Shown here piece by piece: positions 1-64,000 of a stretch of DNA of 64,000 nucleotides; position 1 is the stretch's first letter, and every line of letters starts with the position of its first letter. Under the pieces are notes generated by a model. It was not told where the DNA came from, ran no database searches, and worked only from the letters and a program-made list of their open reading frames with translations. Location of the stretch: assembly GCF_005876955.1 (NCBI RefSeq), contig NZ_SSCL01000004.1, positions 1-64,000 on the forward strand, written 5' to 3'. The stretch comes from Sinomonas gamaensis (GTDB lineage Bacteria > Actinomycetota > Actinomycetes > Actinomycetales > Micrococcaceae). The translations under genes were made by a program, and so were the position numbers.

Positions 1-76
1 AACCCGGAAGCTAAGCCCCACAGCGCCGATGGTACTGCACCCGCCAGGGTGTGGGAGAGTAGGACACCGCCGGAAC
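1..76 (+). rRNA. rrf: 5S ribosomal RNA, 3' part
   Basis: The first bases match the 3' two thirds of an actinobacterial 5S rRNA: the AACCCGGAAGCTAAG block, GCGCCGATGGTACTGC and the closing GGGAGAGTAGGACACCGCC. The 5' part lies before the window, so an rRNA operon ends here. The exact 3' end (about base 76) is inferred from pairing with the usual 5' strand. Confidence 0.95.
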
Positions 77-85
77 ACACCACAC

Positions 86-117
86 GGGTGGGCCCCACAA
101 CGCAGTGGGGCCCACCC
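86..117 (+). terminator. rRNA operon terminator hairpin
   Basis: GGGTGGGCCCCAC (86-98) and GTGGGGCCCACCC (105-117) form a perfect 13-bp GC-rich stem with a 6-base loop just after the 5S gene. The tail is CCATTT rather than a long T run, which is usual in high-GC actinobacteria. Confidence 0.85.
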
Positions 118-176
118 CCATTTAACACACCCACCAAACCCCCACACCCACAGCAGAGACGCAGGCGGCCGCAGGG

Positions 177-1025
177 TCAGGCGAAGCGCTCCGCCACTCG
201 TTCGACCATCCTCAGGCCAGCAGCCTCGAAAAGGCGATCGCCGACGTCGTGCGCCCAGACCACGGTGCCCAGCGACTGGAGGACGTTGTCGAGCCGCCAA
301 GAGTCTGGTTCTTCGGCCGGGTCCCTGCCATAGCCGTGCAGGAAAGCAACCCGAAGGTCTGGATGATCCGCAAAATAGGAGTGTTCGAGCCGCACGAAAT
401 CGGTGACCCATGGGCGGTAGCCCGCACGGCCGAAATCGATCACTGAAAGCCGTCCGTCGTCGTGAATCCAATTTCTCGGCTGGTAGTCCCCGTGAGTGGC
501 ATAGAGGACACGGGGCGCCGCGGTGTGCGCGGCAGCAATGCTGCGCACGGCACGAAGAAGGGGAGCTGGGACGAGCGGCTCGGAGCGTCGGACGAAGTCG
601 TCGATCTTGCTGAGCGCCGCCGGATCGTAGCTTCGGGTTTCGTGCCGAGGCACGTGGAATCGTGCGAGGAGGGCGCCGGCCTGGTGAAACGACATCGGTG
701 AGTGCTCGAAGAGCCCGCCTTCCACGAGCGCCCCCGGCAGCCACGAGATGACGACGACGCCAGCCCGGGAATCGGCGTGGAGGAGCCGGGGTGCATGGTC
801 GCCGAGAGGGGCCGTCATCTGCCGGTAGGCGCGGATTTCACGTTGGATGTGATGTGGGACGTCACTCGCTTTGATCACGACGGGCCCTGCGGGAGCAGCC
901 AGCCTCAGGACGAGGATTCCCTGAACGCCCCACGACAGGTCTGCCTCGAGCTCCCACTCGCCAAGCCACTGATCGAGGAGGCGCAGCTGCTCGGACTTCA
1001 ACAGCTGGGAAGCGGAGAGTGCCAC
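177..1025 (-). CDS. APH-family phosphotransferase
   Basis: 282-residue protein of the aminoglycoside phosphotransferase/choline kinase fold (PF01636 type). The catalytic loop HGDYQPRNW (about residues 190-200) and the metal-binding IDFGRAG that follows are both present, so it is probably an active kinase acting on a small molecule in the cytosol. The substrate cannot be told from sequence; no resistance context is visible. Start is a GTG at 1025 preceded by TAGCGT-N6, the leaderless pattern seen repeatedly in this window, so there is no ribosome binding site. It ends close to the rRNA operon and is divergent from the HU gene. Confidence 0.8.
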   Translation of the reverse strand: MALSASQLLKSEQLRLLDQWLGEWELEADLSWGVQGILVLRLAAPAGPVVIKASDVPHHIQREIRAYRQMTAPLGDHAPRLLHADSRAGVVVISWLPGALVEGGLFEHSPMSFHQAGALLARFHVPRHETRSYDPAALSKIDDFVRRSEPLVPAPLLRAVRSIAAAHTAAPRVLYATHGDYQPRNWIHDDGRLSVIDFGRAGYRPWVTDFVRLEHSYFADHPDLRVAFLHGYGRDPAEEPDSWRLDNVLQSLGTVVWAHDVGDRLFEAAGLRMVERVAERFA

Positions 1026-1031
1026 GAGACC

Positions 1032-1037
1032 ACGCTA
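1032..1037 (-). promoter_or_regulatory. -10 element, leaderless start of the APH gene
   Basis: TAGCGT on the minus strand followed by exactly six bases and the GTG start at 1025. This places transcription start at or next to the start codon. Confidence 0.5.
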
Positions 1038-1195
1038 CGCTCCGAAAGCGGGCCCCGAGAGCCAAAAATGGGCCAAAATCCCTGAAAACACGCGGAAATC
1101 TGCTGGCGCGGCGGGCATTAGCTGGTAGGTTCGTCAGCAGCAGTCCCGGGCGAAGGTCCAGGGCTGACGAAACAAACCGACGTCCAGGAGGACAC

Positions 1196-1477
1196 ATGGC
1201 TAAGAACCGCAGCGAGCTTGTTGCCGAGGTCGCCGGCAAGACCAACCTCAGCCAGACCGCCGTCAACGGTGTGCTCGACGCACTGTTCGAGGTCTTCGAG
1301 AGCTCCGTCGCCGCTGGCGAGAAGGTCAGCATCCCGGGCTGGCTCGCCGTCGAGCGCACCGAACGTGCTGCTCGTACGGGCCGTAACCCGCAGACCGGCG
1401 AGGAGATTCAGATCCCGGCTGGCTTCGGCGTCAAGCTGACCGCGGGCTCCAAGCTCAAGGCTGCTGCTTCCAAGTAG
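1196..1477 (+). CDS. hup: HU-family DNA-binding protein
   Basis: 93-residue histone-like protein that binds and bends DNA in the nucleoid as a dimer. It begins MAKNRSELVAEVAGKTNLSQ and has the family signature near residues 45-65 (GEKVSIPGWLAVERTERAAR) and the arm motif GRNPQTGEEIQIPA. ATG 1196 is chosen because AGGAGG (1186-1191) lies four bases upstream; an upstream in-frame start at 1019 would add unrelated sequence. Length is typical of the short HU form without the lysine-rich tail of mycobacterial HupB. It is monocistronic, ending in a hairpin. Confidence 0.95.
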   Translation: MAKNRSELVAEVAGKTNLSQTAVNGVLDALFEVFESSVAAGEKVSIPGWLAVERTERAARTGRNPQTGEEIQIPAGFGVKLTAGSKLKAAASK

Positions 1478-1493
1478 AGCCTGGGAACCGCCA

Positions 1494-1532
1494 CACGGGG
1501 GCGCCGGCGGGAGCCGCCGCCCCCGTGGTGTT
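1494..1532 (+). terminator. terminator hairpin after HU gene
   Basis: CACGGGGGCG (1494-1503) pairs with CGCCCCCGTG (1518-1527) in a 10-bp stem, with further GC pairing in the loop, 17 bases after the HU stop codon. It is followed by GTGTT only, so factor-independent strength is uncertain. Confidence 0.6.
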
Positions 1533-1592
1533 ATCCACATAGCCCGCATTCCGGACGCTCGTGCGTTCCGCGTCTGGAAGAATGGTGGGGTG
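1531..1592 (+). promoter_or_regulatory. leader block shared with the 35.7 kb locus
   Basis: This 62-base leader starts TTATCCACATAG (1531-1542) and ends ATGGTGGGGTG (1582-1592), whose last three bases are the GTG start of the CopD/CtaG gene. The same two blocks with the same 51-base offset occur at 35711-35772 before an AbiEi/DUF559-like gene; the bases between them differ. AAGAAT (1578-1583) six bases before the GTG fits a leaderless -10. Confidence 0.55.
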
Positions 1593-3704
1593 CCGAGCTC
1601 CACGCGTACCGTTCACCCCACGTCTTCGTCCGGAGTCGAAGATCGCGGGACCCCGAAGGGCTACGTCTATGGGGCGGCAGGGGCCGCTTTGGTCGTCCTG
1701 ACTGCGGCCTTGGTGTTCTCCGGAGCGGTTGCTGCCCGCCAGATCCTGGATCCCGGCGCGATTGTGCGCTGGGGCCTTCCCGTTGCTCAGACGGTGCTCA
1801 ATCTTTCGGTCGCTCTCGTTCTTGGCGGACTCGTGTTTGCCGTCGCGATCCTGCCGTACCGTCGACGTCCCGAGCGAAACGCGTTGGCGTCCTCTACGGA
1901 CGGGACCGTCGATGAACACCCGGCCTTTGCCCGTGCATTGAAGGTTGCGAGCATCGCATCCCTTGTCTGGACAGCCAGCTCCGTCGCCGTACTCGTCTTC
2001 ACACATTCCGATCTCATCGGACAGCCGATCTCGGGAACCTCGGACTACACCAAGCAGCTCGTCTTCTACATGACGCAGCTCGATGTGGGCCGGGCGTGGC
2101 TCGTCACGGTCATCATCGCCGCCACGGTCGCCACACTTCTCTTCGCCGTTCGGTCCCTGACCGCCCTCGCACTCACGTTTCTGCTGGCCGTAGTAGGCCT
2201 CATGCCCATGGCGCTGATCGGGCATTCCGCGAGCGCGGGGGACCACGAGGCCGCCGTCAACTCTTTGGGGCTCCATCTGCTGGGTGCCGGGCTGTGGGTT
2301 GGGGGTGTCGCGATGCTGGCTCTTCTCGGAGGAACTCTGACGGGCCGGTTGCGGACCTCGGCCGGCTCCCACGGGGGTGACCTCACCGAATCGGTGCTTC
2401 GACGCTACTCGGCTCTCGCCTTGTTCTGCTTCGTTCTCGTCGTCGCTTCGGGCATCATCAACGCATCGCTGCGCGTCCCGGGGTGGAGCGCCCTGTTCGG
2501 CACGTCCTATGGACAGCTGGTGATCGGCAAGGTCGTCTTTGCCCTGGTTCTCGGCGGAATCGGCTTCATGCATCGCCGGTGGGTCATACCGCAGATCGCG
2601 CGCGGGGCATCTGCCAAACGAGTCCTCTGGCAGCTCATCGGCGTCGAGACGGTCGTGATGGGCGGCGTCAGCGGGTTAGCCGTGGCGCTCAGCCGATCGG
2701 CTCCGCCCGAGCCCACGACTCTCGCGCCGGACGCCACGCCGGCCTTCATCCTTTCCGGCTACAACCTTCCCCCCGAGCTGACGCCGGTTCGCTGGCTGAC
2801 CGAATGGCGCCCTGACTGGCTCTGGGTCGCGGTGGCCGTTTTCGGCGCGGTGGCCTACGGCCTCGGCATCATCAAGCTGCTCCGCCGCGGTGACTCGTGG
2901 TCGTGGGCCCGAAGCGTTTCATGGTTCGTGGGTCTTGTCGTCCTTACCTACATCACCAGCGGGCCGCCAGCGGTGTATGGCAGGGTTCTCTTCTCGGCAC
3001 ACATGGTGGACCACATGATGCTGACCATGGTGGCTCCGTTGTTCCTGGTGCTCGGGTCGCCCGTCACGCTCGCACTCAAGGCACTTCGGCCCCGGCAGGA
3101 CGGCAGCCGTGGGCTCCGGGAATGGACGCTCGTCTTCGTGCATTCGAAGTGGTCGCAGCTGATCACGCATCCGCTGTTCGCCGCCGCCAACTTCGCCGGC
3201 TCGATCATCCTCTTCTACTACTCGGATCTCTTCGGGTATGCGATGCGGGACCATATCGGCCACGAGCTCATGAACCTCCATTTCACCCTGACCGGCTACA
3301 TCTTCGTGCTCACGATGATCGGCTCGGACCCGCTGCCCAGACGCGCGCCATACCCGCTCAGGCTCTTGCTCCTCTTTGCAACGATGGCGTTCCATGCATT
3401 CTTTGGCGTCGCGATCATGGGCTCGAACATCCTCCTCGAGCCGACCTATTTCGGGAACCTCGGGCGGCCTTGGGGCCCGTCGGCAATCTCGGACCAGCAA
3501 ACGGGCGGCGCGGTGGCCTGGGGAATCGGCGAGATACCGACGCTGGTGGTAGCGATCGGCGTCGCCGTCATGTGGTCGAGATCCGATGCCCGCGAGACGA
3601 AGCGACGTGATCGGGCTGCCGATCGGGACAACGAAGCGGAGCTCGAGGCGTACAACGCTATGTTCAACCGGCTGGGTGACCAGGACCGGGCCCGCGGATT
3701 GTGA
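1590..3704 (+). CDS. CopD-CtaG fusion, cytochrome oxidase copper assembly protein
   Basis: 704-residue polytopic membrane protein. The N-terminal half carries a CopD-type copper-resistance domain (around residues 220-330, LGLHLLGAGLWVGG and the following helices). The C-terminal half is a caa3_CtaG domain (around 400-650) with the histidine-rich HMVDHMMLTMVAPLFL segment near 469-485 and HAFFGVAIMGSN near 600. In actinobacteria this fused form is known and is taken to move copper across the membrane to cytochrome oxidase. Start is the GTG at 1590; no SD sequence, leaderless type. It is followed about 100 bases later by a thioredoxin-NHL protein, which may be in the same unit. Confidence 0.85.
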   Translation: MPSSTRTVHPTSSSGVEDRGTPKGYVYGAAGAALVVLTAALVFSGAVAARQILDPGAIVRWGLPVAQTVLNLSVALVLGGLVFAVAILPYRRRPERNALASSTDGTVDEHPAFARALKVASIASLVWTASSVAVLVFTHSDLIGQPISGTSDYTKQLVFYMTQLDVGRAWLVTVIIAATVATLLFAVRSLTALALTFLLAVVGLMPMALIGHSASAGDHEAAVNSLGLHLLGAGLWVGGVAMLALLGGTLTGRLRTSAGSHGGDLTESVLRRYSALALFCFVLVVASGIINASLRVPGWSALFGTSYGQLVIGKVVFALVLGGIGFMHRRWVIPQIARGASAKRVLWQLIGVETVVMGGVSGLAVALSRSAPPEPTTLAPDATPAFILSGYNLPPELTPVRWLTEWRPDWLWVAVAVFGAVAYGLGIIKLLRRGDSWSWARSVSWFVGLVVLTYITSGPPAVYGRVLFSAHMVDHMMLTMVAPLFLVLGSPVTLALKALRPRQDGSRGLREWTLVFVHSKWSQLITHPLFAAANFAGSIILFYYSDLFGYAMRDHIGHELMNLHFTLTGYIFVLTMIGSDPLPRRAPYPLRLLLLFATMAFHAFFGVAIMGSNILLEPTYFGNLGRPWGPSAISDQQTGGAVAWGIGEIPTLVVAIGVAVMWSRSDARETKRRDRAADRDNEAELEAYNAMFNRLGDQDRARGL

Positions 3705-3792
3705 CCTCGCGAGTCCGCCCGTCGAACGGGACGCGGAACAAAGGCCCCGATAATGGGGTTGGCCAAAAGAGACCTTCCACCAGCGACACGTC

Positions 3793-3797
3793 AGGAG
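3793..3797 (+). promoter_or_regulatory. ribosome binding site deciding the NHL protein start
   Basis: AGGAG five bases before GTG 3803. The reading frame stays open up to GTG 3701, but the SD and the onset of recognisable sequence favour 3803. Confidence 0.6.
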
Positions 3798-3802
3798 TGC
3801 CC

Positions 3803-5881
3803 GTGACCGCCGAGTCTGCCGACATCGTGAGCGCCATCAGCGCTTCAGCCCTGAGAGCCACGCACCGGGTGCGGGCGAGCGAGCTCGCGGGTCGGGGCTG
3901 GCTCAACACGGGCGGCACGGAGCTGAACCTCTCGGCGCTTCGCGGGAAGATCGTCATCCTCGACTTCTGGACCTTCTGCTGCATCAACTGCCTGCACGTT
4001 CTGGATGAGCTGCGTCCGCTCGAGGAGAAGTACAACGACGTCCTCGTGACCGTCGGCGTTCACTCTCCGAAATTCGAGCATGAGGCCGATCCTGTTGCCC
4101 TTGCGTCGGCTGTGGAGCGCTACGAGATCCATCACCCCGTCCTCGACGACCCCGAGCTTCTGACGTGGCAGGCGTACACGGCTCGCGCATGGCCTACGCT
4201 CGTCGTGGTTGACCCCGAGGGCTACATCGTGGCGCACCTCTCCGGGGAGGGACATGCCGCCGGTCTCGGAGTGCTGATCGAGGAACTGATCCAGGAGCAC
4301 ACCGAGAAGGGAACGCTGCATCGTGGTGACGGGCCGTACGTGGCCCCGGAGCCGGTGGCACGCACCTTGCGCTTCCCAGGCCAGACGATTCAGCTCGAAA
4401 ACGGGAACTACCTGGTCGTCGACACGGGCCACCACCGGCTGGTCGAGCTGCGTCCTGACCTCGAGACGGTGCAGCGGGTCATCGGGTCGGGTACAAAGGG
4501 CTACGCGGACGGCGGTGCGGAGAAGGCCCAGTTCAACGAGCCGCAGGGAGCCGCCATTCTCCCAGCAGACATCTCGTGGCAGACGGGTTATGACGCGATC
4601 GTCGCCGACACCGTGAATCACCGTCTCCGCGGCGTCACCCTGAGTTCCGGCCACGTGCAGACGATCGCGGGGAACGGCATCCAGCGCCTGCTCGACGCCG
4701 GGCCGGCCCGTGTGGACGGAGATGGCGCAGGTATGTGGGCCGCTGCCTCGAGTGAGAAGGCTGGGCCCGTAGCTGGGTCGCCTGCAGATCATGACGGCGG
4801 AGCCTCCACGAGTCCGCATCCCGCCGACTATGCAGGAGATGCGCTCGACATCGGCGTGGTCGGGCATGGAACGAACGTTTCGCTCTCTTCGCCCTGGGAC
4901 GTCGTGTGGAGCGAGAAGCTGCGCAAGGTCGTCGTCGCGATGGCTGGCACGCATCAGATCTTCACGTTCGACCCGCTCACGAACGAGGTCGCGATCCTGG
5001 CGGGCTCCGGCCTTGAGGGGCTGCTCGACGGGGCAGGGCCGGAGGCCTGGTTCGCCCAGCCGTCAGGTCTTGCGGTCGACGCTGAGGGCAACCTCTGGGT
5101 AGCCGACTCCGAGACCTCGGCCCTGCGAAAGATCGTGCTGGATGATACGGCTTCGAACCCCAGCGCTGTGCACGTGGAGACCGCAGTCGGCAAGGGACTC
5201 TTCGACTTCGGCTTCCGCGATGGCGCTGCAGACAACGCTCGGTTCCAGCACCCGCTGGGCGTCACGGTTCTTCCGGACGGCTCGGTCGCGATTGCGGATA
5301 CCTACAACGGCGCCGTGCGTCGCTACGATCCGGCGGCGCAGTCGGTGTCGACACTGGCGCGCGGACTCGCAGAGCCGAGCGACGTCGTCGTCATGAGGCC
5401 GGAAGACGGCGAGCCGCTCCTGCTGGTAACGGAGAGCAATCGGCACGAGCTCTCGCTCGTGCCGATTCCGAAGGACGCGCAGGAGGTTGACGAGGGCGCG
5501 AGCCAGACGCAGCGTCCCAAGTCGCCGCTCGCGCCCGGCGCCCTCGGGCTCACGGTCCGCTTCAAGGCCCCCACGGGTCAGAAGCTCGACAACCGATGGG
5601 GCGATCCGACCCAGTTGAAGATCTCGTCGACTCCGCCCGAGCTGCTTCTCGCCGGCTCCGGCACGTCGCAGGGGCTCCTGCGCACGCTCGAGCTGAATCC
5701 CGAGGTGGGCGAGGGCGTTCTGCACATCACTGCGCGAGCGGCGGCGTGTGATGGTGCCCCTGGGGAGGAAATCCCGGACCATGCCGCATGCCATCTCTAC
5801 CAGCAGGACTGGGGTATCCCGGTGCTGCTGCAGGAGGGGGCGGAGTCCGAGCTCGTCCTCGACCTCCGCGGGATGAACTGA
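3803..5881 (+). CDS. thioredoxin-like protein with NHL repeats
   Basis: About 692 residues from GTG 3803. Residues 40-180 form a TlpA/thioredoxin-like domain with the active-site stretch DFWTFCCINC (CxxC at about 60-63) and the cis-proline region RAWPTLVVVD. From about 195 to 570 there are beta-propeller NHL repeats (LENGNYLVVDTGHHRLVEL, AVDAEGNLWVADS, VLPDGSVAIADTYNGAVRRY). The C-terminal 150 residues resemble a small beta domain. I see no signal peptide or membrane helix, so it should be cytosolic despite the TlpA-like fold. The family (thioredoxin-NHL, as in vertebrate NHLRC2) is widespread; the substrate is unknown. Confidence 0.85.
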   Translation: MTAESADIVSAISASALRATHRVRASELAGRGWLNTGGTELNLSALRGKIVILDFWTFCCINCLHVLDELRPLEEKYNDVLVTVGVHSPKFEHEADPVALASAVERYEIHHPVLDDPELLTWQAYTARAWPTLVVVDPEGYIVAHLSGEGHAAGLGVLIEELIQEHTEKGTLHRGDGPYVAPEPVARTLRFPGQTIQLENGNYLVVDTGHHRLVELRPDLETVQRVIGSGTKGYADGGAEKAQFNEPQGAAILPADISWQTGYDAIVADTVNHRLRGVTLSSGHVQTIAGNGIQRLLDAGPARVDGDGAGMWAAASSEKAGPVAGSPADHDGGASTSPHPADYAGDALDIGVVGHGTNVSLSSPWDVVWSEKLRKVVVAMAGTHQIFTFDPLTNEVAILAGSGLEGLLDGAGPEAWFAQPSGLAVDAEGNLWVADSETSALRKIVLDDTASNPSAVHVETAVGKGLFDFGFRDGAADNARFQHPLGVTVLPDGSVAIADTYNGAVRRYDPAAQSVSTLARGLAEPSDVVVMRPEDGEPLLLVTESNRHELSLVPIPKDAQEVDEGASQTQRPKSPLAPGALGLTVRFKAPTGQKLDNRWGDPTQLKISSTPPELLLAGSGTSQGLLRTLELNPEVGEGVLHITARAAACDGAPGEEIPDHAACHLYQQDWGIPVLLQEGAESELVLDLRGMN

Positions 5882-5898
5882 CGCTCTCGAGGTGACCC

Positions 5899-6969
5899 CT
5901 ATTCACCCTTGAGGGTTCTCATTGGGTCCAGGCGACTGAGATAGAGCGTCGTGACCGGTATCGCTGTCGTGGCGGCGGCGAGCAGCGACGCAGCGTCAAT
6001 GAGGATCGCTTGGACTCCCACCGTCGTCTCGCCCAGTTCCCGGGCGCTGATGATGAGCTGCGCGAGGACACCGCCCGCCAGGGGGACGCAGTACAGGAGG
6101 GCGAACTCGAGGGCAAAGAGATCGCACGTCTCTCGACGTGTCGCCCCTGCGAGTCGGTACGTCGCAAAGTCCTTTCTGCGCGCCCACACGAGCAGGAATG
6201 CGAGGGCCGCCACAGCGCAACCGGCTGCGGCCGGCGTTGACATGCTCAGGCGCTGCGACAAGTCCCTCTGTGGATCCTGATCGGTTTCTTTCGGCGGGAC
6301 CATCCTGAACACGTTGACCGGATCCGGGCCGCCGAACCAGCCGGTTAACAGCGCTTCGACATCGCGGACGGCTGATGGCGCTGCTTCGACGAGGCATGCC
6401 TCGACGGTCGAGGAGTCTGCGACCGCCACTGTCAGGGAGTTCTGGAGCTGCGGGATCCGTGGCTCCGCCGAGGCTACCGCGGTGACGACGAGGGGCTGCG
6501 GTTGATCCTGGATGCCGAACACGAGTCCCGCGGCGAGCCCGAAGTCCTTGGCCAGCAGGCTGCTGGCGACGACACTCAGGTTGGTTCCGGCGTCCAGACC
6601 CGGCCACACAACTCGCGGATAGCCGGGGGTCACATGCTCGATCTGGAGACGTCGAGAGGGCAGCAGCAGCGAGGTGGCTGAAGAGCTCGCCGTCCGCCCA
6701 CCAGCAGCCACAACTGAGTCGAGATCGTTGAGGAGCTCACAACGAGCTGCGGACAGCCCGGCCGGAGTCGCTGTCGTGACGGTCAGGACACTGGACCCCG
6801 AGGCGATCTTCGTATTCCACGAATCGGTGATGCGCTGGACGTCGGCGACGCTTGCGAAGATCGCGAGGAACCCGAGGACGGAAGAGAGGAGGGCGACTGA
6901 AATGGAGGCGACCGGTGTCGAACGAATGGTCGCGAAGACCTCACCCCAGACGGCGCTTCTCGTCGCCAA
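5899..6969 (-). CDS. FtsX/MacB-like ABC transporter permease
   Basis: About 356 residues from TTG 6969. A first membrane helix (VALLSSVLGFLAIFASV) is followed by a large extracytoplasmic domain of about 200 residues and three more helices near the C-terminus, ending SRLDPMRTLKGE as is typical of FtsX/MacB permeases. Such permeases usually do not move substrate through themselves but transmit ATPase motion to outside partners. AGGAGG nine bases upstream of TTG 6969 supports that start; an ATG at 7002 gives 367 residues but lacks an SD. It overlaps the ATPase gene and is the last gene of the five-gene operon that begins at 9679. Confidence 0.8.
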   Translation of the reverse strand: MATRSAVWGEVFATIRSTPVASISVALLSSVLGFLAIFASVADVQRITDSWNTKIASGSSVLTVTTATPAGLSAARCELLNDLDSVVAAGGRTASSSATSLLLPSRRLQIEHVTPGYPRVVWPGLDAGTNLSVVASSLLAKDFGLAAGLVFGIQDQPQPLVVTAVASAEPRIPQLQNSLTVAVADSSTVEACLVEAAPSAVRDVEALLTGWFGGPDPVNVFRMVPPKETDQDPQRDLSQRLSMSTPAAAGCAVAALAFLLVWARRKDFATYRLAGATRRETCDLFALEFALLYCVPLAGGVLAQLIISARELGETTVGVQAILIDAASLLAAATTAIPVTTLYLSRLDPMRTLKGE

Positions 6970-7591
6970 CGAGCTGCCCCTCCTCGATCCAGAACCGGTC
7001 ATCGCACTGCTGGGCTACCCACGGGTCGTGCGTTGCAATGAGAGTGAGCGCCCCGAGCTCGGAAGCGTGCTTGAGGGCCTCGATCACCTTCCTGCGCGCG
7101 TCTGGATCGAGGGACGCGGTGGGCTCGTCGGCCAGAATAAGACTCGAGCGGGCAGTGATGGCCCGGGCAACCGCCACTCGCTGACGTTCGCCGCCTGAGA
7201 GACCCGACACACGCGCGACCCTGAGCTCTCCGAGGCCAAGACAATGGAGTGCCTCCCTCGCTCGTAGTCGTGACTCCTCGGGGTCGTGGCCCGCCATGAG
7301 CGAGGCCGTCATCGCATTATCGAGGGCTGTTCGCTGTGACAGCAGCGGCGAGCTCTGGAAGATCCAGGCAGGGATCAGCGGCTTGAGCTGACCATCTCCG
7401 TCAGCGCAGATGCGCACTAGGCCCGATTGGGGCGTGAGCTGGCCCGACACGAGCCCCAGCAGCGTAGACTTGCCGCTCCCAGAGGGACCCATTATTGCGA
7501 CAGTTGCGGTTCCCGCAAAGGTGTGGGTCAGCCTTGAGAAGAGCTGGCGGCCCGGCACCGAATAGGTGACGTCGTGAACTTCTACTCGCAT
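6941..7591 (-). CDS. ABC transporter ATP-binding protein (LolD/MacB type)
   Basis: 216 residues with Walker A GPSGSGKST, Q-loop in IFQSSPLLSQ, signature LSGGERQRVAVARA, Walker B LILADEPTASLD and the switch histidine in LIATHDPWV. Size and motif pattern fit the LolD/MacB/FtsE class that pairs with FtsX-like permeases. It overlaps the adaptor gene upstream by ten bases and the permease downstream, so the three products are very likely one complex at the inner face of the membrane. Confidence 0.92.
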   Translation of the reverse strand: MRVEVHDVTYSVPGRQLFSRLTHTFAGTATVAIMGPSGSGKSTLLGLVSGQLTPQSGLVRICADGDGQLKPLIPAWIFQSSPLLSQRTALDNAMTASLMAGHDPEESRLRAREALHCLGLGELRVARVSGLSGGERQRVAVARAITARSSLILADEPTASLDPDARRKVIEALKHASELGALTLIATHDPWVAQQCDDRFWIEEGQLVGDEKRRLG

Positions 7592-8616
7592 GGCCCCGCC
7601 TTGCCAGAGGAGGCAAGAACTGGTTGGCCGGGGAGGATCTCGCCCGCGACGATGACCCGCCCCAGAGCTTCGCCGATGACGTCAACACGAACCTTTGCTG
7701 TGCCGTCGTCCAGCGCGCGGATGACGCAATGGTTTCCCGAGATTCCGCTGCGCACGGCGGCGGCGGGGAGAACGATCGAGCCCGCCGGGACCGGCGTCTC
7801 GACGAACGCCGACGCGGATGAGGCACCACTCTCGAGCTGGGCTTGAAGCGCAGGGAGACCTTCGGCCCCAATCCGTTGACGGGAAGCGTCTACGGGCAAG
7901 GGGGTGCCCGCCGAGAGGACGCGCCCCTGCACTGGGACGCTATAGGCCCTGCCGCCAGTGTTGCTGACTTCTGTGGGCGATGCCTTGTCCGGTTGCTCCT
8001 TCGGCTGCCGATTCTGCAGGGGCAGCGTGCCCTTGACGACCAGGCGCGCTTCTGTGAGGCGGGCCGCCGCCGTGAAGAGCTTCGCGCCAGCCGCGGGAGC
8101 CGGGGAAGCAACCGTGACCTCAGTCTGCTCGACTGTGAGTTGCCTATTGCTGAGGTGGATGCTCCAATCGGGTCGGAAGACTCCATGATCTGTCGCTCCC
8201 AGATAGCGGCGAAGCTGCTCGATGCCTGCCATCGTTTCCGCGGTCACGGTCGCCGCTGGTCCGTGGCGGAAGCCAAGGGTAGCGAGGAGCCGATTGAGAT
8301 CCTCGACGTCGTCTCCGGCCATGCCCGATCCAATGGGTCTCCAGAATGGGGCTTTCCCCGCGAAGGCAATGCGATCAACTCCGTTGATCCGCACGATCTT
8401 CTGACCGCTCGAGATCTCGCCGCCCGGCGTTACGTAGACGTTCTGGACTATCCCATCCCAGACAGGGGCGACAACAGCTGAAGGAGAGCTCCACTTGAGG
8501 GCGAGCTCTACGGGCGTTGAACTCGTGCTTGAAGCCGTCTCAGCGGTGACCCAGATGTCCACGGGCTCGGACAGCCGCAGTTGGGTGTTTGCGAAGAGCA
8601 AGCCTGTCAGGGCCAA
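7582..8616 (-). CDS. HlyD/MacA-like adaptor with peptidoglycan-binding-like domain
   Basis: 344 residues from TTG 8616. The first part has an adaptor-type beta-barrel/lipoyl region (VVAPVWDGIVQNVYVTPGGE, then SGQKIVRINGV); near residues 90-140 a PG_binding_1-like segment (DDVEDLNRLLATLGF) follows, and the C-terminal half is a barrel-like domain (PAGSIVLPAAAVRSG). This architecture is known in actinobacterial ABC systems of the MacAB class. The start is doubtful: the frame remains open upstream of 8616 and encodes LRRKAVGYARR followed by a clear membrane helix, but contains no ATG, GTG or TTG before the preceding stop near 8740. The real protein may be about 30-40 residues longer. Confidence 0.75.
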   Translation of the reverse strand: MALTGLLFANTQLRLSEPVDIWVTAETASSTSSTPVELALKWSSPSAVVAPVWDGIVQNVYVTPGGEISSGQKIVRINGVDRIAFAGKAPFWRPIGSGMAGDDVEDLNRLLATLGFRHGPAATVTAETMAGIEQLRRYLGATDHGVFRPDWSIHLSNRQLTVEQTEVTVASPAPAAGAKLFTAAARLTEARLVVKGTLPLQNRQPKEQPDKASPTEVSNTGGRAYSVPVQGRVLSAGTPLPVDASRQRIGAEGLPALQAQLESGASSASAFVETPVPAGSIVLPAAAVRSGISGNHCVIRALDDGTAKVRVDVIGEALGRVIVAGEILPGQPVLASSGKAGPCE

Positions 8617-9299
8617 GATCGGTGCTGCGATCCAGAGGACGGCGCCTGCGCCGGTGATGATTCGACGGGCGTACCCAACTGCCTTCCTCCGTAAAGTGCA
8701 CCCGACTTGATCGCCGGATAAAGCCGCGTCATTGCTTCACTGAAGCAACTTGTGGCGTGACGGTCTCTCGTCCCCTCCTCGACGGGATCTCCGGCGATGG
8801 CCCTAAAGGTATTGGCGCCGTCCGGCACATCGTACCCGGCAGCCTTCATGCAGGACTGCATGGAGGCGCGCAGTGGTTCCTCCATCCGCTGCTGATTGGT
8901 CGCCATATAGCCTGCGGAAACCGCGGACCAATACTTCTCTTCGCACGCAAGAGAATGCTCGCTCATCTCTTGGAGGTCCCGACCTTGAGGATCGTATTCG
9001 TAGGTGAAGGAGAGGCCATCCGCGGGGCTCATCACCGGGTCTGACACGCCATATCCGCCTTCGCGCATGCAGCGCACGAGGTTGCCGAAGGCCTTGTCAT
9101 AATCAGCCTTGTCGGCGATGCCGTCCGCAAGCATTTCAGCAGATTCGCTGTGCCCTCTACTGCGTTCTTGCCGAGCGGACGCCTTGAGATCTTCAGACGT
9201 GATCGCGCGGCCTGTGGAGGCGCCTGAGCCAGAGGCGCAGGCCGTTAAGATTGAGATGATTGCAATCCCTTGGACGATGTGGCCCAGACGCCTCTTCAT
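8607..9299 (-). CDS. lipoprotein with paired C-M-x-x-x-G-Y motifs
   Basis: 230 residues. The N-terminus MKRRLGHIVQGIAIISILTAC is a lipoprotein signal peptide with lipobox LTAC, so the mature protein is anchored outside the membrane. Two similar motifs, VRCMREGGYGV and QSCMKAAGYDV, each followed later by another cysteine (LACEEKYW, ATSCFSEAM), suggest a duplicated disulfide-bonded unit. ATG 9299 overlaps the upstream stop (TGATG), so translation is coupled. Its last roughly 30 codons overlap the region encoding the likely membrane helix of the adaptor. I do not know a named family; its context suggests it is an external partner of the ABC complex. Confidence 0.75.
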   Translation of the reverse strand: MKRRLGHIVQGIAIISILTACASGSGASTGRAITSEDLKASARQERSRGHSESAEMLADGIADKADYDKAFGNLVRCMREGGYGVSDPVMSPADGLSFTYEYDPQGRDLQEMSEHSLACEEKYWSAVSAGYMATNQQRMEEPLRASMQSCMKAAGYDVPDGANTFRAIAGDPVEEGTRDRHATSCFSEAMTRLYPAIKSGALYGGRQLGTPVESSPAQAPSSGSQHRSWP

Positions 9300-9679
9300 C
9301 AGGAGTTTCCCCACGCATTCCCGAAGGAATGAGATCCTCCGAATTGGCTCCAGTCGTACGGGTTGGCGGCGCCATACCATGACCTGACGAAATTGAAGCC
9401 GGAGAACCTCGGGCCCACTACTGCTCCGGGCCGAAGGTGGTTGTTTGTCACGGCCGCGCTTACCTGCTGGATCCAACAGGGATTGCTTCGCTCGCTTGTT
9501 GAGGCGAACGACAACGCTCCATCGCGATAAGAGCTACCGCTCCATTGGGCCGCACCCCAACATCCCGATGGTGCGTTCCTGAATAGTTGCGAACTGTAGG
9601 CTTCGGCCGGTGCGGCCGTCAGTGCCAGTGCGACGCAAATTGCCGCGGAACTGGCAAGCGTCACCATCTTTCCTCTCAT
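9299..9679 (-). CDS. small secreted protein, first gene of ABC operon
   Basis: 126 residues from ATG 9679. MRGKMVTLASSAAICVALAL and the following TAAPAEA form a Sec signal peptide with a likely AxA cleavage before YSSQLF. The mature part, about 99 residues, is rich in Gly, Ser, Asn and aromatics, nearly free of lysine and has just two cysteines, both in Cys-Trp pairs (SGCWGAA and NPCWIQQ). This looks like a small disulfide-linked extracellular protein. It lacks the motifs I would expect of lactococcin 972-type bacteriocins. An upstream extension to 9850 is open but not protein-like. A good sigma70-type promoter lies upstream and the stop overlaps the lipoprotein start. Confidence 0.7.
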   Translation of the reverse strand: MRGKMVTLASSAAICVALALTAAPAEAYSSQLFRNAPSGCWGAAQWSGSSYRDGALSFASTSERSNPCWIQQVSAAVTNNHLRPGAVVGPRFSGFNFVRSWYGAANPYDWSQFGGSHSFGNAWGNS

Positions 9680-9741
9680 CGTCCCGTCCCTCTTTCCTCG
9701 ATGCGGGTGCGGGGAACACGATGAACCGTCCCCCGTCGCGG

Positions 9742-9771
9742 ACGCTACTGAGGGAACGGAGGGCCGGTCAA
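9742..9771 (-). promoter_or_regulatory. promoter of the secreted-protein/ABC operon
   Basis: On the minus strand TTGACC (9771-9766) and TAGCGT (9747-9742) are separated by 18 bases, a good match to actinobacterial SigA promoters. Transcription would start near 9735, giving a leader of about 55 bases before ATG 9679. Confidence 0.5.
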
Positions 9772-9871
9772 CGCCCTGGTCGCGATATGCTCCAAACTTG
9801 GCGCGTTTGTGCACTAATTGCCTCTCGGACAGCTCGAGCTGCCAGCCCACGGAGGCTCGTGGCGCTGTCCG

Positions 9872-10915
9872 TCAGCCGAAGACCGGCGTGATGGTGATGG
9901 TCGAGCCTGAAACGGAGAGGTTCACCGTGAACTGAAAATCCCGTTCGACATTCAGCTGGCTCACCCGGCCGGTGAAAAGGTCAATCTGCCGAGCGGTGAG
10001 CCGGGCCTTTCCGGACAGCGGGGAAACGGTCCACTGCCCATTGAAAGGCGTGACGCTCGCGCTTGGGTATTGAGGGATCGACCAAGCGATGGTCCCGTCG
10101 ACGATCCGATTGTCGGTTTGGTAGGCAAACGGGCAGTCAGGCTGGAGTCGCTGCTGCGTTGAGGCGGTCTTGGCGCACTGGTCGAGGAAGTCCTTCGCCT
10201 TCTCATTGATCGCGGCAACGAGTGCGGGCGTGGCTTTTGTCGCGAGGGTGAGGGGAACGAGGCCGGACTTCTGGGAGACCACGGCCGTCGTGGGGTCGGC
10301 GGCGAAATACTGTCCGGGAAGGGCTCCGACGTAGCTGCCCGGGTAGAACACGGGGAACGAATTCCGGCCCGAGGGCATGTTCACTTCAACGCCGTTGATC
10401 GTTGCCCGCGAGGAGTTGACCACTGAGGCCTGAATGCTGGGCAGTGCCGCCGGAACGATGCTCCACCGCGGAAAGAACAGCCAATCGGTCCCGGTCTGCT
10501 CGACCAGGAAGTCCGTGGTGAAATTCGAGCCGCCGGAAGAGAAAGTCACCGGGACATTTTCACGTCCATTCGCCGCTGCCGAGGGAGTTCCTACCGTCAG
10601 GTCGCGGATGCGAGCCATCGAATCGCGCAGCGGCGCGCCGTCGAGCAGGGACGTGCTGCCGGCAGGCACCTGGGCGTGCAACGCACCCAGGGCCCGGCCG
10701 CCGTCGCCCGCTTGAAGCGCGGCGAGGTACGCGCGCACGGGTTGGGCGGGCCCGCTCGCGGAGCGGACCGCTATGACCGCAGCGACTGCTGCCGCGATCG
10801 CGAGAACGAGGGCGAGGGCCCAGAGCAGCGCCGCCTTGGTGAGGCTCGGAGCCTGGGGAGGGGCCTCCTGCGCGGACACGCTCACCGGTGGCTGGTCGTG
10901 GCCTCTGCCACGCAC
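9872..10915 (-). CDS. membrane-anchored hypothetical protein
   Basis: 347 residues, GTG start at 10915. A short proline-rich cytoplasmic tail (about 1-25) precedes one membrane helix (LWALALVLAIAAAVAAVIAV, about 28-48). The rest is predicted outside: a segment resembling the lumazine/DUF4878-like folds often found after such anchors (VRAYLAALQAGDGGRALGAL) and a beta-rich region ending SGSTITITPVFG. I do not recognise a function. It lies about 190 bases upstream of the secreted-protein operon on the same strand but that operon has its own promoter. Confidence 0.65.
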   Translation of the reverse strand: MRGRGHDQPPVSVSAQEAPPQAPSLTKAALLWALALVLAIAAAVAAVIAVRSASGPAQPVRAYLAALQAGDGGRALGALHAQVPAGSTSLLDGAPLRDSMARIRDLTVGTPSAAANGRENVPVTFSSGGSNFTTDFLVEQTGTDWLFFPRWSIVPAALPSIQASVVNSSRATINGVEVNMPSGRNSFPVFYPGSYVGALPGQYFAADPTTAVVSQKSGLVPLTLATKATPALVAAINEKAKDFLDQCAKTASTQQRLQPDCPFAYQTDNRIVDGTIAWSIPQYPSASVTPFNGQWTVSPLSGKARLTARQIDLFTGRVSQLNVERDFQFTVNLSVSGSTITITPVFG

Positions 10916-11029
10916 GGCGCGATCGTGCGGTCATCCGTCAGTCTCAGCTCAGGCATGTGGCTAGCCTAGCGGCCAGCTGTACCCGAGTCGTTGAGGGAGG
11001 GGATTACCTTGTACCCGAGACGGAGTGGG

Positions 11030-11965
11030 TTAGGAGAGGAGGGCGGCCATCACGGCCATCGCCGGGATGGCGACGACAGTCGTGACGAGCACTGTGTCCT
11101 TCGCGACGACCAGGCCGCGCTGATAACGCTGCGCGGCGACGTACACATTCTGCGCGGTGGGAAGGGCGGCGGTGACGACGGCGGCGAACAGCGCATGACC
11201 GTCGAGCCCGAGGGCGAAGCGTGCGAAGGTGAACGCGATGAGCGGGTGGACCACGAGCTTGAAGGAGGTGGCGAGGAGGGTGTCGAAGCGACGTCCGTCG
11301 TCGGCCCTCAACGGACGCGAACCGTACAGCGAGATGCCGAACGCCATGAGCATCGCGGGGATCGCCGCGCCGCCGATGAGATGGATCGGCTGCATGATGA
11401 GTTCCGGCAGCTGCCAACCGGTCGCGGCTAGCGCGAGCCCGATCAGGGAGCCGATGATGTTCGGATTCGTCACCACCGGGAGCACGAATTGGAGGGCGCG
11501 GGCCGCGCCCGGCTTGGCGGTCGCCGTCGTGCCGTCCAGCAGGAGGAGGAACGACGGCGTGAACAGCGCGAGCTGGAAGATCAGCAGGGGCGCCACATAG
11601 CTCGCGTCGCCCAGGACGAAGACGGAGATGGGGATGCCCAGGTTCGCCGAATTCGCGACCGAGGAGCACATCGACGCGATGAGGGCTTCCGAGAGTTTCC
11701 GGCGCCGCAGCCACCTGAAAGTCCCAATGGAAAGAAGCCCCACCAGCGTGGAACTGACGGTGATGACCAGCAGGTGCGAGGAGAAGATCGAGTGAAGGTC
11801 CGCTTTGCTGAGGGTTTCAAGAAGCAGCGCGGGGCTTGCGACGAAGAAGGAAAGGCGGCTCAGCACGGTCTGGGCACCGTCTCCGAGGAGGCGCCTTCGG
11901 GCTACGAACCAGCCGCTGCCGATGATCGCCCAGACCACGAAGAACCCGGCGAGGACCCCTAGCAC
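11030..11965 (-). CDS. AEC-family transporter
   Basis: 311 residues, about ten hydrophobic helices, of the auxin efflux carrier family (PF03547), whose bacterial members export organic anions such as malate. The two five-helix halves are visible, with the conserved NSANLGIP motif near residues 105-112 and TNPNIIGSLIGLALAATGW near 170-190, and the family C-terminal region TAALPTAQNVYVAAQRY. Start is GTG 11965. The 83 bases up to panD upstream contain no gene. Substrate cannot be predicted. Confidence 0.88.
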   Translation of the reverse strand: MLGVLAGFFVVWAIIGSGWFVARRRLLGDGAQTVLSRLSFFVASPALLLETLSKADLHSIFSSHLLVITVSSTLVGLLSIGTFRWLRRRKLSEALIASMCSSVANSANLGIPISVFVLGDASYVAPLLIFQLALFTPSFLLLLDGTTATAKPGAARALQFVLPVVTNPNIIGSLIGLALAATGWQLPELIMQPIHLIGGAAIPAMLMAFGISLYGSRPLRADDGRRFDTLLATSFKLVVHPLIAFTFARFALGLDGHALFAAVVTAALPTAQNVYVAAQRYQRGLVVAKDTVLVTTVVAIPAMAVMAALLS

Positions 11966-12048
11966 GTCACGATTCCACGGGGTTCCACGTCAGTCTGCTG
12001 CACAGCGTCCAGACTAGAACAGAGGACCCGCGGGAAAGAAACCGCTTT

Positions 12049-12474
12049 CTAGTTGAGGTGCGCCTGAATGGCGAAGGGCGGGCGCATGAGGCCAGGAGTG
12101 ACGCCCTCGGCCGGGTCTGTCCCCAGTTCGATGATCTTGTTCTCCGCGTTGACGTGCACCACGGTCGGCACGAACTCGCGGGCCTCCTCGTTGCTCATCG
12201 ACGCGTAGCTGATGAGGATCACGATGTCGCCCTCGTGGACGAGGTGCGCCGCTGCGCCGTTGATCCCGATGACGCCCGAGCCACGCTCGCCCGCGATCGT
12301 GTACGTCTCGAGACGGGCGCCGTTCGTGACGTCGACGATGGACACGAGCTCGCCGGGCAGGATGTCGGCGGCCTCGAGGAGGTCCAGGTCGACCGTCACC
12401 GAGCCGATGTAATGCAGGTCGGCGTGGGTGACCGTGGCGCGGTGGATCTTCGACTTGAACATTGTGCGGTTCAT
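12049..12474 (-). CDS. panD: aspartate 1-decarboxylase
   Basis: 141-residue proenzyme that makes beta-alanine from L-aspartate for pantothenate and coenzyme A synthesis. It self-cleaves between Gly24 and Ser25 in HYIGSVTVD to make the pyruvoyl cofactor. The conserved [17 protein letters not shown] and [10 protein letters not shown] blocks are present. Start is ATG 12474 ([15 protein letters not shown]), matching known family N-termini; an earlier start at 12519 would add unrelated residues. No panB or panC lies nearby. Confidence 0.95.
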
Positions 12475-12535
12475 CGCAAACCAGTGTACGCCGGGCCTTC
12501 TCGGCGCGCCGTGGCCCATCTCACTAGAGGCTCTG

Positions 12536-13387
12536 CTAGGTGCGGCTCAAAGTGCGTCCCATGATGGCGTCAGTGAGGGCGTCCACGGCCGCCGAGTTGG
12601 CGAGCGGGTTGCGGATCAGGGTGAAGTCCACATCGCCGACAGGCGGGAGGTCGAAGCGGCGGGTGATGATCGAGAGGTCCTCTGGTACGAGCGTGGTAGG
12701 CATGACGCCAATGCCGAGACCCGCCCGCACCGCCGCGAGCACGCCGGCGATCTGCTTCGTGCTGCACGTGACCTTCCAGGTCCGCCCGCTCGCCTCGAGT
12801 GCCTCGATGGCGAGGGTCCGACTCAGGCTGGGTGCCGGGTAGACGACGAGGGGGACCGGCTGGTTCGGCTCGAGGACGGTCTGCTCGACACCGACCCAAG
12901 AGAAGACGTCGTGCCGCACGACCGTTCCCTCCTGCGCGCCCGCGATCCATTTGATGAAGATGAGGTCCAATTGGCCGGACTTGAGACGGCGGTGCAGATC
13001 GTCGCTCTGGCTCACGGTGAGCTCGAGATTGAGCTGCGGGTAGGCGCGGCGGAACTCCCGGAGGATCTTCGGCAGTCCGGTGATGGCGAGGTCGTCGGCG
13101 GTGCCGAAGCGCAGACGGCCGCGCATGGCGGAGCCACGGAAGTAGCGCAATGCTTCGTCATGTGCGGCCAGGATGCTCCGTGCGAAGCCGGCCATGGCGT
13201 CCCCATTGTCGGTGAGCCGCACGCCATGGGTGTCGCGCACCAGAAGCACCCGCCCCGCGGACTTTTCGAGCTTGGCGACGTGCTGGCTCACCGTCGGCTG
13301 GGCGATTCCCAGCCGTTCCGCCGCGAGGGTGAAGCTGAGATGCTCCGCTACGGCGAGGAAGCTGCGGAGGTGCACAGGATCGAACAT
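12536..13387 (-). CDS. LysR-family transcriptional regulator
   Basis: 283 residues from ATG 13387. The winged helix-turn-helix occupies about 1-60 ([20 protein letters not shown], then [13 protein letters not shown]) and the effector-binding domain about 88-280. AAGGA lies upstream of the start. It is divergent from the MFS gene at 13525 and the shared region has a LysR-type palindrome, so it probably controls that transporter. The inducer is unknown. Confidence 0.9.
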
Positions 13388-13409
13388 GGCACCGATCCTT
13401 CCGAAGCCA

Positions 13410-13424
13410 ATTGCGAAATGCAAT
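13410..13424. promoter_or_regulatory. LysR-type operator between divergent genes
   Basis: ATTGC-GAAAT-GCAAT is a perfect 5-bp-arm palindrome that contains the T-N11-A pattern typical of LysR binding sites. It lies 22 bases from the LysR start and about 100 bases before the MFS start. Confidence 0.55.
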
Positions 13425-13524
13425 AGCTCTTATATGGCAAATAAGCTTCCGCAATGCTTTCCCTGCTGTCTAGCGTGGAATCACCGAACGCTCAGCCGCA
13501 CAAGAACGAAACTCAGGACCTCAC

Positions 13525-14826
13525 GTGACCTCGCCCAGCTCAGCCCTGCCCTCTTCGCCGTCCGACAACAGAAGCGTTTCCATCCCTCCCACGGGTCCCA
13601 TCGCCGTCGTCAGCGAACGACTCCCGTGGCGCCACACGTTCATCTCGCTCCGGGTTCACAATTTCAAGCTCTTCGCGGCGTCGCATTTCATCGCGGTCAT
13701 CGCCGTGTGGATGCAGCGCGTGGCCCAGGACTGGATCGTCCTCCAGCTTTCCGGGTCGGTCGCCGCCGTCGGCGTGACCGTGGCAATGCAGTTCTTGCCC
13801 GTGCTCATCCTGGGTCCATGGGGCGGACTCATGGCCGACCGCTTCTCGAAGCGACGTCTGCTCCAGATCTGCCAGGCGAGCGCCGGCGTCTGCGCGGCAA
13901 TTCTCGGGGTGCTCACGCTCACCCACTCGCTGCAGGTCTGGCACGTGTATGCCGTGGCCGCCGTGCTTGGCCTCGTGACGGTCCTCGACCAGCCGTCGCG
14001 GCAGGTCTTCGTCAACGAGCTCGTGGGGCCCAATTACCTGCGGAACGCGATCAGCGTCAACTCGACGACATTCCAGCTCGGTGGGCTCATCGGGCCCGCA
14101 ATCGCAGGAGCCCTGCTGACGGCCGTCGGCGGTGGCTGGGCGTTCGTGTTCAATGCCGTCGCCTGCACCCTCACCGTGATCATGCTCTCGCTGCTGCGCG
14201 TCAACGAGCTGTACACGGCGCCCCCCACGCCGAAGTCGAAGGGCATGGTGCGTGAGGCCGTCCGCTACGCCATGGCCAAGCGGACCATCCGCTGGCCGTG
14301 GGCGCTGGCCGCCGTCGTCGCCGTTTTCTCGCTGAGCCTCCCCGTGCTCCTCGCGGGCTATGCGGACCACGTCTTCAAAATCGGCGCGGGAGGCTACGGC
14401 CTGCTCAACGCCCTCGTAGCGGTCGGCTCGCTTGCCGGGGCCATTGCCTCCGCCCGCCGTCGCCTGCTCAGGCTTGAGACCGTCGTCGTCGCCGCCGGGC
14501 TGTACGGCGCGCTGCTCGCGCTTGCCGCGTTCGTGCCCTCCCTCCCGGCGTTCGCGGCGCTCATGGCCGTCTCGGGGTTCTTCGCGCTCACCTTCATGAC
14601 GTCCGCCAACCAGCTCGTGCAGACGAGCGCGAACATGGCTATCCGTGGCCGAGTCATGAGCCTCTACACCATGGTGCTCATCGGTGGCCAGGCGCTGGGG
14701 GGACCCATGCTCGGCGGACTTGCGCAGGCCCTCGGGACGCCGTGGGCGATGTTCCTCGGGGGGCTGGTGCCCGCCGTCGTCTGTGGCTTGCTCGTGCTGA
14801 GGCTGCGGACGCGCCGGGAGGGATGA
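13525..14826 (+). CDS. MFS transporter (MFS_3/enterobactin-exporter-like)
   Basis: 433 residues, twelve predicted helices, of the MFS_3 group that includes EntS-like and drug exporters. Recognisable features are the first-loop motif GPWGGLMADRFSKRRLLQICQ (seen near residues 90-110), DQPSRQVFVNELVGP near 155 and NAISVNSTTFQLGGLIGPA near 175. Start is GTG 13525 with a weak upstream AGGA. It is divergent from a LysR gene and convergent with the MHS transporter. Direction is probably export; the substrate is unknown. Confidence 0.87.
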   Translation: MTSPSSALPSSPSDNRSVSIPPTGPIAVVSERLPWRHTFISLRVHNFKLFAASHFIAVIAVWMQRVAQDWIVLQLSGSVAAVGVTVAMQFLPVLILGPWGGLMADRFSKRRLLQICQASAGVCAAILGVLTLTHSLQVWHVYAVAAVLGLVTVLDQPSRQVFVNELVGPNYLRNAISVNSTTFQLGGLIGPAIAGALLTAVGGGWAFVFNAVACTLTVIMLSLLRVNELYTAPPTPKSKGMVREAVRYAMAKRTIRWPWALAAVVAVFSLSLPVLLAGYADHVFKIGAGGYGLLNALVAVGSLAGAIASARRRLLRLETVVVAAGLYGALLALAAFVPSLPAFAALMAVSGFFALTFMTSANQLVQTSANMAIRGRVMSLYTMVLIGGQALGGPMLGGLAQALGTPWAMFLGGLVPAVVCGLLVLRLRTRREG

Positions 14827-14889
14827 CGACGGCGGCCGGCGCCCCGCGCTGACACGTACGCCGCGCTGGCCCGCACCTCCGCGGGTTCC

Positions 14890-14925
14890 CCGCACATCCG
14901 CGCCGGACCAGGCGCGGAAGTGCGG
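14890..14925. terminator. hairpin between convergent transporter genes
   Basis: CCGCAC-AT-CCGCGCC pairs with GGCGCGG-AA-GTGCGG around a 6-base loop: 13 bp with one 2-base internal loop. It lies in the 148-base space between two convergent genes. A second smaller stem, GGCGCCC/GGGCGCC (14931-14955), follows. It could end transcription from both sides, although T runs are absent. Confidence 0.55.
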
Positions 14926-14974
14926 GTCGGGGCGCCCTTTGCGGGGACGGGCGCCACAAGGCGACGGGACGGGC

Positions 14975-16363
14975 CTAAACGGTCTTCGCCGCGGCGTGGG
15001 TCTCGCGGGTAGCCGAACGGTCGGCGGTGTCCAGCGCGTCGAGGCTCAGCTTCGACGTCTCGCGGGTCATCCACGTGGCGATCGCGGAGACTGCTGACAG
15101 CGCGAGGGTCAGGCCGCCGATGATGAGCGGGACGTCCGTGGATCCCGGAGGGGCGATGAGCGTGAAGACGGTCGGCAGGAACGCGACGATCAGCAGGCCG
15201 AGGTTCTGGGAGATGGCGAAACCCGTGACGCGGGTGCGCGTGGGGAACAGCTCCTGGAAGAAGCTCGCGAACGTCGCGTTCCACATCTGGTACAGGACGC
15301 CCCACATGAGGATCGCGAGCACCACGGTAAGGACCACGTTCCTCTGGCTGATGGCCCACAAGTAGGCGAAGGACAGCACGCCGGCGCTGAGCGACCCGAA
15401 GATCATGAGCGGGCGGCGGCCGATCCGGTCGGAGAGCCGGCCGAAGATCGGGATCAGGACGACGGCGACGATGTTCGCCATGACGGGCATCCACAGGTAC
15501 GTGGCGGGGCTCATGCCGATCCCATACGCCGGCTGGGTGGCGTAGGCGGTGCCGAAGACGGCGGCGGTAGTGCCGATGACGTTGGCCAGGCCCATGAGGA
15601 TGGCGCGGAAGACGGTCCAGCCGCTCTCGCGGAGCACCCGCACCACGGGGGCCTTTGGGACGGCCTGCTGCTCGGTCTCCTCGAGGAAGGCCGGGGTCTC
15701 GGCGACTCGCCGGCGGATCAGGTAGCTGGCAAAGACGACGAAGGCGCTGAGCAGGAACGGCACCCGCCAGCCCCACGAGTGGAAGGCCTCGGTGGGAAGC
15801 ATTGCGGAGAGCGGGATGAACGCGGCGGAGGCGAGGATGCTGCCGGCCTGCGTGCCCTGGAGGCTGAAGCTCGTGAAGAAGCCTCGGCGGTCCGCGGGGG
15901 AGTGCTCGGCGATGAGCGCGCTCGCGCCGCTCAGCTCCCCGGCCACGGCGAAGCCCTGGATGAGCCGCAGCGCCACGAGCAGGATCGGGGCGAGAAGGCC
16001 GACCTGCCCGAAAGTCGGAAGCAGGCCTACCGCGAAGGTCGAGAAGCCCATGAGGAGCAGCGCGAACACGAGGACGTTCTTGCGGCCGTGCCGATCGCCC
16101 CAATTCCCGAGGACGAACGCGCCGATCGGGCGGGCCACGTACCCGACGGCGTAGGTCGCCAGAGAGGCCACGAGGGCCACTGTCGCGTTGCCGCTGGGGA
16201 AGAAGATCCCCGGGAAGACGAGGGCAGCTGCGGAGGCGTAGATCGAGAAGTCGTAGTACTCGAGCGTGCTTCCGAAGAAGCCGCTCAGGGCCGCGCGCTT
16301 GTGCATTCCCCCGGCCGTCTGCTGCTGTTCGCGGCCTGATCGCCCGCGCACCTCTTCGTGCAT
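14975..16363 (-). CDS. MHS-family MFS transporter
   Basis: 462 residues, twelve helices, of the metabolite:H+ symporter family (ProP/ShiA/KgtP group). The hallmarks are GFFGSTLEYYDFSIYASAAA near residues 28-48, GNWGDRHGRKNVL near 88 and RLIQGFAVAGELSGASAL near 135-155. These carriers import organic acids, osmolytes or aromatic acids. Start ATG 16363 has AGGAGG five bases upstream. A LacI-type palindrome lies upstream, hinting at sugar- or acid-responsive control by a regulator not in the window. Confidence 0.9.
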   Translation of the reverse strand: MHEEVRGRSGREQQQTAGGMHKRAALSGFFGSTLEYYDFSIYASAAALVFPGIFFPSGNATVALVASLATYAVGYVARPIGAFVLGNWGDRHGRKNVLVFALLLMGFSTFAVGLLPTFGQVGLLAPILLVALRLIQGFAVAGELSGASALIAEHSPADRRGFFTSFSLQGTQAGSILASAAFIPLSAMLPTEAFHSWGWRVPFLLSAFVVFASYLIRRRVAETPAFLEETEQQAVPKAPVVRVLRESGWTVFRAILMGLANVIGTTAAVFGTAYATQPAYGIGMSPATYLWMPVMANIVAVVLIPIFGRLSDRIGRRPLMIFGSLSAGVLSFAYLWAISQRNVVLTVVLAILMWGVLYQMWNATFASFFQELFPTRTRVTGFAISQNLGLLIVAFLPTVFTLIAPPGSTDVPLIIGGLTLALSAVSAIATWMTRETSKLSLDALDTADRSATRETHAAAKTV

Positions 16364-16428
16364 GAGACCCTCCTAGGTCATGGTGGCTGTCGCGCTCGAC
16401 CGGTGACTGAAAGTCGCGGGAACGCTGG

Positions 16429-16444
16429 TGGTAAGCGCTTTCCA
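16429..16444. promoter_or_regulatory. LacI-family operator-like palindrome
   Basis: TGGTAAGCGCTTTCCA is symmetric at 14 of 16 bases around a central CG, the form bound by many LacI-family repressors. It lies 66 bases upstream of the MHS transporter start, in a 132-base gene-free region. No LacI-family gene is in the window. Confidence 0.5.
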
Positions 16445-16495
16445 GAAGACCATGATGTGATCCACGTGTCAATCCCCGGAGAGTGGTGGGTCACA

Positions 16496-17317
16496 TCAGG
16501 CTGGGCTTCGGCGCAGCGTGAAGGCCAGCGAGGCGAGCCCCGCAAGGGCCACGAGCACCAGGCCCGTGACGTAGAAGCCGCCCGAGAGGGATGCGTCGGC
16601 AGAGAGGGCGCGCGCGAGCCCATCGGCGAGGTCCTGCATAGAATCCCAGAGCGTGTGCAGCGCGACGACCCCCACGAAGGCTCCGAGCACGCCCGCCGTC
16701 ACCCGAAACCGCCCGCTGCCCGCCGCCCTGAAGATCACGGCACCGAGGAGCGCGGTCCACAGGACATGGCAGACCGGGGCGAGGATCGATCGCGTGGCCT
16801 CGCTCTGGAGCAACGGCCCCAAGCTGATGCCGTGCGCCGTCACGGCGGCATTGAAGGCGTAGCCCGCCGACTCGAACCCGGCGAACCCGGCCCCGACGCA
16901 GGCTCCGAGGAGCCCGCCCTGCATCCGCGTCTTCGGCGTGATCGAGCGGGCCACAAGGACCAGAAGCGCGGCCTTGACGAATTCCTCGACGAGCGCCACG
17001 CGGAGGCCGAGCCACGGCGAGGGGTGCAGATCTGACTCCAGGAGAGCCGCCCCGAGGACGCCGAAGACCCCTCCCAGGAGGAACGCCATGAACACGTCCA
17101 GGGACCGGACCGCGCCGCTGATTCGTTCGACGGCGAAGAGGACCACGCAGAACGGCACGAGGAAGCTGCCGACGAGGATCAGCGTGGGAATCAGATTGTT
17201 GCTGTGGGTTGTCATCGTGACGACGATCGTGGCCACCCAGAGCGAAAGGCCCGAGAGGAGGGCCTTCCACCACCATCCTTCACGGCTTCTCTGGGCGGGC
17301 TCATCGTCAGCGTCCAC
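16496..17317 (-). CDS. PrsW-family intramembrane metalloprotease
   Basis: 273 residues with about eight helices (PF13367). The three conserved motifs of the family are present: VEEFVKA (about residue 110), GAGFAGFESAGYAF (about 140) and the histidines in HVLWTALLGA and HTLWDSMQD. The Glu and His residues are the predicted zinc ligands. In Bacillus subtilis PrsW cuts the anti-sigma factor RsiW; no sigma/anti-sigma pair is adjacent here. GTG 17317 is preceded by TATCCT-N6, a leaderless pattern. Confidence 0.9.
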   Translation of the reverse strand: MDADDEPAQRSREGWWWKALLSGLSLWVATIVVTMTTHSNNLIPTLILVGSFLVPFCVVLFAVERISGAVRSLDVFMAFLLGGVFGVLGAALLESDLHPSPWLGLRVALVEEFVKAALLVLVARSITPKTRMQGGLLGACVGAGFAGFESAGYAFNAAVTAHGISLGPLLQSEATRSILAPVCHVLWTALLGAVIFRAAGSGRFRVTAGVLGAFVGVVALHTLWDSMQDLADGLARALSADASLSGGFYVTGLVLVALAGLASLAFTLRRSPA

Positions 17318-17323
17318 GACGTG

Positions 17324-17329
17324 AGGATA
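17324..17329 (-). promoter_or_regulatory. -10 element, leaderless start of the PrsW gene
   Basis: TATCCT on the minus strand, then six bases, then GTG 17317. Confidence 0.45.
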
Positions 17330-17367
17330 TCGTCCGACAGCAGGGCGGTAGGCGAATTCGAGACAAG

Positions 17368-17441
17368 TGGAGCGGCCGACGGGAATCGAACCCGCGTATC
17401 AGGCTTGGGAAGCGTGCGCTCTGCCATTGAGCTACGGCCGC
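17368..17441 (-). tRNA. tRNA-Gly (anticodon CCC)
   Basis: 74 bases with CCA encoded. Acceptor arms GCGGCCG/CGGCCGC, D stem GCTC/GAGC, anticodon loop TTCCCAA (anticodon CCC) and T arm GCGGG-TTCGATT-CCCGT all fold. The anticodon stem CACGC/GCCTG has one C-C mismatch at the middle pair, and the T stem has one G-T pair. It reads GGG glycine codons. Confidence 0.93.
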
Positions 17442-17466
17442 GTTGCCCCGGAGGGCATTACCCAGC

Positions 17467-18942
17467 TTACAACACCCTCCGGGGTGCTCTGCGCGCCTCC
17501 GCGATCTCGTGGATCCGCTTGCGGCAGGCGTACCAGCCCGCGACCATGACCGCGATGGCGCCGGCGGTCACCGCGAGGGTCCACGGCGAGTCGATGAAGA
17601 TCATGACGAGCACGAACGCGAGGAACGCGAGCGAGAGATAGCCGGTGAAGGGGGCGCCGGGCATACGGAACGCGGGGCGCTCCGTCCAGCCGTTCCTGGC
17701 CCAGCGCTGGAGCTGGAGCTGGCACAGGACGATCGTGGCCCAGGTGCTGACGATTCCCACCGACGCCACGTTGAGCACGATCTCGAATGCGTCGGAAGGC
17801 ACCAGGTAGTTCAGCGGGACGCCCAGGAGCGAGACCACCGCCGTGATCGCGATGCCGCCGTAGGGAACGCCGGCCTTGTTCATGCGGAGGGCGAACTTGG
17901 GGGCGGAACCCGCGGCTGCCATGGACCGGAGGATGCGGCCGGTCGAGTAGAGGCCGGCATTGAGCGACGAGAGCGCCGCAGTGAGGACCACGAGGTTCAT
18001 GATCACGTCCACGCCGCCCACGCCGATGTGCCCGAAGAACGTCACGAACGGGCTCACGCCCTTCTGATACGACGTGTACGGCAGGAGCAGCGCGAGCAGC
18101 ACGACCGATCCGACGTAGAACACCGCGATCCGGAGGACCACCGAGTTGATGGCCTTGGGCATGATCTTCTCGGGGTTCTGCGTCTCGCCCGCCGCGGTGC
18201 CCACGAGCTCGATCGACGCGTACGCGAACAGCACACCCTGCATGAGCAGGATGAGCGGCAGGATTCCGGTGGGGAAGAAGCCGCCGTGGTCGGCGATGAG
18301 GCTGAATCCGACCGTCCCGCCCGCGGGCGTGCCGAAGACGACGAAATAGATGCCGAGCACCAGGAACACCAGCAGGGCCGCGACCTTGATGAGGGCGAAC
18401 CAGAATTCCATCTCGCCGAAGACCTTGACGGAGATGAGGTTGAGCCCCAGCACGAGCAGGAGGGCCAGGAGCGCCCACGCCCATTGCGGAACCGCGCCGA
18501 TCCAAGGCACGTACTTTCCGAAGAAGTTCATGTAGAGGGCTGCGGCAGTGGTGTCCACAATCGTGGTCATGGCCCAGTTGATCCAGTAGAACCAACCGGA
18601 GACGAACGCAGCCTTCTCGCCGAAGAACTCACGCGCATACGACACGAACGAGCCCGACGACGGCCGGTGCAGCACGAGCTCGCCGAGGGCCCGGAGGATG
18701 AGGAAGGCGAAGAATCCGCAGACGGCGTAAGCGAGGATCAGCGAGGGGCCCGCGGCTGCGAGGCGGCCGCCCGCCCCCAGGAACAGGCCCGTGCCGATCG
18801 CGCCGCCGATGGCGATCATTTGGATCTGCCGCGCTTTGAGGCTCTTGTGGTAGCCCGCGTCTTCGGCATGGATCACATGGTCGGCGGAATGGGCGTGGCC
18901 GTGGTCGGTCAGATGGTCGAGGTCGGGCTGTGGCTGCGACAT
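17467..18942 (-). CDS. ansP: L-asparagine permease
   Basis: 491 residues, twelve helices, amino acid/H+ symporter of the APC family. Long stretches match E. coli AnsP as I remember it: [51 protein letters not shown] and [16 protein letters not shown] histidine-rich N-terminal tail (about 1-28) precedes the first helix. ATG 18942 is taken as the start; a GTG nine codons upstream is also possible and neither has a strong SD. It is a single gene just downstream of tRNA-Gly on the same strand. Confidence 0.9.
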
Positions 18943-19053
18943 GGGGTACTTTCCCGAGAGGATCACTCTTTCGACCGGCAAGTGTGCCACACGCCACGCC
19001 GCTCCCGAAGTCGCACCCGTGACGACTCTCAGCCCAAATCCAGCGAATCGCCC

Positions 19054-19059
19054 TAGTCT
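19054..19059 (+). promoter_or_regulatory. -10 element, leaderless start of the SRPBCC gene
   Basis: TAGTCT followed by six bases and ATG 19066. Confidence 0.5.
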
Positions 19060-19065
19060 CAGCGC

Positions 19066-19500
19066 ATGGCAGCCGCTGAACACTCCGTCACTGTCCGCCG
19101 CACGCCCGAGGACGTCTACGCCTTCCTCGCGGACGGGCTCAACAACCCTCGGTGGCGCTCGTCGGTGCGGTCGGTGTCCCTCGCCTCGGGCAGCGCGGGC
19201 CAAGTCGGGGCCGTGTACGCGCAGCGGCTTGCCGGGCCGGGCGGCCGCGAGATCGATGGCGACTATCGCATCACCGAGGCGCAGCCCAGCTCGTCGCTGC
19301 ACTTCGAGGTCATTGCCGGGCCCGCGCGTCCGAAAGGCACCTTCACGCTGAGGCCAGCAGACGACGGCGGCACGCACCTGACCTTCGGCCTCGCCTTGGA
19401 GACGAAAGGGCTCATGAGGCTCATGAACGGCATGGTCCAGAAGACGATGAACTCTGAGGTCGCGCAGCTGGCGAAGCTCAAGGCCGTACTCGAGCAGTAG
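19066..19500 (+). CDS. SRPBCC-family protein
   Basis: 144 residues of the START/polyketide cyclase-like fold (SRPBCC), which makes a deep ligand pocket. The start [20 protein letters not shown] and the middle [20 protein letters not shown] are typical, with a C-terminal helix after GGTHLTFGL. Ligand and role are unknown. It lies 19 bases upstream of dcd, so it may be in the same transcript, although dcd seems to have its own leaderless start. Confidence 0.8.
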
Positions 19501-19519
19501 AGGCGGTATTTTTGGAGGC

Positions 19520-20095
19520 GTGCTGCTCTCCGACCGCCACATCCGAGCCGAGATCGACGCCCAGCGGATCGCCCTCGAGCCCTTCGACCCGGCCATGGTC
19601 CAGCCGTCCAGCGTGGACGTGCGGATCGACCGGTTCTTCCGGCTGTTCGACAACCACAAATACGCCCACATCGACCCGGCGCTCGAGCAGCCTGAGCTCA
19701 CACGGCTCGTAGAAGTCGACCCCGACGAGCCCTTCATCCTGCACCCCGGCGAGTTCGTGCTCGGCTCCACGTTCGAGACCGTCTCGCTGCCCGACGACAT
19801 CGCCGCGCGCCTCGAAGGCAAGTCCTCGCTCGGCCGCCTCGGGCTCCTCACGCACTCGACCGCCGGGTTCATCGACCCGGGGTTCTCGGGCCACGTGACG
19901 CTCGAGCTCTCAAACGTCGCCACGCTCCCCATCAAGTTGTGGCCGGGCATGAAGATCGGGCAGCTGTGCTTCTTCAGGCTCTCCTCGGCCGCTGAGCATC
20001 CCTACGGTTCCGGGGCTTACGGCAACCGGTACCAGGGCCAGCGGGGCCCCACGGCCTCGCGGAGCTACCTCAACTTCCACCGCACGACGGTCTAG
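19520..20095 (+). CDS. dcd: dCTP deaminase
   Basis: 191 residues, GTG start. The enzyme deaminates dCTP; the close similarity to the mycobacterial enzyme ([65 protein letters not shown]) suggests the bifunctional form that also hydrolyses dUTP to dUMP, supplying thymidylate synthesis. The catalytic glutamate lies in HVTLELSN. The GGAGG at 19514-19518 is only one base from the GTG, too close for an SD; TATTTT (19507-19512) seven bases upstream fits a leaderless start instead. Confidence 0.95.
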
Positions 20096-20122
20096 CCCTC
20101 GCCGGCCCACTCCTACCACCGC

Positions 20123-20179
20123 GAATTGTCGGTTTGCTGCGGGTCGTGAGGACTCTGACCCGCATCAGGCCGACAATTC
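20123..20179. repeat. palindromic element, left flank of AbiEi-like gene A
   Basis: Nested hairpin: outer arms GAATTGTCGG (20123-20132) and CCGACAATTC (20170-20179), inner arms TGCGGGTC (20138-20145) and GACCCGCA (20157-20164). The right arm covers the stop codon and last codons of the gene at 20165-21118. A related palindrome in inverted orientation lies at the other end of the gene (21199-21254). Confidence 0.7.
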
Positions 20180-21118
20180 CGCTCTGTGGCGGAGCCGAGA
20201 AAGGCGCTGGCCCACCAGTCGGGCCACCCCATCCCACCCCCGCCGCCTCACGTCGGTGCTGCTCACGATGAGTTGGTCCCACTCCTCGTCCGCGACCAAA
20301 CGGTTCCGCCAGTTGTCAGAAGCCTGCTGTTCGGCGGTTCGGTGATGCTCGCCGTCGTACTGGACGGAGAGGCGCGCCTCAACAAAGGCTTGATCGGGCC
20401 AGGCAACGGCGCGGCCGAAGCTGTCGCGGATGACGTAGTTGAGTACCGGCTCCGGGAGCCCTGCGTCGATGATTGCGAGCCGGAGCCTTGTCTCGGGCAC
20501 CGAGTCGGCTCCCACGCGCACGAGCTCGAGTGCCCGCTTGGCCCCGGGCAGGCCGCGAACGCGGCGCTTGGCCGCCAGGTAGGTCGCAATCTGGTCTAAG
20601 CGATACAAGGCGTTGCGGGGAGCGGGAAAGTCTTCAGGATGTTCGCACACGAGGTAGTCCCCAATGGCGACGATGTCATCTCGCTGTAGGACCGCGGCAA
20701 GATCAAGCATGGTGCGCAGTGGCGAAGTGACGCGAATCCCGTTCTGCAGGGCCACCACGTCATGCGGCGAGAGGTGCATGCGGTGGCAGATGATCCCCGG
20801 CCGGAGGCTGAGCGGCGTCTTCGCGGGCCTCGTGACGTGCAGAGAAAAGTCATCCCTGAAATGAGGGGGAAGCGGCAAGCCCCAAATTCCGGCTGCCGTC
20901 GCGAAGCTGGCCACCGCATCAGACATGAGGTCCAACAGGGGGCGCACGATGCCTGAAGTACCGGTTTCGACGGCCGTCCACGGAACTCGGATTCCCCTCG
21001 TCGGGAGAACGAGGTCCGAGGCTCTCAGCCTGCTCGTCGAGATGCCCAGTGCCGCGGCTTCGCGTGTCGTGAACGGTCTTTGGGCCAAGTCGGGTGGGAG
21101 CTGTCGTCGCACATTCAT
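20165..21118 (-). CDS. AbiEi-like / DUF559-type protein A
   Basis: 317 residues. The N-terminal 60 residues look like the helix-turn-helix start of AbiEi-type proteins (RPFTTREAAALGISTSRLR, then LVLPTRGIRVP). The C-terminal 100 residues resemble the DUF559/Vsr-like PD-(D/E)xK nuclease fold: WPDQAFVEARLSVQYDGEHH, then RNRLVADEEWDQLIVSS. Activity is not proven. ATG 21118 is preceded by CAGCAT-N6, a leaderless pattern. The gene is bracketed by two inverted palindromes sharing GAATTGTCGG, and its last five codons are inside one of them. It is not paired with an AbiEii toxin gene. Compare the second such gene at 35770. Confidence 0.65.
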   Translation of the reverse strand: MNVRRQLPPDLAQRPFTTREAAALGISTSRLRASDLVLPTRGIRVPWTAVETGTSGIVRPLLDLMSDAVASFATAAGIWGLPLPPHFRDDFSLHVTRPAKTPLSLRPGIICHRMHLSPHDVVALQNGIRVTSPLRTMLDLAAVLQRDDIVAIGDYLVCEHPEDFPAPRNALYRLDQIATYLAAKRRVRGLPGAKRALELVRVGADSVPETRLRLAIIDAGLPEPVLNYVIRDSFGRAVAWPDQAFVEARLSVQYDGEHHRTAEQQASDNWRNRLVADEEWDQLIVSSTDVRRRGWDGVARLVGQRLSRLRHRAELSA

Positions 21119-21124
21119 CAGCCC

Positions 21125-21130
21125 ATGCTG
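21125..21130 (-). promoter_or_regulatory. -10 element, leaderless start of gene A
   Basis: CAGCAT on the minus strand, then GGGCTG, then ATG 21118. A TTATCCACA sequence (21155-21163) lies 24 bases further upstream, in a CCACAGCTGTGG palindrome. Confidence 0.4.
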
Positions 21131-21198
21131 TCGAAGCGCGCCAACGCGGAGGCGTTATCCACAGCTGTGGAGGTCCAACCTGTCGCGGTGAGTTCGCC

Positions 21199-21254
21199 GA
21201 TTGTCGGGTTTCTGTGGGTCTACGGGGCCAGTACTCGCCATAGACCGACAATTC
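21199..21254. repeat. palindromic element, right flank of AbiEi-like gene A
   Basis: GATTGTCGGG (21199-21208) and CCGACAATTC (21245-21254) form the outer stem, GTGGGTCTA and TAGAC the inner one. Its reverse complement begins GCGAATTGTCGGT like the left element, so the pair is inverted around the gene. Confidence 0.65.
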
Positions 21255-21274
21255 GCGGAGAAAGGCCCCTTGCT

Positions 21275-21979
21275 TCAGAGGGTTTTCGCGTAGAACCACT
21301 CGATGTGGTCGCGGACCAGGTGCGCCGCGCCGTCGCCGTCTCGACGCTCCACGGCCTCAAGGATCTCGCGGTGCTGGCGTCGCAGCTCGGCCACGATGTC
21401 GTCCCATTGGGCGCGTGTTCGCACGGCCTCGTCGACATATTCACGGATCGCCTCGCGCAATGAGTCCATCATCGTGCTCACCACGGCATTCCCTGCCAGA
21501 GCGCTCAAAGCGACGTGGAACTGCGCGTCGAGGGCTGTGAAGGCGGGGGAGGGGAGCGCGGGATCGTCCATCGCGTCGAGGAGTTTCCGCGCCTCTTCGA
21601 GCTGTACGGGCTCCCAGTTCGCGTCCGCGGCGTGCGCGAGCGACCACGTCTCCATCATCACCCGCGCCTCGACGATGTCCTTGACCGGAAGCCGCTGGCT
21701 TGCGACGTGCAGCCTGAGCGCGGACCCAAGCGCCGACGAGGGGTCCGAGACCACGATCGTGCCCGCGTTCGGTCCGGAGCCTGTGGCCGACCGCACCACG
21801 CCCATGACCTCGAGCGCACGGATGGCGTCCCGCACCGAAGCCCGCGAAATCCCGAACTGCTCCGCGAGGGCCCGCTCGCCCGGGAGCCGATCCCCGAGCT
21901 TGATCTCGCCGGATCTCAGGCTGTCCTCGATGTGCTGCAGCACCGCGTCGTGGGCGCGCTCGCTCGGGCGTTCAGGCAT
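21275..21979 (-). CDS. lutR: FadR-type GntR regulator of lactate genes
   Basis: 234 residues from ATG 21979. Winged helix at about 5-70 (IKLGDRLPGERALAEQFGIS, then RASVRDAIRALEVMGVV) and an FCD ligand domain at about 90-225 with metal-binding positions in DAQFHVALS and HREILEAV. It is divergent from lutABC and a perfect TGGTCAGACCA palindrome lies between them, so it is assigned as the lactate-responsive repressor (LldR/LutR type). CAAGAT-N6 precedes the ATG, a leaderless pattern. Confidence 0.85.
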   Translation of the reverse strand: MPERPSERAHDAVLQHIEDSLRSGEIKLGDRLPGERALAEQFGISRASVRDAIRALEVMGVVRSATGSGPNAGTIVVSDPSSALGSALRLHVASQRLPVKDIVEARVMMETWSLAHAADANWEPVQLEEARKLLDAMDDPALPSPAFTALDAQFHVALSALAGNAVVSTMMDSLREAIREYVDEAVRTRAQWDDIVAELRRQHREILEAVERRDGDGAAHLVRDHIEWFYAKTL

Positions 21980-22060
21980 GGGTCCATCTTGCCGCACGCG
22001 CAGGGCGGGCTGGAGCGCGCGTCGAGCCGGGATTGCGGTCCTCTGGAATCCCTGCCACTA

Positions 22061-22071
22061 TGGTCAGACCA
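22061..22071. promoter_or_regulatory. LutR operator overlapping the lutA promoter
   Basis: TGGTCAGACCA is a perfect 11-base palindrome of the TGGTN3ACCA form bound by FCD-domain GntR regulators. It lies 38 bases before lutA; a possible -10, TATGGT, overlaps its left arm, which suits repression. Confidence 0.7.
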
Positions 22072-22109
22072 CATGGCCCGGATGCTCCGAAGGGCCGGAG
22101 AGGACTCCC

Positions 22110-22958
22110 ATGAAGATCGCGCTCTTCGCGACCTGCATCGTCGACGCGATGTACCCCCGCGTCGCGCAGGCCACGGTGCAGATCCTGGAGCGGCTCGGGC
22201 ACAAGGTCGTGTTCCCGGCCGGCCAGGCCTGCTGCGGCCAGATGCACCTGAACTCGGGGTACTTCCGCGAGGCGCTGCCCGTGGTCGAGAACCATGTGAG
22301 GGCCTTCGAGGCAGGCTTCGACTCGGGCGATTACGACGTCGCGGTCGCCCCCTCCGGATCTTGCGTCGCCTCCGTGAAGCACCAGCACGCGATGGTCGCG
22401 CGATGGGCCTTGGAACGCGGCGAGAAGAGGGCGGATCCCACTCTCGAAGCCCGCGCGGAGGCAGTCGGCGAGCGGACCTACGAGCTCTCGCAGCTCCTCA
22501 CCGACGTCCTCGGCGTCACCGACGCGGCCGCCCAACTCGGCTCCTACCTCCCCGGCACCATCACCTACCACCCGTCCTGCCACGGCATGCGGCTCCTTCG
22601 CCTCGGCGACCGCCCGCTCAGCCTGCTGCGCACCGTGGAGGCGCTCGACGTCGTCGCGCTCCCCGAAGCCGACCAGTGCTGTGGCTTCGGCGGCACGTTC
22701 TCGATCAAGAATGCCGACGTCTCCTCGGCGATGCTCGCCGACAAGGTCGCGAACATCTGCGGGACCGGCGCCGGCGCGTGCGCGGGCGGCGACGTCTCAT
22801 GCCTCATGCACATCGGCGGCGGGCTTTCCCGCGAAGGGCGGACGACGACGGCCGGCACCCCCGTGCGGACCGTCCACCTCGCGGAGGTGCTCGCGTCCAC
22901 GCACGAAAATCCGCTCCGCTTCGACGGGGAGCTTGCGCTGGCGGGCGGTGCCCGATGA
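22110..22958 (+). CDS. lutA: L-lactate oxidation protein, LutA/LldE (Fe-S)
   Basis: 282 residues from ATG 22110, preceded by GGAGAGG. It is one of three proteins that together oxidise L-lactate to pyruvate (LutABC of Bacillus, LldEFG of other bacteria). Two cysteine-rich CCG domains are present: ACCGQMHLNSGYF near residue 42 and QCCGFGGTFSIK near 192, with a further Cys in HPSCHGMRLL. The start at 22110 matches the family N-terminus MKIALFATCIVD. It overlaps lutB by four bases. Confidence 0.92.
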   Translation: MKIALFATCIVDAMYPRVAQATVQILERLGHKVVFPAGQACCGQMHLNSGYFREALPVVENHVRAFEAGFDSGDYDVAVAPSGSCVASVKHQHAMVARWALERGEKRADPTLEARAEAVGERTYELSQLLTDVLGVTDAAAQLGSYLPGTITYHPSCHGMRLLRLGDRPLSLLRTVEALDVVALPEADQCCGFGGTFSIKNADVSSAMLADKVANICGTGAGACAGGDVSCLMHIGGGLSREGRTTTAGTPVRTVHLAEVLASTHENPLRFDGELALAGGAR

Positions 22959-24475
22959 GCACGGTGAACCTCGGACTGCCGCGTTTTCCCTCCGGGGGTC
23001 CGCCCCGCGGCTTCGGCAACATCTCAGCAACTGAGCCCTTCCCGAAGGCGGCCCACCGCGAGCTCGGCAACGCCCAGCTTCGCGCGAACCTCGGTCACGC
23101 GACCCACACGATCCGTGACAAGCGCCTCCGCGTGGTCTCGGAGCTCCCGGACTGGGAAGCTCTACGCGAGGCCGGGTCCGCGATCAAGACCGAGGCCATG
23201 ACGCGGCTCCCCGAACTCCTGACCCAGTTCGAGGAGCAGTTCACCGCGCGCGGCGGCACGGTGCATTGGGCGCGGGACGCGGCGGAGGCGAACCGTATCG
23301 TCGAAGAGCTCATCCGGGCGACCGGCGAGACCGAGGTCGTCAAGGTCAAGTCGATGGCGACACAGGAGATCGGCCTCAACGAGTACCTCGACGAGCGCGG
23401 CATTGCTGCGTTCGAGACGGACCTGGCCGAGCTCATCGTCCAGCTCGGCCACGACAAGCCAAGCCACATCCTCGTCCCAGCGATCCACAAGAACCGTACC
23501 GAGATCCGCGACATCTTCCTGGAGGAGATGCCCGACGTCGACCCCGAGCTGACGGACGAGCCGCGCCGCCTCGCGATGGCCGCCCGCGCCCACCTGCGGA
23601 AGAAGTTCCTCTCCGCCAAGGTCGCGATCTCCGGGGCGAACTTCGGCATCGCCGAGACCGGGACACTCGGGGTCGTCGAGTCCGAAGGCAACGGGCGCAT
23701 GTGCCTCACCCTGCCCGAAACGCTCATCACGGTCATGGGCATCGAGAAGGTGCTCCCGCGCGCCCAGGACCTCGAGGTGTTCATGCAGCTGCTTCCCCGG
23801 TCGTCGACGGGCGAGCGCATGAATCCATACACGTCCTTGTGGACCGGCGCCACCCCGGGAGACGGGCCCCAGAACGTCCACGTGGTGCTGCTCGACAACG
23901 GCCGCACCCGCGCACTCGCCGACCAGCACGGCCGCAGCGCCCTGCACTGCATCCGCTGCTCGGCCTGCATGAACGTGTGCCCCGTGTACGAGCGCACGGG
24001 CGGTCACGCGTACGGCTCCACCTACCCCGGGCCGATCGGCGCGATCCTCTCGCCGCTGCTCACCGGAGTCGAGGCGGAGGAAAACTCCTCGCTCCCGTAC
24101 GCGTCGTCGTTGTGCGGGGCGTGCTTCGACGCGTGCCCCGTCAAGATCAACATCCCCGAGATCCTGGTGTACCTCCGCGGCGAGGACGTCTCGGGTGGGA
24201 CGACTGGCCGACGACGGCGGAGCCTCCCGTCGCAGATGGACCTCGCCTTGGGCGCGGCGTCTTGGGCGCTGTCATCCGGCGACCGGCTGGGGCTCCTCGA
24301 GAAGGGGCTTCCGGTGGCGCGGGCGCTCGCCGGGCGCGACGAGAAGATCTCGCGGCTCCCGGGTCTCGGCGCGGGATGGACTCAGAGCCGGGACGTTCCT
24401 GCACCGCCGAGCGAGTCGTTCCGGAACTGGTGGAGGAAGCGCGAGAAGGAAGCTGAGAAGGGGACGCACGAATGA
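22955..24475 (+). CDS. lutB: L-lactate oxidation iron-sulfur protein, LutB/LldF
   Basis: 506 residues. An N-terminal LUD-like domain (about 60-300; KSMATQEIGLNEYL, ISGANFGIAETGTL) is followed by two 4Fe-4S motifs, CIRCSACMNVCPVY (about 331) and CGACFDACPVKI (about 387), and the usual C-terminal tail SESFRNWWRKREKEA. ATG 22955 overlaps the lutA stop (ATGA) and the gene end overlaps lutC by four bases, so the three are translationally coupled. Confidence 0.93.
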   Translation: MSTVNLGLPRFPSGGPPRGFGNISATEPFPKAAHRELGNAQLRANLGHATHTIRDKRLRVVSELPDWEALREAGSAIKTEAMTRLPELLTQFEEQFTARGGTVHWARDAAEANRIVEELIRATGETEVVKVKSMATQEIGLNEYLDERGIAAFETDLAELIVQLGHDKPSHILVPAIHKNRTEIRDIFLEEMPDVDPELTDEPRRLAMAARAHLRKKFLSAKVAISGANFGIAETGTLGVVESEGNGRMCLTLPETLITVMGIEKVLPRAQDLEVFMQLLPRSSTGERMNPYTSLWTGATPGDGPQNVHVVLLDNGRTRALADQHGRSALHCIRCSACMNVCPVYERTGGHAYGSTYPGPIGAILSPLLTGVEAEENSSLPYASSLCGACFDACPVKINIPEILVYLRGEDVSGGTTGRRRRSLPSQMDLALGAASWALSSGDRLGLLEKGLPVARALAGRDEKISRLPGLGAGWTQSRDVPAPPSESFRNWWRKREKEAEKGTHE

Positions 24476-25122
24476 GCGCGCGCGACGAGATTCTGGCCCG
24501 CGTCCGAGAGGCGCTCGCCCCCGCCGAAGTCGGGTCCCCTGCCGCCGAAGTCGGGTCCGGTGGCGCCGAAGTCGGGCCCGGCTACCGGACGGCCTCGGGT
24601 CTGGACGAGGACGCCCTCGTGGAACTCCTCGTCGACCGCTTGCTGGACTACAGGGCACGGGTCGAGGTCGTGACGTCCGACGGACTGGCCGAGGCGATCC
24701 GCACCCGACTCGAGGGCAAGCGGTTCGTCGCCCCCGACGGGCTCCCCACCAGCTGGCTCCACCCGAGCCTCGCCGAGGGCAGGGTGACGGACTCGCGCGA
24801 GGCGCCGGTCGACGTCGTACGTTTGGATGAACTCGACGCGGTGGTGACGTCGTCCGCGGTGAGCATCGCGGAGACGGGGACGATTGTGCTCGATGGCTCA
24901 CCTGACCAAGGTCGGCGAGCGATCTCGCTCGTGCCCGATCATCACGTGTGCGTGGTGCCGGTTCAGACGATCGTCGGGATTGTGCCGGAGGGCTTCGCGC
25001 GGCTCGATCCCACGCGCCCGCTGACTCTCATCTCGGGCCCGTCCGCGACGAGCGACATCGAGCTTGAGCGCGTCGAGGGCGTCCACGGGCCGCGAACGCT
25101 CGACGTCATCATCGCCCGCTAG
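24472..25122 (+). CDS. lutC: L-lactate oxidation protein, LutC/LldG (LUD domain)
   Basis: 216 residues of the LUD family with the conserved SSAVSIAETGTIVLDGS (about 125-141) and HHVCVVPVQTIVG. Function is with LutA and LutB in lactate oxidation. Residues 17-37 are unusual: three seven-residue copies of an AEVGS-containing unit, encoded by three tandem 21-bp repeats (24520-24582) that also occur outside genes at 25997-26080. The insertion lies in a variable N-terminal linker, so the enzyme is probably still functional. Its 3' end overlaps the convergent ACT-domain gene by 14 bases. Confidence 0.9.
   Translation: MSARDEILARVREALAPAEVGSPAAEVGSGGAEVGPGYRTASGLDEDALVELLVDRLLDYRARVEVVTSDGLAEAIRTRLEGKRFVAPDGLPTSWLHPSLAEGRVTDSREAPVDVVRLDELDAVVTSSAVSIAETGTIVLDGSPDQGRRAISLVPDHHVCVVPVQTIVGIVPEGFARLDPTRPLTLISGPSATSDIELERVEGVHGPRTLDVIIAR
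24520..24582 (+). repeat. three tandem 21-bp units inside lutC
   Basis: Units at 24520-24540, 24541-24561 and 24562-24582 share the core CGCCGAAGTCGGG and differ at a few bases. They are in frame and encode AEVGS repeats. The same unit appears four times, reverse-oriented, at 25997-26080. Confidence 0.85.
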
Positions 25123-25939
25123 CAGCGCGCAGCATCGCGGCCTCCGCGAGTTCGGCCAGACGGCTCACACGTGCGACGTCGGCGGGAGTGAACGGCTCGT
25201 CCGGGCGGAGGAGCACGAGGGGCTCGGGACTCCCCGGCACCTTGAGCACGGTTCCGCGGGCGACGGCGGCCGGGTCCACTGGGTGGTGAGCGAAGCCGCG
25301 CTCTGCACCGAGGAGCTCGGCCGCGGCGTAGGGGAGCTCGGCAGGATTGGCGACCACCCGGGTGGCCAGGCTCAGCGCCAGGGTCGGGGCGTCGACAAGG
25401 GCGAGCGGCGTCGTCGTCCACACCTTGGGGGCTGCTCCGCCGCCGGTCGCCATCGCGTCGAGGAGGTCGTCGTCGGTGAGGCCGCCCGGCGCCGAGAGGA
25501 CCAGCGCATCGACTACGCCTCCCGTGACGGGCTGCGACTGGATGGACAGGACGTTGACGCCCAGCTTGGCGAGCGCGCGGCTGAGCCGTTCGAGGGCGCC
25601 GGGTGTGTCGGGCAGGGTGACGCGGGCGCGCCACAGCGCCGGGGCAACCTCGAGTGCCCGGCGCCGGCGAAGTGCCGGCGCATGGAGCCACGAGCGCAGC
25701 AGGTGGCGGACGCCCGGCTCGGCGACCCAGATGACGAGGGCGGTGGCCGTCGCCGCGAGGAGCAGCACCTTGAGCAGGAGCGGCCAACCGGTACCGACGA
25801 CGGCGGCATGCACCGCGAGCTCGATCGGCAGCATCGCGACCACGTTGGCAATCGTCAGGCGGACCTTGGGCGGTTCGGGGTAGCGGCCGCACACTTCGCA
25901 GGCGAGGTGACGGTGGGTGGCGCTGCGTGGGGCATCCAT
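25109..25939 (-). CDS. ACT-domain membrane protein
   Basis: 276 residues from ATG 25939. A short cysteine-containing head (ACEVCGRYPEPPKVRLTIAN) precedes two hydrophobic segments (about 30-75; LLKVLLLAATATALVIWVA). An ACT-like regulatory domain follows at about 95-170 (RVTLPDTPGALERLSRALAK, GVNVLSIQSQPV), and the C-terminal part resembles a divergent second copy. ACT domains bind amino acids or similar small molecules; here the target is unknown. The open frame continues upstream through 21-bp repeats to 26158, but that extension is low complexity, so 25939 is preferred. No clear SD. Confidence 0.65.
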   Translation of the reverse strand: MDAPRSATHRHLACEVCGRYPEPPKVRLTIANVVAMLPIELAVHAAVVGTGWPLLLKVLLLAATATALVIWVAEPGVRHLLRSWLHAPALRRRRALEVAPALWRARVTLPDTPGALERLSRALAKLGVNVLSIQSQPVTGGVVDALVLSAPGGLTDDDLLDAMATGGGAAPKVWTTTPLALVDAPTLALSLATRVVANPAELPYAAAELLGAERGFAHHPVDPAAVARGTVLKVPGSPEPLVLLRPDEPFTPADVARVSRLAELAEAAMLRAASGR

Positions 25940-25996
25940 GGCTCCATGCTCATCGGCCGACGTTTCCGCTGGGTTGCACGGCTGTTTAAGCTGCGG

Positions 25997-26080
25997 CCCG
26001 ACTTCGGCGTCAGGGGACCCGACTTCGGCGGCAGGGGACCCGACTTCGGCGGCAGGGGACCCGATTTCGGCGGCGCTAGG
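25997..26080. repeat. four tandem 21-bp units between genes
   Basis: Units start at 25997, 26018, 26039 and 26060, each beginning CCCGACTTCGGCG or a close variant; units 2 and 3 are identical. They are the reverse complement of the repeats inside lutC. They fill most of the 136 bases between the ACT-domain gene and the antiporter stop codon, whose last codons they touch. Confidence 0.85.
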
Positions 26081-27275
26081 CGACCGGGGCGGGGGCCTTC
26101 TGCCGGGAGTACCTTCCGCGGAGCGCTTTGACCGCAGGCTCGGTGAACCGCGCAGCAAGCGGCCCGAGGACGGCCATGATCAGCACATACGCCGTGGCGA
26201 GGGCGGCGAGCTCGCCCGCGACCGCCCCGGACGTGACGGCGAGCCCGGCAATGACGATCGAGAACTCGCCGCGCGCAATGAGCGAGGTCCCGGCGCGGGC
26301 ACGCCCGGGCACGGCAACGCCGGCGCGGGCCGCGGCCCACCAGCCGGTCACGATCTTGGTGACCGCAGTGACGACGGCGAGCAGCAGCGCCCACCCGAGC
26401 ACGGGCGGAATGGACGCCGGGTCGGTGTTCAGGCCGAACGCCACGAAGAAGATTGCGGCGAACAGGTCCCGCAGCGGCTCCAGGAGCCGGGAAGCCAAGT
26501 GAGCTGTGGTCCCGGAGATGGCGATCCCGAGCATGAAGGCGCCGACGGCGGCCGAGACCTGCATCGCGGACGCGAGACCCGCCACGAGCAGGGCGAGGCC
26601 CATGACGTTCAGCAGGAACACCTCGGAGTTCTCGCTGTGCACGGCCTTCGACACGTGGTGCCCGTACCGGAGCGCCATCACCAGCACCACGGTGATGACG
26701 GCCAACGAGATGCCCACGGTCTGAAGCCCGCCGAACCAGCTCACGCCAGCGAGCATGGCGGTGAGGATCGGCAGGTAGATGGCCATGGCGAGGTCCTCGA
26801 AGACGAGAATCGACAGGATCGTCGGCGTCTCGCGGTTGCCGAGCCGCCCGAGGTCGGTGATGACCTTCGCGACGATGCCGGACGACGAGATGTACGTGAC
26901 GCCGCCCATGACGATCGCCCCGAGCGCCCCCCAGCCGAGTAGCAGGGCCACGGCGGCGCCGGGGATGAAGTTGAGCACCGCATCCACCACGCCTGCCTGC
27001 CAGGACCGCCGCAGCCCGGTGAAGAGCTCCTTGGCGGTGTATTCGAGGCCCAGCAGCAGCAGGAGCAGGATGACACCGATTTCGCCTGCCAGGTGGGAGA
27101 ACTCCCGCACCCCGCCCAGGTCCACGATCCCCCCTGCCCCGAAGACGAGGCCTCCGATGAGGTACAGCGGGATGGGGGACATGCTGATGCGCCCGGCGAG
27201 GCGCGCGAGGAACCCGAGGACGAAGATGACGGCCCCGAGTTCGATGAGCGTGAGCGCGACCGGGTTCATGCTCAC
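26076..27275 (-). CDS. K+/H+ antiporter, KhtU-like (CPA2)
   Basis: 399 residues, about twelve helices, of the monovalent cation:proton antiporter-2 family. The helices contain GLVFGAGGIVDLGG near 40, LLLLLLGLEYTAKELF near 65 and GIAISGTTAHLASRLLEPLR near 240. Its partner gene upstream encodes a TrkA_C-domain protein overlapping by four bases (GTGA), the arrangement of Bacillus KhtTU, a K+ efflux pair. An ATG two codons later is an alternative start. Confidence 0.87.
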   Translation of the reverse strand: MSMNPVALTLIELGAVIFVLGFLARLAGRISMSPIPLYLIGGLVFGAGGIVDLGGVREFSHLAGEIGVILLLLLLGLEYTAKELFTGLRRSWQAGVVDAVLNFIPGAAVALLLGWGALGAIVMGGVTYISSSGIVAKVITDLGRLGNRETPTILSILVFEDLAMAIYLPILTAMLAGVSWFGGLQTVGISLAVITVVLVMALRYGHHVSKAVHSENSEVFLLNVMGLALLVAGLASAMQVSAAVGAFMLGIAISGTTAHLASRLLEPLRDLFAAIFFVAFGLNTDPASIPPVLGWALLLAVVTAVTKIVTGWWAAARAGVAVPGRARAGTSLIARGEFSIVIAGLAVTSGAVAGELAALATAYVLIMAVLGPLAARFTEPAVKALRGRYSRQKAPAPVA

Positions 27276-27754
27276 CCGTTGCGGAGGATCTTGGCGGCGG
27301 CGTCGAGGCCTTCCTGGGTGCCGACGGCAACCAGGAGGTCGCCGGCGTGGAGGATCGCGTCCGGGCCGGGCGAGGGGATCACCTCGCCCTCGCGCATGAT
27401 GGCGACGATCGAGACGCTCGTCCGCGTGCGGATCGCGGCGCGGCCCATGGGCTGGTCGCGGTAGGGGGACTCGGGGAGGATGTTGAACTGCCGGGTGACG
27501 ATCCCGGGGACTTCCTTGTGCTCCTCGGTCAGCTGCATCACGATCCGCTGGCTGCCGAGCAGGTTCCCGAGGGCGGACGCCTCGTCGCCGGTGAGCGGGA
27601 TCGAGGCCTGGCAGGTGTCTGGATCGTCCCAGGCTGAGATGATGAGCTCGGTTTCCCCGTCGCGGTGGGTCACGACCCCGATCCGGCGGCCCGACTTCGT
27701 CATGAAGTCCTTGCGCACCCCAAAACCGGGCAGCTCGGTCTCGTCAACGTTCAT
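27272..27754 (-). CDS. KhtT-like regulatory subunit with TrkA_C domain
   Basis: 160 residues. The N-terminal half is the small domain seen in KhtT (LPGFGVRKDFMTKSGRRIGV), the C-terminal half a TrkA_C/RCK_C ligand domain (about 85-157; SIVAIMREGEVIPSPGPDAI, then AGDLLVAVGTQEGL). KhtT binds cyclic-di-AMP and controls the antiporter in Bacillus; the same role is inferred. ATG 27754 is preceded by TAAAGT-N6, a clear leaderless start. Confidence 0.87.
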   Translation of the reverse strand: MNVDETELPGFGVRKDFMTKSGRRIGVVTHRDGETELIISAWDDPDTCQASIPLTGDEASALGNLLGSQRIVMQLTEEHKEVPGIVTRQFNILPESPYRDQPMGRAAIRTRTSVSIVAIMREGEVIPSPGPDAILHAGDLLVAVGTQEGLDAAAKILRNG

Positions 27755-27760
27755 GGAACA

Positions 27761-27766
27761 ACTTTA
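27761..27766 (-). promoter_or_regulatory. -10 element, leaderless start of the KhtT-like gene
   Basis: TAAAGT on the minus strand, then TGTTCC, then ATG 27754. It overlaps the space before the stop of the MFS gene at 27783. Confidence 0.55.
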
Positions 27767-27782
27767 GTCCCGCCGCATTCAG

Positions 27783-29168
27783 CTAGCTTTCAGGTACGAC
27801 GGCGGTCGCGACCTTCGACGGCGGCCGCACCGGGAGCAGGACGAGGAGCCCCGCGAGCAGCACCACGAGGATGCCAAGGATGCCCCACCGCTGCGCCTGC
27901 CCCTCGGCGACGAGCGGCGTCGCGAGGGCGATGCAGAGGCTGAAGAGCGATGGCGCGAGGAAGCTCACCGCTCGGCCGGTCGTGGCGTACAGTCCGAAGA
28001 GCTCCCCGGACGTGCCGTCTGGCGCCAGCCGGGCGAGGTAGGCGCGCGACGACGCCTGGGCCGGTCCCACGAACAGGCACAGGAAGAGGCCGAACACCCA
28101 GAACGTCGCGGCACCCGGCCACGTCATGCCGCCGAGCGAATACGTCGCGTTGCCGAGCACGAGGACCGCCCCGCCCGCGATGAGCAGCCCCACGAGCGAG
28201 CCGATGATGACCCGTTTCGGCCCCAGGCGGTCATCAAGGATCCCACCGAGGATCGCGCCCACGGCAGCAACGACGTTGCCGAAGATCGCGAAGAAGATGA
28301 CCTGGCTGAGCGAGAAGCCGAACGTGCCGGCGGCGATCACGCCGCCGAAGGTGAAGACGGCCGCGAGACCGTCGCGGAAGACCGCGCTCGCGACAAGGAA
28401 GTACAAGGTGTGGGGGCTCGTGCGCCAGATCGCCACGATGCGTCGCCAGAGCAGCCCATAGGAAGCGAGGAAGCCCAGCCGCGCCGCCTCCCGCCGTCGT
28501 ACTTCCGGTACGGCGACCATGACGGGGAGCGAGAACACCACGATCCACAGCATCGAGAACACGGCGACGAGCCGGATGTTCAGGCTCTCCGCGGTGGAGG
28601 CACCGAACCATGGGAACGCGGGCTGGACGAACAGGGCCAGCACGAGCAGCAGCGCGACGATGCCCCCGAAGTAGCCCGCGGACCAGCCGAGGCCCGACAC
28701 GCGGCCGATGGTGCGGGGGGTCGCGATCTGCTCGAGCATCGCGTTGTAGTTGACGCCGGCGAGCTCGGAGAACACATGGCCGGCGGCGATGAGGGACGCG
28801 CCGTACCAGAGCAGCTCGGGCCGCGGGTAGGCGAAGAAGCACAGGCCGGTGAGCAGCGCGACGACGCCGGTGTGGATCCCGAGCCAGAGCTTCCGCCTGC
28901 CGCCCGCGTCGGAACGCTGCCCGGAGACGGGCGCGAGGAGCGCGATGAGCAGCCCGCCGATCCCCAGCGCAGCGCCCAGCACGGAGGAGGCGTGGTCCGC
29001 GCCGCCGAACGCGGATGAGGTCAGGTAGACCGTGAACACGAACGTCGTCATGACCGCGTTGAAGGCGGCCGAGCCCCAATCCCACGCGGCCCAGGCAAGG
29101 ACCTGGCCGCGTCTGACGGGGGCGGTATGGAGCTCGAGCTCCGATGGCTGCGGCGCGGCAGTCGTCAT
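27783..29168 (-). CDS. MFS transporter, UMF1/Atg22-like
   Basis: 461 residues from ATG 29168, about twelve helices, of the vacuole effluxer Atg22-like family (PF11700). The family pattern AWAAWDWGSAAFNAVMTTFV (residues about 22-41), NYNAMLEQIATPRTIGRVSG and GWSAGYFGG are visible. Bacterial members are of unknown substrate. TAGCAT seven bases before ATG 29168 suggests a nearly leaderless start; an ATG at 29177 is also possible. It is divergent from the Mrp operon. Confidence 0.85.
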   Translation of the reverse strand: MTTAAPQPSELELHTAPVRRGQVLAWAAWDWGSAAFNAVMTTFVFTVYLTSSAFGGADHASSVLGAALGIGGLLIALLAPVSGQRSDAGGRRKLWLGIHTGVVALLTGLCFFAYPRPELLWYGASLIAAGHVFSELAGVNYNAMLEQIATPRTIGRVSGLGWSAGYFGGIVALLLVLALFVQPAFPWFGASTAESLNIRLVAVFSMLWIVVFSLPVMVAVPEVRRREAARLGFLASYGLLWRRIVAIWRTSPHTLYFLVASAVFRDGLAAVFTFGGVIAAGTFGFSLSQVIFFAIFGNVVAAVGAILGGILDDRLGPKRVIIGSLVGLLIAGGAVLVLGNATYSLGGMTWPGAATFWVFGLFLCLFVGPAQASSRAYLARLAPDGTSGELFGLYATTGRAVSFLAPSLFSLCIALATPLVAEGQAQRWGILGILVVLLAGLLVLLPVRPPSKVATAVVPES

Positions 29169-29226
29169 AGTCCGCATGCTAGCGCTTGATAGGGTGGGAA
29201 TGATGCCATGTCGCATCGCCTGTTCT

Positions 29227-29268
29227 CCCGAACCCAACTTGTGATCGCCCGACCCCAACTTTCGTGAT
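29227..29268. repeat. two 21-bp units before the Mrp operon
   Basis: Two 21-base units start CCCGAACCCAACTT (29227) and CCCGACCCCAACTT (29248). Length and opening CCCGA match the repeats at 25997-26080, though the middle differs. They lie in the divergent promoter region of the MFS gene and the Mrp operon. Confidence 0.55.
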
Positions 29269-29299
29269 TCGCAGCCTACAGACGTAGCGGAGGCGCCCC

Positions 29300-32299
29300 G
29301 TGATACCAGTCTTGGCCCTGCACTATGCAGTGGCCGCTGGTGCGCCCTGGATCTTCCGCCGCTGGGGCCGGGCCTCGTTCTTCCTCCTCGCGGCAGTTCC
29401 CGCCGTCTCGCTCGTGTGGCTCATCCTCCAGCACGACGCCGCCTATGGCGGCGGACTCGAGGAGACCTACGCCTTCGTCCCCGCGCTTCATTTCGACGTC
29501 GCGTTCCGGATCGATCCGCTCGCGTGGGTCATGGGCCTGCTCGTTCTTGGCGTCGGCGCGCTCGTCCTCGCCTATTGCGCGCGGTACTTCAAGGACGACG
29601 ACGACGGCCTGGGCGGATTCGGGGGCCAGCTCCTCGCGTTCGCGGGAACCATGCTCGGCCTCGTCGCGTCCGACGACCTCATCTCCCTCTACGTCTTCTG
29701 GGAGATCACGAGCGTCCTCTCCTTCCTCCTCATCGGCTACGCGCGGGCCCGCCTGGCGGCCCGGCGCTCCGCCGTCCAGGCCCTCGTGGTCACGACTGCG
29801 GGCGGTCTGGCGATGCTCGTCGGCCTCGTGCTGATCGGCAACGCCGCGGGAACATATCGGATCTCGGAGATCCTCGGGCAGGCTGGGGAGCTCAGCGGCT
29901 CTACACCTGCGGCGGAGAACACTTCGGGCGCCGTCGCTGCGGGCGCGCTCCTCGTCCTCGTCGGCGCGCTCAGCAAGTCGGCGCTGGTGCCGTTCCACTT
30001 CTGGCTCCCCGCGGCGATGGCTGCTCCCGCGCCCGTCTCGGCGTATCTGCACGCCGCCGCGATGGTCAAAGCGGGCGTCTACCTCGTGGCCCGGCTGGCC
30101 CCAGGGTTCGCGGACACGCCGTTCTGGCGGCCTGTCGTCCTGGGGTTCGGCGCGGTGACGCTGCTCGTGGGCGGATATCGGGCCCTCCGGCAGACGGACA
30201 TCAAGCTCCTGTTGGCGTTCGGCACGGTGAGCCAGCTCGGGTTCATGGTGGCTGTCGTCGGCCTTGGAACGCCGGAGGCCGCGCTCGCCGGGCTCGCCCT
30301 GGTCGTGGCGCATGCGCTCTTCAAAGCCACGCTCTTCCTGGTGGTCGGCGTCGTGGACCATCAGACGGGGACGCGTGACGTGCGGCGCCTGTCCGGGGTC
30401 TTCGGTCAGGCGCGGGCGCTCGGCATTGTGGCGGTCCTCGCGGCGGCGTCGATGGCGGGGCTCCCGCTCTTCGGAGGCTTCGTGGCGAAGGAGAGCATCT
30501 TCGCCGCGTTCGCGGACGCCCTCGGTGCCCACGGTCCGCTTTCGGCTGTCTGGGGCGTGGTGATCCTCGCCGTCTTCGTGGTGGGGTCGGCGCTCACGGT
30601 CGCGTACAGTGCCCGATTCATCTGGGGCGCCTTCGCCCGCAAGCCCGGTCGCCCCAATACGCCGTTCAAGCCGGTGACCGCCGTCTTCGTGGGGCCGCCC
30701 GCGCTGCTCGCCATCCTCGGGCTCGTCTACGGCGTGTGGCCCGCGGCCGTGGATGCGTGGGCAGCTCCCGCGGCCAAAGTGACGGGTGAACTAACCGCGC
30801 ATCTGTCCGCGTGGCACGGCTTCGGCCTTCCGCTGGCCCTCTCGGCGGCCGCGTGGGCTGGGGGCGCGCTGCTGTTCCGGCGCCGGGACGCCGTATTCCG
30901 GGCGCAGATGGCCCTCTCCGGCTTCCCAGCGGCCGAACGAATCTACCGCGGACTGATCGGCGCGATCGACGACACCGCGATCTGGGTCACTGGCCGAACC
31001 CAGCGCGGGTCCCTGTTCTTCTACCTCGCCGTCATCCTCTCGGTGGCGACGCTCCTGCCTCTCGCCGTCATCCTCCTCACGCGCCCGGCCATCCCGGGCG
31101 GCGCCTACTTCCTGGACCCGAACTCGCCGCTGCAGGCCGTCGTCGGCATCGCCATCGCCATCGGTGCGCTCGCTGCCGTCCGAGCGAACAAGCGATTCCT
31201 CGCGGTGCTCATGGTCTCCGTCACGGGCTACGGCATCGCGCTCATCTTCGCGCTCCAGGGCGCGCCCGATCTCGCCATGACGCAGCTGCTCGTCGAGACC
31301 ATCGTGCTCGTCGCGTTCGTCCTCGGCATGCGCCGCCTCCCGGCCCAGCTGCGCGACAGGACGGGAGGGGCATACCGCGTGGCGCGGATCATCATCGCCG
31401 TGCTGTTCGGCGGCATGGTCGTGGTGGCCGGGATGTTCACGATGGGTGCCCGGCACGCCGCGCCGATCTCACTGCAGTTCCCCGAGCTCGCCTATTCGGA
31501 GGGCGGCGGGAACAACATCGTGAACGTCACGCTCGTGGACATCCGCGCGTGGGACACGTTCGGCGAGATCTCCGTGCTGGTCCTCGCGGCCACGGGCATC
31601 GCAAGCCTCATCTACATCAGCCACAGGGGGCGCCGCCCAGGACCGGTGCACGAGGTCGAGACGGGGAGCGTCGGCCGCGTCCGCGGCGTGGACCCGAGCT
31701 CGCGCGGCGGTGCGGAGCTCGCCGTCGCCCGGACGTTCCAGAGCGTGGAGCGCGACCCCTGGCTCGTGGCCGGCCGCACCCTCGCGCCCGAACGCCGTTC
31801 GATCATCTTCGAGGTCATCACCCGGCTCATCTTCCACAGCATGGTGCTGTTCTCGCTCTACCTCCTGCTCGCCGGGCACAACGCGCCGGGCGGAGGGTTC
31901 GCCGGCGGGCTGGTGGCCGGCATCGCGCTCACCATCCGCTACCTTGCCGGCGGCCGGTTCGAGCTCCACGAGGCCGCGCCCTTCAACCCCGGCGTGCTGC
32001 TCGGGGTCGGCCTCGCGGTCGCGGCGCTCGCCGGTGCCGTGCCGCTGCTCGTGGGCGGACAGGTGCTCCAGAGCGCGACCATCGCCCTCTGGCTGCCCGT
32101 CTTCGGCGACGTGAAGTTCGTGACCTCGACGCTGTTCGACGTGGGGGTATACCTCATCGTCGTCGGGCTCGTGATCGATGTCCTCCGAAGCCTCGGCTCC
32201 CATATCGACGAGCAGATCGAGGACCAGTCACGGACCGAGGCCCGACGTGGCCTGCAGTCTCTCCGCGAGAACCGCCAGCGGGAGAGGGAGCGCGCATGA
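29300..32299 (+). CDS. mrpA: Na+/H+ antiporter subunit A fused to subunit B
   Basis: 999 residues, GTG start. The NuoL-like antiporter part (about 1-500) has the conserved LYVFWEITSVLSFLLIGY, KSALVPFHFWLPAAM and HALFKATLFLVVGVVDHQTG segments with the buried Lys/Glu/His residues. Two middle regions correspond to the MrpA C-terminal/MbhD part. The final 160 residues are an MnhB domain (VLFSLYLLLAGHNAPGGGFA, VKFVTSTLFDVGVYLIVVG). A/B fusion is common in actinobacteria. With CDEFG it forms the large complex that exchanges Na+ for protons and supports pH and salt homeostasis. Confidence 0.95.
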   Translation: MIPVLALHYAVAAGAPWIFRRWGRASFFLLAAVPAVSLVWLILQHDAAYGGGLEETYAFVPALHFDVAFRIDPLAWVMGLLVLGVGALVLAYCARYFKDDDDGLGGFGGQLLAFAGTMLGLVASDDLISLYVFWEITSVLSFLLIGYARARLAARRSAVQALVVTTAGGLAMLVGLVLIGNAAGTYRISEILGQAGELSGSTPAAENTSGAVAAGALLVLVGALSKSALVPFHFWLPAAMAAPAPVSAYLHAAAMVKAGVYLVARLAPGFADTPFWRPVVLGFGAVTLLVGGYRALRQTDIKLLLAFGTVSQLGFMVAVVGLGTPEAALAGLALVVAHALFKATLFLVVGVVDHQTGTRDVRRLSGVFGQARALGIVAVLAAASMAGLPLFGGFVAKESIFAAFADALGAHGPLSAVWGVVILAVFVVGSALTVAYSARFIWGAFARKPGRPNTPFKPVTAVFVGPPALLAILGLVYGVWPAAVDAWAAPAAKVTGELTAHLSAWHGFGLPLALSAAAWAGGALLFRRRDAVFRAQMALSGFPAAERIYRGLIGAIDDTAIWVTGRTQRGSLFFYLAVILSVATLLPLAVILLTRPAIPGGAYFLDPNSPLQAVVGIAIAIGALAAVRANKRFLAVLMVSVTGYGIALIFALQGAPDLAMTQLLVETIVLVAFVLGMRRLPAQLRDRTGGAYRVARIIIAVLFGGMVVVAGMFTMGARHAAPISLQFPELAYSEGGGNNIVNVTLVDIRAWDTFGEISVLVLAATGIASLIYISHRGRRPGPVHEVETGSVGRVRGVDPSSRGGAELAVARTFQSVERDPWLVAGRTLAPERRSIIFEVITRLIFHSMVLFSLYLLLAGHNAPGGGFAGGLVAGIALTIRYLAGGRFELHEAAPFNPGVLLGVGLAVAALAGAVPLLVGGQVLQSATIALWLPVFGDVKFVTSTLFDVGVYLIVVGLVIDVLRSLGSHIDEQIEDQSRTEARRGLQSLRENRQRERERA

Positions 32300-32820
32300 A
32301 CCCCAACATGACCCTGCTCATCATCTCGGGCGTGCTGTTCGCGTGCGGCGTCTACCTCCTGCTCGAACGGAGCCTCACCCGCGTGCTCCTCGGGCTGCTC
32401 ATGCTGACGAACGGGGCCAACCTCCTCCTGCTCACCACGGGCGGCTACGCCGGCCTCGCGCCCTTCTTCGCCAAAGGGACAGACCCGAAGGCCTACAGCG
32501 ACCCGCTTCCGCAGGCGTTCGTGCTCACCTCCATCGTGATCTCCTTCGCGGTCACCGGCTTCATGCTCGCGCTCATCTATCGCACGTGGCAGCTCGGCCG
32601 GGCCGACGAGGTGGCCGACGACCTCGAGGACCGCCGCGTCGCCGCCCAGAGCGGCTGGGTGCCCGAGGACGACGCCGACGTCCCCGAGGACCTCAGCGAA
32701 TTCGTGAACCGCGAAGAAGCCGCAGCCGCCGACCGCGCGGCCCTGCACAGTGGGCGTCAGAAGGTGCACGCGCAGGAATCCCTCGGGCAGGAGTCCCTTG
32801 GGGAAGGGGAGCTCGAGTGA
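32296..32820 (+). CDS. mrpC: Na+/H+ antiporter subunit C
   Basis: 174 residues: three NuoK-like helices (about 5-105; LFACGVYLLLERSLTRVLLG, MLTNGANLLLL, PQAFVLTSIVISFAVTGFML) and an acidic tail of about 65 residues not found in shorter homologues (WVPEDDADVPEDLSEFVNRE). ATG 32296 overlaps the mrpA stop by four bases. Confidence 0.95.
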   Translation: MNPNMTLLIISGVLFACGVYLLLERSLTRVLLGLLMLTNGANLLLLTTGGYAGLAPFFAKGTDPKAYSDPLPQAFVLTSIVISFAVTGFMLALIYRTWQLGRADEVADDLEDRRVAAQSGWVPEDDADVPEDLSEFVNREEAAAADRAALHSGRQKVHAQESLGQESLGEGELE

Positions 32821-34373
32821 ATCTGGCAAGCCTGGCTCCGCTCGCCGTCGTCCTCCCGATCATCGGCGCCGCGGTGACGTTCCTGCTCCTGCGCCAGGAG
32901 CGCGCCCAGCGAATCGTGAGCATCAGCGTGGTCGCGGTGACGCTCGCCCTCGAGATCCTGCTGCTGGCCTCGGTCTGGGGCGGCGGGACGATCGCGGTGC
33001 CGATCGGCCAGTGGATTCCGCCGTGGGGGATCACGCTCGTCGTGGACCAGTTCTCGTCCCTCATGCTGGTGGTCTCGAGCGCGGTGAGCCTCTCCGTCCT
33101 CATCTATGCGGTGTCGCAGGGCATGGCCGACGGCGACAAGGACGGCCCCATCTCGGTGTTCCACCCGAGCTTCCTGATCCTGATCGCCGGCGTCTCCGAC
33201 GCCTTCCTTGCGGGGGACCTGTTCAACCTGTACGTCGGCTTCGAGATGCTGCTCACCGCGAGCTACGTCCTCCTCACGCTCGGAGGCACGACGGCGAGGA
33301 TCCGCGCCGGGGTGACCTACGTCGTCGTGAGCGTGGTCTCGTCGCTCCTGTTCCTCATCGCGATCGCGATGGTCTACGCCGCGACCGGCACCGTGAACAT
33401 CGCGGACCTCGCCGTGAAGCTCGGCCAGCTCGACCCCGGCACGCAGACGCTCCTGCACACCATGCTGCTCATCGGTTTCGGGATCAAGGCCGCGGTGTTC
33501 CCGCTCTCGTTCTGGCTCCCGGACTCGTACCCCACCGCGCCCGCGCCTGTCACTGCCGTGTTCGCGGGACTCCTCACGAAGGTCGGTGTGTACGCGATGG
33601 TGCGCACCGAGACGCTCCTCTTCCCGGGCGAGGACCTCAACGTCCCGCTCATGACCGTGGCGCTGCTCACCATGGTCGTGGGAATCCTGGGTGCGCTCGC
33701 CCAGACGGACATCAAGCGACTCCTGTCCTTCACCTTGGTGAGCCATATCGGCTACATGGTGTTCGGGCTCGCGATGAGTTCGGTGATCGGCCTGGCCTCA
33801 GCCGTCTTCTACGTGATGCACCACATCACGGTCCAGACGTCGCTGTTCCTCGTCGCCGGGCTCATCGAGCGCCGCGCGGGCTCGGCGTCGATCGATCGGC
33901 TCGGGGGCCTCGCGAAGCTCTCGCCGCTGCTCGCGCTGCTGTATTTCATTCCCGCGATGAACCTCGCCGGGATTCCGCCGTTCTCGGGCTTCCTCGGGAA
34001 GCTCGGCCTCGTCCAGGCGGGGGTGACGCTCGGCACGCCGATGGCGATCGCCGTCGTCATCGCCGGGGTCGCCGTCAGCCTGCTGACCCTGCTGGCCCTC
34101 GCCCGTGTGTGGGCGCGCGCCTTCTGGCGATCCACGGACGACGCCGAGAATCCCGACGCCGCCCTTCTCGCCCCCACCCACCGAGGTTCGATGCCGGGCG
34201 CGATGGTCGGCGCAACCGCCGGGCTCGTGGCGCTCGGCCTCGCGCTCACCGTGTTCGCCGGACCGCTGTTCACTGTGAGCGAACAGGCCGCGAAAGAGAT
34301 GCTCGACCGCACCCCGTACATCACCGCCGTGCTCGGCCAGCAGGCCCCGCATCCGGGGGTGGCTCAGCGATGA
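32817..34373 (+). CDS. mrpD: Na+/H+ antiporter subunit D
   Basis: 518 residues, NuoN/M-like antiporter subunit with about fourteen helices. Conserved LFNLYVGFEMLLTASYVLL (glutamate on helix 5) and KAAVFPLSFWLPDSYPTAPA (lysine) are visible. GTG 32817 overlaps the mrpC stop (GTGA); the frame is open further upstream but only as a shadow of mrpC. Confidence 0.95.
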   Translation: MNLASLAPLAVVLPIIGAAVTFLLLRQERAQRIVSISVVAVTLALEILLLASVWGGGTIAVPIGQWIPPWGITLVVDQFSSLMLVVSSAVSLSVLIYAVSQGMADGDKDGPISVFHPSFLILIAGVSDAFLAGDLFNLYVGFEMLLTASYVLLTLGGTTARIRAGVTYVVVSVVSSLLFLIAIAMVYAATGTVNIADLAVKLGQLDPGTQTLLHTMLLIGFGIKAAVFPLSFWLPDSYPTAPAPVTAVFAGLLTKVGVYAMVRTETLLFPGEDLNVPLMTVALLTMVVGILGALAQTDIKRLLSFTLVSHIGYMVFGLAMSSVIGLASAVFYVMHHITVQTSLFLVAGLIERRAGSASIDRLGGLAKLSPLLALLYFIPAMNLAGIPPFSGFLGKLGLVQAGVTLGTPMAIAVVIAGVAVSLLTLLALARVWARAFWRSTDDAENPDAALLAPTHRGSMPGAMVGATAGLVALGLALTVFAGPLFTVSEQAAKEMLDRTPYITAVLGQQAPHPGVAQR

Positions 34374-34915
34374 GCGCCCCACGCATCTCGCTCCGCACCG
34401 AGCTGCCCCTGCTGGCCTGGCTCGTCATCGTCTGGGGCGCCCTCTGGCAGGACTTCAGCCCGGGAAATCTGGTCTTCGGGCTCCTGCTGGCCCTGCTCGT
34501 GACACGGTTCCTGTACCTGCCGCCCGTGGAGCTGAGCGGCCGCTTCAACGTGCTCCACGCGGTACGGTTTGCCTTCGTCTTCGTATGGCAGGTCATCGTG
34601 GCGAGCGTGAAGCTCCTCTGGCTCGCCGTTCGGACCGGGCCAGCCGTGACGAGCGCCGTCATTGCGGTGCCGCTCCGGAGCCACGCCGACCTCATCGTCA
34701 CCGCCACGGGGCACGTCGTGTCGCTCATCCCGGGCTCGCTCATCGTGGACGTGGATCGGGCCAACGCGACCCTCTACGTCCACGGCATCGATGTGCCCGA
34801 TGCCGCGGCAGCGGAGAGGCTGAGACGGTCCGTCCTCGCGGCAGAGGCCGAGCTGATCCGGGTCATGGGAGCCGCGGAGGACCTGCGGGCCTTGCGCGTG
34901 GAGGAGGCGCAATGA
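34370..34915 (+). CDS. mrpE: Na+/H+ antiporter subunit E
   Basis: 181 residues. Two or three N-terminal helices (LPLLAWLVIVWGALWQ, NLVFGLLLALLVTRF) and a cytosolic domain with the family motif TATGHVVSLIPGSLIVDVDR. ATG 34370 overlaps the mrpD stop by four bases. Confidence 0.95.
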   Translation: MSAPRISLRTELPLLAWLVIVWGALWQDFSPGNLVFGLLLALLVTRFLYLPPVELSGRFNVLHAVRFAFVFVWQVIVASVKLLWLAVRTGPAVTSAVIAVPLRSHADLIVTATGHVVSLIPGSLIVDVDRANATLYVHGIDVPDAAAAERLRRSVLAAEAELIRVMGAAEDLRALRVEEAQ

Positions 34916-35184
34916 CCTTCCTCGACGGGGCGCTCCTGATCTGCAGCATCCTCCTGGCGCTCGCGGCCTTCGGGGCGGTGATCCGTATGATCAAGGGCCC
35001 CGCGCTGCTCGATCGCGTCCTCGCGGCGGACGTTCTGCTCGTGGTCCTCGCATCGGCGCTCATCGCGTACATGGTGGCGAGCCGGTCCACGGACCACCTC
35101 GCGCTCGTCGTAGCCATCACGCTGATCGGGTTCGTGGGGTCTGTGACCGTTGCCCGGTTCGTGCAGGACCGGAGGCGGCCATGA
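34912..35184 (+). CDS. mrpF: Na+/H+ antiporter subunit F
   Basis: 90 residues, three helices, with the subunit F motif IRMIKGPALLDRVLAADVL. ATG 34912 overlaps the mrpE stop; GAGGAGG lies just upstream within mrpE. Confidence 0.95.
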   Translation: MTFLDGALLICSILLALAAFGAVIRMIKGPALLDRVLAADVLLVVLASALIAYMVASRSTDHLALVVAITLIGFVGSVTVARFVQDRRRP

Positions 35185-35546
35185 ACTCGTTCCTCGACGT
35201 CGTGGTCGGCGTGCTGCTGGTGCTGGGCGGCCTCCTGTCCCTCGCCGCCGCGATCGGGCTGCTGCGGTTCCCAGACCTGCTCACACGCATGCACGCCGCG
35301 ACGAAGCCGCAGGTCCTGGGGTCGTTGCTGCTCCTGACGGCCCTCGGGCTCGCGCTGCGTTCCTGGGCGCTTGTGCCGCTGCTCGTGGTGGCCTGGATCT
35401 TCCAGCTCCTGACCGTGCCGGTCTCGGCCCACATGGTCGGCCGTGCCGGCTACCGGACCAAGCACGTCGACAAGGACCGGCTGACCGTCGATGAGCTCGA
35501 GGACGTCGTGGCGCGGGTGGAGCGGGCCGAGGACGTCGACGACTGA
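35181..35546 (+). CDS. mrpG: Na+/H+ antiporter subunit G
   Basis: 121 residues, three helices, with the subunit G signature GLLRFPDLLTRMHAATKPQV and a short acidic cytosolic tail. It is the last gene of the seven-function operon and overlaps mrpF by four bases. A palindromic element begins 17 bases after the stop. Confidence 0.95.
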   Translation: MNSFLDVVVGVLLVLGGLLSLAAAIGLLRFPDLLTRMHAATKPQVLGSLLLLTALGLALRSWALVPLLVVAWIFQLLTVPVSAHMVGRAGYRTKHVDKDRLTVDELEDVVARVERAEDVDD

Positions 35547-35562
35547 GCCCTCCTCTGCCGGG

Positions 35563-35688
35563 TTCCCCAGGTTCACTTCCCCCTTCCCCAGCTTTTGAGG
35601 GTACGACGGCGGCCCTCGCCTGAGTTTCCGCACTTCCGCGGGGCTGGGGCCGCCGAGAGCTGGGGAGACCGGCGGAGAAACTGGGGAA
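35563..35688. repeat. 126-bp palindromic element, left flank of gene B
   Basis: The element begins TTCCCCAG and ends CTGGGGAA, with inner pairs CCCCAGCT/AGCTGGGG and CGGCGGCCC/GGGCCGCCG. It lies between mrpG and the gene at 35770. Its reverse complement aligns without gaps to 36630-36755 at about 78% identity by my hand count. Confidence 0.75.
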
Positions 35689-35710
35689 GCCGGGTATGGC
35701 CTCTCGATAG

Positions 35711-35772
35711 TTATCCACATAGGCGGCTTCCGCCGTCGTCTGCCGTCTGGCCGTCGGCAGGATGGTGGGGTG
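35711..35772 (+). promoter_or_regulatory. leader block of gene B, shared with 1531-1592
   Basis: TTATCCACATAG at 35711 and ATGGTGGGGTG at 35762-35772 repeat the ends and the 51-base offset of the leader before the CopD/CtaG gene. CAGGAT (35758-35763), six bases before GTG 35770, fits a leaderless -10. Confidence 0.55.
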
Positions 35773-36618
35773 ACGAAGGTTCTCAAGGTGCTTGCTCGGT
35801 GGGGAGGCGTGGCCCGACGCGCTGATCTCTTCCATGACGGTGTGTCGCGCGGCGACCTCGAGGAAGGCCTTAAATCCGGCCTGATCGTCCGAACACGCCG
35901 CGGGATTTATGCCCTTCCCGACGCCGACCCCGTTCTCGTCCGCTGCGCCTCGACGGATTCACTCTTGACGTGCGTCTCGGCGGCGAGGGCGCACGGACTG
36001 TGGGTGGTCCGCGAACCGCAGGAGATCCACATCCTGCGGTCGGACGGACGCTTCAGTTCCGACCGGGCAGTGGTTCATCGGCAGTCGTGGGTGGAACCAC
36101 CCGCCCGAAGCCACATCGCATCGCAGGCCGACGTCCTCCTCCACTCGCTCAGATGCCTGCCTGAACTCGAGGCGTTGGTCATCGTCGAATCGGCAATCCA
36201 GCAGGGCTTCTCGCGTGACTTTCTGCTCGAGCTCCTTCCCGGCCGCCGAAATGCGCCGGCACGCCATGTCATAGATTCGGTCGGCACTGGAGCTGATTCC
36301 CTCATCGAGATCCTTGCCCGCGAACACCTCCGCCGGGCGGGCTTTCGCGTCCGGCCTCAAGTTGAGGTGGAAGGCGTGGGGTGGATGGACCTCCTGATCG
36401 AGGATTTCCTCGACGTGGAGACTGACGGCCAGCTGCACAACGAGCCGGTGCAGAGGGCCAAAGACTACCGACGCGATCGCTCATTGCAGCTTCGCGGGTA
36501 TGAGGTGCTGCGCTACACGTACAGCGACGTCGTGGACCATCCGGAGGCGATGGTGGCGGAGGTCGAGCGGGTGGTTGCGCGACGTCGAAGCCTTCGGCTC
36601 CCGCCTCCGCCGCGCTGA
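35770..36618 (+). CDS. AbiEi-like / DUF559-type protein B
   Basis: 282 residues, GTG start. The N-terminal 50 residues form an AbiEi-type winged helix (LARWGGVARRADLFHDGVSR, then LIVRTRRGIYALPDADP). The C-terminal third has a Vsr/DUF559-like nuclease pattern: LREHLRRAG-type helix, VEVEGVGWMDLLIEDFLDVE, then TDGQLHNEPVQRAKDYRRD and LQLRGYEVLRYTYSDV; the D, E and Q/K-like positions are plausible catalytic residues. No toxin partner is adjacent. It is bracketed by two 126-bp inverted palindromes, as gene A (20165-21118) is by shorter ones, though the palindromes are unrelated in sequence. Confidence 0.7.
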   Translation: MTKVLKVLARWGGVARRADLFHDGVSRGDLEEGLKSGLIVRTRRGIYALPDADPVLVRCASTDSLLTCVSAARAHGLWVVREPQEIHILRSDGRFSSDRAVVHRQSWVEPPARSHIASQADVLLHSLRCLPELEALVIVESAIQQGFSRDFLLELLPGRRNAPARHVIDSVGTGADSLIEILAREHLRRAGFRVRPQVEVEGVGWMDLLIEDFLDVETDGQLHNEPVQRAKDYRRDRSLQLRGYEVLRYTYSDVVDHPEAMVAEVERVVARRRSLRLPPPPR

Positions 36619-36629
36619 AACATCACTAT

Positions 36630-36755
36630 GTTCCCCAGCTTCTGCGCCGAATTCCCCAACTCTCGGCGGCCCCGGAGATACGGAACCGCGGAAACTCAGG
36701 GGAGGGCCGCCGTCGGGCCTCTCATAAGTGGGGAAGCCGGAACTGAAGCTGGGGA
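36630..36755. repeat. 126-bp palindromic element, right flank of gene B
   Basis: Same length as the left element and inverted relative to it: starts TTCCCCAGCTT, contains CTCTCGGCGGCCCC and GAGGGCCGCCGTCG, ends AAGCTGGGGAA. It begins 11 bases after the gene stop and could fold into a long hairpin. Confidence 0.75.
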
Positions 36756-36786
36756 AGCCGGCGGAAAAAGGGGCCGGCAGAAGTGC

Positions 36787-37047
36787 CTAGACCTTCTCGG
36801 GCGTGCTGTTGAAGTGCGCCACGGCCTTCTGGGTGTACCGCTGGGTGAAGACCTGGACGATCGCGCCGACGGCGGAGGCGACGAGGGCGAAGACGAGCGT
36901 GTCCCGCAGGCTGGCCTCAAGGTTCGTGGGGTCCTTCGGCGGCTTGTGGCCGGTGCCCTTCTCCCAGACCTTGTCGAGGACTTTGGTCGCTACGAAGCCG
37001 GATCCGATGCCGATGACCGTTCCGAGCATTTTGATGAGGACCGTCAC
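36787..37047 (-). CDS. DUF4235 membrane protein
   Basis: 86 residues, GTG start with GGAGACGGA upstream. Two hydrophobic helices (about 4-22 and 52-70) flank a short loop with KVLDKVWEKGTGHKPPKDPT. This is the DUF4235 family of small actinobacterial membrane proteins of unknown function. It is divergent from the riboswitch-controlled ykoEDC operon. Confidence 0.85.
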   Translation of the reverse strand: MTVLIKMLGTVIGIGSGFVATKVLDKVWEKGTGHKPPKDPTNLEASLRDTLVFALVASAVGAIVQVFTQRYTQKAVAHFNSTPEKV

Positions 37048-37127
37048 GTCCGTCTCCTTCGCGTTCGGCGTCAGTTGGCCAGACTCTTTCGGCCCAGCCT
37101 AGCGGTAGACTGGCTGCGTTTCATACG

Positions 37128-37245
37128 ACAGGGGAGCGCCGTGGCGCGGGAGACCGAATCGGGAGCCCGTGGCACAGGGGCGCTGAGAGTGCGGATCACC
37201 GCAGACCCTCGAACCTGCTCCGGCTAATACCGGCGAAGGGAGTCG
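37128..37245 (+). promoter_or_regulatory. TPP riboswitch (THI element)
   Basis: The conserved thi-box parts are present in order: GGGGAGC (37131), CTGAGAGTG (37183-37191), ACCCTCGAACCTG (37204-37216), CTAATACCGGCGAAGGGAG (37224-37242). A long extra stem separates the first two, as in many actinobacterial versions. Thiamine pyrophosphate binding should lower expression of the downstream transporter genes. Confidence 0.93.
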
Positions 37246-37299
37246 AGTTCTCAGGCAGCGTGCGCTGCCGCCCCTCCTGATCCCAGGGGGAGAAAGACC

Positions 37300-37893
37300 A
37301 TGAGCACTACCATCAAGAAGCCCACCTATACGTGGCGGGTTGTCGACATTGTCGTTGCCGCCGTCGTCGCCGTCGCCTGCGGCGTGATCTTCTGGCTGTG
37401 GGACCAGGCGTACGTGGGGGTCACCGCCGCCACCGCCGCCTTCGCCCCGCTCAGCGGCCTGTACTCCGGCGGATGGCTCCTCGCGGGCGTCCTCGGCGGG
37501 CTCATCGTGCGCAAGCCGGGCGCGGCCCTCTTCTGCGAGATCCTGGCCGCCGTCGTGGAGGCGCTGCTGGGTTCCCAGTTCGGCGTCACCGTGCTGCTCT
37601 CGGGCCTCGTCCAGGGCGCGGGCGCCGAGCTCGTCTTCGCCGCCTTCCGCTACCGCCGGTGGAACCTCGGCGTCGCTCTGCTCGCCGGGGCGGTCTCCGG
37701 CCTCGCCCTCGGCGTGAGCGAGTGCCTGCAGTTCTTCGTCGAGTGGGAGTTCGGCTGGCAGGTGGCCTACACCGTCTTCGCCGTCATCTCGGGTGTCGTG
37801 ATCGCGGGCCTTCTGAGCTGGCTCGCGGTGAAGGCCCTCGCCAAGACGGGCGCGCTGTCCGCGTTCGCCGCAGGACGCGCCGCGGACGTCTGA
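37300..37893 (+). CDS. ykoE: ECF transporter substrate-binding subunit YkoE
   Basis: 197 residues, five to six helices, S component of an energy-coupling-factor importer. The family stretch AAFAPLSGLYSGGWLLAGVL and VLLSGLVQGAGAELVFA are present. YkoEDC imports hydroxymethylpyrimidine or thiamine; the TPP riboswitch directly upstream supports that. Start ATG 37300 has GGGGGAG upstream. Confidence 0.92.
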   Translation: MSTTIKKPTYTWRVVDIVVAAVVAVACGVIFWLWDQAYVGVTAATAAFAPLSGLYSGGWLLAGVLGGLIVRKPGAALFCEILAAVVEALLGSQFGVTVLLSGLVQGAGAELVFAAFRYRRWNLGVALLAGAVSGLALGVSECLQFFVEWEFGWQVAYTVFAVISGVVIAGLLSWLAVKALAKTGALSAFAAGRAADV

Positions 37894-37895
37894 CC

Positions 37896-39407
37896 ATGCC
37901 GGCATCGGCGCCCGCTGGCGTCCGCGCCCGCGGGTGGGGGTGGCGGCACGCGGGGCGCAAGGCCTTCGCCGTGAGCGGCCTCGACCTCGAGATCGCCCCT
38001 GGCGAGCGCGTCCTCCTCTTGGGCGCGTCCGGTGCGGGCAAGTCGACGCTCCTTCACGCCCTCGCGGGCGTCCTCGGCGCCGCAGAGGAAGGCGAGGAGC
38101 GCGGCGAGCTGACGGTCGACGGCGTTCCCGCCCCCACCGCGCGGGGCCGCGCCGGACTGGTCCTCCAAGACCCCGACAGCCAGATCGCGATGGCCCGGGT
38201 GGGCGACGAGGTGGCCTTCGGCTGCGAGAACCTCGCCGTCCCCCGGGGCGAGATCTGGCCGCGAGTCCACCGCGCGCTTGACGACGTCGGCCTCGACATC
38301 CCGCTCGACCGCTCCACCGCCGCGCTCTCGGGCGGCCAGAAGCAACGACTCGCCCTTGCGGGGATCCTCGCGATGGAGCCCGGCCTCGTGCTGCTCGACG
38401 AACCGACCGCGAACCTCGACCCCGAGGGCGTCCAGGAGGTGCGCGAGGCGGTGCGGCGCAGCCTGGACAGGACCGGGGCGACGCTCGTCGTGGTCGAGCA
38501 CCGCGTCTCGGTGTGGGCGGAGCTCGTGGACCGGGTGGTCGTCCTCGACTCCGGTGGCGGCCTCCTCGCGGACGGCCCGCCGGAGCAGGTGCTCGTCGAT
38601 GGCGACGTACGACGACGGCTGGCCGGCGCCGGCGTCTGGGTTCCGGGATGGCATCCGCTCACCGGCGAGGCCGCTTCTCAACCGCTCCGCACCGGGCGCC
38701 CACAGCGCGAGGGCGAGCTGCTCGCCGCGGAGGCGCTCGCCGTCGGCCGCTCTCCCAAGGCCGGACCGGTGGTGGGCGGCATCGATCTGGTGCTCCGGGA
38801 AGGCCACTCCGCGAGTGTGACGGGACCCAACGGTGCCGGGAAGTCCACGCTGGCCCTCACCCTCGCGGGGCTCCTGCCCGCCGTCGGGGGCCGACTCGAG
38901 GCGCTGCCCCCGCTCGCGCGGGGGGCGGGGAAGAATCCCGCTCGGTGGCGGTCGAGCGAGCTCGTGAGCCGGATCGGGACGGTGTTCCAGGAGCCCGAGC
39001 ACCAGTTCCTCACGCCGCGCGTCCTCGACGAGCTCGAGTTCGGCCCGCGGCGGGTGGCGCGGCGGCCCGAGAAAGAGGTCCGGCTCCTCGTGGACGGGCT
39101 CCTGCAGCGGCTGCGCCTCGACAGGCTCGCGGAAGCGAATCCGTTCACGCTTTCCGGAGGGGAGAAGCGGCGGCTCTCTGTCGCAACGATGCTGGCCACC
39201 ACCCCGCGGCTCCTCGTGCTCGATGAGCCGACGTTCGGCCAGGACGCGCTCACGTGGGCCGAGCTCGTGCGGCTCCTCGCGGAACTGCTCGAGCAGGGCA
39301 CCTCGCTCGTCTCCGTGACGCATGACGAGGACTTCACGGCGGCGCTGTCCGACTCGATCTACAGGGTCGAGGGCGGCCGTGCGGCGCGAGTGGGTGCTGC
39401 TGCGTGA
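37896..39407 (+). CDS. ykoD: ECF transporter double ATPase YkoD
   Basis: 503 residues with two ABC domains in one chain. First: Walker A GASGAGKST, signature LSGGQKQRLAL, Walker B GLVLLDEPTANLD. Second: GPNGAGKST, LSGGEKRRLSV, LLVLDEPTFGQD. It energises import by the S component and EcfT. ATG 37896 lies two bases after the ykoE stop; it overlaps ykoC by four bases. Confidence 0.93.
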   Translation: MPASAPAGVRARGWGWRHAGRKAFAVSGLDLEIAPGERVLLLGASGAGKSTLLHALAGVLGAAEEGEERGELTVDGVPAPTARGRAGLVLQDPDSQIAMARVGDEVAFGCENLAVPRGEIWPRVHRALDDVGLDIPLDRSTAALSGGQKQRLALAGILAMEPGLVLLDEPTANLDPEGVQEVREAVRRSLDRTGATLVVVEHRVSVWAELVDRVVVLDSGGGLLADGPPEQVLVDGDVRRRLAGAGVWVPGWHPLTGEAASQPLRTGRPQREGELLAAEALAVGRSPKAGPVVGGIDLVLREGHSASVTGPNGAGKSTLALTLAGLLPAVGGRLEALPPLARGAGKNPARWRSSELVSRIGTVFQEPEHQFLTPRVLDELEFGPRRVARRPEKEVRLLVDGLLQRLRLDRLAEANPFTLSGGEKRRLSVATMLATTPRLLVLDEPTFGQDALTWAELVRLLAELLEQGTSLVSVTHDEDFTAALSDSIYRVEGGRAARVGAAA

Positions 39408-40219
39408 GCGTCGACGTCCTGACGCCGGAGCTCGCGAACTCCACCCTCGCGCGGGCCAACCCGGTCGCGAAGCTCGCGGCGGCGCTGTGCATCACGCTCA
39501 CGCTGCTGCTGAGCGTCGACTGGGTTTCGGCGTCCGTGGCCCTCGCGTGCGAGCTGTGCCTCGTCCCACTCCTCGGTGTCCGCCCGCTGACGCTCGTGCG
39601 CCGGACGTGGCCGCTGGCCGCCGCGGCGGTGGTGGCCGCGTACTCGACGGCGCTGCTCGGCGCCAAGACTGGACCGGTCTGGCTGCAGCTCGGGCCCGCG
39701 GTGTTCACGCAGGGCTCCGTGCTGACCGGGATCGCCATCGGGCTCCGTGGGCTCGCGATCGCGCTCCCCGGCGTCTTCCTCCTTTTCTCCACCGATCCCA
39801 CCGATCTTGCCGACGGGCTGGCCCAGAAGCTGCGGCTTCCGGCGCGATTCGTGCTCGGGGCGCTCGCCGGGATGCGGCTCGTGGGGCTGCTCGTGGACGA
39901 GTGGCGTACCCTCGGGCTCGCCCGGCGGGCCAGAGGCGTCGGCACCGGGCACAATCCGGTCGCACGCTTCAAGGCGTTCATGGGCCAGTCGTTCGCGCTC
40001 CTCGTGCAGGCCATCCGCCGGGCCACCCGACTGGCCGTGGCGATGGAGGCCCGCGGGTTCGGTGTCATGATCGATGGCCGGCCTGCCCCTCGGACGTGGG
40101 CGCGCGAATCCAGCTTCTCCCGCTTGGATTTCTGGGTGGCCGCTGGCGGGGTGGCCATCGCCGCGCTCGCGGTGGGGGCCGCCGTCGTCCTTCGGACCTG
40201 GAACGTGGTCTGGGGCTAA
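39404..40219 (+). CDS. ykoC: ECF transporter transmembrane subunit YkoC (EcfT)
   Basis: 271 residues, five or six helices, coupling protein of the importer. The two EcfT coupling-helix signatures are seen as LARRARGVG and AVAMEARGFG, each with the Ala-Arg-Gly core. GTG 39404 overlaps ykoD. A strong hairpin follows the stop. Confidence 0.92.
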   Translation: MSVDVLTPELANSTLARANPVAKLAAALCITLTLLLSVDWVSASVALACELCLVPLLGVRPLTLVRRTWPLAAAAVVAAYSTALLGAKTGPVWLQLGPAVFTQGSVLTGIAIGLRGLAIALPGVFLLFSTDPTDLADGLAQKLRLPARFVLGALAGMRLVGLLVDEWRTLGLARRARGVGTGHNPVARFKAFMGQSFALLVQAIRRATRLAVAMEARGFGVMIDGRPAPRTWARESSFSRLDFWVAAGGVAIAALAVGAAVVLRTWNVVWG

Positions 40220-40222
40220 GTG

Positions 40223-40270
40223 TTGCACCGTCAGATCCGCAGGGTGCGCCCCGCGGATCTGACGGCGCAA
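40223..40270 (+). terminator. terminator hairpin after ykoEDC
   Basis: CGTCAGATCCGC (40229-40240) pairs with GCGGATCTGACG (40253-40264); including flanking TTGCAC/GCGCAA the stem is 18 bp with one mismatch and a 12-base loop. No T run follows. Confidence 0.7.
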
Positions 40271-40353
40271 GCGGAGAGCGCCGCCTCTGGCGGATGAGGC
40301 GATCGGGTGCGATCGTGGTCCGCGGGGAGGACCGGAGAACGAAGGAGTCAGTA

Positions 40354-40749
40354 ATGGTCGAGATCGTCGGCGCATTCTCGAGCTTCAGCGTGGACGATGT
40401 GCCGAAGGCGCGCGAGTTCTATGTCGGCACTCTGGGGCTGGAGGCGCAGGAGGAGATGGGCGGCCTGCGGTTGACCCTCCCCGGCGGAGCCCAGGTTTTC
40501 GTCTACCCGAAGCCGGACCACGTGCCCGCAAGTCACACAGTGCTCAACCTCGTGGTCCCTAATGTCGACGACGCCGTCCGCTCGCTCAACGAGCAGGGGA
40601 TCCGGACGGACCATTACGCGAGCAGTGAACAGATGCCGCTCGACGAGAACGGGATCCTCCGCGATCCCGACGCTGGAGCCGAGGGGTTCGGAATCGCTTG
40701 GTTCAAGGATCCTGCGGGGAATGTGCTCTCTGTTGTGACCCCTTCGTGA
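40354..40749 (+). CDS. VOC-family protein
   Basis: 131 residues of the glyoxalase/bleomycin resistance (VOC) fold: two beta-alpha-beta-beta-beta units, first from FSSFSVDDVPKAREFYVGTL, second from LNLVVPNVDDAVRSLNEQGI, ending FKDPAGNVLSVV. Metal ligands are not obvious in the first unit, so enzymatic activity is uncertain. AAGGAG lies seven bases before ATG 40354; the open frame extending upstream is a shadow of ykoC. Confidence 0.85.
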   Translation: MVEIVGAFSSFSVDDVPKAREFYVGTLGLEAQEEMGGLRLTLPGGAQVFVYPKPDHVPASHTVLNLVVPNVDDAVRSLNEQGIRTDHYASSEQMPLDENGILRDPDAGAEGFGIAWFKDPAGNVLSVVTPS

Positions 40750-40845
40750 CCGCTTCTTTATCTCATGGTTTTGTGCTATGGGTTGGTCTAGACCTGAATG
40801 AGACCGTTCCGCGTGTCGATTTGCGGTCCCCTATCGCATGTGTGA

Positions 40846-40851
40846 TATTTT
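40846..40851 (+). promoter_or_regulatory. -10 element, leaderless start of the XRE-MurA gene
   Basis: TATTTT, then CGCGGC, then ATG 40858. A TTGCGG 19 bases upstream could serve as -35. Confidence 0.6.
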
Positions 40852-40857
40852 CGCGGC

Positions 40858-42399
40858 ATGGCACAACAGACTGCTGAGACCGTCGGAGCGATCCTGCGCG
40901 GGGTGCGCAGCGAGAGGGGCTGGACGCAGGGGCAGTTGGCTGCCGAACTGGGGACAAGCCAGAGCGCCGTCGCGCGCATGGAGCAGGGGAAGCAGAACCT
41001 GAGTCTGAAGATGCTCCAGCGCATCGAGGACATTCTGGGGCAGCGCATCCTCAACATTGGGCCGTCCAAGATGACCCACCTGCGGGTCGAGGGCGGCCAC
41101 CAGCTCTCCGGCGCCGTTGACGTCAACACGTCCAAGAACGCCGGCGTCGCGCTCCTGTGCGCGAGCCTGATCAACCGCGGCACCACGACGCTGCGCAACC
41201 TCGCCCGCATCGAGGAGGTCAACCGGATCGTCGAGGTCCTCACCTCCATCGGCGTCGAGTGCACGTGGCTCCCCGGCGCGCCCGGCCAGCAGCCGCGTGA
41301 TCTCCAGATCCGGCGGCCCGCGGAGCTGAGCCTCGAATCCATGGACGTCGAGGCGGCCCGACGCACCCGCAGCGTCATCATGCTGCTCGGACCGCTGCTG
41401 GACGAGCGCAGCGAGTACAAGCTTCCATACGCCGGCGGCTGCGACCTCGGCACCCGCACCGTCGAGCCGCACATGCAGGCTCTGCGCACGTTCGGCCTCG
41501 CCGTCGAGGCGACAAACGGCTTCTACTCCGTCCGGGCCCCCGAGGCCGACCGCGAGGACCGCACCTTCGTGCTCACCGAGCGCGGCGACACCGTCACCGA
41601 GAACGCCATCATGGCAGCCACCCACCGGGAGGGCCTGACCGTGATCCGCAACGCCTCGCCGAACTACATGGTCCAGGACCTGTGCTTCTACCTCCAGGGC
41701 CTCGGCGTCGAGATCGAGGGCATCGGCACCACGACCCTGCGGATCCGTGGCAAGTCCCGCATCGAGCAGGACATCGACTACTGGCCCTCCGAGGATCCGA
41801 TCGAGGCCATGAGCCTCATCACCGCGGCGATCGTCACGAACTCCGAGGTCACGGTTCGCCGCGTGCCGATCGAGTTCATGGAGATCGAGCTGGCCACCCT
41901 CATGCAGATGGGCCAGAAGCTCGAGATTTCCGGCGAATACCGGGCCCGCAACGGACGCACTCGCCTCGTGGACGTCACGACGCTCCCCTCGGACCTCGAG
42001 GCGCCCACGGACAAGATCCACCCGATGCCGTTCCCGGGCCTCAACATCGACAACCTCCCGTTCTTCGCCGTCATTGCTGCGTGTGCCATGGGCCAGACGC
42101 TCATCCACGACTGGGTGTACGAGAACCGGGCGATCTATCTGACCGAGCTCAATCGCCTCGGCGCTCAGGTGCAGCTGCTCGACCCGCACCGCATCTACGT
42201 CAATGGACCCACTCGGTGGCGCGCGGCCGAGGTCGGCTGCCCTCCTGCCCTCCGTCCCGCGGCGTGCATCCTGCTCGCGATGCTTGCCGCCCGCGGCACG
42301 AGCGAGCTGCGGAACATCTACGTGATCGAGCGCGGGTATCAGGACCTCGCCGAGCGGCTCAACTCCATCGGCGCGAAGATCCAGTACTTCCAGGACTGA
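40858..42399 (+). CDS. XRE helix-turn-helix fused to MurA-like enolpyruvyl transferase
   Basis: 513 residues. Residues 1-65 are an XRE/Cro-type DNA-binding domain (RSERGWTQGQLAAELGTSQS, AVARMEQGKQNLSLKMLQRI). The rest is an EPSP synthase/MurA domain: GGHQLSGAVDVNTSKNAG keeps the catalytic-loop Lys-Asn pair, and AGGCDLGTRTVEPHM keeps a Cys at the position of E. coli MurA Cys115. MurA makes UDP-GlcNAc-enolpyruvate for peptidoglycan. Whether this one is an enzyme, a UDP-GlcNAc-sensing regulator or both is unknown; the fused form is seen in related actinobacteria. It sits alone with its own leaderless promoter. Confidence 0.85.
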   Translation: MAQQTAETVGAILRGVRSERGWTQGQLAAELGTSQSAVARMEQGKQNLSLKMLQRIEDILGQRILNIGPSKMTHLRVEGGHQLSGAVDVNTSKNAGVALLCASLINRGTTTLRNLARIEEVNRIVEVLTSIGVECTWLPGAPGQQPRDLQIRRPAELSLESMDVEAARRTRSVIMLLGPLLDERSEYKLPYAGGCDLGTRTVEPHMQALRTFGLAVEATNGFYSVRAPEADREDRTFVLTERGDTVTENAIMAATHREGLTVIRNASPNYMVQDLCFYLQGLGVEIEGIGTTTLRIRGKSRIEQDIDYWPSEDPIEAMSLITAAIVTNSEVTVRRVPIEFMEIELATLMQMGQKLEISGEYRARNGRTRLVDVTTLPSDLEAPTDKIHPMPFPGLNIDNLPFFAVIAACAMGQTLIHDWVYENRAIYLTELNRLGAQVQLLDPHRIYVNGPTRWRAAEVGCPPALRPAACILLAMLAARGTSELRNIYVIERGYQDLAERLNSIGAKIQYFQD

Positions 42400-42464
42400 C
42401 GCCCCGTCCCGGAGGTGAAGGCGCAAGGTGTTTGGTGGACCGCCACCGGGGGAGAATCGCCCTC

Positions 42465-43508
42465 GTGAAGGCCATCATGTACAACCGCACGGGCGATTCC
42501 TCCGTCTTGGAGCTTCGCGAGAAGCCCCTTCCCGAGCCCGGCGAGGGCGAGGTTCGGGTCAAGGTCGTGGTGTCGGGAGTGAATCCGACCGACTGGAAGG
42601 CCCGCGCCGGAGGCACCTATGGTGCCCTGGACGGGTGGCATGTGCCCAACCAGGACGGGGCCGGGATCATCGACGCTCTCGGACCAGCTGCCCCGGGGGC
42701 GTCCGCGGAGGGAACGGGTCTCGAGCCTGGGCAGCGGGTGTGGCTCTGGGACGTCGCGCACGGAAGCTCGGAGGGGACGGCGCAGGAGTACGCCGTCGTG
42801 CCGCTGCACAAGGTGGTCCCGCTGCCCGAGGGCGTGCCCTTCGACGTCGGCGCATCCGTCGGCATCCCCGCGCTCACCGCGCATCGGGCGCTCACAGTGC
42901 ACGACGGCGCCGCGGCTCGCCTCGCGCCCGGCACGCTCGGCGACCAGGTCATCTTGGTCACCGGGGGAGCGGGCGCAGTGGGCCACGCCGCGATCCAGCT
43001 TGCGAAGTGGGCCGGAGCCACAGTCATTGCCACGGTGAGCGGCGACGCGAAGGCAGAGCTTGCGCGCAAGGCGGGGGCCGACGTCGTCGTGAATTACAAG
43101 AGCCAAGACGTCGCCGAGGAGGTGCGCCGCCTCGCGCCAGACGGGGTGGACCTCATTGTGGACGTCAACGCGGCGGCCAACCTCGAGGCGGATCTCAAGG
43201 TGCTCAAGACCGGAGGGACGATCGCGATCTACGCGGCGAATTCCTCCGACGAGAAGCTCACAGTCCCGGTGCGCCAATGCATGGCGAAGAACGCCCGGCT
43301 TCAGTTCATCCTCACGTACACGGTCACCGATGAGCAGAAGACGGCGGCGATCTCCGCGGTCACCGCGGCGCTGGCCGACGACGCGCTGGGCGTCGGCGAG
43401 GAGCACGGCCTTCCGCTGACGAGGTTCCGGCTCGAGGACACGGCTCAGGCCCACGACGAGGTGCAGCAGGGCACGGTCGGGAAGGTCCTCATCGACGTGG
43501 GCGAATGA
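42465..43508 (+). CDS. NADPH:quinone oxidoreductase-like MDR protein
   Basis: 347 residues, GTG start with GGGGGAG upstream. Medium-chain dehydrogenase/reductase without zinc ligands: GroES-like part with SGVNPTDWKARAGG, then Rossmann motif VTGGAGAVGHAAIQLAKWAG and substrate domain ending GKVLIDVG. It probably reduces quinones or enones with NADPH. It is convergent with, and overlaps by about 20 bases, the small membrane protein at 43489. Confidence 0.88.
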   Translation: MKAIMYNRTGDSSVLELREKPLPEPGEGEVRVKVVVSGVNPTDWKARAGGTYGALDGWHVPNQDGAGIIDALGPAAPGASAEGTGLEPGQRVWLWDVAHGSSEGTAQEYAVVPLHKVVPLPEGVPFDVGASVGIPALTAHRALTVHDGAAARLAPGTLGDQVILVTGGAGAVGHAAIQLAKWAGATVIATVSGDAKAELARKAGADVVVNYKSQDVAEEVRRLAPDGVDLIVDVNAAANLEADLKVLKTGGTIAIYAANSSDEKLTVPVRQCMAKNARLQFILTYTVTDEQKTAAISAVTAALADDALGVGEEHGLPLTRFRLEDTAQAHDEVQQGTVGKVLIDVGE

Positions 43509-43737
43509 CCAGCAGGTAGGCGGCCATCAGGCGCGGGACCACGAGGTAGACGGCGGTCGGCACGACGACGAGGGTCATCGCGAGCGTCCGGAGTATTGGC
43601 GGCCACGCGTCGATGAATGGCGCTAGGGCCAGCTGGGCGAGGACGACGAGCGGGAAGATCGCCGTCCAGGTGATGAAGGCCCGCTCATGGACCGACGGGG
43701 CGGGGGTGCGGACGGGCGCGGGTGCTGCGGTGTTCAT
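43489..43737 (-). CDS. small two-helix membrane protein
   Basis: 82 residues from ATG 43737. An N-terminal proline/alanine stretch is followed by two helices, FITWTAIFPLVVLAQLAL and LAMTLVVVPTAVYLVVPRLM, the pattern seen in the membrane tail of some antibiotic-biosynthesis-monooxygenase-related proteins. Function unknown. TACCGT seven bases upstream may be a leaderless -10. Confidence 0.65.
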   Translation of the reverse strand: MNTAAPAPVRTPAPSVHERAFITWTAIFPLVVLAQLALAPFIDAWPPILRTLAMTLVVVPTAVYLVVPRLMAAYLLVIRPRR

Positions 43738-43805
43738 GTCCTCTACGGTAGGTTTCGGGGTGACCCGGCACATCCGGGGGACTACTCATGGCGCTACTCA
43801 TTCCC

Positions 43806-43811
43806 GATACT
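43806..43811 (+). promoter_or_regulatory. -10 element, leaderless start of the LuxR-type regulator
   Basis: GATACT, then GATGGC, then ATG 43818. It supports this start over the ATG at 43788. Confidence 0.55.
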
Positions 43812-43817
43812 GATGGC

Positions 43818-46022
43818 ATGGCCACGGGGACGCGTCTGCCCGCGTCGGTGAGCAGCTTCGTGGGGCGGGCAGCGGAGCTGGCCGCAGTCGACGAGGCGCT
43901 CCGCTCGAACCGCCTCGTCACGCTCACCGGGCCGGGAGGCATCGGGAAGACGCGCATTGCGCTGGCCGCGGTGCGTTCTGCCGGGGATCGCTTCGGTCAC
44001 CCAGTGTTCGTCGACCTGACCCGTATCCCAGAGGGGGCGTCGGTCGCGGTGGCCGTGGCCGAGGCCGCTGGCCTCAGGGACGCCAAGCGGGAGACCGCCG
44101 TCGACGTCATCCTCTGGTGGCTGGACGGCCGCGACCGAGTCCTCTTGGTGTTGGACAACGCCGAGCACGTCATCGAGGAGACAACCTCCGTGGTTGCCGA
44201 GCTGCTCGAAGGAACCGAGGACTGCACTGTCCTGGTGACCACCCGCCAGCCCCTCCATCTGCTGGGCGAGCGGATCGTGCCGGTGGGACCGATGCTCGAC
44301 GACGACGCCGAGACTCTCTTCTGGCAGCGCGCGCTCGCGGTCCGGCCGTCGCTCGCCGTCTCCGCCGACTCCCGCTCCGCCTCTCGCGAATTGTGCGCCC
44401 GCTTGGACCGGCTGCCTCTGGCCGTCGAACTGGCCGCCGCGCGCATGTCCGTGATGACGCCCGCCGAGATCCTGCCGATGCTGGACCGCCGGCTCCGTGC
44501 GCTCGCATCGGGTCCGGCAAGTGGCCCAGTACGGCATCGCAGCCTGCGAGCCTGTATCGCGGCGAGCGTGGACGCGTTGGACGACCGCGGGCGGGCGATG
44601 TTCGAGGCCTGCTCGGTCTTCGCGAGTCCCTTCGACGCTCGGGCCGCCGCGTCCGTTGTCGGTGCGTCCCTCGAAGATCTCGAAGATCTGGTCGCCCGTT
44701 CCCTGCTCCAGCCCACCCTCGACCCTACGGGCCACACGGTCTTCCGGATGCTCGAAAGCCTTCGCGAGTACGCGCGCGAGGGTCTCGACGCCGGCCGGCT
44801 CCGCGATGTGCAGCGACGCCACCTCGCGTGGATGGTCGAGGAATTCGGCGCGGACAGGTCGTTGACCGTCATAGAGCAGTCGCGCAACGGGCAGGCGGTC
44901 GCCCGCCTGCCCGATCTCCGGGCCGCCCTTGACTTCGCGGTCGCTTCCGCACCGGCGGAAGGCCTCCGGATCATGGGGGCCACTCGCGAGCTGTGGTTCT
45001 GGAATGCCCAGGACGAGGGGCTGTCGCGTTGCCTTGAGCTGCTTGAGCGCCATCCCGAAGGCGATGAAGCCCGAGCGTGGGGGCTCATCACCGCGTCGAA
45101 CTGCCACACCGCGCGACAGGAGACCAAGGACGGGGAGCGCCTCGCCACCGAGGCCCTTGGGCTCTTCGAGGAGGATTCGGCCGGGCAGGCGACCGCGCTC
45201 TTCTACCTGGCGATCGCGCAATGCCTCGGCGAGGACACCGACGGCTCCGCCGAGTCGTCCCGGGCAGCTTTCGACGTCTACACGAAGCTGGGGGACGCCG
45301 CCGGGCGCAGCCGGTCGATGGGCCTCTTGGGCATGGCGGCTGTGTGGGCGCATCGCGACGAGGAGGCCATCGGGATTTTCCGCGAGGCCCTCACCCTCGC
45401 GAGGGACGCCGACGACGCATGGGCTCAAGGACAGATTCTCGGCTACCTCGGCATCGCCGAGTCCAATCTCGGGCGGGTGGCTGTCGGACGGGCACGGCTG
45501 ATCGAAGCGATCGATGCCTTCGCACGAGTGGGCGACATTGCCATTCGGGCCGTCTCGCTCGCGCGCCTCGCGGCGCTGACGGTGAGACGCGACCCGGTCA
45601 CGGCGGTACGGGCAGCCGCCGCAACCACTCGGCGGGAGGGCGCAGGGGGCAGGTTCCACCGGATCGCCCTGACGGATCTGGCCGGAGTGCGTTCAACGGG
45701 GGAGCTGCTTCTCGGTCCGCTCGAGTTCGCTGCCGCGTGGAAGGCGGGCGAGAAGCTCTCCTTCGCCGACGCCGCCGCCGAGCTTCGTAGCGCACGAGGA
45801 GGACTCGAGCTGGGCGCGCTGACGCCGCGCGAACTTGAGATCGCCGAACTCGTGCGCGCGGGTCTGGGCAATGCCTCGATCGCGGCCCGGCTGACCCTCT
45901 CAACCCGCACGGTCGAGAACCACATCGCCCACACCCTCATGAAACTGGGCCTGCATAGCCGGGCCGCCCTCGCCGTCTGGGCCGCGGAGCACGGGCCTGG
46001 CGAGGGAGCTGACCGCGGCTAA
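43818..46022 (+). CDS. AAA/NB-ARC-type ATPase with LuxR DNA-binding domain
   Basis: 734 residues from ATG 43818. After a FVGRAAELAAVDEALRS start, an NTPase domain shows Walker A GPGGIGKTR (about 38-46), Walker B VLLVLDNAEHV (about 107) and sensor VLVTTRQPLHLLGE. Residues about 360-600 look like helical TPR-type repeats, and the C-terminus is a LuxR helix-turn-helix (LTPRELEIAELVRAGLGNAS, then STRTVENHIAHTLMKLGL). Such large ATP-dependent regulators switch on neighbouring or distant pathways in response to ligands. The target is not evident; neighbours are convergent or divergent. Confidence 0.9.
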   Translation: MATGTRLPASVSSFVGRAAELAAVDEALRSNRLVTLTGPGGIGKTRIALAAVRSAGDRFGHPVFVDLTRIPEGASVAVAVAEAAGLRDAKRETAVDVILWWLDGRDRVLLVLDNAEHVIEETTSVVAELLEGTEDCTVLVTTRQPLHLLGERIVPVGPMLDDDAETLFWQRALAVRPSLAVSADSRSASRELCARLDRLPLAVELAAARMSVMTPAEILPMLDRRLRALASGPASGPVRHRSLRACIAASVDALDDRGRAMFEACSVFASPFDARAAASVVGASLEDLEDLVARSLLQPTLDPTGHTVFRMLESLREYAREGLDAGRLRDVQRRHLAWMVEEFGADRSLTVIEQSRNGQAVARLPDLRAALDFAVASAPAEGLRIMGATRELWFWNAQDEGLSRCLELLERHPEGDEARAWGLITASNCHTARQETKDGERLATEALGLFEEDSAGQATALFYLAIAQCLGEDTDGSAESSRAAFDVYTKLGDAAGRSRSMGLLGMAAVWAHRDEEAIGIFREALTLARDADDAWAQGQILGYLGIAESNLGRVAVGRARLIEAIDAFARVGDIAIRAVSLARLAALTVRRDPVTAVRAAAATTRREGAGGRFHRIALTDLAGVRSTGELLLGPLEFAAAWKAGEKLSFADAAAELRSARGGLELGALTPRELEIAELVRAGLGNASIAARLTLSTRTVENHIAHTLMKLGLHSRAALAVWAAEHGPGEGADRG

Positions 46023-47020
46023 AGGGAGCTGATCGCGTCCCAGGCGAAACTCGCGAGCCAGTGTGTGGACATGAAGTCCTCGCTGTCCAGAGCGGAGAGG
46101 CCCGCCCGGAGGAGCGGCTCGACGGCGGCAGCGAGCACGGGCTCCGCGGACGACGACGGCGCTCGCCTCAGCGCGTGGGCGACCCGCGCGAGCTGGCCGG
46201 CGCGGCTCAGGTTGAGGCCGTGCAGATGGACCATGTACCCGTCGGACTCGTCCGTGACCCCGACCGGGGTGAGGATGCGGGACTCGCCGCCCAGGCCGGG
46301 CAGGAAGCGGTCGAACCAGGCCGCGAACGCGTCAGGGGGCAGCACGCGCTGCATGAGGTCGGCCTCACTGAGCCCTGCCGAGAGGAAGTCCTGCCCGCTG
46401 AGCTCCCACTCCGCCGGCCAGCCGGCATCGCCCTCGAACCAGCGGCGGGCGGCACTCTCGCACGCCTCCGCAGCGGCGCTCCGGCCGAGAGCCCGGAATG
46501 CATCAAGCAGGAGCGCGACGCCGAACGCCGAGTTTGCGTGGGCGCCATGCCGCACGGGGTATTCGACCTTGGCGAGCCACGCTGGCACCAGATCGGCGAC
46601 GACGTCCACGCACCTTTCGAGGTTCGCGCCCCAATCACGGATCTCGCGGTCTTTCGAGGCGCTGCACGTCGCTGCGAGGCGCATGAGCCACGCCCACCCG
46701 TAGGGCCGCTCCCAGGAGGAATTCGCGGCGAGGTACTCGGCCTCTTCAGCGAGCTTCTCAGCCGTCAGATTCTTGGCGAGCGGTCCACGCAGCTCCTCGA
46801 TCCCCGCCTCTGACAGAACGCTGACGCCGAGCCAGTGCATGTGGACGCATGAGTGCCAATCGAAGGACGTGTGGAACGCCGGGTGGATTTCTGCCGGAGT
46901 TGGCCGTTCCTCCGGGGAGCGCTGCGTGTGATGGGCCGAATACGGGAAGGGGCGGCGCAGGTTGTCGAGGACAACCCGTGCGCAGTGTTCGGCGGCGCCG
47001 GGGAAGAGATCGCGGTTCAT
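46019..47020 (-). CDS. DUF2891-family protein
   Basis: 333 residues, cytosolic, all-helical toroid-like family. Characteristic stretches are HPAFHTSFDWHSCVHMHWLG (about 46-65), SSWERPYGWAWLMRLAAT and DFLSAGLSEADLMQRVL. Conserved His, Asp and Trp suggest an active site, but the reaction is not known. It converges on the LuxR-type regulator with a four-base overlap and is divergent from the DUF1214 gene across only 37 bases. Confidence 0.87.
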   Translation of the reverse strand: MNRDLFPGAAEHCARVVLDNLRRPFPYSAHHTQRSPEERPTPAEIHPAFHTSFDWHSCVHMHWLGVSVLSEAGIEELRGPLAKNLTAEKLAEEAEYLAANSSWERPYGWAWLMRLAATCSASKDREIRDWGANLERCVDVVADLVPAWLAKVEYPVRHGAHANSAFGVALLLDAFRALGRSAAAEACESAARRWFEGDAGWPAEWELSGQDFLSAGLSEADLMQRVLPPDAFAAWFDRFLPGLGGESRILTPVGVTDESDGYMVHLHGLNLSRAGQLARVAHALRRAPSSSAEPVLAAAVEPLLRAGLSALDSEDFMSTHWLASFAWDAISSL

Positions 47021-47027
47021 CTGGGCG

Positions 47028-47033
47028 ATTCTA
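47028..47033 (-). promoter_or_regulatory. -10 element of the DUF2891 gene
   Basis: TAGAAT on the minus strand, seven bases before ATG 47020. Confidence 0.5.
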
Positions 47034-47045
47034 AGACGACGGCGC

Positions 47046-47051
47046 TAGTGT
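47046..47051 (+). promoter_or_regulatory. -10 element, leaderless start of the DUF1214 gene
   Basis: TAGTGT, then GCGGGC, then ATG 47058. With 47028-47033 it forms a back-to-back leaderless pair in 37 bases. Confidence 0.55.
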
Positions 47052-47057
47052 GCGGGC

Positions 47058-47660
47058 ATGGGAGGTTTCCTTTCGTGGGCCGCGCAATCCGGGGTGGTGC
47101 AGGGTGTCATTATCGGTGCGACCCTCGCATTCCTGTCGGCCATTCTCATCATGAACTCCGTGGCCAGATCGGCCACGATAACGGTCAACGGCTGGAGTTC
47201 GATCCGCGCCTGCGGCCAACCCGAAAACGGGGTCCTCCTCAGGGCTGCCTGCGCCAAAGCTCTCCCCGCGGTGAATGTCTTCGAAGAGGCCGCGTATTGG
47301 ACCGCAGCGAAGGATGGGTCGGGGCAGAAGCTCAATGGCACGAACCATTACGTCCTGAACTTTCCCCCGGGCCATTTCCCGCCCAACAATGCGTTCTGGT
47401 CGCTCACCGTGACGGACGTCGTGGGCTACATGGTGAACAGTCCGATCAATCGCAATAGCTTCGACGATCGGTCGGATCTCGCCAAGAACCCCGACGGATC
47501 GGTCGATATCTACCTCCAGCACACCGCCCCGGCAGGGCATGAACAGAACTGGCTGCCAACCCCCTCCGGCAGCTTCAAGCTCATGCTGCGCGCCTACTTG
47601 CCGGGCGCTGCGGTTCTGGACGGGACATATCGCGTTCCCCCTGTGGTGAGGGCGTCCTGA
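47058..47660 (+). CDS. DUF1214-domain membrane-anchored protein
   Basis: 200 residues. One N-terminal helix (VVQGVIIGATLAFLSAILIM) anchors a DUF1214 domain with the family pattern NFPPGHFPPNNAFWSLTVTD near residues 98-117 and GSVDIYLQHTAPAGHEQNWL near 150. It lies one base before the DUF1254 gene; the two domains are usually in one protein, so the pair probably forms one extracytoplasmic complex. Function unknown. Confidence 0.87.
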   Translation: MGGFLSWAAQSGVVQGVIIGATLAFLSAILIMNSVARSATITVNGWSSIRACGQPENGVLLRAACAKALPAVNVFEEAAYWTAAKDGSGQKLNGTNHYVLNFPPGHFPPNNAFWSLTVTDVVGYMVNSPINRNSFDDRSDLAKNPDGSVDIYLQHTAPAGHEQNWLPTPSGSFKLMLRAYLPGAAVLDGTYRVPPVVRAS

Positions 47661-47661
47661 C

Positions 47662-48324
47662 ATGAATCGCCTGATCTTGAAGTACGCGTACCCCCTGACC
47701 GCCGTGATCCTCGCCGTTTTCGGATGGGTCGTCTATCAGCGCATTTCGAGGGGCAGCGATATGGCTCCCCTTGCCGTCGCCGCGATCATTGTCTGGGTGA
47801 TCGGCGTCCCGACTTTCATCTACCTCTGGCCGCGACTCACCGTGAACGGCTTCAAGCGTGCAATTCTGAGGCATGGGCTGGGAGGCGGCCCCATTCCGGT
47901 CAACACCCTCTACGCAGCGCCCAATACTTCCTCTCCGTCGGCGCCGCCGGGGAGCCTTTTGGCCACCGGTACGGATGACCTGCTCTACATCGCGGGTTGG
48001 CTCGACTTGCGCGAGGGCCCGCAGGTGCTCCACGTTCCGGAGATGGGCAAGCGCTATTTCAGCGTGCAATTCACCGATCCCTCGGACAGTGCGAACTTCG
48101 CCTACGTGGGCACACGCGCCACGGGAACCAAGGCCGGTGACTATGTGCTGGGTGGTCCCGGGCGGAAGGGAGAAATGCCCGCTGGCATGGCTTTGATTCC
48201 GTCGCCGAGCGATTCTGCGCTGGTTATCGGGCGGGTATTCGTTGAGGACGAAAACGACCTTCCCGCGGCATATCGGCTCGCGCAGCAGATCCAGCTCACG
48301 CCGCTCGCCAGCAGAGTCCCCTAG
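47662..48324 (+). CDS. DUF1254-domain membrane protein
   Basis: 220 residues. Two N-terminal helices (AYPLTAVILAVFGWVVY and APLAVAAIIVWVIGVPTFIY) precede a DUF1254 domain with VNTLYAAPNTSS, DLLYIAGWLDLREGPQVLHV and YFSVQFTDPSDSANFAYVG. It partners the DUF1214 protein just upstream. Its stop codon forms part of the -10 of the next gene. Confidence 0.87.
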   Translation: MNRLILKYAYPLTAVILAVFGWVVYQRISRGSDMAPLAVAAIIVWVIGVPTFIYLWPRLTVNGFKRAILRHGLGGGPIPVNTLYAAPNTSSPSAPPGSLLATGTDDLLYIAGWLDLREGPQVLHVPEMGKRYFSVQFTDPSDSANFAYVGTRATGTKAGDYVLGGPGRKGEMPAGMALIPSPSDSALVIGRVFVEDENDLPAAYRLAQQIQLTPLASRVP

Positions 48325-48327
48325 GCT
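48322..48327 (+). promoter_or_regulatory. -10 element, leaderless start of the VOC gene
   Basis: TAGGCT, then CGGCAG, then ATG 48334. The TAG is also the stop codon of the preceding gene. Confidence 0.5.
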
Positions 48328-48333
48328 CGGCAG

Positions 48334-48687
48334 ATGACGTTGGAATGGGAACAGGTGATTGTTCACTCTGTGGATCCAGCGGCCTTGGGACGATGGTGGG
48401 CCGAGGCGCTTGGATGGGTAGTGGTCTATTCCTCGGAGGACGAGTTCGAGATCCGCCCTGAGCCGGATCGGCTGCCAGGACTGGACTTCGTCCGTGTTGA
48501 CGAGCCCAAGAAATGCAAGAGCCGACTGCACCTCGATTTCAGGCCAGATGATCAAGATGCTGAGGTGGCCCGCTTGATGGCCCACGGTGCCCAGCGGGCG
48601 GATATCGGTCAGGGCGAACAATCCTGGGTGGTGCTCACCGATCCGGAGGGGAACGAGTTCTGCGTCCTCGGCCAGCGAGGCGGGTGA
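48334..48687 (+). CDS. VOC-family protein (glyoxalase-like domain)
   Basis: 117 residues, PF18029-type single VOC domain: HSVDPAALGRWWAEALGW at the start, then PGLDFVRVDEPKKCKSRLHL and DPEGNEFCVLG at the end. Role unknown; likely cytosolic. Start fixed by the leaderless promoter pattern. Confidence 0.85.
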   Translation: MTLEWEQVIVHSVDPAALGRWWAEALGWVVVYSSEDEFEIRPEPDRLPGLDFVRVDEPKKCKSRLHLDFRPDDQDAEVARLMAHGAQRADIGQGEQSWVVLTDPEGNEFCVLGQRGG

Positions 48688-48762
48688 CTGCGCTTCGGGC
48701 CGAAGGCGCTCGAAGGGGATCGTGCGGGCGATTACGAAAGGTTTTTGCATCCTAATTATGGC

Positions 48763-48781
48763 TTAGGTTAGGGTTACCTTG
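48763..48781. promoter_or_regulatory. IdeR/DtxR-type iron box
   Basis: TTAGGTTAGGGTTACCTTG agrees with the DtxR/IdeR consensus at 14 of 19 positions, including the complete left half TTAGGTTAG. It lies 42 bases before the EfeO-like gene, so the operon should be repressed when iron is plentiful. Confidence 0.75.
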
Positions 48782-48823
48782 CCCCGAGCCCCTCGGGTCC
48801 GCCCGCCACCCCCGGAGTGCCCC

Positions 48824-49591
48824 ATGCTCATCACTGCCGCACCCCCCGCCACCATGGACGACGCCGTCTCCGCCTACCACGTCTACGTCACCGCCCGCTT
48901 GGGTGAGCTCCGCCAGCATGCCCTGACGCTCAAGGCTGCGGTGGGGAATGCCGACGTCGCCTCAGCCCGCCAGGCTTGGCTCGCCGCACAGCAGTGCTGG
49001 CAGAGGGTGGGCGCGGCCTATGGGAGCTTCGGCGATCTCGGCGACGCGATCGCCCCCGGCTCCCGCGGGCTGCAGGCCGGATCGGCTGACCCCGAGTTCT
49101 CCGGACTCCGCAGGATCGAATACGGCCTCTGGCACGGTCAGGGGCCGGGAGAACTTGTCCCGGTGGTCGAGAAGCTCCTGGCCGACCTCGACGCCCTCGA
49201 CGCGAAGCTGCCGGAGCTCGCCGTAGACCCGGCTGATATGCCCTTGCGCCTCCATGAAATCCTCGAGGACGCTCAGCGCGATCACCTCTCAGGGGTCGGT
49301 GATCAAGGATCCGGAATGGCCTTGGCACTCACCCGTGCGGATGTTGAGGCTACCCAGGAGGTCTTGGCGATGCTCGCGGGTCTGCTTGAGAGCCTCAAGG
49401 CCGGCTATCCCGCAGCCCTCGACGCCCAACTCTCGCAGCTGGCAGCTGCGATCGACGCGACGAAGACCACTGAGGGGTGGGTCGCCTATCCGGAGGTCCC
49501 GCTCGCGCAGCGACAGCGCGTCAATGCGGCAATCGGGCGGGCCCTCGAGTCACTCGCGCTTGCCCCTGCTCTCTTCTCGACCGATGACTGA
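48824..49591 (+). CDS. EfeO/EfeM-like M75 protein, atypical
   Basis: 255 residues from ATG 48824, with GGAG seven bases upstream. It resembles the imelysin/M75 domain of EfeO: DAVSAYHVYVTARLGELRQH, GSRGLQAGSADPEFSGLRRI and TEGWVAYPEVPLAQRQRVN. Two features are odd. It has no signal peptide and no cupredoxin domain, although EfeO works outside the membrane. The HxxE metal motif is replaced by RRIE. No EfeU permease is adjacent. It may be exported with EfeB, or be a divergent cytosolic relative. It overlaps efeB by eight bases. Confidence 0.75.
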   Translation: MLITAAPPATMDDAVSAYHVYVTARLGELRQHALTLKAAVGNADVASARQAWLAAQQCWQRVGAAYGSFGDLGDAIAPGSRGLQAGSADPEFSGLRRIEYGLWHGQGPGELVPVVEKLLADLDALDAKLPELAVDPADMPLRLHEILEDAQRDHLSGVGDQGSGMALALTRADVEATQEVLAMLAGLLESLKAGYPAALDAQLSQLAAAIDATKTTEGWVAYPEVPLAQRQRVNAAIGRALESLALAPALFSTDD

Positions 49592-50867
49592 TCCAGCGCC
49601 CGCCCTCGCCGCCCCTGACCGAAAGCACACCGTGGAAATCCAACGACGCTCCTTCATTGTCGGCGCCGGTGGCGCCGCCGCCACTGGCCTCCTCGCTTCC
49701 TGCGCCTCCAATGCCACCGAGCCGCCCGCGGCCAAGCTCGCCTCCGACGCAGCGGTGCCCTTCCGTGGGGCGAACCAAGCCGGCATCTATCGCCCCGCCC
49801 CCCAGCAGCAGGCTGCGTGCTTCGCCGCTTTCAAGGTCCTCTGCAGCGATGCCGCCGACCTGAAATCGCTCCTGCAGCGGCTCACCGTCAAGGCTTCCCT
49901 CCTCGGGGGCGGCCACAAAGCCTCCGATGCGCTCCCCGCCGTCGAGCTCAGTGGCGTCACCGGAGCCCCGCCGGTGAACTCGGGGGTGATGGGCGAGGAC
50001 GTTCCCGCCGCGGGCTTCACTATGACCCTCGGGCTGGCCGGGAGCCTCTTCGACAACCCTGCGTACGGGCTCGCCGCCAAGAAGCCCAGGGGCCTCACCG
50101 ACATGAAGGTCTTCCCGAATGACCAGATCGACGAAGCATGGATCGGTGGAGACCTCATCCTGCAGCTGTGCGCGGACTCGAGCGACATGGTGCACTACGC
50201 GCTCCGGGACATCATGAAGGCCACTCGCGGTCAGCTTCAGCTCCAGTGGAAGATCAATGGGTTCCACAACGCTCCGCGCCCCGAGGGCGCCCCAAGAAAC
50301 CTCTTCGGCTACAAGGACGGCGTCGTCAACCCCGACGAGGCCGAACAGCTCGTCTGGATCGGCAAAGAGTCCAGCCAGCCCGCGTGGACTGAGGGCGGAA
50401 CCTTCATGGTCGTGCGAATCATCCGCATGCTCGTCGAATTCTGGGACCGCGTGGGCTTGGGCGAACAGGACAACATGATCGGCCGCCACCGTGCATCCGG
50501 TGCCCCGCTCGGCATGGCCAAGGAAACCGATACGCCGGACTACTCCTCCGACCCTGAGGGCACCACTATTCCCCTCGATGCTCACATCCGCCTGGCGAAC
50601 CCGCGCACCAAGGAAACGGCGGGCTCCCGTATGCTCCGGCGCGGATACAACTACGAGCTCGGGGTGGACCTCAACGGCAACCTGCAGGCCGGGCTCATCT
50701 TCACCTCGTTCCAGCAGAGCATCCAGGACCAATTCGAAGCCACGCAGACCCGCTTGGCCAACGAGCCCATGGTCGACTACATCCAGCCCTTCGGCGGAGG
50801 CTACTTCTTCGTCCCTCCGGGCGTCCGGGACGCGAACGGGTACCTCGGGGAAGGGCTCTTCGCCTGA
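49584..50867 (+). CDS. efeB: Dyp-type peroxidase EfeB (Tat substrate)
   Basis: 427 residues from ATG 49584. A twin-arginine signal (RRSFIVGAGGAAATGLLA, about 21-38) ends in a lipobox-like ASC. The DyP domain has the GxxDG motif in GYKDGVVNP, the haem-ligand histidine in IGRHRASGAPLG and the downstream RLANPR. EfeB is a periplasmic or cell-surface haem peroxidase that helps ferrous iron uptake or haem iron release. The iron box upstream of the partner gene agrees. Confidence 0.92.
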   Translation: MTDPAPALAAPDRKHTVEIQRRSFIVGAGGAAATGLLASCASNATEPPAAKLASDAAVPFRGANQAGIYRPAPQQQAACFAAFKVLCSDAADLKSLLQRLTVKASLLGGGHKASDALPAVELSGVTGAPPVNSGVMGEDVPAAGFTMTLGLAGSLFDNPAYGLAAKKPRGLTDMKVFPNDQIDEAWIGGDLILQLCADSSDMVHYALRDIMKATRGQLQLQWKINGFHNAPRPEGAPRNLFGYKDGVVNPDEAEQLVWIGKESSQPAWTEGGTFMVVRIIRMLVEFWDRVGLGEQDNMIGRHRASGAPLGMAKETDTPDYSSDPEGTTIPLDAHIRLANPRTKETAGSRMLRRGYNYELGVDLNGNLQAGLIFTSFQQSIQDQFEATQTRLANEPMVDYIQPFGGGYFFVPPGVRDANGYLGEGLFA

Positions 50868-50873
50868 CAGCCA

Positions 50874-51362
50874 TCAGGCCGATACCGCCCCTTCGATGAG
50901 CTCCACGATGGCGGGATCCTCCGGGAGGACCCTCGGTCGGAATCGATACACCGTTCCGTCCGGGAGCACCAGAAATTTCTCGAAATTCCAGGTGATGCGG
51001 CCTGCCTTTCCCTCGGAGTCGGGCGTCTTCGTGAGCTCCCGATAGAGGGGGTGCGCGGCGCGGCCGTTCACGCGGACCTTCTCCATCACGGGAAACGTGA
51101 CTCCCCAGGTCGTCACACAGTATTCGGCGATTTTCTCGGAGTCCCGGAATTCCTGAAGGAATTGATGGCTGGGGAAGGCGAGAACCGTGAATCCGCGGTC
51201 CACGAAGCGCTTCTGCAGCGCCTCAAGCTGCTCATACTGGGGCGCCAAGCCGCAGCGGCTCGCGACGTTCACCACAAGCCGGACTTTGCCAGCCCACTCG
51301 CCGAACGTCGTCGTCCTCCGGTCAAGAGTGGTGACGCCAATGCTGTCCAGACTGGCATTCAT
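50874..51362 (-). CDS. glutathione peroxidase-like thiol peroxidase
   Basis: 162 residues from ATG 51362, with GGAGG seven bases upstream. The peroxidatic Cys37 lies in VNVASRCGLAPQYEQLEAL; the Gln (FPSHQF) and Trp (TWNFEKFL) of the catalytic triad are present. The FPCNQF cysteine used for resolving in thioredoxin-dependent members is a Ser here. It probably reduces lipid or hydrogen peroxides, and converges on the iron-uptake pair. Confidence 0.88.
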   Translation of the reverse strand: MNASLDSIGVTTLDRRTTTFGEWAGKVRLVVNVASRCGLAPQYEQLEALQKRFVDRGFTVLAFPSHQFLQEFRDSEKIAEYCVTTWGVTFPVMEKVRVNGRAAHPLYRELTKTPDSEGKAGRITWNFEKFLVLPDGTVYRFRPRVLPEDPAIVELIEGAVSA

Positions 51363-51529
51363 CGCCTTGCCTCCGCTCCCGGAGAAGAGAACGACCAGCA
51401 AAGGCGTCCAGTTCACCCCGCGGTGCGCCAGAAACTCGATTGCTCCTGGGGCTGACGGCTGCGAGGGGACAGACGTAGGTTGGGTCCACCCTTGTCAGCT
51501 TGCATTCTGCTGGGATTCTTGGAGGGACC

Positions 51530-53356
51530 ATGACCATCCTCAGACGTCGAATGGCCGCCATTCTGGCGGTCCTCGCGCTCGCCGGGACAGGCGGCGCCGT
51601 CGCAAGCCCCGCCTTCGCGGAGCCGAGACAAACGAACAAGACGCCCACCGCCGTCGGCTTCGGGGGTGCGGTGAGCACCGTGGATCCCGAGGCCTCGAAC
51701 GCGGCGCTCGAGGTGCTCCGGAAAGGGGGGAACGCCGTCGACGCGGCGGTTGCGGCCGCGGCGACCCTCGGAGTGACCGAACCGTACAGCGCCGGCATCG
51801 GCGGTGGCGGCTACTTCGTCTACTACGACGCGAAGACCCGAACCGTGGGGACGATTGACGGCCGCGAAACGGCGCCCGCGATCATGCCCCATGACGCGTT
51901 CATCGACCCGAAGACGGGCCAACCGTACAACTTCACGCCCCAGCTTGTGACGAGCGGGATCTCCGTGGGCGTTCCTGGAACCGCGGCGACGTGGCAGCGG
52001 GCCCTTGAACGCTGGGGCACCCTGAAGCTCGGCGACGCGCTCAAGCCGGCGATCCAAGTGGCGGACCGTGGCTTCGTCGTCGACGACACGTTCCGTCAGC
52101 AGACCCTCGACAACAAGCTCCGGTTCGAGGCGTTCCCGGCCACCGCGAGTCTGTACCTGCCCGGCGGCGACGCCCCGAAGGTCGGATCGATCTTCCAGAA
52201 CCACGACCTCGCCGCAACGTACCGGCTGCTCGCCAAGGACGGCATTGCCGCGTTCTACAAAGGTCCCCTCGCGCAGGAGATCGCGAGCGTCGTCCAGAAT
52301 CCGCGGACCTCGCCGACCACCACGCTGCCCGTCCCTCCCGGCCACATGACGGCGGCCGACCTCGCGGGTTACACCACCATCGATCGCGCTCCGACCCACG
52401 TGAACTACCGCGGCTATGACGTCTACGGCATGCCCCCGTCCAGCAGCGGCGGCACGACGGTCGGGGAATCGCTCAACATCCTCGACACCTTCAACCTTGC
52501 CGAGATGAACGACGCCGACGCCCTCCACCACTACCTCGAGGCGAGCGCCCTCGCGTTCGCGGACCGCAGCAAGTACGTGGGCGACCCCGCCTTCGTCAAC
52601 GTCCCGACCGCGGCGCTGCTCGACCCGATCTTCGGCAAGGAGCGCGCGTGCTCCATCAATCCGACACAGGCGGCCACGAAGCCCGTCCCGCCGGGCGACG
52701 TGCAGAATTACGACGGCGTTTGCCCGGTTTCAACGGCGGCTTCGGCGCGCGATCTCGACACCGAGAACATTTCGACGACGAACCTGACCGTCGCTGACAA
52801 GTGGGGCAACGTGGTGGAATACACGCTGACGATCGAGCAGACGGGTGGATCCGGCCAGGTGGTGCCAGGGCGCGGATTCCTCCTCAACAACGAGCTCACC
52901 GACTTCTCGGCCGTGTGGAGCGCGACGGATCCCAACCGGATCGAGCCGCTCAAGCGCCCGCGCTCGTCGATGTCGCCCACCATCCTGCTCCAGGACGGCA
53001 AGCCGTTCCTCGCGCTCGGCTCGCCGGGCGGCTCGACGATCATCACAACGGTTCTGCAGACCATCTTCAACCGGATCGACCGCGGGATGGGGATCGAGCA
53101 GGCGATCGCGGCACCGCGTGCGTCACAAAGGAACACCGCGAAGGTCACGGCTGAGCCCGACTTCATCGCGAAGTACGGGAGTCTGCTGACGCCGTACGGG
53201 CATGTGTTCCAACCTTCGGGCGACGCGTTCACCTCAGCGGCCGAGATCGGCGCGGCGACCGCGATCGAGTTCCTGCCCGACGGCCGGACTCTCGCCGCGG
53301 CAGAGCCCGTGAGGAGGGGCGGCGGTTCGGCGATGGTGGTGAAGCCCTCGCCGTAA
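51530..53356 (+). CDS. ggt: gamma-glutamyltransferase
   Basis: 608 residues from ATG 51530, with GGAGG just upstream. A Sec signal peptide (LRRRMAAILAVLALAGTGGA, then ASPAFA) directs it outside. The large subunit has VLRKGGNAVDAAVAAAATLG and GIGGGGYFVYYDAKT; self-cleavage should occur before the Thr in ISTTNLTVADKWGNVV, giving the small subunit with SSGGTT-type and GGSTIITTV motifs. It hydrolyses or transfers the gamma-glutamyl group of glutathione and peptides. Monocistronic. Confidence 0.93.
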   Translation: MTILRRRMAAILAVLALAGTGGAVASPAFAEPRQTNKTPTAVGFGGAVSTVDPEASNAALEVLRKGGNAVDAAVAAAATLGVTEPYSAGIGGGGYFVYYDAKTRTVGTIDGRETAPAIMPHDAFIDPKTGQPYNFTPQLVTSGISVGVPGTAATWQRALERWGTLKLGDALKPAIQVADRGFVVDDTFRQQTLDNKLRFEAFPATASLYLPGGDAPKVGSIFQNHDLAATYRLLAKDGIAAFYKGPLAQEIASVVQNPRTSPTTTLPVPPGHMTAADLAGYTTIDRAPTHVNYRGYDVYGMPPSSSGGTTVGESLNILDTFNLAEMNDADALHHYLEASALAFADRSKYVGDPAFVNVPTAALLDPIFGKERACSINPTQAATKPVPPGDVQNYDGVCPVSTAASARDLDTENISTTNLTVADKWGNVVEYTLTIEQTGGSGQVVPGRGFLLNNELTDFSAVWSATDPNRIEPLKRPRSSMSPTILLQDGKPFLALGSPGGSTIITTVLQTIFNRIDRGMGIEQAIAAPRASQRNTAKVTAEPDFIAKYGSLLTPYGHVFQPSGDAFTSAAEIGAATAIEFLPDGRTLAAAEPVRRGGGSAMVVKPSP

Positions 53357-53398
53357 CCCCGGCGGGTCGGAATTCGCGCAACTCTAGCGGGAGGAGCC

Positions 53399-54874
53399 CT
53401 AGGCGTCCGCCCGCCGGCCGTCGACGAGGCGGCTCACCCCGAGCGGGTTGTCGTCGCGCAGAGCCTCCGGAAGGAGATGCTGCGGGAAGCCCTGATACGC
53501 GACGGGACGGAGGAAGCGCTCGATCGCCGCCGTGCCCACCGAGGTCGAGCCCACGGCGGTCGTCGCAGGGTACGGCCCGCCGTGCTGCTGCGCGTACGTC
53601 ACCGAGACGCCGGTGGGCCACTGATTCCACAGCACCCGGCCGGCCTTGCGCGAGAGCACCTCGACCAGGGCGGCCACGTCGCAGGTGTCGGTCCCCTGAA
53701 TTGTCGCCGTGAGCTGCCCCTCGAAGGACTCGGCGAGCGGCACGAGCTGGGACTCGCCGTCGTACTCCACCACGACGGCGGTGGGACCGAAGCACTCCGT
53801 CTGCAGCGCGTGGGGCTCGGCAAGCATGTCCGCGGCGGTGGTCAGGAGAAGTGTCGGCGTCGGCGGGTCGGCAAGGGGCGCGCTGCCTTGGGCGAGAACG
53901 CTCAGACGAGGGTTGCGCTCAAGGGCCCCGAGCACCTCGACGTAACCGTTCTGGATTCGGTCGTTGAGCAGCGGCGCGGCGTCGGGCAGGGCGGCCTGGC
54001 GGAGAGCCCCGACGAGGCCCGAGCCCGCAGGGACGAACAGCGTCCCGGGCTTCGTGCAGAACTGTCCGGCGCCGAGCGTGAACGACGAGACGAACCCCTT
54101 CGCGATCTCCCCGCCGCGCGCGGCGGCCGCGGCCTCGGTCACGAAAACCGGGTTGTTGCTGCCGAGCTCGCCGTAGAACGGGATGGGCTCAGGGCGCGAG
54201 CTCGCGATGTCGAACAGGGCGCGGCCGCCGGGGATCGAGCCGGTGAACGAGCCCGCCTTGACCCGAGGATCCTTGAGCGCCGCCGAACCCGCGGCCGTGC
54301 CCACGAGGAGCGCGAAAGTCCCTTGGGGCGCGCCGGCTTCGGCGAGGGCAGAGGAGACGACGTCGGCCGTGAGCTTGGAGAGCCGGAGGTGGCCCGAGTG
54401 CGCCTTGAGCAGCACCGGGCAGCCTGCGGCGAGAGCCGAGGCTGTGTCCCCGCCCGCGACCGAGAAGGCGAACGGGAAGTTGCTCGCCGCGAAGACGACG
54501 ACCGGCCCGAGCGGGATCCGCACGCGGCGCAGGTCGGGGCGGGGAGCTCCCATGGGCCACTCGGGGTCCGCGTGGTCGATCCGCGCGTCGAGGTAGCCGC
54601 CGTCCCGCAGGACCTCGGCGAAGAGGCGGAGCTGGAAGGTGGTCCGCTGGAGTTCCCCGCGAAGCCGGCCCTCGGCGAGGTGCGTCTCGGTCTGGGCCAC
54701 GGGCACGAGGTCGTCGGCCGCGGCGTCGACGGCGTCGGCGACGGCTTCGAGGAGCCGGGCGCGCTCGCCGGGCCGGAGCGCGGCGAGTGGCCCGGCCGCG
54801 CTGTGGGCAGCGCTGAGGACGGCCTCGAGCTCTGTTTCGGCAGTCGGGGGCAGGACGGAGGACAGGACCGTCAT
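53399..54874 (-). CDS. 2-oxoglutarate semialdehyde dehydrogenase
   Basis: 491 residues, ALDH superfamily. Catalytic Asn in FAASNFPFAFS, Glu in PFYGELGSNNP and Cys in GAGQFCTKPG; this combination is typical of the alpha-ketoglutarate semialdehyde dehydrogenase branch. In this locus it performs the last step of hydroxyproline breakdown, making 2-oxoglutarate with NAD(P)+. It is the last gene of the operon, 21 bases after the dehydrogenase alpha subunit, and is convergent with ggt across 42 bases. Confidence 0.9.
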   Translation of the reverse strand: MTVLSSVLPPTAETELEAVLSAAHSAAGPLAALRPGERARLLEAVADAVDAAADDLVPVAQTETHLAEGRLRGELQRTTFQLRLFAEVLRDGGYLDARIDHADPEWPMGAPRPDLRRVRIPLGPVVVFAASNFPFAFSVAGGDTASALAAGCPVLLKAHSGHLRLSKLTADVVSSALAEAGAPQGTFALLVGTAAGSAALKDPRVKAGSFTGSIPGGRALFDIASSRPEPIPFYGELGSNNPVFVTEAAAAARGGEIAKGFVSSFTLGAGQFCTKPGTLFVPAGSGLVGALRQAALPDAAPLLNDRIQNGYVEVLGALERNPRLSVLAQGSAPLADPPTPTLLLTTAADMLAEPHALQTECFGPTAVVVEYDGESQLVPLAESFEGQLTATIQGTDTCDVAALVEVLSRKAGRVLWNQWPTGVSVTYAQQHGGPYPATTAVGSTSVGTAAIERFLRPVAYQGFPQHLLPEALRDDNPLGVSRLVDGRRADA

Positions 54875-54895
54875 GGTGCATTCCTTTCGACGGGG

Positions 54896-56389
54896 TCAGT
54901 AGTCGGCATCGTTGAGCGCGGCGAGTTCGCCGATACTCACGGGCGCGGCGAGGGGCCGCTTGGCCGAGGCCGCAAGGGAGGGCTCTGAGGGGTGCGAGTT
55001 GCCGGCGGCAAGGCAGGACGCCGCGAAGCCGCACACGCGCCCCTGGCACCACCCCATGCCGGCACGCGTGAACGACTTGAGGCTCCGTGAATCCGCGGCA
55101 CCGAGCTCGCTCCGCGCGGCGGTGATCTCGCCCGCCGTCACCTCTTCGCACCGGCAGACGGTGGTCTCGGGCGTGAGCCATTCGGACCACGCCGCGGGGA
55201 CCGGGTGGGCCTGGTGCATCGCGCGGGCGAAACGGCGGTGGCGCTCCGCGCGGGCAGCTGCCTTGGGCGGCAGGATGGCGGACGACGGCGGAGCTCCCGT
55301 GCCGTCCGCAGCCGCGCCTCCCGCGGCGAGCCCTTCGAGCACGGCGAGTGCGGCCCCACCGACACCGGTGACCTCGCCGGCGAGGAAGAGCCCGGGGACG
55401 CTCGACTCCTGGCGCGAGTCGACGACGCCGACCAGCGAGCCGTCGGCGTCGATCCGGGTCGCGACGCCCAATGACACGGGAAGCTCGAGCTGCGGCGTGA
55501 AGCCCCAGCCGAATCCCACCACGTCGACGTCGTCGTAGACCCTTTCCGACCCGGGCCGCACGCGGCCGGCCGAGTCCACGCGGGCGGTGCGCACGGCGTG
55601 GGCCCGATTTTCGCCCAGGACTTCAGTGACAACGCTCCTCGTGCGATACGGGATGCGGTGCCGGGCGAACGTCGCCGCGTATCCCGCCCCTTCGAGTGCC
55701 TTCTCGGGTACGCCAACTGCCGCTCGAAGATGCGGCAGCCACGCCGACGGCGCCGAGGCCTCGAGTACGGCGACAACCGTGCCGCCCGCCTCGGCGATGC
55801 CCGCGGCCACGGGGAGCAGGAACGGGCCAGTGCCGGCGATGACGAAGCGCCGCCCCGGCAGTGAACCATTGGCCTTGATGAATGCCTGAATTCCGCCGGC
55901 CGCCATGACCCCGGGCAGATCCCAACCGGGGACGGGGAGCTGGCGGTCATAGCCGCCCGTGCACAGCACGAGGCGGCGACCCCTCACTGCAACAGGGGTG
56001 GGGGACGCCAGGGTGGGGGTCGCTACGGGGGTGGGGGACGCCAGGGTGGGGGTCGTGCGGAGGGTGAAGCCGTCGTCGTGCTTCTGTGCCATCCACACAG
56101 AGCGGCCGGGGAGGTATGTGATCGCTCCGCGGGTGCGGGCCGCGTCGAACCGGGAACGGAGATCGAGGTACACGTCCCAGTCGTGATGACCCCGGCCATC
56201 GGGGTCCGGAATGACGGTCTCGGGCCGGTGCCGCCAATACTGCCCGCCCGGCTGCGCGGCGGAGTCCACGACGGCGACGCTCGCCCCGGCTTCCGCCGCC
56301 GCCACAGCTGCGGCCAGACCGGCGGGGCCCGCGCCGACGACGGCGACGTCGGCCCAGAAGATGTCCACCTGAACGACGTGCTCGGTCAC
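54896..56389 (-). CDS. D-hydroxyproline dehydrogenase, alpha subunit
   Basis: 497 residues, GTG 56389. FAD/NAD(P)-binding flavoprotein: dinucleotide motif DVAVVGAGPAGLAAAVAAAE, second nucleotide motif FVIAGTGPFLLPVAAG, and a C-terminal BFD-like [2Fe-2S] domain with TVCRCEEVTAGEI and GMGWCQGRVCGF. This is the alpha subunit architecture of the heteromeric hydroxyproline/opine/sarcosine oxidases. The start overlaps the gamma subunit stop (GTGA). Around residues 105-130 there are two copies of an 11-residue TLASPTPVA-containing repeat, a local expansion not expected in the family. Confidence 0.88.
   Translation of the reverse strand: MTEHVVQVDIFWADVAVVGAGPAGLAAAVAAAEAGASVAVVDSAAQPGGQYWRHRPETVIPDPDGRGHHDWDVYLDLRSRFDAARTRGAITYLPGRSVWMAQKHDDGFTLRTTPTLASPTPVATPTLASPTPVAVRGRRLVLCTGGYDRQLPVPGWDLPGVMAAGGIQAFIKANGSLPGRRFVIAGTGPFLLPVAAGIAEAGGTVVAVLEASAPSAWLPHLRAAVGVPEKALEGAGYAATFARHRIPYRTRSVVTEVLGENRAHAVRTARVDSAGRVRPGSERVYDDVDVVGFGWGFTPQLELPVSLGVATRIDADGSLVGVVDSRQESSVPGLFLAGEVTGVGGAALAVLEGLAAGGAAADGTGAPPSSAILPPKAAARAERHRRFARAMHQAHPVPAAWSEWLTPETTVCRCEEVTAGEITAARSELGAADSRSLKSFTRAGMGWCQGRVCGFAASCLAAGNSHPSEPSLAASAKRPLAAPVSIGELAALNDADY
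55988..56062. repeat. 33-bp in-frame repeat inside the alpha subunit gene
   Basis: Two copies with a 33-base period, each containing GTGGGGGACGCCAGGGTGG, encode TLASPTPVATP and TLASPTPVAVR on the minus strand. Confidence 0.8.
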
Positions 56390-56652
56390 GTGCGGTCTCC
56401 TTCGAGAGGTTCGACGCCGTCGACCACCATGCCGTCGCGCACTTCGGCGAGACACGCGCGCTGGTTTGCGTCGCCGTCGACCGTCACGAGGCAGTCGAAG
56501 CACACGCCGATGCCGCAGAAGAGGCCGCGCGGGCGGCCCCCCTTGCGGGTCGAGCGCCAGGCGGTGAACCCGTTGGAGGTCAGGGCCGCGCCGACGCTTT
56601 GGCCGGCGCTCGCCTCGAGGGGGCGGCCGTTGAAGGTGAAGGAGATGCTCAT
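56386..56652 (-). CDS. D-hydroxyproline dehydrogenase, gamma subunit (2Fe-2S)
   Basis: 88 residues from ATG 56652. Ferredoxin-like [2Fe-2S] protein (Fer2_4 type) with cysteines in GLFCGIGVCFDCLVTVDGD and QRACLAEV. It corresponds to the small subunit of the heteromeric dehydrogenase and carries electrons between flavins. The start overlaps the beta subunit stop and the stop overlaps the alpha subunit start, four bases each. Confidence 0.9.
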   Translation of the reverse strand: MSISFTFNGRPLEASAGQSVGAALTSNGFTAWRSTRKGGRPRGLFCGIGVCFDCLVTVDGDANQRACLAEVRDGMVVDGVEPLEGDRT

Positions 56653-57800
56653 GCGTACGCCTCTGCGAATCGGGCGGGGGAGAAGGGGGCGAGATCGAGG
56701 TCCGGAGCCTGGCCCGCGAGGGCTTGGGCGAGGAGCTTGCCGGTGCCGGCCGAGAGGCCGATCCCGGCGCCCTCGTGGCCGGCCGCGTGCCACAGGCCCG
56801 GGGCGCGCTCGTCATGGCCGATCACCGGCAGATGGTCGGGGCAGTAGGGCCGGAAGCCGTGGTAGTGGCGAATCGCCTTGACCTCGGCGAGGAAGGGGAA
56901 CAGCGCTACTGCGTTCCGGGCGAGACGGGCCAGGGCCTCCGTGCTCACGGAGCGATCGAACCCCACGCGCTCGCGGGTCGAGCCGATCAGAATGGTGCCG
57001 CTCGGCGTGCCCTCGACAACCGGCGAGGCCTGCAGGCCGGCGTCCGAACTCCCCACGTTGTCGATGTACTCGGCCGCGTACACCTTGTGGTGGACCATGG
57101 GCGGGAGGGGTTCCGTGACCATGACGAAGCCGCGCCGCGGCATCACCGGCACCTCGACCCCGGCCAGGGCGGCCAGCTCTCCGGCCCACGTGCCGGTGCA
57201 GTTGACGACGGCCGACGCCGGGAAGTCGCCGCGCGCGGTCCGCACACCGGTCACGCGGCCGCCGGAGCGGAGGAACCCCGTGACCGGAGTGTCGGCGTGG
57301 AACGTGGCGCCGGCGGCGACGGCAAGCCGCACGAGCTGGGCCGCGACGAGCATCGGCTGAACCTGGCAGTCCTCGGGATAGTAGGCGCCCCCGAGGGCTT
57401 CGTGGGTGATGTGGGGCTCCGCGCTGCGAAGGGCGTCCCGGTCGAGTTCCTCGACCTGGACCCCGAAGTCCTTCTGAACTGCCATGACCCGGTGGAGCGA
57501 GGCGAGGCTGCTCTCGTGGGAGGCGACGATGATTCCGCCCTTGCGCTCGAACTCCCAGAGGCGCTCATGGTCCGCCAGGTCGCGCTGCCAGACGCTGAGC
57601 GAATAGCGGGTGAGCTCGAGTTCCGGCCCGAGCTCCTTGTCGGAGACGAGGATGTTGCCTTCGCAGGCGGACGAGGTGCCGCTGGCGGGCAGGCCCTTGT
57701 CGAGAACGGTGACGCGGAGGCCCTGCCGGGCGGCGAAGTAGGCGGTGGCTGCGCCCATCACTCCCGCGCCCACGACCACGACGTCGCTGGGTGGGTTCAT
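56649..57800 (-). CDS. D-hydroxyproline dehydrogenase, beta subunit (DAO family)
   Basis: 383 residues, FAD-dependent amino acid oxidase family. FAD motif VVVVGAGVMGAATAYFAARQ at the start, then GTSSACEGNILVSDKE and the C-terminal RPYCPDHLPVIGHDERAPGL with GHEGAGIGLSAGTGKLLA. It oxidises cis-4-hydroxy-D-proline to pyrroline-4-hydroxy-2-carboxylate. ATG 57800 overlaps the GntR stop by four bases. Confidence 0.9.
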   Translation of the reverse strand: MNPPSDVVVVGAGVMGAATAYFAARQGLRVTVLDKGLPASGTSSACEGNILVSDKELGPELELTRYSLSVWQRDLADHERLWEFERKGGIIVASHESSLASLHRVMAVQKDFGVQVEELDRDALRSAEPHITHEALGGAYYPEDCQVQPMLVAAQLVRLAVAAGATFHADTPVTGFLRSGGRVTGVRTARGDFPASAVVNCTGTWAGELAALAGVEVPVMPRRGFVMVTEPLPPMVHHKVYAAEYIDNVGSSDAGLQASPVVEGTPSGTILIGSTRERVGFDRSVSTEALARLARNAVALFPFLAEVKAIRHYHGFRPYCPDHLPVIGHDERAPGLWHAAGHEGAGIGLSAGTGKLLAQALAGQAPDLDLAPFSPARFAEAYA

Positions 57801-58495
57801 TCCTTCTCCTGGGGTGGTGGCTCCTGCTCGCCCGTGGCCCAGAGGCCGCGGGCGTGGCTGATGTGGCGGCGCATGAGGGCGAGCGAGGCTTGGCTGTCGC
57901 CGGCTTCGAGCAGGTCGAGCAGCTCATGGTGCTCTTGGGCGGAGTCGGCGAGGCGGTTTGATTCGCTCAGGCTCTTGAGCCCATACATGCGGGTCTTCAT
58001 GCGGAGGCTCGTGGCGAGGGCCACGAGCTGATCGTTGCCGGCATAGCGGAGGACCTCGGCGTGGAAGTCGCGGTCGGCGGCCAGATAGGCGGCGAGGTCG
58101 CCCTCGCGCGCGGCGGCGACGATCGCGTCCGCCATGGCGCGGAGGGCCGTGATGCCCTGCGCCGGGATGGTCCCGGCAACCTCGCCGACCACCGGGGGCT
58201 CGAGCAGCAGGCGGATCTGAGTGATCTCGTCGAGCTCCCGATCGCTCATCCGAGTGACCCGGAAGCCCTTGTTCTTCACGGTCTCCACGAGCCCTTCGCG
58301 GGCCAGATCCATCATCGCCTCGCGCACGGGGGTCGCGGACACGCCGAACGCCGCGCCGAGAGCGGGCGCCGAATACAGCGTCCCTTCCTCGAGCGAGCCT
58401 GCGATGATCGCTGCGCGGAGGGATTCGGTCACGGATTCGCGCAGGCTCCGCTGGGGGCCGAGCGGGGCGATTGGGAGGTTGTTGCTGGCTGCCAC
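57797..58495 (-). CDS. GntR-family regulator (FCD) of hydroxyproline genes
   Basis: 232 residues. GTG 58495 is chosen because AAGGAG lies eight bases upstream; a TTG at 58522 is open but has no SD. Winged helix at about 15-80 (APALGAAFGVSATPVREAMM, then LVETVKNKGFRVT) and FCD domain at about 90-215 (DRDFHAEVLRYAG, HHELLDLLEAG). Placed inside the catabolic operon, it most likely represses it until hydroxyproline or an intermediate binds. A palindrome at 61492-61511 is a candidate site. Confidence 0.87.
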   Translation of the reverse strand: MAASNNLPIAPLGPQRSLRESVTESLRAAIIAGSLEEGTLYSAPALGAAFGVSATPVREAMMDLAREGLVETVKNKGFRVTRMSDRELDEITQIRLLLEPPVVGEVAGTIPAQGITALRAMADAIVAAAREGDLAAYLAADRDFHAEVLRYAGNDQLVALATSLRMKTRMYGLKSLSESNRLADSAQEHHELLDLLEAGDSQASLALMRRHISHARGLWATGEQEPPPQEKE

Positions 58496-58518
58496 GGCGG
58501 ACACTCCTTGGACGGGCG

Positions 58519-59478
58519 TCAATGTCTCGTGCCCCCTTCATACACCAAGGCCGCCGTGACGAGGTCCTCCCAGGCCATGCCGACTCCCGCGTACAGGCAG
58601 GGACGCCCCGGGGTCCTCACGAACTCGCCCCGCACGAGCTCCCTCAGATTCGCGGGGCGTATCGCCTCCCATTCCTCAGCGCTCCGCGCCGGGATGAGGT
58701 CACCGGCCTCGCGGAGGGCGGAGGCCCGGCCTTCGACGACGACATCGCTGCGCAGCACGAGCGTCGCGTCGACTTCGCGCGCGTCGAGTCCGTGCTGCCC
58801 AACGGCGGCGACCACCGCGTTGGGGGCCACGAGTCCGCCGTCGAACAGCGGGGTCGACGACGAGGTGGTGCACAGCACGACGTCTGCCGCCGGCACCTCC
58901 TCGACCGTCCCCTCCCGGGCGTCGATCCCCTCCGCGGCGAGCGTCGCGAGGAGCCCGCGGACCCTCTCGCGACGGCGGCCGACGACGGCGAAGCTCGCCC
59001 CGGGCAGGAGCGCGTGCGCCGCCCGAACGTGGTTGAGCGCCTGGACGCCGGCGCCGAACACGAGCACGTGCGGGGACGGGGACACCCCGCCCGGCCCCGC
59101 GGCGAGGATTCGGGTCACGGCGAGCAGCGTCGTCGCGGGGGTGCGGATTGCCGTGAGCTCGGTGCCGTCCAGAACGGCGACCGGGGCCAGGGTGTCCGAG
59201 TCCACGAGGAGGTAGACGCCCTGGATCTTCTCGAGGCCACGGGCGGGGTTGCCCGGTGCCACGGTGAGGGCCTTGATCCCGCTGTACGCCGCACCGACCG
59301 CCGGCATGATCAGGAACTCGCCGGCGGGCGCCGGGCTGAACAGCCGCGGACTGTCCTCCTCGGGGTCCACCCCGTCAAGGAGGGCGCGCTCCAAAGCGGC
59401 GACCGCCGTCGTCCATGGAGCCGCCGCCCGCACGGCCGCGGCATCGAGGTAGGGGAGTGCTGTGCTGGCGAGGGTCAC
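58519..59478 (-). CDS. ornithine cyclodeaminase/mu-crystallin family protein
   Basis: 319 residues, GTG start overlapping the epimerase stop. Rossmann motif HVLVFGAGVQALNHVRAAHAL (about 138-158), KALTVAPGNPARGL and QGVYLLVDSDTLAPVAVLDG are family features. In hydroxyproline and proline-analogue loci these proteins act as pyrroline-2-carboxylate reductases; that role is inferred here and would let the cell also use trans-3-hydroxyproline-type intermediates. Confidence 0.85.
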   Translation of the reverse strand: MTLASTALPYLDAAAVRAAAPWTTAVAALERALLDGVDPEEDSPRLFSPAPAGEFLIMPAVGAAYSGIKALTVAPGNPARGLEKIQGVYLLVDSDTLAPVAVLDGTELTAIRTPATTLLAVTRILAAGPGGVSPSPHVLVFGAGVQALNHVRAAHALLPGASFAVVGRRRERVRGLLATLAAEGIDAREGTVEEVPAADVVLCTTSSSTPLFDGGLVAPNAVVAAVGQHGLDAREVDATLVLRSDVVVEGRASALREAGDLIPARSAEEWEAIRPANLRELVRGEFVRTPGRPCLYAGVGMAWEDLVTAALVYEGGTRH

Positions 59479-60476
59479 AGCAGGAACCCCGCGGGGAAAG
59501 GATCAGTCGGGTCCAGGAAGTACTGCGCGGTGCCCGTGACCCACGCGCGGCCCGTGACCGTCGGAACGACTGCGGGCCGGCCCGCAACCTCGGTCTCCTC
59601 GACCAGCCGCCCGATGAAGCGCGAGCCGATGTAGGACTCGTTGACGAAGTCCGTCTCAAGCGCAAGCTCGCCGCGCGCGTGCAGCTGGGCCATCCGCGCA
59701 CTCGTCCCGGTGCCGCACGGGGAGCGGTCGAACCACCCCGGGTGGATGGCCATCGCATGCCGCGAGAGCTGCGCCGTCGAGCCGGGCGCCTTCAGGTACA
59801 CGTGGTGGCATCCGCGGATGTCGCTGCGCTCGGGGTGGACAGGCTCGCCGTCGGCATTGATCGCGTCCATGATCGCGAGCCCGGCCTTGAGGAGATCGTC
59901 CTTGCGCGAGCGCTCGAACGGGAGGCCGAGCGCCTCGAGGTCGACGATCGCGTAGAAGTTCCCGCCGAAGGCGAGATCGTAGGCCACGGAACCGTAGCCC
60001 GGAACCTCGACGGCGGCGTCGAGCCGTTCCGCGAACGAGGGCACGTTCCGGATCGTGACCGACTCCGCGTGGCCGTCCTTGACGGCGACTTCCGCGATGA
60101 CGAGGCCGGCGGGGGTGTCGAGCCGCACTGTGGTGACCGGCTCGACCACCTCCACCATTCCGGTCTCCACCAGGACCGTCGCCACCCCGATCGTCCCGTG
60201 CCCGCACATGGGCAGCAGGCCCGAGACCTCGATGTAGAGGACGCCGAAGTCCGCATCGGGGCGCGTCGATGGCTGGAGGATCGCTCCGCTCATCGACGCG
60301 TGCCCGCGGGGCTCATACATGAGCAGAGTCCGGATCCAGTCGCTGTTCTCCATGAACCACAACCGGCGTTCGGCCATGCTTGCCCCGGGAATCGTGCCGA
60401 TTCCTCCTGTGATCACTCGGGTCGGCATGCCCTCGGTGTGGGAGTCGACGGCGTGGAAGATCCGGCTCGTTCTCAT
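59475..60476 (-). CDS. 4-hydroxyproline 2-epimerase
   Basis: 333 residues from ATG 60476, with GAGGAG six bases upstream. Proline racemase family: the two catalytic cysteines are both present, Cys91 in LLPMCGHGTIG and Cys254 in DRSPCGTGTSA, which separates it from dehydratase members that carry Ser or Thr at one site. It converts trans-4-hydroxy-L-proline to cis-4-hydroxy-D-proline. It overlaps the downstream gene by four bases. A long hairpin lies between it and the deaminase gene. Confidence 0.92.
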   Translation of the reverse strand: MRTSRIFHAVDSHTEGMPTRVITGGIGTIPGASMAERRLWFMENSDWIRTLLMYEPRGHASMSGAILQPSTRPDADFGVLYIEVSGLLPMCGHGTIGVATVLVETGMVEVVEPVTTVRLDTPAGLVIAEVAVKDGHAESVTIRNVPSFAERLDAAVEVPGYGSVAYDLAFGGNFYAIVDLEALGLPFERSRKDDLLKAGLAIMDAINADGEPVHPERSDIRGCHHVYLKAPGSTAQLSRHAMAIHPGWFDRSPCGTGTSARMAQLHARGELALETDFVNESYIGSRFIGRLVEETEVAGRPAVVPTVTGRAWVTGTAQYFLDPTDPFPAGFLL

Positions 60477-60497
60477 GCTGCTCTCCTCAATCAGGAC

Positions 60498-60559
60498 CAT
60501 CGACTGCTCCATAACTGTCGTTTTGGACGCTGATAACGACAGTTACGGAGCAATCGATG
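60498..60559 (-). other. 25-bp RNA hairpin inside the hydroxyproline operon
   Basis: Arms 60498-60522 and 60535-60559 are inverted repeats with a 12-base loop. On the minus-strand transcript all 25 positions pair, two of them as G-U; on the other strand those two would be C-A mismatches. It lies between the deaminase stop (60569) and the epimerase SD, so it is transcribed. No T run follows. Confidence 0.75.
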
Positions 60560-60568
60560 AACGGGTGG

Positions 60569-61468
60569 TTACTTGTAGCCCTTGGCGAGTGCCGCCTCCG
60601 TCGCACGGACGACGGCGTCGCGCGCCTCGGGCGAGAGCGGGCTCCGGGGCGGTCGGCACACGCCGCCGCGAAGGCCCACGATATCCATCGACAGCTTGAT
60701 GGCCTGGATGAACTCGGTCTTGCTGTCCCAGCGGAGCAGCGAGTGCAGGTCCCGGTAGATCTCTCTGGCCCGCTCGAGGTCCGCGACGTTCCCCGAGGTC
60801 GAGAGACGGTACAGCTCAATGGTGGACTCCGGGAGTGCGTTGGGGTAGCCCGCCACCCAGCCGACGGCACCGGCGAGGCCCATCTCGACCACGGTATCGT
60901 CCGTGCCGATGAGCAGGTCGACCTCCGGGGCGAGTTCCTTGATCTCGTAGGCCCGGCGGACGTCGCCGCTGAACTCCTTGACCCCAACGATGAGACCCTC
61001 GCCGTGGAGGCGCGCGATGAGCTGCGGGGTCAGGTCGACCTTCGTGTCGATCGGGTTGTTGTAGGCGACGATGGGGAGGCCGACGGCGGCCGCGCGCCGG
61101 TAGTGGTCTACGACTTCTTCGTCGGTGGCTCGGTAGGAGTTCGGGGGGAGGAGCATGAGGGCGTGTGCGCCGGCCTCGGCAGCCTGCTCCGCCCAGCGCT
61201 GGGTCTGGAGGCCGCCGTAGGCGCCGGCCCCCGCCATCACGGTGAAGCCTTCGGGCGCGGCCTCGACCGCCGTCGTGATGACCCGAGCGCGCTCCTCGTC
61301 GCTGAGGGTCTGATACTCGCCGAGCGAGCCGTTGGGGGCGACGCCGTCGCAGCCCGCGCTCGCCAGGAAGCGGACGTGTTCGGCGTAGGCGTCGAAGTCC
61401 ACGCTGAGGTCTTCGTTAAAGGGGAGGGCGGTCGCGACGAGGACGCCGTGCCAGGGTTTGGCGGTCAT
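60569..61468 (-). CDS. pyrroline-4-hydroxy-2-carboxylate deaminase (DapA family)
   Basis: 299 residues from ATG 61468, with AAAGGAA upstream. TIM-barrel aldolase family of dihydrodipicolinate synthase: GVAPNGSLGEYQTLSDEER, YNNPIDTKVDL and the Schiff-base lysine in IVGVKEFSGDVRRAY. In hydroxyproline loci this branch deaminates the pyrroline intermediate to 2-oxoglutarate semialdehyde, feeding the dehydrogenase at 53399. Confidence 0.9.
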   Translation of the reverse strand: MTAKPWHGVLVATALPFNEDLSVDFDAYAEHVRFLASAGCDGVAPNGSLGEYQTLSDEERARVITTAVEAAPEGFTVMAGAGAYGGLQTQRWAEQAAEAGAHALMLLPPNSYRATDEEVVDHYRRAAAVGLPIVAYNNPIDTKVDLTPQLIARLHGEGLIVGVKEFSGDVRRAYEIKELAPEVDLLIGTDDTVVEMGLAGAVGWVAGYPNALPESTIELYRLSTSGNVADLERAREIYRDLHSLLRWDSKTEFIQAIKLSMDIVGLRGGVCRPPRSPLSPEARDAVVRATEAALAKGYK

Positions 61469-61485
61469 GATGTTCCTTTCAGGGA

Positions 61486-61511
61486 ATTTTACCATGTGAC
61501 ATTGCACATGG
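61486..61511 (-). promoter_or_regulatory. internal promoter with palindromic operator
   Basis: On the minus strand, CCATGTG-CAATGT-CACATGG (61511-61492) is a perfect 7-bp-arm palindrome immediately upstream of TAAAAT (61491-61486), a good -10. Transcription would start near 61479, about ten bases before the deaminase ATG. The palindrome sits in the -35/-10 spacer, as expected for a repressor site, possibly of the GntR protein at 57797. Confidence 0.55.
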
Positions 61512-62394
61512 AGGAGAAAAATGTGAAGTCAGCTTGCCGGGACGACGTACTGCTTTGCGGCGACCTTCCCGAGGCCGGCCGAGAGTCCCGCATCGGTGAG
61601 CAGCTTGGTGATGGTGCCGTCTTCGCGCTGGGCTGTGATGCGTCGTCGAGCGCCTTCTTGAGCGTGGTGTTGCCCTTGGTGAGCGGGAAGGCCGCCTCGG
61701 GCGCCTGGGTGATGGCGCCGACCCGGGGGTCCGGCTTGTCGTTGGCGAGCGAGACCGTGACGCCCTGCGCGCCCTTGAACTGGAGCACCTGCACGCCGTA
61801 GGCGTCGACGTCGGCCTGGAGGCGGCCCGCGTCGAAGTCGGCCTTGAGCTCAACGCTGCTCGGGTACGTGACGAGCTTGTCTCCGAGGATCTTCTTGAGG
61901 TCCTCAACCCAGAGGTAGCCGTCGATCGTTCCGACCTTGCCCATCTTCTCGAGGTCCGCCACGGTCGTCGCGCCCGTCTTCGACGCGATGCCCATGCCGT
62001 CGAGGTAGGTCGATGCGGAGAAGTCGACGGCCTTGAGCCGCTTCTCTGTCGCGTCGATCGTCCCCACCGCGAGGTCGATGTTGCCGCCCGAGATCGACTG
62101 CACCGCGTCCGCATACGTCGCCTGCTGGTAGACGGGCTCGAGGCACTCGTCCTTGGCGATCTTGCTCACGATCGAGACGTCGATGCCGTTGGGCTTGCCG
62201 CTGTTGTAGCTGCTGAACGGCGGGATGTCGATGACCCCGACCGTGAGCTTGCCGGGCGCGACCGTCTGCACCCCCTGATGTTTCGGCGTGCAGTCGCCCG
62301 AGGAGGCGGTGGTCGTGCCTCCGCAGGCGGTGAGGCTCACGCCGGCGGCGAGGACGACGGCGGCCAAGGCTCCGGTGCGCGTGGGATTCTTCAT
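61489..62394 (-). pseudogene. amino acid ABC transporter binding protein, frameshifted
   Basis: Lipoprotein of the polar amino acid binding family (SBP_bac_3): signal MKNPTRTGALAAVVLAAGVS with lipobox LTAC, then KLTVGVIDIPPFSSYNSGKP and GGNIDLAVGTIDATEKRLKA. ATG 62394 has AAAGGAA upstream. Near base 61640 one base appears to be missing: after TTLKKALDDA the frame runs into unrelated residues to 61489, while the next frame continues ITAQREDGTITKLLTDAGLS and ends naturally at 61529-61531. The last 38 or so residues are thus out of frame. It could be a sequencing error or a recent mutation. Likely role: hydroxyproline binding. Confidence 0.75.
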
Positions 62395-62413
62395 GGATTT
62401 TCCTTTCGTGGGG

Positions 62414-63067
62414 TTACGCGTGGCGAGCAAGACGTTTCTCGAAGAACACAGTGATCCACGTGGCCGGCATGGAGATGACGGCGTAGCAGATGCCGGCGAG
62501 GGCGAAGATCTGGAGGTAGTTGAAGTCCTGGCTGCCGATGTTGTAGGCGGATTTCATGAGCTCGGGAACCGCAATCGCGTAGGCAAGCGAGGTGCCCTGG
62601 AACATCTGGATGGCCACGCCCATGAGGCCCGGGATGGCCGAGCGCATGCCCTGCGGCATGACGACGCGGAAGAAGGTGTCGCGCTGGGAGATCCCGAGGG
62701 CGTTCGAAGCTTCGGTCTGCCCGCGGGCCACCGACTGGATTCCAGCCCGCATGATCTCGCTCGAGTAGGCGGCAGCGTTCCAGGTGAGCGCAAGGCAGGC
62801 CGCCGTGATGCTCTCAAAGGCGATGCCGAACTTCGGCAGGCCGTAGTAGAAGAGGTACAGGATCACGAGGGCCGGGGCGCCGCGCCCGATCTCGACGACG
62901 GCGAGGCCGAGGGTGCGGACGGCGAGGTTCTTGGCGGAAACCATCATGCTGAGCGCCAGGCCGAGCGGGTAGCCTGCGGCGATCGAGATGCCGGCGATCA
63001 GGAGGCTCACGCCGAGGCCGGACATCATCTGCGGGAGGTATCCCGCCCACTGTGCGAGCCAGGTCAT
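62414..63067 (-). CDS. amino acid ABC transporter permease
   Basis: 217 residues, about five helices, HisM/GlnP-type permease with the EAA loop AGIQSVARGQTEASNALGIS (about residues 110-130). It forms the membrane channel with the next gene. It overlaps that gene by four bases and precedes the binding protein gene by 19. Confidence 0.92.
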   Translation of the reverse strand: MTWLAQWAGYLPQMMSGLGVSLLIAGISIAAGYPLGLALSMMVSAKNLAVRTLGLAVVEIGRGAPALVILYLFYYGLPKFGIAFESITAACLALTWNAAAYSSEIMRAGIQSVARGQTEASNALGISQRDTFFRVVMPQGMRSAIPGLMGVAIQMFQGTSLAYAIAVPELMKSAYNIGSQDFNYLQIFALAGICYAVISMPATWITVFFEKRLARHA

Positions 63068-63708
63068 GCGAACACTGCCTTCCTCATGCGGGCGTCAAGG
63101 GTTCGGGAAAGGTAGGCGACCGGCAGGCTGAGGCCGATGTAGAGGATGCCCACGAGGATGTAGGGCAGGATGCCCTCGACGGTCGGGTGCTGCCGGGCGA
63201 AGGCCTGGGACTGGAACACCATCTCCGAGACGATGATGGTCGAGGCGATCGAGGAGTCCTTGAGCAGTCCCACGAGGTAGGTGGCGATCGACGGCGAGAC
63301 GATCCGGAACGCCTGCGGGACCACAACCCCGAAGAACGTGCTCGATTGCGGAAGGCCCAAGGCGTGGGAGGCTTCGAGCTGCCCGCGCGGCACGGCCTGC
63401 AGGCCTCCGCGATAGATCTCGGCCAGGTAGGCGACGGAGACGATGCCCAACCCCACGATGGCCGCACTGACGGGGTTGAACTTGAACGTTCCGATCTGGA
63501 TGCCGAACTTCAGCAGGAACAGCCAGACGATGATCGGCACGCCTCTGACGAGGTCCACGAAGATCCGGGCCACGAGCTTCACCGGCGCGACGGGCGAGGT
63601 CAGGGCCACCGCGAGCGGGACGGCGCCGATGATGCCGATCGCAAACGCCGAGAGGGTCAGCGTCAGCGTCATGGGCAGCCCCTGAAGGACTGCGGAGAAG
63701 GCGTCCAT
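63064..63708 (-). CDS. amino acid ABC transporter permease
   Basis: 214 residues, second permease of the pair, with the EAA loop GGLQAVPRGQLEASHALGLP (about 120-140) and helices such as LTLTLSAFAIGIIGAVPLAV. Start ATG 63708 directly follows the ATPase stop (63710). In context an importer for hydroxyproline or a related amino acid. Confidence 0.92.
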   Translation of the reverse strand: MDAFSAVLQGLPMTLTLTLSAFAIGIIGAVPLAVALTSPVAPVKLVARIFVDLVRGVPIIVWLFLLKFGIQIGTFKFNPVSAAIVGLGIVSVAYLAEIYRGGLQAVPRGQLEASHALGLPQSSTFFGVVVPQAFRIVSPSIATYLVGLLKDSSIASTIIVSEMVFQSQAFARQHPTVEGILPYILVGILYIGLSLPVAYLSRTLDARMRKAVFA

Positions 63709-63709
63709 G

Positions 63710-64000
63710 TCAGCGCTCCAGCACGGCGCGCAGGAAGCGCCGGGTCCGGGTCTCCTGCGGGTCGCTCATGATCGCCCGAGGATCGCCCTGCTCGATGATC
63801 TTGCAGTCCGCCATCACGACGAGGGTGTCGGAGACGTCGCGGGCGAACTGCATCTCGTGCGTCACCACGACCATCGTCATGCCGTCCGCGGCGAGCTCAC
63901 GCATGACCGAGAGGACCTCGAGGCCCACCTCGGGATCGAGGGCTGAGGTGGGCTCGTCGAAGAGCATGATGCTCGGATCCAAGGCGAGGGCCCGAGCGAT
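63710..64000 (-). CDS. amino acid ABC transporter ATPase, C-terminal part
   Basis: 97 codons are in the window; the gene continues past 64000. Visible are IARALALDPSIMLFDEPTSA with Walker B, the D-loop LDPEVG and the switch histidine in MVVVTHEMQFARDVSD, all typical of HisP/GlnQ ATPases. The in-frame TTG and ATG near 63982-63970 are internal, not starts. Confidence 0.93.
   Translation of the reverse strand: MARALALDPSIMLFDEPTSALDPEVGLEVLSVMRELAADGMTMVVVTHEMQFARDVSDTLVVMADCKIIEQGDPRAIMSDPQETRTRRFLRAVLER

Follow-up and report, generated by a model that had tools for sequence, protein, structure and literature searches.

Among bacteria, RAYT/REPIN systems are a known example of palindromes scattered through a genome and linked to an enzyme resident there, and why both enzyme and repeats persist is an open question. 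According to PMC3116915 and PMC8049555, a single-copy, vertically inherited enzyme gene is flanked by palindromic doublets that it spreads; the repeats are dispersed as inverted doublets, each enzyme has its own class of repeat, and copies persist in genomes without the enzyme gene. A gene of Sinomonas gamaensis designated gene B shows a likeness to this: a chromosomal nuclease gene lies between its own palindromes, palindrome doublets are dispersed, copies occur without the gene, and there is a motif per enzyme. The predicted protein, however, combines an AbiEi-type winged helix with a Vsr-like nuclease and is not an HUH/Y1 protein, and the repeats are iteron-like arrays of 19-21-bp units whose motif is swapped among orthologues. 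No RAYT-type Y1 transposase (PF01797) was found in the 15 genomes of the genus, the control being positive in 5 of 14 reference genomes including E. coli; the nuclease system is therefore not a member of RAYT/REPIN.

Other described systems share fewer features with the locus. With AbiEi and Rv2827c of type IV toxin-antitoxin systems it shares a winged helix and paired inverted repeats as putative binding sites, but a nuclease here replaces the antitoxin domain, no toxin-like domain was found in the neighbours scanned, and the repeats lie on both sides of the gene and are dispersed as well. I-Bth0305I, an EDxHD nuclease that dimerises on a target of nearly 60 bp according to a review (PMC3943268), weakly resembles gene B in the fold of its catalytic domain (E 0.012), and the E, D, D and H residues conserved among gene B homologues may correspond to the EDxHD set, but gene B is chromosomal rather than intron-borne, and its palindromes are kept on both sides and multiplied in the genome. 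MITEs and other non-autonomous transposons are likewise short and dispersed, have inverted ends and rely on a protein encoded at another site; the difference is that a known transposase with these ends was not noticed in the loci examined, Y1 being the family searched, and that target duplications were not noticed either.

We consider it probable (roughly 60%) that gene B together with its two palindromes forms a single unit of a nuclease-repeat system not described before, one that operates in the manner of RAYT/REPIN with an unrelated enzyme. The enzyme and the repeats are unrelated to any system known to us or found, the way of working would have RAYT/REPIN as its one known analogue, and the literature contained no account of such a nuclease-palindrome system among the matches listed.

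Gene B and its predicted product

The window, by which is meant the whole stretch of 64,000 nucleotides analysed (positions 1-64000 of contig C30 in the 4.32-Mb genome, G000), contains gene B on the forward strand (35770..36618) as an open reading frame of 282 amino acids with Pfam domains and fold matches. The Pfam matches, all three above the cut-offs, are to AbiEi_4 (residues 5-50), the MTES_1575 nuclease (residues 185-266) and DUF559, in agreement with the AbiEi/DUF559-like gene of the preliminary description. The AbiEi winged-helix domain is present according to both PF13338 (E 1.2e-7) and a Foldseek match to 6y8q (9e-6), and AbiEi models of PADLOC also match the N-terminus. For the AlphaFold model of the protein (mean pLDDT 92.4), the best Foldseek matches are AbiEi (6y8q) and Rv2827c (1zel), and weaker E-values were obtained for the short nuclease chains of NGO0050, the I-Bth0305I catalytic domain and Vsr; that to I-Bth0305I (3r3p; TM 0.69 by target length, E 0.012) is a weak match. 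The resemblance to these three nucleases presumably falls on the C-terminal half, the match table giving no ranges. Gene B is predicted to encode an N-terminal AbiEi-type winged helix and a C-terminal MTES_1575/DUF559 nuclease (Vsr-like, PD-(D/E)XK).

Residues S177, E180, D207, H223 and D232 are invariant in 31 homologues, and E217, D219 and G220 are nearly so; because the catalytic residues are conserved in these homologues, the nuclease of the gene B family is probably under selection to stay active. In the window copy, gene B is preceded by mnhG and followed by a DUF4235 gene, a TPP riboswitch (37120-37258) and the gene that the riboswitch precedes, which has an ABC_cobalt domain (37300-37893). 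No partner toxin, AbiEii (DUF1814) or methylase domain was found in the three neighbours scanned in the window copy (mnhG, DUF4235 and ABC_cobalt).

Palindromes flanking gene B

Gene B is enclosed by two palindromes of 126 bp, the 5' one (35563..35688, plus strand) ending 81 bp before its start and the 3' one (36631..36756, minus strand), inverted to the first, beginning 12 bp after its end. Each arm carries two TTCCCCAGCTT-like copies exactly 21 bp apart, and the opposite arm carries inverted copies; these lie at 35563-35573 and 35584-35594 (inverted: 35658-35668 and 35679-35689) in the 5' palindrome and at 36631-36641 and 36652-36662 (inverted: 36726-36736 and 36747-36757) in the 3' palindrome. 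The inner motif pair of a gene-B-type palindrome spans 85 bp, with one further motif 21 bp outside on each side, and an asymmetric core, ACGACGGCGGCCCTCGCC, which reads forward in the 5' copy, gives the palindrome a direction. Between the two flanks complementarity is 78% over 135 bp and BLAST gives 81% identity, and the end arms within each are 75% and 74% complementary; the preliminary description had reported two inverted flanks of exactly 126 bp, about 78% identical and each internally palindromic, and was right in both respects. A covariance model built from six gene-B-type palindromes (R1) matches the 5' palindrome at 131 bits and the 3' palindrome at 127 bits, both being training sequences. 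When flanks were scored by the better of inverted and direct local alignment between the 300 bp before and the 300 bp after a gene (threshold >=35), the flank pair of gene B scored 138, against a median of 22 and no score >=40 for 126 neighbouring ORFs of the same locus set.

Two readings of the palindromes were rejected. No terminator-like site was found around gene B (35400-36900), so that ordinary terminators, which the preliminary description named as a refuting condition, are not supported. An RNA element is disfavoured in that no Rfam family was found at the palindromes (the TPP riboswitch nearby was the sole match) and covariation in a 16-sequence palindrome alignment is weak, with two-sided change at 3 of 18 pairs, one of them gap-rich. 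Because the covariation is weak, the palindromes are read here as resembling duplex binding sites more than RNA structures.

Paired flanks across the family

Matches to gene B at E<=1e-10 were found in 30 of 58 genomes, G000 included. In the first set of homologues (63 of 70 matches analysed), paired flanks at the threshold of >=35 were found at 38 of 63 homologues versus 1 of 126 neighbouring ORFs of the same loci, and at >=40 the figures are 32/63 and 0/126. Grouped by synteny, the set reduces to 30 independent loci, for 19 of which the median score is 35 or more, while 24 have one or more members at that level. The second set (26 of 38 loci analysed, 12 Sinomonas loci already in the first set being left out) consists of 25 loci from Arthrobacter and relatives and one from Sinomonas; paired flanks were found at 11/26 of these versus 0/63 neighbouring ORFs, with no correction for synteny.

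A distant branch of the family is represented by L264 (G000:C1:224672-225634), with proteins of about 320 amino acids; the Pfam match in L264 is AbiEi_4 alone (residues 26-60). By hhalign the branch is homologous to gene B over nearly the full length (99.3%, E 2e-20, 257 columns, 25% identity), and the catalytic E, D and E.xG positions are aligned. The branch comprises 76 matches in 30 loci. Five of these loci were set aside, two for an internal stop and three as short or partial matches; of the 25 analysed, 22 have paired flanks, with a median score of 60, and a control of mismatched locus pairs gave 35/300, a figure raised by related loci.

Whether most homologues lack flanking palindromes had been raised as a check, and the outcome is that the enzyme gene is flanked by its matching palindromes in 38/63, 11/26 and 22/25 loci. 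The idea that gene and palindrome generally form a unit, in which each protein is tied to a motif of its own, is well supported; these genes often have paired flanks and neighbouring ORFs rarely do. The homologues below the threshold, 25/63 in the first set and 15/26 in the second, count against a nuclease-repeat unit. The motifs of the palindromes vary between clades and often also between loci of one clade, and nearly perfect flank palindromes are found in other genera and families of the order as well. Carriage on mobile elements is rare, homologues being present on 4 of 72,556 plasmid records and 1 of 50,697 phage records.

Several related observations were made in passing. Of the four homologues on plasmids, two bear the annotation AbiEi antitoxin. 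The AbiEi-type gene of L289 (G000:C23:235559-236488) lies between 20-bp-spaced CCCCGCACTTCCGCG arrays (L020:1925-2013 and 3093-3180) with a direct score of 128, and 19-bp GGGACGGTTATGCC-like arrays occur on G000:C30 (L018:6800-6860) and also around an AbiEi-type gene in G008 (L256). Another AbiEi-type gene (L246, G000:C6:70.7-71.6 kb) appears to be broken into pieces in different frames.

Discrete elements and dispersed copies

In one clade the palindromes measure 85-87 bp end to end in 16 of 16 aligned copies, three of them solitary, and share a GGCGTGTC-like core; this alignment (set A2) does not include a 129-bp match in L064. In G007 and G010, for example, the arms hold 21-bp units in longer tandem series. 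Solitary copies, which the preliminary description proposed should be sought, are present in the searches with R1, with a second covariance model (R2), and with motifs A and B of the L264 branch.

With R1 (distinct sites at E<=0.01, a count that may be low), gene-B-type palindromes number at least 18 in G000, at least 12 in G007 and at least 12 in G010, which are the three species with gene B; included in these counts are two sites at each gene B and, in G000, one site at a paralogue as well as three training sequences. Palindromes of this type in genomes without gene B (at least 23 in G008 and at least 10 in G001) count against the unit, and loss of the gene is assumed there. The remaining ten genomes of the genus have 0-2 R1 sites among the best 150 candidates scored per genome. 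R2, built from another clade, with both strands counted and with some detection of a further clade's palindromes, gave at least 11-35 matches in the eight genomes where that clade has a gene (best 150 candidates per genome scored) and 0, 0, 1, 1, 8, 10 and 16 in the seven genomes without one (among the best 150 candidates each). Also to be counted against the unit is G005, which has a solitary second-clade palindrome and at least 16 R2 matches and no gene of that clade. The palindromes of one clade are also seen in tandem at a spacing of about 210-280 bp, reminiscent of BIME clusters (G000:C33:97889-98391, G010:C1:4010415-4011417 and G001:C1:266004-266834).

Array motifs and resident orthologues in the L264 branch

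L264 has orthologues at 66-69% identity in seven other Sinomonas species, and its locus is conserved: flanking DNA matches on both sides in G008, G002, G003 and G014, upstream in G004 and G009, and downstream in G011. The flank motif of these orthologues does not differ between the two sides of a gene and is of three types, namely type A (GCCGAGGTCGGG) in G000 and G008, type B (C/GCGARGTCACCCC) in G004, G009, G003 and G014, and type C (CCGARATGGGGG) in G011 and G002.

Arrays were counted in the 15 genomes of the genus as pairs of motifs at 21-bp spacing (<=1 mismatch for motif A). Motif A pairs number 91 in G000, 35 in G008 and 0-4 in the 13 other genomes, the flanks of the G008 gene having been read after this count. 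Motif B pairs number 182 in G004, 132 in G003, 101 in G014 and 79 in G009, and 0-12 in the 11 others; these four genomes had been named before the outcome was seen, and the chance that the four highest would be the four named is 1 in 1365 if the genomes are independent, which overstates the result as they are related. The 15 species are not 15 independent points in this test, G003 and G014 being the most closely related. Reversed-pattern controls gave 0 in every genome in both the motif A and the motif B search. For type C, G011 has 21 exact relaxed-C pairs in 200 kb (3 of the strict pattern) and no B, and G000 has no exact relaxed-C pair in 84 kb; in 200 kb of G002, whose flanks are C-type, B is likewise absent and 1 exact relaxed-C pair was found (11 with two mismatches), which counts against the correspondence, as do motif B pairs in genomes without a close L264 orthologue (12 in G005, 8 in G013 and 7 in G012). 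It is well supported that the motif of the arrays genome-wide follows the flank motif of the resident nuclease orthologue.

The 91 motif A pairs of G000 make up 38 arrays, those at the gene included. Where neighbouring arrays lie within 5 kb of each other, they are oriented plus then minus in 9 of 13 cases, minus then plus in 1 and on the same strand in 3.

Covariation of protein and palindrome had been proposed earlier as a check, and it was found in part: the array motif tracks the flank motif of the resident orthologue, but over distant, non-syntenic pairs the correlation of protein and flank similarity is slight (rho 0.10, reached by 13 of 300 permutations in a Mantel-type test that is partly confounded by shared neighbouring sequence). 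That each protein is specific for its own palindrome is suggested by the motif swap in the L264 branch, but not by gene B itself. Among L264-type orthologues with different motifs, residues 1-60 are the least conserved (0.64-0.71, versus 0.79-0.91 after residue 140).

Two motif A arrays are present in the window. One, with about 3 units of 21-bp CCGCCGAAGTCGGG on the plus strand (24521..24581), is inside the 5' part of a LUD-domain (lutC-like) gene and in frame, at 7 codons per unit; the other, inverted, with about 4 units on the minus strand (25997..26074), is beside an ACT-domain gene. Together they form the sole other high-identity inverted repeat listed for the window, and they enclose the LUD-domain and ACT-domain genes. 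The preliminary description had counted a second AbiEi/DUF559 locus in the window; this array pair is not one, because the genes between are those with LUD and ACT domains, and searches with gene B (E<=0.001) and with the L264 branch (E<=1e-10) gave no further match in the window. The CCGCCGAAGTCGGG unit is the flank motif (A) of L264, and the arrays belong to the system whose gene is on contig C1. The array at 24521-24581 adds about three 7-residue AEVGSPA-like units to the LUD-domain protein.

Autoregulation, homing and host function as explanations

On the plus strand between the 5' palindrome and gene B stands TTATCCACA (35711..35719), 59 bp before the start codon and identical to a DnaA box according to the table in PMC4285127. 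At -65..-55 it occurs exactly or with one mismatch in 35/63 and 21/26 loci and in none of the two control windows per set. It is also found at 1531-1539 of the window, where it likewise stands 59 bp ahead of a start codon, that of the gene at 1590. In its extended form, TTRTCCACATAG, it occurs at 10 sites in G000: 3 are before close paralogues, 3 before other AbiEi-type genes, and the other 4 precede or adjoin other genes, such as that at 1590; in G007 it also precedes a gene read as recA. As a defining part of the nuclease unit the box was rejected for this reason: it is a promoter element common to other genes, and its layout, about 60 bp before the start, may mark DnaA-controlled genes in Micrococcaceae.

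The 5' palindrome is upstream of this promoter box and the winged helix of gene B is of the AbiEi/Rv2827c family, and it might be supposed that the flanking palindromes are only operators, for autorepression like that of AbiEi and Rv2827c, and that the dispersed copies are the sites of a regulon. PMC7319586 reports that the promoters of AbiEi and Rv2827c contain 23-bp inverted repeats to which the respective protein binds, and that neither bound those of the other. We think it unlikely that this is the whole explanation, since a matching palindrome is also present 3' of the gene, dozens of arrays occur in some genomes, one of them within coding sequence (24521-24581) and three as bare inverted pairs 85-120 bp apart, and concerted change at dozens of sites is hard to obtain by selection site by site. 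Autorepression alone would call for upstream sites, but matching downstream sites and dozens elsewhere exist.

A homing explanation is about equally doubtful. The preliminary description had suggested a search for empty sites, and the gene-B locus (mnhG to DUF4235) was found in three states: without a gene-B-type palindrome in G004 and G011 (by a check with the model), with one solitary TTCCCCAG palindrome in G001, and with the gene between two palindromes in G000, G007 and G010. In G008 the locus holds, by eye, a half array. Other species have palindromes of other clades at this locus; those of G009, G012 and G013 share the motif of a nuclease gene that the respective genome carries, while G005 has such a palindrome but no corresponding nuclease gene. 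The series from empty to occupied sites, and the weak resemblance of the predicted structure to I-Bth0305I and Vsr, would suit a free-standing homing endonuclease that targets the palindrome, with its gene inserted by break repair and the palindromes spread in some other way. Homing insertion destroys its target site, however, whereas the occupied gene-B site keeps two palindromes. Moreover, the same orthologue at the same locus has different motifs on both sides in different species, which implies that the motif changes around a resident gene.

It is more improbable still that the arrays serve chromosome structure or immunity, for instance by marking self-DNA against a solitary restriction-like nuclease, and are kept by selection. 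The fixed loci of the nuclease genes across species and the PADLOC AbiEi matches to the N-terminus would be in keeping with a host function, but the three scanned neighbours (mnhG, DUF4235 and ABC_cobalt) have no partner toxin or methylase domain, and the copy number of the arrays differs widely among species of the genus. A chance expansion of GC-rich intergenic tandem repeats that happen to be near these genes is scarcely credible, for although the number of units in an array varies between close species (G003 and G014), paired flanks stand at 38/63 versus 1/126 and 11/26 versus 0/63 neighbouring ORFs, and the reversed-pattern controls for motifs A and B are zero in every genome.

A proposed mechanism

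The nuclease-repeat system that we favour takes as observed the paired flanks, their generality, the dispersal, the match between gene flanks and motifs genome-wide and the conserved catalytic residues; binding, cutting and copying or movement by the nuclease are what we infer. The AbiEi-type winged helix would bind a clade-specific motif, present as direct repeats at 19-21-bp spacing in both arms of a palindrome of about 86-130 bp, and the Vsr/homing-endonuclease-like domain would nick or cut DNA at such palindromes. Repair would then copy palindrome or array sequence between sites, by which solitary copies would spread and the copies within one genome, those on either side of the gene among them, would be kept alike. 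If the specificity of the protein drifted, the arrays would follow. The nuclease gene itself is chromosomal and mostly inherited at a fixed place. Cut-and-repair copying is preferred because it would account for four observations: flanks that come in pairs, copies that are dispersed, their similarity within one genome, and motifs that change in concert.

In its broadest form, the proposal is that palindromic iteron arrays are spread over the chromosome through cut-and-repair copying by a resident winged-helix/PD-(D/E)XK nuclease, that the arrays change motif in concert with its specificity while the gene is unmoved, that several such systems with different motifs coexist in a Sinomonas genome, and that the class spans at least the Micrococcales; this is offered tentatively, at a little short of an even chance.

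If the proposal is true, these genomes would provide a second case alongside RAYT/REPIN, non-homologous to it, with coexisting classes of motif and motif-swapped orthologues, by which the question of persistence would become testable by comparison. It would also account for many of the dispersed 19-21-bp repeats in these genomes, suggest a function for solitary AbiEi-DUF559 genes as a hypothesis, and make available naturally matched enzymes and targets in which the evolution of nuclease specificity could be followed.
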